A stretch of DNA of 64,000 nucleotides from Haliclystus octoradiatus (taxonomy: Eukaryota; Cnidaria; Staurozoa; Stauromedusae; Haliclystidae): NCBI GenBank assembly GCA_916610825.1, contig OU744449.1:930001-994000 (forward strand). The letters run 5' to 3'. The notes under the pieces are model-generated. The model ran no database searches, was not told the DNA's origin, and saw only the letters and a program-made list of their open reading frames with translations. Position 1 is the stretch's first letter; each line of letters begins with the position of its first letter. Positions 1-64,000 of the stretch are shown here, one piece after another. The translations under genes were made by a program, and so were the position numbers.

Positions 1-191
1 TTTGTAGAGCTGTGACAACCAGAGCCATCCTTTTATTGGATTTGAAACACTCAACTTTTGAGGCTCGAGAATCGCCATTTTCGTTCCATTGAAAACCAGG
101 TTTTCCTTTTGAACAAAATGTTTTTCGATTTCAGAATATTATATTTGTGGGCTTTGTTCAAATTTAGTGAGCCTGGGTTTGACAGAACGAA

Positions 192-285
192 AATGACGTC
201 ATGTAAAGTCATGTAACTGGCATTGTCCAATGGGAGCCGAGAGCGGCATTGTCCAATGGGAGCCGAGAGCGACACATAAAAGGGT
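192..285 (+). promoter_or_regulatory. Promoter-like cluster: CRE, duplicated CCAAT unit, TATA
   Basis: A palindromic CRE-like ATGACGTCAT (193-202) is followed by a perfect tandem duplication of a 26-bp unit (220-245 and 246-271), each copy carrying CCAAT, and then by ATAAAAGG near 275-283. This order and spacing resemble a complete RNA polymerase II promoter. It sits upstream of, or within an intron of, CCDC47. It could be the promoter of an unannotated transcript or the U3 part of a solo LTR: a TGT start near 3 and a TTGCA end near 373 are possible LTR borders, but no target duplication can be checked. Confidence 0.35.
220..271. repeat. Perfect 26-bp tandem duplication
   Basis: Two identical head-to-tail copies of a 26-bp unit beginning GCATTGTCCAATGGG. 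No mismatch is visible, so the duplication is recent or conserved. It doubles the CCAAT motif. Confidence 0.9.
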
Positions 286-463
286 ATCCTAACTCTTGTA
301 CATAGATGTCTCTGACCTATACAACAACATTGTAACTGACATTATTTTAAAACTTGTTTTACTGTCTGTTGCAATGTACCTCTCAGTGTAGATATTAGTA
401 AGTCCAATTAACTTGGCAGTCTTTCTGAATAATAATGTAGTATAATGATGAATAATTTCATAG

Positions 464-3400
464 GGTTATAACAAAGAAAAAGGAAGTAAAACAAAGAGTT
501 CATCGCCAGACCTCAAAATAACCAAGGTAAGATCATAAAGTACCGCTTGTATGTTTTAAAACAAAACTGTCAACCAAAACTGCATCAGTTTCCTCTTTTA
601 TTTTGTTTTCAATTCTACAATCATGAAGAAGTTAATCAGAATTTATATTGTAGATTTATCTGTGTCTTTATGTTTAACTACTGAATCATCCCTCTCCAAA
701 GCTATTCCAGTTTTATGATAAACCAATGCATTTGAAAGTAATCATTCCGTTTCTTGTTGAAAAGTAAAAGGTGTGTACTCTTCTTTGACACACAATGTTT
801 ATCCTCCTAGAATCCGAAAACATTTTTCAACTTTTTTTTCTGAATTTTTAGTTGATGTTTGACCTTTAAATCTGAGTAATATGAATTTTCTTCTGAATTT
901 CCTTTAAGCATCTTCTACTCAATGTTATTATTCACATTAAAAATGATGTTCTTTCTACTTCAGTAACTTGAACGATTTGCAGGCACTCTGAAGGAAATAA
1001 AATTTCATAAATTTGGTTGCAGCCACAAATATATTTTGTAGAGGCTAAGATATTCTGTTTATTTATAATTTGTTTTATGTAGGTCCCTGTTCATTTACGC
1101 ACCGGTTGGCAATCATTTTATTTGGAAATGCTAACTATGGTGGGTCTGCTTGTTTATGCGGCAAACTTTTTTCTTGGTAAAACGAAGAACTCAAAATTGG
1201 CTACATCTTGGTAACTAAAATCATGCATTTTTAACCATAGTTGGATTCAATTATGTTTAATTGTATATTGTATTGATTTTTTGTTTTCTATTTTGTTTCT
1301 AGGTTCAAGTCACACAAAGCTCTCTTAGAATCAAATTTCAGTATAGTAGGTAAGAAGTAGGCCTATTATATTTTGGTTTATTAATTTTGAAAAGTTCACA
1401 TTGTGATACATACATTGATAAATAGTAATACTAATAAAATTTATGAAATTGTTGAATCTTTTCCTGAACTGTGATAAGGCCTTTTGAAAATGCTATGGCC
1501 TACAGATTAATTTTGGGACTATAGGGAGATGAGTAGCCTATAGGCCTACATGTTAGTTTTGAGCTATATGCCTACAGAGTTCATACATAGCTTCCATGGC
1601 AACATCATATTCGGATATAGATTCAAATGCATCGATTTCAATGGCTTGAAAATGACTTATAAATACAAATGCTTCAATTGAAATTGATTTTTAAATAATC
1701 GTGGATGTGTTATTTCATAAGATGATATGGAACTTTGTAATGCGGCATAAATGCTGTATATCGATCTATTAATAAATTCATATATAATTCATACATTTTC
1801 AAGGTGATGACGGCATGAGTAAAGAGCCTCAAACTGGTGTCCTTGTGAAAGAGAGTGAGAGCATGTATACATTATGGTGCACAGGACGTCAAAGCTGCGA
1901 GGGATTGTTAGTTGAACTGAAGGTAATAAGATAATGATGTAAACAATCAGTTGTTGGGTCACGTTGAATGTTGTGTTTCAAACGGTTTTTAATTGTTTTT
2001 CATAGTTGTTAAAACGGCATGATCTTGTAAGTGTCATGGCACAGATAATGCGACCGTCATCTGACTATATTGTAAGTATTGACAACCTCTTCTGTGTGTT
2101 CTAACTTCTATTTTTGTTCAATGTGTTGCAATTTCAGACAGACAATGAGCTGATTTAATTTAAACTTGTTTTTCTAAAAACCTTTGGTCTTGCTTAGGCA
2201 ATGCTATATCTTGGTGGCTTTGTTGCATTGTCCATAAATTCAACTTGAATGAAGATACCAATCATACCATATACCGTCCATCATTTATTCATGTTGTAGT
2301 CTACTCAGTACAGTCAGTACTTCAGGCTGCTCTACTTAGTATTAACTTTAGGCATTTAAACTATTAAGGATACACACTGAGCTACGCTTCTAGAATTTTG
2401 ACAGCCTTTCTAATCTCAAATTATGATATTAAAGGCTGGTCTTTCCTGGTTAAGTTTATGTGATTTCCTGTTGAAAACGTAGAACTTGAAGCAGTAAACA
2501 AAAATGTCTAAATTATTGCATTTTTGTAAGATATTTATGATTATAAACCAAGTTTTATATATCGATTCCTGCTGAATGACAAACAGATATTTTGTAGCAT
2601 CACAATGTTATATTTATGCTAACACGGTGATATTAAATATTAGCAATTGCTATTTGCTAACACAAAGAAAGACGTCAATGGTCAATGATTATTCTTATAA
2701 ATTTTACTTAATCTTTCTAGAACATCACAGTGTATATGGACGATGAAGACATGGATAATTTTGTGTTTGCTGTTTTACCTTTGAAAACTGCTGGAAAGAT
2801 GCAGAAAGATCTTCAAGATTTGGTATTTATATACATACACATTTTCATTTTATGTTGTTGTTCACTTTTTAATGTGTCTTAAACGTAGAGTAGGGCCTTT
2901 AGAGATTCCTTTCCTTTGAGTGGACCTGAGTCTCAATGCATGGACTTGACAGCAAGGCACTATCAGGTCGTCACAAAAGTTTTAGACTTAGAGGAACCAT
3001 ATTGTTGAATTATAAAATAGTCATAATTCAATGTTAAATGCTAAAGTAATGTTATTAAAAGTTTTGATAATGTGACTTTTTCAAAACTTCATGTCAAGAA
3101 TTCCTGATATAAAAATCTAACAGTCATGATTTTTTGACTTTGTAACTGGGAATCGTGTGAAGTATGTAGAGGGTCTACTGAAGTTGAAATAATGAAATCA
3201 CCACATAATTCATTTACAAGTGCGGCCTTGGTGTAGTGGCTAGGGCGTCGGGTTCAATCCCTGGCCGTAGCACTATAGGTTGGCGTCAGGAAGGGCATCC
3301 GGCTATTAAACGCACACAAGCTTCAAAAACTACTAACAAAATTAACCTACCACCCCGGTGAAAAAGCTGCAAGCTTACCCTATTTGTGGAAAAATGATTA

Positions 3401-6400
3401 ATCCAAAAAAAAAAAGAGCTGCTCAAAATCTTGAAAAAAGAAGCCTGCTTCTCCATGTCTATACAGGATATGATATCAGAGCATTTTCAGAACGCCAGAT
3501 GACTTTCTGTTTGTGTCTATCATCGTTGCCTTGTGACATTAGAGTTATCCAACAATATCACATCTAACTGCGTTAAAAGCCTGTTTTTAAAAATGTTTAT
3601 TTTCTGCTGCATCTTATTTAGAATTATTTCTGTTCTGAGAAGAAAAATGGTGATAAATATGGCTTACCAAATTCATACGCAGTTGTGAGTGAATCAGCAG
3701 AAGCGGCACAATACATTCTTAGTACGCAGGTAAAGAATAATTGATGATTTCTATTGAATCCAATTAATAGTATAGGTTTGTGTTTATATCTCTTTGTACA
3801 TTTTGAACTGTTGCAAAATTCTATGGTTGTTGATGGATGTAATGGTAATCAAACTGCAATATTCTAGTAGGGTAATGCAAACTGATCTAATCAGTAATTG
3901 GCTGGATCACTATTGGTTGTGCACTTGCAATTGGCAGCCTGTTGGGGAATAGGAAGGGAATATTTTTAATTATGTTATAATCCCAACCCAATTTAACATG
4001 AACGACTTTTGTGGCAGGTTTGGCTATAATTCCTACAGTAAAACCTGTTATAACGGTCACCTCTATACAGCGGCCACCTGTCTATAGTGGTCACTCTTGC
4101 AATGTCTAAAAATAGCATTTTCTATTGAATCAAACCTGTATATAAAGGCCACCTGTCTATAGCGGTCAATTTATCTACCTCTCATAGCTGGCCGTTGTAT
4201 ACAGGTTTCACTGTATCATGCTGAGAATTATATATATAAAAAGCTTCTTTGGTGTTGATTTAATAAGAAAAGTCAACGAAAAAACACAGTACATTTTTTT
4301 GTTGGCTTTTCTTATTAAATTAATTATATTATAACGCAATGACTGTTTCTGCTTTTTATTTTTAGATATGCAAAGTAATTGCTAGTGTTGGCGATTGTTT
4401 TGAATCGATGCATTTTTCTGATCAATTTGTTGGACCAAAGAAAGATGATCCGTACGTTAATTTGATGCATGATATAACACTGTAATAATATTGTGTGTCT
4501 GTGTTTCCAGGTGATTTTCAAAATGTTGAACTCAACCCAATCTGTTCCCATTGTCAGGAATGATATTTAAATCCAAGTTGAATACTCTGTTCCTGAATTT
4601 GTATTATTCAAATACATGCAACTCAACAAATCAACCAATGCGATGAAAGTTAGTTGAGTTCATGAACTTCGGAACAGTTCATGAACTTTACAAACTTTCA
4701 TGAGCAGTTGATGAGCGTTAAATGGTTAAATTTTCACGAACAGTTCTCAACTCAACAATTTTCAGAACTCAAAGTTGTCAACAGTACAAATTTAGTATGT
4801 ATTTATTAGCACTCTTGCTTAGATGGTTCACTCCAGTGTCTAGCAAATAGTTTAGCCTTACAAAATTTAACATTTTTATTCTGAATTTGAGATTTTCCCT
4901 ATAAATCAGAAAGATGTCAAATGTCAGACCCTGGTTCACTTCAAAGCCAACCAAAAAGTAAAGCAAACCCAAAACATTTCATAAATCCAAAATTTTGATC
5001 ATTTTAAGCATCAGAACACGCAATTCAATCATTAGCTATTTCTCCACATCAACACCTGTTAGATATCTAGTGACACAATACATTAGAATTGACTACCTAT
5101 AAATTGTAACCGTAATGTTTGTAAATTAATATTTTCTTGTTTTTCAGCGAAGAAGAAATATCAACAAAATTGCGAAAACCTAAAAAAGTTCTAATGTTCA
5201 CATTCAAAGGTAAAGATTAGTATACACTTCCAGCCAAGCAAAATATTCTTCACCGTTAATTAATTCTCACATAATCTTCTATTTGATTCATGGTCTCCAC
5301 TCTACTTCTAGTACCCGGAAAGACTTGGACTAAAGCAGAGCACATGGTGTCAACTGAGCCTTTGATGCGCATGGTATTGTTTTGTATAGATCGCATACGA
5401 CAATTCAAACTTGGAAAAGATGTATGTCAAGTTTTTATTATTTCTTTTGATCAAATTGCATCTGCTTGTGTCATTTCCATTTTGCAAGCTCTTCATTTAT
5501 TTGTGCAGGCCAAGGCTAAATCTGATAAGAAAAGGAGGGAAGTTGAACAATCATTTTTAAAGCTTTCTCATGCTCAAAGACAAGAGGTGGGTAGGCCTAT
5601 ATACTAATGTAGTATGTATTACATTTTACAGCAATCATGATTGATTTTTGGATTATTTGGAAATTATGTTATGTTAAGCAAATGTTAAGCAGTTTATGTT
5701 ACTTTAACTTCAAAAACAAGGAAAGTCATGCAGACCACAGGATCCTATGCATTTATACTTTTGAAGCAGTGAAAAGCTGAAATTTATCATAACATGCCTC
5801 TTGGAGTTTATCACCAAAGCAAAACTGCAGACTATAGACAGAAACAATAAACAACAGAGTTTTATAGACTATGTTTAATTTCTGATTTGTAATTGTGCTT
5901 TATTGTTGCTAATTGAAATGAAGGGTATTTTTGAGCGTTCTATCAAACAAATCTTTTGCTTCATATGAATCTCATTTTGTTTCTGTTGCTATTTTGTTTC
6001 GTTTTGGGGATTAAAATTCAAAAGCCGTAATTTTACGATTTTCGACAGCCTGACACTGACACAAACATCAACAACAACCAACCAGGCAGCAGTATCACAT
6101 TAAGTAACATTAATAAGTATTATATTATATAACTTTATATTTCTGTTTGAAGAGGCTTTCCTGTTTTTTACTTATAAGAGGCTTTGTTTAAGAATTCACT
6201 TTTGTTTACAGGCGGCGATGACAAGACGTGAGGATAAACGAAGAGCAGATAAAGACAAGATGATGTCCGAAGAAGACCCAGACAGACAAAGAAGAATGGA
6301 GGTCAGTATATCAACATCTAAACATAATGGCTGGCAGTTTGTCTGATCCTTTTCTGGTAGTAGCACTTCAAATTGTAATGCCTTTGCTTTGAGTTGCATG

Positions 6401-6996
6401 CAATATTCTGACTTTTGTGCCCATTATGGTGTTCAGATAAATATTACTCCAAACTGAACCCTGACAGAAGATGTTGATTTTAATTATATTTATTCCAATT
6501 GTTGATTTCAGAATTTTGACTTTTTTATTTGAAAACTGTCAAACCTGTTATAATAACCGCCTCTATGTAGCGGCCACTTATCTACCTCTATGTAGCGGCC
6601 ACTTATCTACCTCTATATATCGGCCACATATCTACCCCTCATAGCTGGCTGTTTTATACATGTTTCATGGTATATCTGTTTGTTGGCACATTAAATTGGA
6701 ACTCCTGAGTGGTTTCTGCCCTTTCCTTAGCCGTAGTCGACATATCACAATCTTCAAAAATTGCTACTCCTAGAATTTCACTCATGTAAAAAGTCCTTGA
6801 TCATGTTAGAGGTTGTTTTGCTTCAATGTAATCAATTGAATTTGTTATGTTATTGTTTTATGGTGATAAGGAGAGAGAATACAAGAAGGATTTGAAGAGA
6901 AAAGGACCCAAAATGAAACAGATGAAGGTTGGTACAAACCTTGCAATGCCCTTAATTCCATATAACCGGATGGAATTCCATGTGACCGTAAAATAA
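464..6996 (+). CDS. CCDC47: CCDC47 (PAT complex subunit), 3' part, 13 exons
   Basis: CCDC47 is an ER membrane protein. In mammals it joins the PAT intramembrane-chaperone complex and the multipass translocon and affects ER calcium handling. Exons read here: 464-526, 1083-1210, 1303-1349, 1804-1922, 2006-2071, 2721-2822, 3622-3729, 4366-4451, 5148-5209, 5312-5421, 5509-5586, 6212-6301, 6871-6996, joined length 1185 nt (394 aa plus stop). Exon 2 holds the single membrane helix (LTMVGLLVYAANFFLG) preceded by VPVHLRTGWQSFY. Later blocks match the family in order: LWCTGRQSCEGLL, LKRHDLVSVMAQIMRPSSD, MDDEDMDNFVFAV, FSDQFVGPK, then the basic helical tail EEDPDRQRRME..KMKQMK. The first exon starts in phase after an acceptor, so the signal peptide and acidic lumenal N-terminus lie to the left of the window. 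The C-terminal end is uncertain: a donor-like site after 6927 could splice to 8361 (stop at 8367-8369). Confidence 0.93.
3220..3416 (+). mobile_element. tRNA-derived SINE, full length
   Basis: Lies in a CCDC47 intron. The head contains an A-box-like GGTGTAGTGGCTAGGGCG and a B-box GGGTTCAATCCC about 12 bp later, as in tRNA-derived RNA polymerase III promoters. The body has the segment GGAAGGGCATCCGGC and the tail ends in an A-run near 3406-3415. The body recurs at 42286-42451 without the tRNA-like head, which shows that the unit is mobile. Open frames inside it are incidental. Confidence 0.8.
4034..4215. mobile_element. MITE of the CTATAGCGGTCA family
   Basis: The ends form an imperfect inverted repeat (TACAGTAAAACCTGTTATAA at the left; its complement-like ACAGGTTTCACTGTA at the right). 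The interior repeats the motif CTATAGTGGTCA/CAGCGGCCACCTGTC. Related copies are at 6536-6672, 13951-14124 (opposite orientation) and 15969-16125, with fragments near 24548-24610, 47385-47460 and 55083-55160. All lie in introns. No coding capacity is seen, so I call it a non-autonomous DNA element. Confidence 0.65.
4259..4319. repeat. 19-bp near-perfect inverted repeat (hairpin)
   Basis: Arms TTTAATAAGAAAAGTCAAC (4259-4277) and its complement at 4301-4319 with one mismatch, separated by 23 bases. It lies in a CCDC47 intron just before the exon at 4366. Confidence 0.7.
4640..4765. repeat. GTTCATGAAC-rich dyad cluster
   Basis: Repeated GTTCATGAAC and GAACAGTTC variants. It belongs to a dispersed family that also occurs near 10030-10090, 11465-11870, 13285-13320, 14940-15170, 16180-16240 and 58470-58580. 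Confidence 0.5.
6536..6672. mobile_element. MITE of the CTATAGCGGTCA family, internally repeated
   Basis: Second copy of the family described at 4034-4215, in the last CCDC47 intron. Its interior contains about three head-to-tail copies of a roughly 28-bp unit (CTCTATGTAGCGGCCACTTA-like), so internal tandem expansion has occurred. Confidence 0.55.
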
Positions 6997-8740
6997 ATGC
7001 ACACACACTTTGGGACTCCTAGAGGATGGTGCATTACCTTCATATTCCAAAACTGTGTTTTCCTTTTGAAATAAACGCAAAATCGTGTTTATCTTCCCTC
7101 AATGATATATTGTACCAGACAGTGTGACCCACTTGATGATAAAATGCAAGTCGAAATTGCCAATGATTTTCATTGCATTTATCCAAATTTGCACTTGACC
7201 AAGATTGTTTAACAAGGACTAAACAACAACATAGCTTATATCGTTTCAAAGGCCTGCTGCAGATAAATATGAATTCCATTCATCAATTAAATTTTAATGT
7301 GATTCAGTACAGCAGATCGAATCTCATCTTAACATATAAAACAGAGTCGTTCCAAACGAATGTATCCTAATAACTCTCCCAATTCTCTATCAAAATGTTT
7401 GAAAGTAGTTTTCATTCGAATCACCATGTTATGATCTGTGTTTTATTTGGCTTGCTATTTCATTATCAAAAACATACTCATTATCGTACTCTGTGTATCG
7501 AAACAAATGTATCTTTTCATTTGGCGGCTTTACGTCATCGCTGCAATTGTTTGCGAGGGATCTCCCCGTGGATCTCCCCAATCAATCGTGACCGCTCAGT
7601 GAAATCGCATTGCGTTTTATTTGAAGCTGCAAGTTCACCGCTTTTGGTATTTTGTACGCGCGAACGCGGAGAAGCTATTGAGTGATTCAAATGCAATGTT
7701 CATTGGGGTTTCATTTCATTTCATTGTGATAAGGTTTAATTTACCAACCTGAATGGAACATAACAAATTGAAACAAGGATTGATTTAATTCATAGTTTTA
7801 AACTGTAAAGTGGAGATATCATTTGAAAGTTTTTCAAGAAATTAAAAGTTTGAATCAAAAAAATGAATTACTAATATTTTCACAGAATTATATGAATAGT
7901 AAATACTTAGATGTTCTGTTTACAATTCAAATGAATGATTTAATGACGTTATTGTCTATATAAAAATTGTTTGGGATATTATTACGTCCTGTACTAACCT
8001 GCAATACAACCAGATTTATCAAGCATCTTACTACTCAATAACCCTCTGCTCGCAGCATTATTATAATTTGTAACTCCTATCTAGTATTATAATATATGTC
8101 TCATATCTCTTTTAGGTGTGAAATGGAAATTATTGCTCAGATCTAAAACAATAATTTGAATATTTTGACATTGATAGGCGTTAAGATAATTGTCATAAAG
8201 GAACAACACATTTTATGAGGAACATGATGTTAATATTTGAAATATTATAAAACATTTAATATTATGGAATGATGATATAAACAAATATGAAGAAGTGAAT
8301 TAAATCATATTTTGTTTTTGTTATATTATGTTATGCCTCATCTTCTTTCTTTCTCCTCAGCATTTATGATATAACTATAACCAAGCTGAAAATATAAATT
8401 GTGTAATTCTAAATCTTGCGTCTGCTATTTACCCGTAAAACATGTCACTAGAAACAACAGAAACTTGAATTTACTGATGACAAATCCTATGTACTACATC
8501 TATCAGGTAAAATAAAAGTACTTCAATTATAAATTGTTTAGAAAGTCAAGGTTAGGATGTTGAAAAGATTTCAAAATATTTATTCACCAGTAAATTAGTG
8601 TTACCATGACAATGTCACAAAGCCATCATTTTGGCGTGAAAGTGATTTCAAACATGGCTGCCCGCAGAGGAGCCAAGTGTTATTTCATTTTCAAGTAGAA
8701 CAGTATATATAATATCAATCACTTTTTGCCATTATTTAAA
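6997..8740. other. Spacer between CCDC47 and CCDC13
   Basis: Holds the CCDC47 3' region: AATAAA at 7070-7075 is the best poly(A) signal if the stop at 6996 is used. A C/T-rich acceptor ending at 8360 could start an alternative CCDC47 last exon. A locally GC- and CpG-richer patch lies around 7520-7680 and includes TACGTCATCG. The remainder is AT-rich and contains no gene that I can support. Confidence 0.5.
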
Positions 8741-11700
8741 ATGTCAAATGGAAGCAGCACACTCAAAGCACAATTCGATGCTCTCCAAAAGAGGCAAAAA
8801 GAAAGTCTGACACGTCGAAATGCTGCTAAGAAGAAAGAAGACATCAACACGGCGGCAGTGGCAGTTGCAGAGGGTAGACCAACGGATGATCTAGATCAAA
8901 GTATCAGCCATACACAACTCTGGGGAATTTCTGAAGTTAATGGTTTGGAATTAAATCTATGTGATTTAAAGGTTTATATGTAATTGATATATGACCATAC
9001 TTTAGATTGTGTGTAGGCCTACTACATTTAGTTTAGACTTCATAGTTATTTATAGTTAGACAGACTGAGACTGAGACAGATAAACCGTTGATTCTGCATA
9101 CTGAATTCTGTGTATTTTTCTATTTTATAAGAAAGTAGGGTCCAATGCTTGTTTATTGCAAAGAAAAAAGAGTTTTAAATTTGATCATTTTTTATTTGCC
9201 TAATTAGTACTTACATAGTCCTAAAACTACTTATTCATTGGTATAGATCATTTGTCTTCACTTCATCTAGATGTAGGCTGCAGGCAACCTGAGGCTAATT
9301 TACTCAACCTGCAATGTAGGCTAATCTATCCATTATAGCAATTCAAGCTCAAACAGGTCTGCAAACTATTGCACTTCTCCCGAGTTATTTAGTATATTCA
9401 AATATTGTCCCAGGTAACAAATTCAGAGGTATGTGAAAGCAACAACGAAGAAGATGATGCCTCTTCTACAATACGGGTATGTTGAGAATCAAACACAATA
9501 TTAAGCTGTTAATAATACTTTCACGCATAATATCTATAAGAGCTGAAAAACTGGAAATGATATTCTAAAATACATTAAACAATATTTGAATGTTCAAATT
9601 CAGAAGTGTCCTTAATAATTTAGACATAGGCCTACTGAGACTAATACATAGATCGTCGCATTATTAGTCAATTTCGTGAGGATCGTTTAGCTATCAGTTT
9701 TCATCACATCAATCAAATAACCTTTCAATGTGAAGAGCTGCAACATAATGCGGTGTTGTCAATATGTGTGCTTGAGTTCCTGTGTGCTCTATTGTTTGTT
9801 TCCAGATACTTGACAACATTTAGCCTCTTTTGGAATCAGTTCAAAACAAAAAGTATCATTATTCTGATTGAAAGAGCGACCCCCTCTTCTAGAAAGGGAA
9901 TAGCCGTACATGAGCCTTTAGCGTGAGATCGTTTATAAAAGCTTTAATGGCGATGATGATAAATATTCATTAGTAATTCAATTGGTTCAAAGAGAAAGTG
10001 ACAATGTCTTGCAATATCTCCCGGCTGTGAAAACAGTTCATGAACGTCAAATGACTTAATTTGATTGAACAGTTCATGAAACCTTCATTGATTTTTCTGA
10101 TTCACTCGCTTTTGGCTTAGTTTAATTTAATTTACTTTCTAGGAACTAAGGGATGAAAATGGTCGGTTGTACAAGTTGCTTGGAGAGAAAGATGCAGAAA
10201 TAAAAATGATACAAAGTCGATGGAAAGATGAAAAGAAGGAATTAATAGGTAGGTCAATCGCCATGCTACTATTTTCTGTTGAAAAATATACACACAGCTT
10301 CAACATTCCTGTGAGCAGTATACCAACTGATCACAAATGGTTCATCAAGGGACACAGATTATAACGACCAGATACGGCACTGCAAGTCGAATTCATTGTA
10401 TTTTCGAATTCAATTGTTCTCGGACGCCATTATGTATGTTGCCCCTCGATGACCTGGCTGCAGTTACGCGCTAAAATCGTAATGGAAAAACACGATAAAT
10501 TTGCACCTATTTTAAAGGCAAATTACATGTTTCTTTTGCGCCCAATTTTCATGCTAAAGGAAAATAACAGGAAAGTATATCTTCTATTTCGAGATGATCG
10601 TTTGATGTATATGGTATACAATGGTATATTGTGTCTGGAAGACAATATTTTATTGACTTATGAAAGTTGAACAAAATCATTGATTTTACTGAAGAGAAAA
10701 ATTGAATATAAATTATGAATACAAGCAGATTTTGGTAAATAAAATTCACAGTTAAATTACAAATAATATTTCATAATATGATTTCATTAATTTATCGAAT
10801 GTATGTGGTTTTTTACACAAATTTTCCGAGTTTGGAATGCCGTGGTTTTGGAGTGCGTGTGATCGTATTCGATCGAAAATAATGGCAAAAACGTAAGCAG
10901 TAATTTCCATAAAAATCCACTCCAAATAGCCTAATATTTCACTGTAATTGAGTTATTCCATATCACCAAGCATCAGTGCATATTATTTTACAGTTTGCAA
11001 TGAAATTTATGCTATAAACTATAAATTACAGTCGTATTTTCTTCATTTCAACCATGGACTTTTTAGGTTTTGAATTTATGGCATGTAAAATAAATTTGCT
11101 AATATCAAAATTATAATTTTGAATTTTACATATAGCGTATTATCCATCCACTTGCATTGAGTAGCTTGAGAAAGGCTGAATTCAGCTTCAAAAGTGAATT
11201 ATTTCAAGTATCATTTTGACGATAATTCCCTAAAATCGTAATGGACAACGATAAGATGCGTCAAAAAATGGGCAACAAACATAATGGCCGTTATTTGACC
11301 AATCACAATTTTCGAACGTTCAGTGCCGTAGCTGGTCGTTATAATCTGTGATCAAGGGACAATGCTACTTGAAGTTGACAAATTTTGCAAGACTAGGCTT
11401 TCCCACAAATTATATAAATTTCAGCTACGTTTGATGTCAATTTACAAACTGTTTGTAACAATTCAATATAAATGACCCAACTTTCACGAATGTTTTCATT
11501 GAACAGTTCATGAACAGTTGCAGTTGCAGTTCATGAACAGTTACAGTTGCAGTTCATGAATAATTCATGAATGTTTAATGGCCCAACTTTCATGATTTTT
11601 TTCATGAACAGTTCATAAACAATCCATGAACGTGAATGAGGCCCAATTTTTATGATTTTTTTCATTAAACAATTCATGGACAATTCATGAACTTCAAATG

Positions 11701-14700
11701 ACCCAAGTTTCATGAATGTTTTCATTAAACAGTCCATGAACAGTTCATGAACTTCGAATGACCCAACTTTTGTGAATGTTCTCATTAAACAGTTCATAAA
11801 CAATTCATGAACGTGAATGAGACCCAATTTTTATGAATTTTGGTTGATGAAAAGTTCATGAAAAGTGGGACATTCATGACCATGTACTTTTTCCACAGGG
11901 GCTGCTTTCCTCTGCAGCATCACATATTTATGAACCTTATGTTTCACAAACTGTTTCTTGGTTGAATTTTACAAGGAACAGTTGCTTCATTAAGTTCTTG
12001 AAAATAAGAACATCAAGTTAATTATTCGTTTAAGGAATTCTTGGTAGAGTCTCTAGCTTGTGACGTGCTGATACTATTGCTTCTGTAGATTTATCACTTT
12101 GGTATGATAATATCATTTCTCATCGCTTAATCTAGGTATTATGCCGAAGTACTTGTCTGCTGCATCAAGATCTGAAATATTAAGTTGACAGAATAAAACC
12201 TCATTTTCAAATCATGATATGTTTATTTGGTAATCACCTCTTTTATGCGTTTTTCAAAAGGGAATTCTGTTGGTTCTGAAAATGCAGCTGCAAAAATAAT
12301 TTCAATGTCAAAGAAAATACGAGATTTGATGTGTGAATTAGAGAAAGAGAGAACAAAGAATAGAGAATTGAAGAAACAAATCGATGCTTTCAAACAACGT
12401 CAGGAAAATGAAAATACGGTAGGTGGACTATGACGGTTGAATCTATCTATAATATAAACGCTAATACATAGTAAGTTTGTTATGTTTTGATTGATTATAA
12501 ATTTAGGAAGTCAAACGAGTAAGTCTACTGCCGAGCAACACTGATGTCTATGAAAAAGAAGAGGTTAGAAAATAGACAACATTTTTATTAACGTCTCATA
12601 ACGTAGCCCCAGTAGGATATGGATTCAAAACCATTGTAAAATTTAAGAAAATAATCAAACCAACTTGAAACTTTAATATTTCTGCAAAAACAATGGCAAT
12701 AGAAAATGGATAAGTTTGAAAACATAAGAAGCAGCTCCATCTAAGCTTTGATTAGTATATTAATGGCTCTGATAAACAAAAGAGAGGTTTGAACGATTGC
12801 AGAAAATATTATCATAAGAAAAATATGTTGTTTGGAAAGAAAACTAAATACGTTGATTATTTTATAAATCAATTGTAACACAGGAATTCGATCTGTCTGG
12901 AAAGCTAATGCACTTAAATTTATACACAATCGAATTGTTATTTCACCCACATCACGGAAAAGGAAGTTTTTATTGACCCACTCATTTTAAATTGATGAGT
13001 CTTAATCATTGATTATGAGGTTGTGTTTTCATTTTAGCTTGAACAGCAAATAAAAACTCTTCAAGAAAAGCTGAAACAAGCAACAGGTAAAGCCATGGAA
13101 TATCAAAACCAATCCGAAACGATGAAAAAAGAATTGAAAATTGCTCATAAGGTAAATCTATTTCCTTCTCAGAGAAAAGAGTGAACTGCTCACTATAAGT
13201 TCCATCAACATCAAATTCAAGTTGCTCATTTCCTTGTGGGTACATAGGCATGAACATGGAACATGCCTTAAATTGATTGTGAAATTTTCATGAACACTTT
13301 ATGAACATATCATGAACTGGCATTCGTAATATTCATAAGCAATTGGGAAATCTCATGTTATAATATTTCAGCCAAGAACACGCAATCCCGTGAACGCTGA
13401 TGCGAAAATAATAAATCGAAGTTTCATTATTAAATGAAATTTATTTCACAGTATGATTTTATGTAAATGATTGAACAACTAGTTTTTAATAGGTGTTATC
13501 AAATGAAATTGGTGATGGCATATCCATTCAATCACTGATGAATTCAACATCTTCCTGGCGAGGAAGACAACAACAAATTATTAACTTACAAAACAAGGTA
13601 CTGTAGTTCACTAAGTAGTAATTAAGACGGTATCGCCCTACCAAAGGCATCTGTACCACTCTTCCATTTCTAGAGGAGTGGCTCTTTTTGCTAAGAGCAA
13701 TTATTGTAAATGCTCTTTGTTGTTTTCAGCCACAACATTGTAGATCAATTTCAACAGATTTCATGGCAGATAGATCTTGATTGGCAATGCGCAGCAATAC
13801 ACTGCATCTACTCTCAATACAATTCCCAATGGACCATTCCATCTGCCATCCTTACATTACATGGTACTCATTTGACGTTTTCCATCTGACCTAACTTTCC
13901 CCCACGCCAATTGTAACTGAACGAATTTGTGCTAAGATCATAAATCATATACATTGAAACCTGTTTATAAAACAGCTGAGATAGATAAATTGACCATTTT
14001 ATGCAGGTGGACTTTATATACAGGTTTGATTCAATAGAAAATACTATTTTAGACATACCAAGAGCGACCAGTATAGATAGGTGGATGCTATAAAGAGGTG
14101 ACCATTATAACAGGTCTGACTGTATGTATCATTGTATACAGTATAAACCACTCAAGTGTAATTCAGATAGTGGAATTCCCTTGACTGCAACCTGGTAATT
14201 TTAAACCCTATAAACTATTTTCTGGGCTAGTATATCATGGCCTTCTTTAACAGTTTGGGATAAGTACAAATTTGGATAATTGTAATAAAAATAGATGGAA
14301 ATTTTGACTTGCACTTAATTTGGTTTGTTTCACTGTATTAAATTATTATTTCTCTCTTTTCTGTTGAATTTTTGTTATTGATTTCATGAAGTGTTTTCAC
14401 AGGGACATTAATCATTGTGAACATGTTTCCGTTGTAGGTCAGTGAACTTAATAATCAAGTTGGACAACTCAAACTTCATCAACAACAACAGCAACTGCTG
14501 TCTTATGACAATATGTCATCAATGTCTTTGTCTGCTTCAGCAATTGGATTAACAAAAATTAATAACCAATCGATTGACAAAGTACTTCCTCTGACAACCT
14601 CTTTATCAGTTCACGAGGAGAGGCATCGGTCATCGTTGAAACGAGCAGAAAACAGTCGGAGGGAGGCACAAGAGGTAACCTCATTCAATTATAAATAAGA

Positions 14701-17700
14701 AATATGAAACTGGAAATGTAAAATTGCTGTAGTACTGTCCTTTTATTTTGATATCAATAGCAAATTTTCCACTGAACAAATGGCAAATCAAATATCTAAA
14801 ACGTGTTTAGTGTTTGCAACATTGTACCGGTAATTGTCATTAAACTAAAGTCATTTAATAGAAATCAATTTAAATAGCACACACAAATATGAATTTGATA
14901 AGTTCATAATCATTTCATGAAGATTCAAACACGTTTTTGTAGTGATTTGATTCTTCAACCCATACAATAAGTTAATAAACTATTCATGAACCTTGTAAAC
15001 TGCTATAATTGTTAATTGGCATATCTTCTATGAACACATTCTTGAAAACTTCATGAAAAAGTTCATGGAGCACTCATGAACCATGAACAGTTCATAATAG
15101 AAATATATGAACGTTGGATTTCATCAAACCCATCCATGAACCTGTCACAAGATATTCATGAACTGTTTTCATACAGGTAGATATGCTGCTAACTAAATCT
15201 AAAGTTGCAAAGATAAGCTAAATGCATATACACATTATAGCAGAGTTTTATAACTTAAACATTTTGATTCTAAATATTTGTTCTCTATGCCTTGATCTCA
15301 AGCTCACACAAAGCTTGACTGATCTATAAGTCCCGCTTTGATATACCGCAATTTGACGAGCGGTAAGCGGTTTCTTTGTTTTCTAAAACTATAGAATTGC
15401 CTTGATCTCAAGTTTGACAACTGAAAGCATATCTACAAGTAATGAGGTGGATGTTGGCTGATACAATCATTGTAGACACTTAATCTTGTTTGGTGTATTG
15501 GTGCATCAATAATAGCTATAGACACATGGAAACAAATCTCCACTCTGAATATAATCTGGAAAAGGAAAAAAGCTGCAATAGACCAGCGTCCCTTGTGCAA
15601 TTCATGCAAATTCTACCACCTTGTTTTTTTTCAAGTTATGTTTATCTGAAAAATAGCCTTCAAATAATAAAATATTGTTTGAATTGCTTCAATCGAAATC
15701 ATGTGTGTTAAATCTTTTTTGTTTTGTTTGCACATTTTTAGAAACTGAAAGATGATCTTGTAGTTGCATGTGAAGAAATTGAGAAGTTAAAGATCAGACA
15801 GAGAGCAGCAAAGTCAAGAAATGTTGTTTTATCGAATGAATTAAAACAATCACGAAATGAAATCAAACGACTACAGGAAAAGTCAAAAGAGGATGATGAA
15901 TTAGTCAATGCTTCTGTTGTAAGTAGATTATTGAATAGGCTGCTAAATATTAACGTTAGACACACATGTATACAGCGGTAACCTGTCTATAGTGGTCATT
16001 CTTGATATGTGTAACAGTATTTTCTATTGAATAAACCTTGTATATGAAGGTCACCTGTATATAGTGGTCAATTTACCCACGGTCTCTCATATATAGCTGG
16101 CTGCTATATACAGGTTTCCTTGTATATCATATTATTAGGCTTATAGATAATTAGTTGTTGTTTTTTAATGATCTTCAGTAATAATTCACGAACCACAAAC
16201 AATTCATAGGCGCTTCATGAGCATAAATGAACATCCTCTTTGACCGAACAATTAATGGGAACTTTTGTTGACTATTTATGAGGTAGAGTATGCTTATAGT
16301 ATACGGAAATTATATATTCCTTTTCACATTTATGGAGTCATTTTTCTGAGGTATTCCCAGCAAATTGCTACTAGCTCACTTTCAATTAGATTAATACCCT
16401 TTGATAGTGACAGGAATAATTAATTAAGATTTAAATACATTTGTTTGTTTTGTTGGCATCAAGACAAAATTAATTTTATATTATATCATATCTTTTCATT
16501 TATATCATTTAAATAATAATTTTATGTAATAATTTAATTATAGCAATGCCTCCAAATTTAGAAGACCTAGTTTCAAAACGCAAAATACAATTTCCCGTTA
16601 TATATAAACATAAGACAGGGGATGATCCTAGCCAGCAGCCAATATCCTTTGAAATGTGTCTTTTGTTCAGAGCGGGAGTGATCGCTTGAATCAAAGATGA
16701 TTTCCAGATTACAAAACCTTGATATTTACATAAAAGGTTTTCATGAAATACAATTTATGGTGCAAAACTATGCCTTTCGTTGTTAGCGTGAAGTTGAAAG
16801 TTTAAGGGAAGAGAAAATGTCACTGCAGAAGAAGGTATCAAAAAGAAATAAAGACAGCGAAAGAATAGTTTATGCCAACGACATTAGCCCTGATAAGAGA
16901 AACCCTGGTTGTAATCAAATACCTCACCATGGCAACAGTAAGTTGATTGATCAATTAGAAGCAAGAGTCAAGGAACAAGAACACACAGTTAAGAGGCTAG
17001 AAGAAGAATTGAAAAACTCACAACAAGGCAGCAAGATGATAGATTCAAATGAAGATGCACATCACAGGTTTGTAAACTGAATCGACAAAGTCATTATTAT
17101 ATTCTCTATTGTCAACGCGCAATGATGCTCCGCAGCTACTCACAATGCATTCCCTCTGGACCGTTCTATCCGCCATCCTTAGATGGTAGGCTACTCGTTT
17201 GATGTTTTAGATAAAGTCAAGGCTGATGAGTTGACCTTCAGTGGATTTGAACCACAGTCGATCAGATATGATCAGATCTGAAGTTTGTTTGCCCTACCAT
17301 CTGAGCAAATCCTGCTACATCCAGGTTGATCAGTTAACATTGATCAACTATCAACTAATCAACTTGAGTATCAGCACTGTGATTGGTCTACCTGTTACTC
17401 TCAACGAATTGAAATGGAAAGCAGGCTATGTAGCGTATAAAATTTTAGCCTCTTCTGTCATTAAGCCTCTCTATCACGTATACACGTACCATTCCATCCG
17501 CCATCCTTAGATCTGCAATCCACCCCTTGGACCAACCACCCACCATCCTTAGATTCGCAATCCATCCGCCATCCTTAGTTCCGCAATCAACCCCTTGGAC
17601 CATCCACCCACCACGAGGATCTATCAATGGATTTAATTCAACGCTTTTTTGCAATTATGAAATTTTATATCGAGTCAAACGTTGTACCATCGTTTACACA

Positions 17701-20700
17701 AATAGTTCGTTCAAAAGCTGTTAACTGTAGACCCGGTCGTAGACATGCGAATAAGCCTTTTCTTTTTCGTATCTCTTCGATTACACATCCTGTGGTACCC
17801 AATCTTCTATCTGCAATCCGCTTTGCAGAACTTGAATGTGTTTTTGTTTTTCAAGGAAATATTGAATCAGATAGAACACTGTTTAACCACATTGTAATTT
17901 ATTTCAAAATTGATCAATGAACTAATGATGATGAAATAATTGATAATGGTTTTAATGATATAAGAAATATATTTGTATATGTGTAATTGTATGGATATAT
18001 ATATATTGGAAATAATCATAAAATTATAGAAAACTGATCCTCAAATAACAATAAAATAATAAAAAGTCAAAATTAAAATGATTGTGATTTTTCATGAGGA
18101 AGGAATTATATATGTATTGTGCATTTGTTTTAAAATCATACAACATAAAATCATATCAAATTTTCAAATAATCATAAAATTATACAACAGTTGGTTTTCA
18201 AATAATCATAAAATAATAGTAAATAAGTAAATAATAATAAATATATAGTGTTGTTTTAGAAGAAGGCAAAGTCGATCTCGATTTCGTTTGGATCGACTGT
18301 TGGAATAGCCTCCAATTTGCCTTCAGCTTTCTTTTCGATTTGATCATCTTTTTCCTTTCCGTATTCGTCAGATTTCTCTTCGTCCAGCTCTACCAATTGA
18401 ACGTTGCTCATTTTATCATCGTCTTTGGTGAATTCAAACAGATAGATGTCTTGGCTGTCGAGATCAGGGATGTGGAAGATCTCATCATTCACTGCAAAGC
18501 TGACGTTTCTTGCTGGCCGTGGTGTATCACTAAAAAGTGAGAACAAATATCACAATTAACGGCATGTCAAAGCTAAGAAGCTTCACTAAAAGGCTATGCT
18601 ACAGATGTGGGTTGCTGGTTGATGCGCTATAGTTAGTTGTCCGCTATGATTGTCCCCTGAAGATCCTTCAAAGGAATTCAAATATATTTTGGTTCGGGTT
18701 CGTGTTCACCTTTTGAGGCAACCTTTGCTCACATCAACGGCATTGATTTCATCTGGTTCTTCTTCACACTTGCCATCGGATGTGTCTGTTTGAGGGCTAT
18801 TGGAAGATGATGTCACTTTGCAAAGCTGTTTCTTCAATGCTTCAATCTCATTTGTGGCCTCTTTCATAGAGTCCAGGTGGTCTGTGTTGGTTTCATCACG
18901 TTGTTTTTTCAATTGATCGATCTCATGTCTCAGTAGATTGATGTCAGCAAAAGATTTATCGTTGTCGCGGTCTTTGACAATGCTTTGGCTGCACGATTCT
19001 AGCTGAAGCGTCGTAATGAGACTAACCAGTTCGTTGTGGTCTGTTTCATGCTTGGAAGAGAGATTCCTGAGGGTTGCTAGTAACGACTGATTGGCTATCT
19101 TTGTTGCCTCGGCATCGTCTGTTAACTTAGCAATCTTCTCGCGTAGCTCTTTTTCAACACGCTTGTGGCGATTACGTTTCTTCCAAGCTTTTCGAAAGAA
19201 AGCAACAACACGGTGTCTGAATCTCAGCTGACGATGGTTTTGATTAGGCTGTGATGGTAAAATCTCAGATGCGGAACCTCCTTTCAGAGCATCTGAAACA
19301 TCATTGTTGTTTTCATCACGAGGCCCTTCAGCATAACTCATTGGTCCAGTAATTGCACTAAGATCTAAAGATTCGATGGTGCTAGCATTGGCTGCTTTGG
19401 TCTCTCTTTTCTTTAATCTTTTGTACGTCTCTGTCAGCAAATCTTGCCTTGCCATAATGCTGGCAAATTTGTTCTTGTAGAACGCAGCGTATTCATTGAC
19501 ATTTTCCACTTCAGATAGCACAGCTGTACGATGTCTAATTGCTAGTGCTATTTCTCTATTGATCTCAATGATGCTATCTGTGATGCCATTCAGATCGATT
19601 CCATTTGATTGATTGGATGATCTCAGTATAGTGGCGAGTTTTATTTGTTTCTCTGTCACGTGATCAAATGTATCAAGCATTTCCTGTTCGTGATATTTTG
19701 ATTGTGGCGTTGAATCCTCCATGGTCAATCCAGAGGTCTTCTGAGTTGCTGTAGCAATCATGCGGCCTAAATTGAAGTGATAAAAAGATGGATCAAATAC
19801 AGTGACAACCTGAGTATAGCAATCACCAATGAAAATTAAATCTGACCGTTGTAGACAGGATTGTTAAACAGTGTGTTAAACAATGTGGTTAAACAGTGTT
19901 CTATCTGATTCAATATTTCCTTGAAAAACAAAAACACATTCAAGTTCTGCAAAGTGGATTGCAGATAGAAGATTGGGTACCACAGGATGTGTAATCGAAG
20001 AGACACGAAAAAGAAAAGGCTTATTTGCATGTCTACGACCGGGTCTACAGTTAACACACTTAATATTTCTAAAGAAAGTTCGATAATGGCTAGATAGTAC
20101 TGCCTGTCTTTTCTAAATACTGTGAAAGTGGTTACTGTAGCCATGTGGGATATGACCCTAACGAGTGCATCCCTCTTATTTTTGGTTCTAATAATTAACA
20201 AACTCATCGCTTATATTTTGATCCTGTGTATCAAACTCGCAAGAAATAACTTATGTAACGCTATTATATAAGTTGTGATTGATAACCTTCACACAGATCT
20301 TTGCAGCAAATATCGTAGCTTATAACCGTTACAGTACTCACCATCTCCATCATCTAATGCTGCAGTGCTGGCTTCAACGTCTTCACTGTGGTTATTATTT
20401 ACTAATAATTCTTCAGCGTCTCCATTAACTTTTTCGTCTAACGCATCCTTTTGCGGTTTTTCCCCGCTATCATCTTTTTCTGTGATATCTTCATTACCTT
20501 CGACGTCTTCGTTCGACGCCACACTATTCGAAGCGTTCTCTCCTTCACCTCCTTCTGCTACAGTTTCAGCTGCAGCTTCGTTTTCGTCAACTTTTTCCAT
20601 CTCGGAATTACAAGTGTCCATTCTTGTCATCGGTCAAAATGGCAAGAGGAAGATCGAGGCAATGCAATCGTTTTTATACATTCGCAATCATGACGTAATG

Positions 20701-23256
20701 GTTTGATTGATTTTTACCTTATTTGGATATATCCATAGATACTTTACTGTAATCAGACGTCATGATTCGACTAATCAGAAAAAATTCGGTAAGAAAATCC
20801 ATAATGGTAGATATTTCTCATAAATATGCATTTTTGAAAAAGTGAATATTCAAGTCTTTAAATTAACTTTTAAATCAAAAGTAGAGTTCACTCTTCATCC
20901 AAACCATGTTTCAAGTACCCGCCCACATACGTTCGAAAATAGAGCTCAGTATTTATTTGTCGAATGTTTACCGGAATGTTTCGCTTCTTCACTTTTCAAA
21001 CTTTTTCTACAGATCAGTTACTGATCGAAGGCAAGTTGAAATGTTGAATATCGGCTGATAGTAACCGAGGTTGACCGATGTCGTTATACCGATATTCATG
21101 GAGCCTTAGATCAGTAACTGTTTTAGTCAATGACTAGCTGGTCAATTTTGTTATATAAAGTCATAGCATCAAAAACGCAATTAACCATACCAAATTAGCC
21201 ATAGTGGTGAGAACACACGATGCCGTCAATACCACTGGTCAAAACAGCTTTAGAATTGACCACTGTTCGACCAATCAAATTTCTCGATTCTCTTATCAAC
21301 CTGTTAGGCAATAACTAATTATTGTGAATTAATTTTCATCTTTTAAACGAAATGTATCCATTATACGCATGCCCGTATGAGATGGAAAAGAAAAAGGAAA
21401 TTTGGATAATTGGAGATTGTATAATAGTTAAGGTTTATAATATTTTGTCTCTTCAAGTTTTACACCAGAAGGTGATCATCAAGCGGTTAATTCAACTAGC
21501 GTAATTCTAGCATGTTTCATTTTTGACTCTCTTTCTATAAATACTCTAATTAATTTCATTGATCACCACACCAAAAACTGGTGTGGGACAATCCCACTGT
21601 TACAGTTGTATCAGATAATTGAAACAAATTGCTCATAATAGAATTTAGATCACATCAAAGATTCATTGAAATCTTTCACATTTTCTCTCGCCCGATGCCA
21701 TGCCAATCAGAGCTGTAATAACTACTTTAAATTTTAATTGCAGAAATATTGAGGACAAGTCATACGAATGGCAAAAATTATCGTCATTACTTGAAGTAGC
21801 TTCAGTTGAACGAGAAAGACTGTTGGAGTTAACGCAACGTCAACAATTAAGGTCAGTTGCGAGTTGTTGAGCATTTGTTTTCGTACACATTGTGTTCATT
21901 AAATTTGTATTAAACTGCCGATGGATGTGTCCGTGTTAAGTTTAGAGGTATAGCATTCGATTTCTATTGATAAATAATTTTACCCAAAAACTAGCAGCAA
22001 ACAAATTTGGTTCTTCATCTGATCATAGTTTATAGAGACAAACCCGTGATCAGACAAATCTTTTTATTTATATCTAATATGGGTCTCTATAAACTATGAT
22101 CTGAAGCAATTTTCAAGCTAAGATCAAGATGATCTGATTTATAAGTGACACAGTAATTAATAGATTACAACCATCAGTTGGGGATGATATTTACCATTTC
22201 GTGATAATGTTTTTGATTTATTGAGTCCCAATTCTCGTCAATTCTATATTCATAATGATTTAAAAGACTAAACCAGCAAATCTAGACCATGAGAAATACG
22301 CGAATAAATTACGTACATTTTTTTTCAAAAGCATCGAAAACTCTATCCGCCAACACTTGGAATTGGAAACAAAATGCTGTGGATTAAACCGTCGGAACGC
22401 TACCCTAGAAAAGGGGATCGAATTAGCAAAGAAAAATAGCAGACAGCAACAACCACCAAAGCAGCTGAATCGATCACGTGGTCAATCTCGATCAGCTAAC
22501 GTAGTACGTCAAAATGAGACTGAAAATGATGATAAGAGTGAAGCTGAAACGAGGTTAGTGGAATTGACATAGCCACATGGTTCAGTCTCCATTTAATTGC
22601 TTATTTGCAAAGGTTAATGATGTATTGACAATCATCATATCTAAGATTCTAATGTAGTAATTGTTTTTCAATAACTCTCTCTACCATCTTTCCTTGGTTA
22701 ATTAATTGCCTCAACAGAATAATATACTCTGTTCTGCTGCTTCTCAGTTTATTGGACGGAATGCGCAAGGTCCGACAAAAGTAGGAACCCTGGAATCCTA
22801 GATTCAGGGAGGTTATCGAGCGAATTCAGAAGAAAGTTAATATTTTTAAGATTTATTGGTCAAACAGCAACTAAAATATTCAGAAGAAATGTCAGACACT
22901 AGGATTCCAAAAGACTGAATCTTTTGTCGGACACTACGCATGCATCATTTGTTCAACTCTGGTGTCAGCAATTAGCATCGTATCATATAATTTAATGGAC
23001 GTATTGGTTTGTTATTTGCAGACTCTTGATACAAATGGACGAGAACAACGCTCTAAAAGAAGCATTAAACTCAACATTAAAATCAAAACAAGAAGACATA
23101 AAAGTTTATGAGAACATTCTAGATCAATCTAAAAAGATATTTATGGAAGGACTAAGACAACTAACACAAGACATTACATTATCAAATGAAAACAACATAC
23201 AAAATAATTTAAAACAACGACCCCGTTCATCAATACCTTATTTAAATGACAGCTGA
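8741..23256 (+). CDS. CCDC13: CCDC13 coiled-coil protein, 13 exons, 697 aa
   Basis: In vertebrates CCDC13 is a centriolar-satellite/basal-body protein needed for cilium assembly. Exons: 8741-8971, 9414-9476, 10143-10248, 12261-12418, 12507-12563, 13038-13151, 13493-13597, 14438-14674, 15742-15918, 16787-17067, 21744-21851, 22332-22553, 23022-23256; total 2094 nt. Diagnostic blocks run in family order: DENGRLYKLL (about residues 102-111), AAAKIISMSKKIR, VLSNEIGDGISIQSLM followed by SWRGRQQQIINLQNK, SRNVVLSNELKQSRNEIKRL, VERERLLELTQRQ and the C-terminal ENNALKEALNSTLKSKQEDI..MEGLRQ. Nearly the whole chain is heptad-like coiled coil, and the length is close to the human protein (about 715 aa). 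ATG at 8741 is chosen because MSNGSST..LKAQFDALQKRQ aligns with the family start. AATAAA at 23296-23301 is a good poly(A) signal. Intron 10 contains a nested antisense gene. Confidence 0.95.
10353..11350. mobile_element. 998-bp non-autonomous TIR DNA transposon
   Basis: Inserted in CCDC13 intron 3. The outer 30 bp of both ends form an inverted repeat with one mismatch, starting CACAGATTATAACGACCAG and ending CGGCACTG on the left. The insertion is flanked by an exact 9-bp direct repeat ATCAAGGGA (10344-10352 and 11351-11359). Sub-terminal similarity (GCCATTATGTxTGTTGCCC) continues inward. No transposase frame is visible. A 9-bp target duplication is typical of Mutator-like elements and also occurs in some Merlin elements; the family assignment is inference. 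A truncated inverted relative lies at 38922-39737. Confidence 0.88.
11465..11875. repeat. 60-bp minisatellite with GTTCATGAAC motifs
   Basis: Five units of about 60 bp are marked by CCCAA at 11582, 11642, 11702, 11762 and 11823, with a further related CCCAA at 11476. Each unit carries TTCATGAAC-type dyads and CATTAAACAGT. The period is a multiple of three, so the minus strand stays open across it (11531-11827). I read that frame as a by-product of the repeat, not a gene. Confidence 0.85.
13786..13890. repeat. Dispersed repeat, copy A
   Basis: Contains GGACCATTCCATCTGCCATC followed by TACTCATTTGACGTTTT. A related stretch at 17115-17210 has GGACCGTTCTATCCGCCATC followed by TACTCGTTTGATGTTTT. 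Both lie in CCDC13 introns. No borders or coding potential are seen. Confidence 0.5.
13951..14124. mobile_element. MITE of the CTATAGCGGTCA family, reversed
   Basis: A copy of the 4034-4215 family in opposite orientation within a CCDC13 intron. It runs from a GAAACCTGTTTATAA end to an ACAGGTCTGACTGTA end. Confidence 0.55.
14890..15175. repeat. TTCATGAA-rich degenerate repeat tract
   Basis: An intronic stretch of CCDC13 with many TTCATGAA, GTTCATGGA and CATGAACAGTTC motifs. It is a diverged relative of the minisatellite at 11465-11875 without clear periodicity. Confidence 0.5.
15969..16125. mobile_element. MITE of the CTATAGCGGTCA family
   Basis: A copy in a CCDC13 intron with the motif CCTGTCTATAGTGGTCATTC and an ending like TACAGGTTTCCTTGTAT. 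It aligns by eye with the element at 4034-4215. Confidence 0.55.
17115..17210. repeat. Dispersed repeat, copy B
   Basis: Partner of the sequence at 13786-13890, with the shared core TCCGCCATCCTTA. It lies at the start of CCDC13 intron 10, next to a tandem repeat built on the same CCATCCTTAG core. Confidence 0.5.
17429..17483. repeat. Dispersed repeat TGTAGCGTATAA, copy 1
   Basis: About 55 bp starting TGTAGCGTATAAAATTTTAG recurs with a few changes at 26571-26625 in an intron of the THSD7-like gene. Too short to classify. Confidence 0.6.
17494..17617. repeat. 68-bp tandem repeat, about two units
   Basis: The unit begins CCATCCGCCATCCTTAG (17494 and 17562) and includes CCCCTTGGACCA and CACCCACCA. 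The second unit is shorter. Open frames over it on both strands are repeat artefacts. Confidence 0.75.
17720..17895 (+). repeat. 176-bp inverted-repeat arm 1 beside nested gene
   Basis: This arm is the reverse complement of 19880-20055 with only about three substitutions in 176 positions. It begins GTTAACTGTAGACCCGGTCG and ends CTGTTTAACCACATTGT. It lies 3' of the nested minus-strand gene. The equal arm lengths and high identity imply a recent inverted duplication or ongoing gene conversion between arms. Confidence 0.92.
18256..20630 (-). CDS. Unrecognised coiled-coil protein nested in CCDC13 intron, 3 exons, 539 aa
   Basis: Exons in transcript order: 20630-20342, 19766-18710, 18529-18256; total 1620 nt with clean GT..AG junctions. 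I do not recognise the family. Residues 1-97 are very acidic and low-complexity (Glu/Asp/Ala/Asn, for example NEAAAETVAEGGEGENAS). The middle exon (352 codons) is mostly heptad-like coiled coil with a strongly basic patch (FRKAWKKRNRHKR) near its centre. The last 92 residues hold a more ordered-looking stretch (NVSFAVNDEIFHIPDL, then DIYLFEFTKDDDKM) and end in an acidic tail (EIEIDFAFF). There is no signal peptide or membrane helix. The start at 20630 is the first ATG; another ATG follows three codons later. A minus-strand AATAAA lies at 17903-17898. It runs opposite to its host gene. It could be a lineage-specific coiled-coil gene or a fast-diverged known one. Confidence 0.72.
19880..20055 (-). 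repeat. 176-bp inverted-repeat arm 2 in nested-gene intron 1
   Basis: Inverted partner of 17720-17895. It lies in the first intron of the nested gene, so the two arms bracket coding exons 2 and 3 (about 2.0 kb between arms). No transposase or terminal target duplication was recognised at the arm borders. Confidence 0.92.
21512..21605. repeat. Dispersed repeat ATTAATTTCATTGA, copy 1
   Basis: Contains TTTCATTTTTGACTCTCTTT, TAATTAATTTCATTGATCAC and AAAACTGGTGTGGGACAATC. The same order occurs at 33838-33972 and, reversed, at 49088-49180. Confidence 0.6.
22021..22101. repeat. Perfect 19-bp inverted repeat
   Basis: GATCATAGTTTATAGAGAC (22021-22039) and its exact complement (22083-22101) enclose a 43-base loop in a CCDC13 intron. 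It could be a MITE remnant or a transcript hairpin. Confidence 0.8.
22770..22932. mobile_element. 163-bp MITE with 12-bp TIR
   Basis: The ends GTCCGACAAAAG and CTTTTGTCGGAC are exact complements, and the inner segments (GGAATCCTAG / CTAGGATTCC) are also complementary. Related sequences at 37294-37460, 41812-41880 and 47738-47893 share AGTAGGAATCC-like ends, ATTTATAGGTCAA and AGAAATT/AATTTCTTCT-type interiors. It lies in the last CCDC13 intron. Confidence 0.7.
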
Positions 23257-23295
23257 CAACAAGTGCAGACATCTGATTGATTAGTTTTATGTTTT

Positions 23296-23301
23296 AATAA
23301 A
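23296..23301 (+). terminator. CCDC13 poly(A) signal
   Basis: AATAAA lies 40 bases after the CCDC13 stop codon. The THSD7-like gene ends convergently at 23495, so the two 3' UTRs share less than 240 bp. Confidence 0.7.
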
Positions 23302-23494
23302 CACTCTTGTAAATAATTATGTGCGTAAAAACACATTTGAATAATAATGTGATGAGGATGGATGTCTTGACTATATTTAACAATTTAATTGTTTAAAAAA
23401 ATAATGTATATAATAATAATAATTATTATTATTTGCAAATGAGTATTATTCCTGTTATTTAAATGTACGTACGTATCTTATGATTAGTTATTTT

Positions 23495-26400
23495 TTACAT
23501 TTTCTTAAGGTTTCTACTAGCTAGCAGGTCATCAAAGTCCACTTTATCATACGGAGAGGCAATATCCCCGCCATCTTGATTCTGTTCTGAAAAATCATTA
23601 TATGATCCTTTATAAACCATACCGGTGTAATTCAATCCTCGTTGTCTTGCCATCCATGCTTTATCATCTAAGACTTCAGTAGGAGGGTCAGGCCATATAT
23701 CATTTCCATCAGTCCACGTGGTCGAACCTCGACCTGATGACATGCTACTATGGCGTGTGCTGATTGATGGCTTTGTATGCCTCGGAATGGACGGATGATT
23801 TGTTTCACCTGATGCTGTGGATTTAGTCAGTGTTTCATCGTTTACAGTGATAGACGGTTGTTTTGTTAATAAACTCTCAAGTTGGCACATCTCTTCACCT
23901 TCATCGCCTTGTGAATCTTCTCTTCGGTTTCCACGTGTTGCTAGGTAACACCTTCGACTAATAAAAACACAAACATTTGATAATTGAAATGGATGAAACA
24001 CTCTACTCTTATAATTTTAATTATCTGTTTTGTTTGCTGTCTTCAGCGTGGAATTTGGAAAAGAACTAGCAGATGTGATGTCAACAGAACGAGAATATTT
24101 AGACTCCGTCCTGAAAAAATGTTCTGATAGTAGAACCTGAGTCTGACTCCGCGATATGTCATACAAAAGTCCGGAAAATGAGAACAGTTAATCGAACTCA
24201 ATCGAGCAAAGACAATTCGAATAATAAATTAAGTAAACAATGAAAAGATCAGAAACATTTAAAATGAATCCGATTCTTGTTGTAAAAATATTCAGACAAC
24301 TATGAAAACGGAGAATTTGTCTCGTGCTCCTGTCAGGAAAGATATTTGTTCCGTTCCGGTTCCTCTTGAAAAATACGGATATACTGTTTCGAAACCAAAA
24401 TGATAATAACAATCATATCTTACCTCATTATGATGGTCATTCCCATGACAAAGACCATGAAGTAAAATAAACAAATACCAATCACAACCCAAACGTAGAG
24501 CGGAAATGATGAACCTAATAAATAAATAAATACGAATTTGCTTACAAGTTATAAGCCTGTTGTACTGGTCACCTCTATTCAACGACCACCCAGCGTCTGG
24601 AAAGTTGACATTCAATCAATTATCAAATAATTAAGTAAGCTCTATGTCCACTTGGGGCCATCTGGTCTAGGCCAAAGTCTAATAGATGGCTGGTAGGTTT
24701 TACTGTATACAGCACTAAATAACGAGTGAAAATAGAAAAAAACTACATTCAATAATACCTTTGGATCTGGTATTTCTTTTTTTAACCAATGGAGTTTTTA
24801 CATTTATGCCGTTGTCAATTTTCCCAGTATTCCCTTCTGTGACTTTCGCTTGTTCCTTAATACAATTCATGAGAAACGAATCACCAATGTATTGCGGTTC
24901 GTACCCACTTGCACATGCGCAGTATGAACCATTAAAACATAAGGAATGTTCAATAGTGCATCGTGGTGAACAGCCTGGCGGTTTTGTTGGTATTTGTGGT
25001 GTTGATTTTATTTCACATCCAACTGACAGATTTAAACCATCCGATCGTTTACACCATTCTATCCTGGATCATAAAATGATAGAACTTATGCTTTCGCTGA
25101 ATATTCACTTCCGTCCTATACATGTTTCGTCAAAGGCATATTTGTGCAGTATCACACGGTAATGTTTGATGTCATTAATTATATTTTTTATAAGTTATTT
25201 TGCCAGCGGTCTCTGACCTAGCCTGCGTCACACACCCGTCTGTAATTGCGGTCTTTGACGCAGGCTATCTCTGATTCAAGGTGTTATTGTAGCAAATATG
25301 TTAGGCGTTAGTAGGAGAGCACATTTCTGTATTTTGACCGTCTACAATAAGCCTACCTCCATTAGCAATATACCTCCCTCTGTCTGAGTTAGTGTCTTCG
25401 CCTATCACATTATAGAGGGAGATTCAGTCTCTTTATATTGACATATGTCTCTTATCATTCCCCCTTGTAGGGCAAAGTAGAGCCTTATCAATAAATCATG
25501 GGATGGATCTACTTCACAATGACTTACCTAGAGTTATTAGCTAACGTTTCAACTTCCCATGATCTAGTGTAACATATGAAGGGTTCGCATGTTCTAGATT
25601 CCTTCATTGTTCTGTTGCATTTGCTTCCGCTTCCGATCTCCCTCTGTAATCTCACACGTGTTCTAAACTGTTTACCAGTCCCCGTGATAGTGCTTTGATT
25701 TCCTGAGCAGTAACCCAAACATTCACTCCATTTTGACCAATTAGAAGCTAGACAGTCATCCCAACATTTAACAGTACAAGGCCTTGTGGATATAATTCTG
25801 CCTGAAAATGTATAAAGAGACGTAAATCAGGTTACCTCATGAAGTTTTACCTGATGCAAAACTCTGCAATTCCAGGACATTTGAAACACGACATAATATT
25901 CAAATTATGATACTCCTGGCTGCCCTATAGTAAGTTTAAAAGTTTCTATCAAGCCAATATTGTCATCAATTCTTTATTTCATCCATTTTACCTGAGGCTA
26001 TTTCTCTGCACATTTGTTTGTTAACAATTTTTCCATCATCTCGCGCACAACTTAGCAATCTCGTTTGAACCCCTGCTCCACAGTCAGCTTCCAATTGACA
26101 TGATGACCACGATTTCATAACAGGGAAATAGCAAGGAATTATGGGACACTTTCGAAATTCTATAACGATTTAGAATGATGATTAATTATTATTCTTAGAA
26201 ATAAAATTAAAATAAAATAAAATTAGGTGATCGGAATAGGATATTGAATACCTTCGAGTTCATTCTTATTTTGGCAAGCCGTATCATTTGCTGCTGTTGG
26301 CTTTATCACCTCTCTATGTCTCATTTGACTTGTTGCTATTGCGCATGTGTCCGAACATCCACTCCATATTGTCCATTGGGTGAGAGGGCAGCCTCGTTTG

Positions 26401-29400
26401 CATTCAACATGACATGATTGAAAGACGCTTTCTGTTGTTTCATCAGTTCCACTGCAATGCATGTTTGGAACCACTTCACTCGTGTTCACGTTGATACATT
26501 CCATGTTTCTGATCTTCATTCCATCGCCGCATAAAGAAATTTCTAAGAATAAGAAGAAAAAAGAAAATAATGTAGCGTATAAGATTTTAGCTTCTTTTAT
26601 CAGTCAGCCTCTCTTTCATGTATACCAATATTTAATCATTGAATTTGTGACCTTGTAATACAATGTCATATAACAGTCCTCTGCCTACCGTCATTAGAAT
26701 AAGACATAAAACACGATTCCACACTGTCCGTCGATGTGTATGTTCTGGTAATACTTACGATCAACTAGTAAACAAGAACTCCATTGAGCATACCGCCATT
26801 TGAAAGCTGGACAATCACGAACGTCACACGGTTTTAGCTGACGTAGAATAGGACATGATAGACCATTAGTCGATGGTCGCCGTAGCACATTGCGATATCT
26901 CCGACTGTCTCCGATCTGTGGGCAATTTGCTGTACATGATGACCATTGCGACCAATCGCCGACAACGCAATCAAACGGACAAGGCATCGTACACGTTTCT
27001 GTAATCGTTGGTTTTGATTTTGCAGAGCAGAAACGATCATGTTTTGTTTGATTTTCACTGTTGAAAGGGACATGGATGCAGTTGACTCGGCGATTTCGTG
27101 TACCTAAAATGTTGAATACACCCTTCAATTGTATGGCTAAATTGCTTCAGATTATAGTGTTCATAATCTGCCTTTTTCAATGTTAACTTCATTTTCATGT
27201 ATCAATATACTGTAGAATCTTCAATAAATTGTTTGAATATGAGTCATCAATATATCAATTACGGATCAACAAGATGATGCACAAATGTGAAATATTCCGA
27301 ATACATATTAATTATCTATCTATTGCGTCCTCTGTGGGGCAGGGAATGTCTTACTATATATATATATATCTCAGGTCTATGGTGGTTGCAATACGATCTA
27401 TGCAATATCTCTTACAAAAGTCAAGCCCACAGGTCAAGACACTGCACGTATAGAGAGCAGAATATCTTCTGTATTTTTTTCACAATCTTCTTCCTAGCAA
27501 CAGCCTCAAAGATATTAATTACGCAGATACTTGGCTATGATGTCGTTTAAACACGTCAGAACAAAATAGAAATCTTTCATAAAACAAAACATATTTCTCA
27601 TACCATTTCCGCACATGGCTCCGTTTCCGTCACTTGTTCGATTTGTTAAATAGCACGTTGACCATTTCTCAGTCTCCCAAACAAGATGGTAACATTTGAT
27701 ATGATTACATGGCCTCGTTTCAATCTGTTTTCGACTGTTTAACTTCACAGGGCATTGGGTCCCATCTTGTGATGCATCACGTATAACCCTACGTTGTCTG
27801 GTTGCCATGCCATTACCACAGGAACGAGAACACATTGACCACCGATTCCATTGTGACATGATACAGTCTTTGGGACAGAGAGTTCGGCATTGACGCTGAA
27901 ATCAGATTCATGATTAATAGCTTTTAAATCGACGTTATTTATGGTGAGAAAAATACGGGCAACATAATTATGACAGCATGTCAACTTTATCTGTGAATAA
28001 AACTGCATGAGACCGAAGGACGCAAACACCATGTTTTTAAATTACTTCAATTTAAAACGATATTTGAGGGACCCTTCTGAAAATCATCCACTTATTCACG
28101 TCGTCCTGAATTAATTAGACCTCACAGTACATATGTTTAGATTTATAACTAGCAAAAGTGTTGTTAAAGCGGACGAGAGAAGCTTTGAGACCATATAATG
28201 TTGCAATAGCTGATGTGAATTAATTGCAAAAATATATCTGCATCCGCTGGGGTACATTTTAAATTGCTTGGCTCGAAGGAACCTTTCCCGCTTGCCCCCT
28301 ACCTCGGCACCCCCAGCACAATTACTATACTGATAGAAATTAAATGATAATGCTAATATTTCCTCCGCATCCCTTACCATTGATTTTGGTATTGACTTTG
28401 ATTGATACAAACTTTCAAAACAATACAAAATAGGCACTTCTCTGCCATCCTTTCTTTTACATGTCAAATTTCGCCATTGGTAACCTTGACCACAGCCTCG
28501 TCTATCATCTGTTGATTGACAACTGCTCCATTTACCGAGCGTAAGTGTAAACTGCCAACAAGACTTTACGGAGCATCTCTGCGTGCGTGTCAGTCGATGT
28601 TTCTTTGTGCAACTCAATTTATCACCTCCAATCACCTCTCGTGTTTCTCTGAGAAGACCTACAAGATAAAAAGAAACATTTTATAATCATGTGTAGCTAT
28701 TATCGCATCCTCTAGAATGGTCGTTGTGCAAAGGTAATGATACATAATAAAACCTGTGTTTAACGGATACTCGACAGACAAATTATCTCTAAATGTAGAT
28801 CGCGGAAGACACCAAGTCAAACAGAGGGGATTTCAGAGTTACTTCATCGTACATAGCGTTGGCATTCAGTAAATAATTCCTACCAGTAAAATATTTAATA
28901 TCTTACCTTTTAATATATTGATGCCCTGTATTCCAAATCCATTGCTGTCTCATCCCCTTTTTATTAGGGAGAGATAGACGCCGCTATACTAATTGAGTGT
29001 TTATGATGGAATAATCACAACAAATGTTAGTAAAACACTATGGTAATCCCCTTACCTTTTCCGCATCTTTTGCTGCACTTCCCTGATGCTTTCCATTCTG
29101 ACAGCTGACATGATCCACCGCTACAAAACACTGAGCATGCCTCGCTTGCTATTGGCTTCGCACCAATTACAGACAAACAAACAGCCTCATTCGAGTGTGA
29201 TAAATCATCTCTATGAACACAATGAACAGTTCGGCTACGAATTCCATGGCAACGGTCATTGCCTAGAACATAACAATCAGACCAATCACTAACTTTCCAT
29301 GTTCGATCTCTGCATACATCGCATCGGGTTGTGTCAACCAATGTAGAGCAAGGCAAACCATTATCTTCTGGCATCGTAGTAATCGTACGATGACGCCGTT

Positions 29401-31657
29401 GTATCTGATTTTCGTCGCCAATTCCTTTGCAACTCAAAGGGCATGCACTCCAATCACTCCACGTACTTAATGAGCAATTGACTGGACATACACGGCACTG
29501 CTTCTGTCCTGGCGGTTTGAAAGTAGGGTTACAAAACTGATCATTAACTTTCTCTTTTGTTGTTGTTGTTGCAACACATTCGACATTACGTCGTTTCATT
29601 CCAATAAAACAGTCTTCATTCTCAGTAGAACTTTGTCCTTTTAAACATATTGACCATGCGCCAGTTGACCAACTGTAACGCCTACATACATGATCACCGC
29701 ATGATCTCTCTTCTATATTTGATTCACCGCATTTCTTGCCAGATTTACCTGATTCTGCTAATAGATCACGTGTTCTGTACTGTTTGATTGTCTTATCCTT
29801 CATGGCAATACTACACAATCGCGGGCAGGTACTCCACTCTCCCCATTCTCCCATGACGCAATCATCAGGACAATTAATGTGACATTCTACAAATGATGGA
29901 GGTAATTCGTTTGGATCACATTTCGTTTTATCCGTTAACCGCCCATACGCATTCAGGCAATAAACCGCACGGAATTGCCGTCCGGTACCACACCCTCTAA
30001 GTCGATCATCAACAAGACAAGCTGTTGAGCTACCAATCTTCCAACTAGTACAATTCACCAGCTCGCAAGGCTGATATTCTGAGTAACCTTGGCATGCCCT
30101 TGGATCGCCCAAATGACTGATGATCTTTCTTGTTCTGTGTTTTGTACCAGCACTCCGCCCAGATTTGCCTAGATAACAGGGTCCCATACAAGGACCCCAT
30201 TGACCCCAGTCACCCAATTCACAAGAGGAATCACAATGAATAGTACATACCCTCTTTGAGATGGGCGTGGCTGATATTAATGCACAATGTTCATCTGAGA
30301 CTGGAGTATAATCTCCACCATCGATAACACAAAACACAGAGCGTTGTTGAGAACCATAATCGCAATGCCTTGAGCTATCTCCTGTGACATCCCTACTACC
30401 GCCCTGCGTATATTTCATGCATTTAGTCCAGAGTGACGTATGCCATTTATAATGAACCAGCTTCGCTTGGTTAAGTTGTGCTAAACAAGACATTGATTCA
30501 TGTAAATGCCCGCACGAGTTACCGTGTTCACTTGGCAATATCTCGATTGATCTATGTCGTAATCTTTCCCCCAAGCCTCCGTTTGAAAAGAGGCATGGTG
30601 ACCATTTACTCCATGTACCAACTTTACAATCAACCTCTAACTGGCATATTATTTGTGTCTTCAATGTTTCATTATTTGAGTATCTTTCATCAAAAGGTAA
30701 ATATTGTTCGACGTTCTTTCCGTTGCGATCATTACAATAAACAGACCGCTGTTTTGTACCTATTAAATGATTCTTATCCGCACCGTTATTTTCACAGTCT
30801 GACCACGCCTTCACCTTCCATTGGCACTCTTTTCCTACCCTTTCTTCTTTGTCTTTTTGGTTCCGTCTTTTTTGATATAATGAAGGGCATTTCTGCTTAT
30901 GGAATGGTAATGAAGCTAAGTCTCGTTTTCTATATTCAACATCATTTCTACAACTAGTACATGAATTCCACCTCCCCCATTGGGTCAACGCACACGACTC
31001 TCTGCAACTATAAGAACATATTCTCTCTTTGCGTAAGCTGACTGGATTGTTCAATTGACAGTAGCTGAGAGGCACTTCAAATCTAATTGATTGGTTAATC
31101 CAAGTAGCATAACAAGTCAGTGTACGATTTTGTACAAAATAAACAACTTTGTGGTTACACAATTCTACTTCATTCAACTTGACATTTTCCTTTTTCAAAT
31201 CTTTACTGTTGTTCATCCCACTGTGTATACTTCGTAGTGGATATCCTTTTGATGTTTTATTTAGTAGTCGCTGCTCCTCACAAGGTCCCCAGGGTGTTGT
31301 TATTACACTAAATACAGCACCATTATTACCGCATTCCTTGACCAAACACCTCTTCGTCTCAATTGGTTTCATTTCGTCATGACAGTAATCATCGTCTACA
31401 TTTTGTTTATCTATATCAGAAATACAATTTACTTTTCGTAAGTTCCATCCTGCTGTTGTACAATTCATGCTGCTACATAAACTCCATTTTGTAATGTTCC
31501 ATGAATATTGTTTTATCTGTCTGTCATTTTTATTTGGTTTGAAATATCCTTCTTCTGCCGCGATTGTATTTAAATATACACTTTGTAAAATGGCCCACAA
31601 AATCGCCACAAATCCAAGTGAGTAACCTTCCAGTTTCAAATATCCACCAATCTTCAT
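23495..31657 (-). CDS. THSD7A: THSD7-like thrombospondin type-1 repeat receptor, 10 exons, 1703 aa
   Basis: A type I cell-surface protein of the THSD7A/THSD7B family, whose vertebrate members act in endothelial and neural cell migration; orthology to A versus B cannot be decided. Exons in transcript order: 31657-29056, 28658-28378, 27895-27604, 27103-26759, 26542-26252, 26159-25992, 25801-25528, 25063-24759, 24514-24424, 23957-23495; total 5112 nt. A hydrophobic signal sequence (LGFVAILWAILQSVYL) is followed by many TSP1 modules with WSxWSxC cores (WGQWGPC, WGEWSTC, WSDWSAC, WSQWSSC, WNRWSMC) and CGxG..R strands. Exon 8 carries the family-specific EGF-like end (CSPRCTIEHSLCFNGSYCAC). Exon 9 encodes the membrane helix (LYVWVVIGICLFYFMVFVMG). 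The last exon is a 154-residue polar tail, longer than I recall for vertebrates. About half the protein lies in the 2602-nt first exon. The gene converges on CCDC13. Confidence 0.93.
26571..26625. repeat. Dispersed repeat TGTAGCGTATAA, copy 2
   Basis: Starts TGTAGCGTATAAGATTTTAG and matches 17429-17483 through the segment CAGCCTCTCTTTCATGTATA. Confidence 0.6.
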
Positions 31658-33837
31658 TTTTTAAATAAATAAATATACAATATTACTCAAACAGTGTTAA
31701 TACTTTTGCATATCTATTATCGCTGTATATTGTCTACGTAATAATATGCTATGATAACAGTGCAGTGAATTTCTCAGTAGCATATGTGTGAATGTAGGCT
31801 TATAATTGGTATAGCCGTTTAGTGACAAATTCATTCAAAATGCGATAACATAATCGGAAGTTGCCAACTGCTAATAACTGTGACACTGTAGAATCAAATC
31901 TAAGTGCTATATGTCTATAGTCTAAAGTATCATCAACAGCGATTCTCTTGCATGTAATATAATTTAACCATCAAAATTCACCAATGATAAATCGATGACA
32001 ATTGTCAAGATTTCCTTCGGCAGACCACCGGACACAATTTCACCCTTTTTTTGCTTCGTGCTCTTATTTCGCGCGTAATACGAACACAGTCGTTAATTTG
32101 ACATCTTATCCATTTGTGGTTTCAAGTGACGACAATCCCAACGATTTACGCAGCGTCTATTTTTACAGGTCCACAGCTCTGTGCTATGGGAATCGATATC
32201 TATTAATCCACAGACGATAGCCGGTCTCTTTACTATTGCTATTTCTAGTTATCAAAAATGGATAGACCTAGCGGTTCCCAAAAGGACACCGATATCACGC
32301 AATCTTACATCAAATCTATTATTATGCAGAAAAGAAATACATATAATACTCTGCAGTTACCAAACAGTCATGTATAGGGTGTAGTGCAAACAATATGTGC
32401 AGATTGTGGAAATCTAAAATTTATCATAACACTATTAGCTAATTGCTAGTTGCTATAGAATAGAACCTGTGTGGCCATATCATCGCGTTGACTTTTCTAA
32501 GCACATATAGACGTCTAAAGTCATTCATATTCAGTGTTTGTGTACATAGATCTTTTTCATCACAATATATTGTATTATGTGTCCTGTGGCAATATTTACA
32601 ATGGCTCAATACTAATATAAAGCAATGTCTGTCAGCACTGTCTCATTGCGTCTTCAATTCTTTTCCATGTATAACCATTAACCACCAAGACGACGCTTAT
32701 GTAAATTATGCCATCGGAGCCAATCAAAGATTACTGTAATGTCCAATTTATAAATCCCTTGTAGGAATGGGCGTGCCCATAATTATGCGACCCGAGTATC
32801 TCTGAGCCACTATTTCCTTTCCTAAGGGCCTCACTATCTGACTGATGCTTTATTGTGAACATAAGCGGATATTGCGTGACACCCTAATGTATCTTTATTT
32901 GATTTAGATTTCATTAAATTATTTGAAAGGTAGATTGGCACTCCAAATTCAATTTAGTTGTTGTTATAAAGTTTAGTTTTGGAGTACTTGTTTTATTGGC
33001 TTTACACCTTCATAATGTCAGAGATGAACGACGTACCTGTTTTAGTGATGGATGTAATTGTCATTCTTCATATAAGTTTCGCATGTTGAATTGGTAAAAT
33101 TACAGGAAGAGTTAATACTCATTGCTAGAAGCCAATTCAAGATATGCTTGTCACCTTCAGAATAGCGGTTTAAAAATAGATATAGATAGACATTCAGACA
33201 GATAAAGCAAAGTAAAATAAAAAAGGTTAGAGAAGCATGAATTCAACCTTGGTCGATATCAACTAAATGGAATTGTAAAGTGGTTTCTGAATTCCAATAC
33301 AACGTGAAATAGCCACGAATCTGAATATTATCAATGACATTTCAGCCAAGCATTATTTGTAATTAAAATTAATATCTACCCAATTATAATTGAAATATCA
33401 CGGCAAAGAACGCGAATTTCAATAAAAGTTCAAGCGAATTTCATTAAAAATTCAAGCGACAACAAATCGGTAAAGCGGTTTTTCACCGATTTTTAAAATT
33501 ATCTTATGAACAACTGAAACAACCAAAATGGACCAAATCATGTTTTTAATTTATCATTTATTAATCTTATTCATATCTTTAATTGTTACATTAACGTATT
33601 ATCGTATTAACGTATATCAAATGTCCTTTTAAATATGTGTTCATTAACACTCATTAATTTTGACCAAATCACAGACAACGTGTAATTATCAGATCGTTAT
33701 TGGAAATAGTTTACTATAATATCATTATATATGATTTTCTGGACAAATTTGAGTCACAATTATTTAAATATTCTGTTTACTATACTTCAGTGCAAAATAT
33801 CATAATTCTAAACTTTTATAATTATTGTCATAGAATG

Positions 33838-33972
33838 AGAGTCAAAAATGAAACATTCTAGATTTCCGCTACTTCAATGTTTCAGTTTTGACGCTCATTT
33901 TATATATAATTGAATGCTCTGATTAATTTCATTGAGCACTATACCAAGAACTGGTGTGGAACAATCCCACTA
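33838..33972. repeat. Dispersed repeat ATTAATTTCATTGA, copy 2, with hairpin
   Basis: The left part folds: GTCAAAAATGAAACATT (33841-33857) pairs with 33876-33892 with one mismatch. The right part (GATTAATTTCATTGAGCAC..AAGAACTGGTGTGGAACAAT) matches 21512-21605 and, reversed, 49088-49180. Confidence 0.65.
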
Positions 33973-34930
33973 TTAATATTATTTTGTTATTATTTATTAA
34001 TTATTGTCATATCTAGAGTCTATAGACTAAGTGAATTTAAACATCATTCTATATTCAGAAATTTGTTTAAAAAGAAAAATGATCCAAGGTTTATTTTACA
34101 AAGTGATATAACCAGACATAACTGTCAAAACGTTTTAACATTTCTAAACTTACGTTTTTTCTTTTTAAATAATTTTTGAAGATGACATAACCTGTGCCGA
34201 AAGCTCAAACAACGTCTATTTTATCGCAGTCACCTTTATGACACAATTAATAAGTAAAATAAGCCACTCATGGACAAAAGCTCGTCCTTAAAATTAGGAA
34301 CTATGTAATGATAAAAGTCGTACATCTTTTTAATCTAATAGTGAAATAGCCCGGCAAGTAATTTCATCTCTACATGACCAAGCTGATGCCCTGATTTATT
34401 ATATTTGAAATTTAGATTTAGAAACTTTTCAATAATTTTGATTGTTCGGCAAATAATTATGTTTTGATGCTAATAAGTATAACACATAGTATTCGTTATT
34501 GGCACATATATATCTCAGACAATAGACGGTTTATATCATATCAAAACTGCATTGCCGAGCCGACACATCGTGAAGTGAATTAGATTTATGAGTATCCGTG
34601 ATATTAATTAATATATGCTTGAATCCACAACGATTTCTCTATAATAGGCATGCTAATTAGACCACACTGCCGAGCCGACGTTTAATTTAGACTACGGTCG
34701 CGCATCCGCTGTCTTAGGTGGAAGCATTCAGAAATCCATAAAATATAATCTGACTCTTTGTCTAACTAATCTATATTTCGTTTATTTATCATCAACAAAC
34801 TACCTCAAACTTTATGCATCAAAGTGATTGAATTGATATATCTATTGTAATATCCCATAGCATTGATGACATTATGTAAATTGTCGGCAGACGAGCCGAC
34901 ATACATTCATTTATCTACGTAGGTACATAC

Positions 34931-34973
34931 AGAGCCATCTATTTACAATTATTTATTGTAAATAGATGGCTCT
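34931..34973. repeat. Perfect 19-bp palindrome with 5-base loop
   Basis: AGAGCCATCTATTTACAAT (34931-34949), loop TATTT, then the exact complement (34955-34973). The stem has no mismatch. It stands alone in the spacer. It is too short for a typical animal microRNA precursor unless weaker outer pairing extends it. Confidence 0.85.
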
Positions 34974-35411
34974 GGGACTAACATATGTAGGGGACGTAAA
35001 TGAGGGCGGGACCTAGGAACCAGAGCTAGGAACGGCTTACATGCGATGTAATTATCTCAAACAGTTATAGATTGAAAAGGGACGATTTTTGGCAATAGAG
35101 AAACCTAAACAGTTTCTTAAAGTCACCACTAACAATGAACCAGACTACAAAGAATAGCAAACATAGAAGAAAATGGCACAAAAACAAACAGACAGACTTT
35201 CATGATGAATATGAGCAGATGTCATAAATTACATTGAAGATTGAATTATTGACTTTTACTATGCAAATTAACTCATAAATTAACTCCATTCAGAGCTGAG
35301 GCAGTTCAAACAGGACGGCATTTTTCGTAAATTCTGGGTGAATGAGTGGGGAAAGCTGGACATTTAGCAAAATAATTATTAATATTAGCTTTGAACAACC
35401 TTGCTATAACT

Positions 35412-35621
35412 ATGCTTGGAGGATTATTTCGCGTTTTCAACTCTTCTGTGAAAGTGTTAAAGAATCCGCTATTCATTGAATCACTTGTTATTCCTGTGAG
35501 AGAATATAAAGTCAGGTATTCGCTTCGGTTATTATGTGCAGGGTGTAAATTTGTACATAGAAGAGGGAAATTACGTGTAATATGCAATAAAAAGCCACGA
35601 CACAAACAAAGACAACCTTAA
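35412..35621 (+). CDS. MRPL36: Mitochondrial ribosomal protein bL36m (MRPL36)
   Basis: A component of the large subunit of the mitochondrial ribosome. The 69-residue frame ends in the bL36 signature: [20 protein letters not shown] followed by KKPRHKQRQ, with Cys, Cys, Cys and His ligands of the zinc-ribbon pattern (CxxC..C..H). The preceding 35 or so residues ([20 protein letters not shown]) are basic and amphipathic, as in a mitochondrial targeting sequence. No intron interrupts the coding part. ATG at 35412 is the first in frame; an acceptor-like TATTAG just before 35390 may mark a 5' UTR intron or a trans-splice site. A poly(A) signal AATAAA is at 35923-35928. It converges with TRMT5. Confidence 0.88.
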
Positions 35622-35922
35622 ATCGTAGCACGTATCATTTGGAATATGCTACTTACAGAAACTATTGAAAAATGAAATTATTGGATGGCTGGATTATGCA
35701 ACTGTAAAATCGTGAAATGAATTGGCCAATAATATCATTGTGTTTTCTACAAAAGATGAGAAGAAAAGAGCGTAAACTTCGCTCGCAAATCAAAATATGG
35801 CGGTTATCAACTGTAAACATCAATAATTTTTTATCATCATTCATATTTGAATATAATATGAATAATATTAACTATATTATAATGTACATACAAGATCAAT
35901 CGTGTAATGTAAAGTTGCACAT

Positions 35923-35928
35923 AATAAA
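35923..35928 (+). terminator. MRPL36 candidate poly(A) signal
   Basis: AATAAA about 300 bases after the MRPL36 stop. A minus-strand AATAAA for TRMT5 lies at 35977-35972, so the two transcripts end back to back. Confidence 0.5.
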
Positions 35929-36362
35929 TTATATATTGGTTTGTATTACATGTTGATATGTCTATGTAGATTTTATTTCATTATTTAGTCTTCTGATTTT
36001 TGCATGTGGTTCTTCTTGATCAACTTTGTTAACTGGAAAATAGAAAATAGATTTACGTTAGTGATTTAATAAACAAAATAATGAGGCCAGATTTAGCAAC
36101 ATGATTTTTGTAGTGGGATCAAACAATTGGTTATCGAGGTGATTCATCTCATCAGTCTATCATTTGCTGATACGACCGCAAGCAGCATGGGGCTCAAAGA
36201 TCCCAACAAGTGGGATTACTTCTTGAACAGAGGGCTATGTATAGAAAATATTTGGAAAACCACTTGAAAAAGTACCAAACATTTCCCAAACAGGTGTTTT
36301 GTATCCCGATAGAGGGGTTGTAGTCCCCCATCCCCTCTTTTGGCTAGCTGACGTGCCAAAAA

Positions 36363-38105
36363 CTAACCATTTGCTTTGCTTATTCCAATATCATTTTCAT
36401 CCGCCAATATATTTGATTCAGGTAACATGAATGTCACGCATATCATTGTCTTTTGTGGTGCGACATCTCTAACTCGATACGCAGACAGTTTGTAAAGTTC
36501 CACTGCAGAGAATTGCTTCTTTACTCTACATATTGCATCATTTTCAGGATCAATTTCCTTCGAGAAACAATAACAATGGATAACTGTTCGTCCGTGTGAT
36601 ATAAATTTGTTACTTTTTAATAGATTTGAAAAGACATCTAAGAAATCAATAGCAATCGCTGGTAGATTCATGACAACGTGAATGTCATTTGTAGGCCTAA
36701 TATATCCAATCGAAGGCTTAAGACGTTCAACATGATCGAAATTGAAACAGAGATTAATAAATTCTCTACCATCAAGATTAAAACATGATACATTATTTAT
36801 AACTTTATTTTGGATAACATTTTGCTTCAATGCATCGTACGAATACTCATTTAAATCATTTGCGTAAACTCGGCATCCCTTCTTCCCTGAAGGGATTGCG
36901 AATGGACCCACCCCAGCGAAAACATCAATAACAATATCTTCTTTCTTTAAACTATTTGTAATACGATGATGTTCAGTTTGCAATCTTGAATTCCAATAAA
37001 CTTTTGAAAAATCAAATTTAAATATACAACTATGTTCTTTGACAGTGGCAACCATGTTGTCATCTCCTGATAATAACTCCATTTTGAAGAATCGAAATGT
37101 TTCCTCGATCGATGATGTTTTGTTCACAACAGTTCTGATATGAGAATTCTTATCAAGGATAACCCTACCTACAAAATAAATATACAAAATGGCAATTAAA
37201 ATGCTTTTATCTTAACTTTCAGACATCACATAATTACTGACAAAAAAGTTGTTTGATAGGCTATCAATTGGAGAACCCACACATGGCTTCCGTGGACAGG
37301 GTCAGACCAAAGTAGGAATCCCGAAATTCTAGGTTCCGCAAGGTTAGAGGAAATTCAGGAGAAATTGATAATTTTTAATAAAATTTATGATTTATAGGTC
37401 AACATTCAAAAACAAAAATTCCAAAAAAATTGCTGACCTGCCTCTAGGATTGGAGAAGGCTTGCCCATTTGATGGACCCTTTATTACAATTCTTGATATA
37501 ATTATTCTGTTTCAAAATTAACCTGTCAATCATCGTCAAGCCTTGGTTATTATCGGCTGATATTCACCTCTCCTTTGACGGTCAATAATTGTTAATTATA
37601 TCAGTATTTATTTACAGCGAATGATACACTTACCAATCACACCCTTGAAAGGTTCATGACATTCTCTGAGATTTAGATGAGCTATATGACCAATCGTCTC
37701 AAATGCAGTTGGGATATCTCCAACTGTATCTGTTAGGATTGCTTTCAATACTTGATCCATAGTAAAGTTCTCATAATTCAATTCAAGCGTATATGTTTGT
37801 AATTCTGCATCACATTGTTTAAGAAACTCTTTCTGCTCATTGTTCAAGTCATTCAAAGATGTTATATGTTTAGGGTCACATAAAATAATCTTTTGGTTGT
37901 TATCGTTTGGTAAAGCACGTACATTCTTTAACCTGGAACGCCATAAAATAATCCCTTTAAGCCTTTTCACACACACACTACAATGTTTCGCTGCTATTTT
38001 GATTGCTGGTATGCAACATGTCTTCTTAAATAATTCAGTTTCAATTACTTTTAATCCTTTTACAGAACTTGGTGGCTCCAAATCAGTTTCATTTGTATTC
38101 ATCAT
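36363..38105 (-). CDS. TRMT5: tRNA (guanine37-N1)-methyltransferase, TRM5/TRMT5 type, 2 exons, 425 aa
   Basis: Transfers a methyl group from S-adenosylmethionine to N1 of G37 next to the anticodon, preventing +1 frameshifting; family members act in cytosol and mitochondria. Exons 38105-37634 and 37168-36363 total 1278 nt. The N-terminal D1-like region ends in TAFETIGHIAHLNLR. The Rossmann methyltransferase fold follows, with SAM motif I (VIDVFAGVGPFAIPSG), the acidic residue after beta-2 (VYANDLNEYSY), FNLDGREF and the eukaryotic catalytic-loop motif MNLPAIAIDFL. The C-terminus has VRDVAPQKTMICVTF. The protein is shorter than human TRMT5 (about 509 aa) because the N-terminus lacks an obvious targeting extension. 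An acceptor-like TTTTCCAG lies 10 bases before the first ATG, so an upstream exon or a spliced leader is possible. Confidence 0.92.
37294..37460. mobile_element. MITE related to 22770-22932
   Basis: Contains GTCAGACCAAAGTAGGAATC, GAAATTCAGGAGAAATTGAT and TATGATTTATAGGTCAAC, as in the family. It lies in the single intron of TRMT5. The right end is diverged. Confidence 0.5.
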
Positions 38106-40530
38106 AATTTTAGATCTGGAAAACAAAATTCAAACATATCTTATAAATATCATCAAATTTGCTATACAACAGAGAAATGTTTTGTGTTCGAGTAAGACCT
38201 ATTTACTAACTCTCTGCCGTACCGATTTCTCAACCTGCCAGACTTAGTTTTTGTCCCTTCAGGTTAATGTTTTAGTGTGAATAACGCGCTTCCTTCTCAG
38301 CCAGGTCATGCATTCCATTTCATGACTGTTTATTACCCTCAGACATAAGAATTCAAATTTCAAAAATAATCTGAAATCTATGATATCTAGAATATTTGTA
38401 ACGGATTTCAATGGGAAAAATACCATAACAAGAGTTCAGAAGGGTAAAATAGTCTGAAATTCACAAAAAGTCTGAAAATTCTCATTTCTGTAATTTAGGA
38501 CAAATTTCTTCACCAAGTAATTGGATTAGTTTGAGTGATTAATGGAACATTACCTTCTGGTGTTTCTATAAAACAGTAGGCCTACTGTTAACGTCTACAT
38601 TCAGGTCAATGTTGACTATGAACTAATGGTGACCTCGTAATTATTAGACTTGATAATTTTAAATAATTTCTAGGTCTAGAATATGTTTAATATTAAGTTT
38701 AGATACGTAATTTAAGGTAAAGATCTGTTTTTAAGGGTGAAACCAGGGCCGTTTTACCCGTATTTTTACTTTTTCAAAACTTATAGTGCAATTTTTTACT
38801 CTCCGTACAAATAATAAAATATTTAATGATTGAATGTGGGAAATTGACGGTTTTAAGCCATTTTCTAGGTGTCTGGGGGCATGATAATACTTTGGGCCCA
38901 AATAACGTATCATAGGCCTTCCACAGATTATAACGACCAGATACGGCACTGAACGTTCGAAAATTGTGATTGGTCAAATAACGGCCATTATGTTTGTTGC
39001 CCATTTTTTGACGCATTTCATCGTTGTCCATTACGATTTTAGGGAATTATCGACAAAATGATACTTGAAATAATTCACTTTTGAAGTTGAATTCAGCCTT
39101 TCTCAAGCTAACTCAATGCAAGTGGATGGATAATACGCTATATGTAAAATTCAAAATTACATTTTTGATATTAGCAAATTTTATTTTAAATGCCATAAAT
39201 TCAAAACCTAAAAATTCCACGGTTGAAATGAAGAAAATATGACTATAATTTATAGTTTATAGCATAAATTTCATTGCAAACTGTAAAATAATTTGCACTG
39301 ATGCTTGGTGATATGGAATAACGCAATTACAGTCAAAGAATAGGCTATTTGGAGTGGATTTTTATGGAAATTACTTCTTACGTTTTTGCCATTATTTTCG
39401 ATCGAATACGATCACACGCACTCCAAAACCACGGCATTTCAAACTCGGAAAATTCGTGTAAAGAACCACATACATTCGATAAATTAATAAAATCATATTA
39501 TGAAATATTATTTGCAATTTAACTGTGAATTTTATTTACCAAAAAATGCTTGTATTCATAATTTATATTCAATTTTTCTCTTCAGTAAAATCAATGATTT
39601 TGTTCAACTTTCATAAGTCAATATAATATTGTCTTCCAGTACACAATTTACCATTATCAAACGATCATCTCGAAATAGAAGATATACTTTCCTGTTACTT
39701 TCCTTTAGCATGAAAATTGGGCGCAAAAGAAACATTGTGTTTTTCATGTCCCCCTTGCAAACGCTTCAAAGCTGATTACCTGGTCACACCGTCAAACAAT
39801 TTTGATAAGTTCAATTAATTTTGATAATTCTGATGTGAAGTCGTTGACGCTTGACTGGGAAAAATCAAAATATTATTGGTAGGCCTATCTTGGGTGCGCC
39901 ATCAAATGCCATAATCTTTGGACTGGATCTACCTCTTCCCATGGCCATATGCAATTTTTCATCGCATACTCTACAATCTGGGCTCATCTTATTCTGCAAT
40001 GCAATTCTGTCTTGAGGAAAGGGAGCTAGTTAGATTGTGTTGACCTTCCTATCTATTCCAAAGTCACTGGAACTTTTGAAGCTGGCAAGCAATAACAAGT
40101 AAATTTAGGTACGGTATAGCCTTTCTCTCTATGACTACTAATCCATCATAGGACAAACGCTAAGTCTAGTATACTAGTAGAGTAAATATCTGGATGATCT
40201 GGGGCCTCTCTAGCCTATGAGCCTGGCCTAGCCCTTGCCTATAGGCTGTTTAATTTGGTAAAATAATTTAGAATTAACTAACTAAAGTCAGGATGAACAC
40301 CAATTATGTGCCAATTAATTTACCAATTCAAATGATAATGATCTTTAATGTGATATTAGGCAGAATAAATAATAAAATGTAATAATATTATCGCTCTATT
40401 TGTACAAAATAATCAATCTCTCCAATGATTTCAATGCTCACGTGCCCACCATGTTGTTACAGGGTCGTCTTGAATAGTACTGGGGCTGAGTGTCTTTTCT
40501 GCCGCGCATCTTTCCAAAACAATTTACAAG
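38106..40530. other. Spacer between divergent TRMT5 and SMARCC
   Basis: Contains a truncated transposon copy (38922-39737) and otherwise AT-rich DNA without supported exons. The last ~100 bp before the SMARCC ATG hold CpG-bearing sequence (TGCCGCGCATC), probably its 5' UTR or core promoter. Confidence 0.5.
38922..39737. mobile_element. Truncated copy of the CACAGATTATAACG transposon
   Basis: Runs from the terminal CACAGATTATAACGACCAG inward for about 815 bp and matches the reverse complement of 10353-11350 closely (for example ATCGAATACGATCACACGCA and TCATCTCGAAATAGAAGATA). It stops inside the element near GCGCAAAAGAAACAT, so the far TIR is missing. Substitutions and small indels relative to the complete copy are visible. 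Confidence 0.85.
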
Positions 40531-62437
<21,907 letters not shown>

Positions 62438-63938
62438 TAAGTCCTCTTTCGTAGCTATCTTAAACTTATTATCATATTTTGTAATCCTACAGAATCGTTA
62501 TTTGTATAATTGTTATAAAGATATTTGCATCTATACATGCAAGTCTTCCAATATGGTTAGTATCGATTTGTCAAATACATTCAACCTAATTTTAGGTTAC
62601 AGAAAACGCAAACCACAATTCCTTCTATTTGACATTGTACTCTATTTTAATCCGTGTTTCGAACAGGTAAAAACATTCTTCATCGTGTCCGCAAAACACG
62701 CAGGTGGCATATAATAATATGCTTGACTATCTGTCGAGTTTTAAAGCTTTACAAAAATGACATTATGACAATAATAACCTTATGTATAGTTTACAACCAT
62801 TATTTAACGATTTACGTACGAACTCAATTTATATGGAAAATATATAACGATTTGTTTTTCTACTCAATTAAAGGTAAATATGTATTTTTTGATTTTTGAC
62901 TTCTCGAAACAATCATTTGTGTATTAGAAAGCCAGCTGCCAAAACACTTTACAGTTACAACTAATTTATAATTATTTCAAATAATGATCGCGTAAAATTA
63001 AAATGCGTCGTTCAGTATTGAGATTAGAGTGTCCATCTTTCAAACAATTATAATTTGAACATCGTGAAAATAATTTGTGATGTTCTTTTTAAAAAGTATA
63101 TAGATGACTTCATCGTTTTATTTTAGAAAAAGTTTTGTTTTAGGAAAATTTTTAGCTTATCTATAGCTATAGAGATCACGTTGTTAGCTATACTTGTAAT
63201 AATTATTTCAAAACAATGTATTTTTGCGTTGATCAAAACACGGACTCACTTCGCAGGTGAGTTCCCCTCAATACTTTTGTAGAGCACAGTTTGATGTATA
63301 AAACCACACCTGCATTACATTTACTGTAAACTTGGAAAGTGTTCTTCTACAGCTTTTGATTCAACAACTATCTCTGTATATATTATAACTATATATGAAG
63401 TTAAACTCATCGTTTCAGATAATGAATGCATTTCAAAATTATCCGAAACGAATAAATTATAATAATCATGCTATGTCGTCAGTGTTGTCAGATGGTCCTG
63501 TTATAAAAAAAAATTATTATCAACAAATCACTCGAGATATATTAAAAACTGAAACAGGATTTCAACTAAAAATGTTTATAGTTTTAAATTTTGTTTAACC
63601 AAAGAAATCGTTACAATCAAAGAGACCTGCAAGTGATAAATTGAAAAGGTATTATGAGAAATATTACATTATTCACTATTCGATTAGATATTTTATCTTT
63701 TACTTTTCTACTTGACGCTTATTTTATTTTTCAATTGCAACACTTTCAAATCAAATCTTTATACCATTTCTCTACAGCGGAAATTTTAATTCTAATATTT
63801 AATTCTAATAGTTCTCTTTTCGCTTTCATAGGTCGCTAGAAAATATATCATTTAAATACCATATTTTCACGGCTTTGAGTTTTGATATGTATTACTGATC
63901 AATTGTCTTCTTTTTCGAAAGTTTGACTTCATTTCAAA
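62438..63938. other. SMARCC 3' region and spacer
   Basis: AT-rich. Candidate SMARCC poly(A) signals are ATTAAA at 62867-62872 and AATAAA at 63451-63456. A TATA-like GTATAAAACC near 63297 could start another transcript. A frame at 63430-63598 (MNAFQNYPKRINYNNHAMSS) is coding-like but unrecognised, and I do not call it a gene. Confidence 0.4.
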
Positions 63939-63988
63939 ATGAAAATTCAGAAATTCATGTGGTTATCTCTGACTGTTCTTACAACAAG
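63939..63988 (+). CDS. Possible first coding exon of a secreted protein, cut by window end
   Basis: ATG at 63939 opens MKIQKFMWLSLTVLTTR, a Lys-rich start followed by a short hydrophobic run as in a signal peptide, and then meets a donor-like AAG|GTAATC at 63988/63989. Only 50 nt are visible. The pattern is short enough to arise by chance. Confidence 0.25.
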
Positions 63989-64000
63989 GTAATCTTCATT

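Follow-up and report, generated by a model that had tools for sequence, protein, structure and literature searches.

The stretch of Haliclystus octoradiatus DNA analyzed here (64,000 nt; hereafter the window) corresponds to C5:930001-994000 on chromosome 5 and contains a three-exon gene on the minus strand. Exon 1 (20342..20630) begins with the ATG at 20630 and comprises 289 nt, equivalent to 96 whole codons plus one base, followed by a GT donor at 20341-20340. Exon 2 (18710..19766, minus strand), bounded by an AG acceptor and a GT donor, encodes a coiled-coil-like middle portion with a basic patch, and exon 3 (18256..18529, minus strand) ends with the stop codon at 18258-18256. Among the 81 junction combinations tried around 20342/19766 and 18710/18529, only this one provided GT-AG at both introns. 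The spliced minus-strand product of 20630-20342, 19766-18710, and 18529-18256 is a protein of 539 aa, and the gene structure proposed by the first-pass annotation stands. The acidic N-terminus is encoded by exon 1, the least conserved part of the gene, while exon 3 is the most conserved part. Downstream of the stop codon, an AATAAA motif on the minus strand (17898..17903) adjoins the left arm of the inverted repeat described below and is a candidate poly(A) signal as judged by the motif; a further ATTAAA is present at 17951-17956. The gene lies antisense to a host gene that we take to be CCDC13 from the look of the neighboring frames at 16787-17080 and 21670-21870. No literature pairing CCDC13 with a nested gene was found, and the region spanning 16500-21500 yielded no match to RNA families at E<=1. 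A plus-strand open frame of 113 aa (stop to stop; 17579-17920) covers part of the left flank and crosses the left arm, but bears no sign of being a gene.

The genome (261,861,806 bases in 33 contigs) was searched with the 2911-bp stretch covering the gene and with the protein as queries, all 4 and all 13 candidates being scored, respectively. At least three relatives were detected, all of which reside on chromosome 5 and, among the matches listed, on the minus strand like the window gene. Two of the relatives constitute a tandem pair (C5:1032242-1034906 and C5:1036533-1039245) at distances of 81 and 86 kb to the window copy, with DNA identities to the latter of 94.7-96.4% in the BLAST pieces and 94-95% in exon 1. 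The third, an older copy, was recognized by exons 2-3 at C5:1933557-1935570, 0.98 Mb away, and an additional short match lies at C5:1936295-1936386. Both members of the tandem pair retain intact 539-aa frames and the splice sites of the window gene, and the older copy has an open frame over 433 codons in exons 2-3. Two intact relatives of 539 aa and a third that has diverged support the coding status of the window gene, which is a member of a coding gene family in this genome. The order and orientation of exons 2-3 are alike in all four copies found. The homology between the window and the tandem pair extends over 17900-19859 and 20060-20811, delimiting a duplicated block (17900..20811, minus strand) that runs from the promoter side to the 3' flank and is broken by an insertion in intron 1. 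The block takes in exon 1 and the promoter side, not exons 2-3 alone. The window gene has the appearance of a young, intact duplicate belonging to a small family of genes on the same chromosome. Elsewhere in the window, a 457-nt stretch (57238-57692) showed 86% identity to C5:1922440-1922896 in inverse orientation and is possibly a repeat.

Across the 431 shared codons of exons 2-3, dN/dS was 0.29 between the window gene and each member of the tandem pair, and 0.28 between the window gene and the older copy. For the shared part of exon 2, the value was 0.28-0.36 relative to the pair and 0.31 relative to the older copy, and the corresponding values for exon 3 were 0.11 and 0.30 (the pair) and 0.13 (the older copy). 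Exon 1 was near neutral in comparison with the pair (dN of 0.049-0.059, dS of 0.073-0.074, dN/dS of about 0.67-0.80). When the changed codons were counted on individual branches, the window branch bore 26 nonsynonymous and 13 synonymous ones, with a ratio of 0.52 that was not significant (p=0.069), and the two branches of the pair bore 8 and 4 (p of 0.29) and 5 and 5 (p of 0.037), respectively. Purifying constraint on the gene family is clear from these codon comparisons, and constraint on the window copy taken alone is only suggested.

The 539-aa protein had been regarded as matching no known family, and this held in both of the databases searched. Pfam returned five weak matches at E<=1 (the best with an E-value of 0.015), none of them above the cut-off, and no match was found among the PDB sequences at E<=1. 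We took the Pfam matches, all of which were below the cut-off, as those expected by chance for a coiled coil and rejected them as a family assignment. A single-sequence structural model of exon 2 was mostly helical with low confidence (mean pLDDT of 60.2, pTM of 0.23), and the protein is likely a coiled-coil scaffold, as far as its predicted features indicate.

The protein sequence across the junction between exons 2 and 3 is GCLKSDTPRPARNVSF, in which GCLK at residue 445 (the end of exon 2) is followed after 7 residues by RNVSF at residue 456 (exon 3). RNVSF was kept in 4 of the 4 copies aligned for the motif scan, and a second RVxF-type match, RVVAF, is found at residue 282. The canonical form of the SILK motif is [GS]IL[KR], to which GCLK does not conform, and no canonical SILK motif is present in the protein. 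An RVxF match alone appeared in 30% of 20,000 shuffled sequences and is weak by itself; a relaxed motif pair of the GCLK-RNVSF type, a pattern chosen post hoc, appeared in 0.2% of 20,000 shuffles. RNVSF fits the RVxF consensus for protein phosphatase 1 (PP1) docking, [K/R]x(0-1)[V/I]x[F/W] (PMC6406801). Inhibitor-3 contains a non-canonical binder of the SILK pocket, whose contribution to affinity is small (PMC10066265). The window protein resembles the PP1 interactors with both SILK and RVxF, such as KNL1 and inhibitor-2, in that GCLK and, 7 residues on, RNVSF lie in its most conserved part. It differs from KNL1 and inhibitor-2 in that GCLK is a non-canonical SILK and in that the protein matches no sequence family. 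The conserved C-terminus may dock PP1, which we offer as a lead only, and the unnamed family with its almost invariant C-terminal stretch may represent a new PP1-docking protein.

The gene is accompanied by a near-identical inverted repeat, which proved to be real, albeit with arms of 177 nt rather than the 176 initially reported. The left arm occupies 17719-17895 and the right arm, residing within intron 1, occupies 19880-20056, with a spacer of 1984 nt in between. The two arms are identical at 174 of 177 positions (98% complementary), the three mismatches being 17749/20026, 17771/20004, and 17820/19955, and the pairing is far beyond chance. As the first-pass annotation stated, and as the coordinates confirm, exons 2-3 are placed between the arms and exon 1 beyond them. 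The arm was found at two places only. No third site was found in the 262-Mb genome by a DNA search with a 227-nt stretch, which passes over very common words so that its copy counts are lower bounds, or with a 22-mer at up to 3 mismatches.

Inverted pairs of this kind are not exceptional locally. Chromosome 5 was sampled over 179,901 letters (including the 64,000 of the window, with one base counted twice at the junction of two stretches). In this sample, which is local and small rather than random, four inverted pairs satisfied the cut-offs (arms of >=60 nt, identity of >=85%, gap of <=5 kb), one of which was the arm pair of the window. Among the other three, one pair had arms of 372 nt with 91.7% identity, another had identical arms of 91 nt (100%) separated by 2.2 kb, and the last had arms of 65 nt with 87.7% identity. 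In the same letters, nine near-palindromes (>=60 nt, >=80%) were detected. Of these pairs, that of 91 nt lies at C5:1063393-1063483 and C5:1065702-1065792, and that of about 372 nt, which has a gap of 404 nt, at C5:1065848-1066990.

No arm was found in any of the three relatives. Where both members of the tandem pair have 6-7 nt, the window possesses an insertion of ~200 nt (about 19860-20059), the bulk of which is the right arm. At one end of the insertion, overlapping the end of the arm, about three copies of the 12-nt unit TGTTAAACAGTG are arrayed (19862..19899), and this repeat looks like a product of polymerase slippage. The intron arm carries the extra 12-mer units and the left arm does not. 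The left arm in turn abuts the edge of the duplicated block: it ends at 17895, and the BLAST match to the tandem pair starts at 17900, leaving 4 nt between them, and that to the older copy starts at 17895 itself. Beyond this left edge, each member of the pair showed weak homology to the older copy with a p value of about 0.01, although the two values are not independent because the pair members are near-identical there, whereas the window showed none (p of 0.60 against the older copy and 0.86-0.89 against the pair). As homology beyond the edge was seen in the pair but not in the window, the results weakly suggest that the window copy was cut short at its left edge.

The divergence between the arms (3/177, 1.7%) was compared with that at noncoding sites between the window and the members of the pair (25/997 and 36/1044, counts that leave out gap columns and 19836-20070), and the two were indistinguishable (Fisher's p of 0.79 and 0.35). 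It is thus possible that the gene copy and the arms arose in a single episode. We had initially considered, based on dS, that the arms were clearly younger than the gene duplication, but this idea was dropped as the difference from noncoding sites was not significant.

Taking the above results together, we consider it probable that the window gene is a young duplicate nested in an intron of its host, and that the inverted arms stem from local inverted copying in the course of template-switching repair. A gene family encoding a coiled-coil protein would have spread along one chromosome through DNA duplication, and the young copy in the window would have come to lie antisense in the intron of the host gene, the window copy presumably being the inserted one. 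A stretch of 177 nt would have been copied in inverse orientation from one to the other of two places, the duplicated block's edge and intron 1, the likeliest route being break repair that involved microhomology-mediated template switching or a templated insertion. The inverted copying perhaps took place in the same episode as the placing or reshaping of the gene copy, or somewhat later. As for a nearby template of the same sequence, the arms are 98% identical and 2 kb apart. Short shared words were seen at the junctions in alignments read by eye, in sequence that is AT-rich, and these words and the 12-mer repeat at the end of the insertion fit template switching. The direction of copying may be considered either way. 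With the left flank as the source, copying would by coincidence have ended where the gene block does; with the intron as the source, it would by coincidence have ended within about 3 nt of the other end of the insertion (20056 versus 20059). GC contents were compared with regard to a host-native origin of the arm: the arm had 0.38, the left flank 0.44, and the 3' flank of the gene 0.18. The first-pass annotation had also entertained the arms as a scar left when the exons were placed here. This proposal comes close to the favored reading, in that the duplicate is dispersed and only 4 nt separate the left arm from the block edge, but the block that was placed includes exon 1 and the promoter side as well. 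The flank of the young gene copy, in which the left arm comes so near to that edge, preserves a record of its rearrangement.

The locus can be set beside three known systems. Like tandem or dispersed segmental duplicates, the copies are near-identical whole genes with introns on one chromosome and their frames have been kept open; unlike them, one copy sits in the intron of a presumed host gene and has an additional inverted repeat. At 177 nt, the arm is long for a polymerase-theta product. In other respects, the arm resembles the templated insertions made by microhomology-mediated break-induced replication (MMBIR) or polymerase-theta end joining: a short nearby sequence is copied (here inverted), a slippage-like repeat is present, and the junctions show, on inspection by eye, possible short homologies. 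MMBIR has been described as a source of templated insertions (PMC8421209). The segment flanked by inverted repeats also recalls microinversions, but those in PMC8755829 are 17-33 nt and truly inverted, whereas no inversion was seen at the window locus.

Two other origins of the arms need to be considered. Each arm could be a copy of a transposable element of low copy number (e.g., a short non-autonomous DNA element), the two having inserted independently, in intron 1 and beside the gene, in opposite orientations. Compared with both tandem relatives, the intron arm is indeed cleanly inserted, and mobile DNA is close by in the form of a high-copy repeat at about 17105-17317. On the other hand, only two copies of the arm were found in 262 Mb (a lower bound), no target-site duplication was seen at either place in the alignments inspected by eye, and independent insertion leaves unexplained why the left arm and the block edge are only 4 nt apart. 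Since the arm was found at two places only, a high-copy transposon is unlikely, and we regard the transposable element in general as an improbable source, though the most plausible one after local inverted copying. Long-read artefacts include inverted duplications, and the inverted copy could in principle have arisen in sequencing or assembly. However, the arms, 2 kb apart, differ at three sites, and the extra 12-mer units are present in the intron copy and not in the left arm, which makes an assembly artefact very hard to credit.

Besides their origin, a function may be sought in the arms. The first-pass annotation envisaged a polymorphic or programmed switch, in which exons 2-3 would be inverted by recombination between the arms and the gene thereby switched off or restored. 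The geometry permits such a switch, as the arms are 98% identical and surround exons 2-3 only. Nevertheless, the assembly shows the exons in coding orientation, the order and strand of exons 2-3 are shared by the four copies found, and the three relatives had no detectable arm. Moreover, an arm of 177 nt is short for homologous recombination, and the papers listed by a literature search made no mention of programmed inversion, which is weak evidence. We thus set the switch aside as exceedingly improbable and suppose that no switching takes place. Just as little credence is given to the extended version, in which the arms, made together with the duplication, would have created an invertible module of exons 2-3 and an on/off polymorphism of a possibly lineage-restricted and possibly PP1-docking protein. 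Such a switch, if true, would make the locus matter much more, but nothing found supports one.

A role at the RNA level is also quite improbable, although less so than the switch. The sense pre-mRNA of the host would contain both arms, which lie in one host intron if the assignment of the host is right, and these could fold into a 177-bp hairpin with a 2-kb loop and bring about editing or a splicing change near the nested gene. In the transcript of the nested gene, by contrast, most of the left arm would fall outside, past the candidate AATAAA signal at 17903-17898, if that signal is used. The right arm is intronic and the mRNA of the nested gene should therefore not be altered.

Some further features surround the left arm. 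No other copy of the left flank (17484-17718) was found in the genome. The stretch 17105-17317 is a high-copy dispersed repeat, for which most of the best 40 of 3332 candidates showed about 86-88% identity, and a related copy at C5:1052724-1053118 extends to 17483. A short array of related units (CCATCCGCCATCCTTAGAT...) spaced 26 to 42 nt apart occupies 17488-17613, and a weak echo of this array, estimated to be near chance level, is seen within the left arm.
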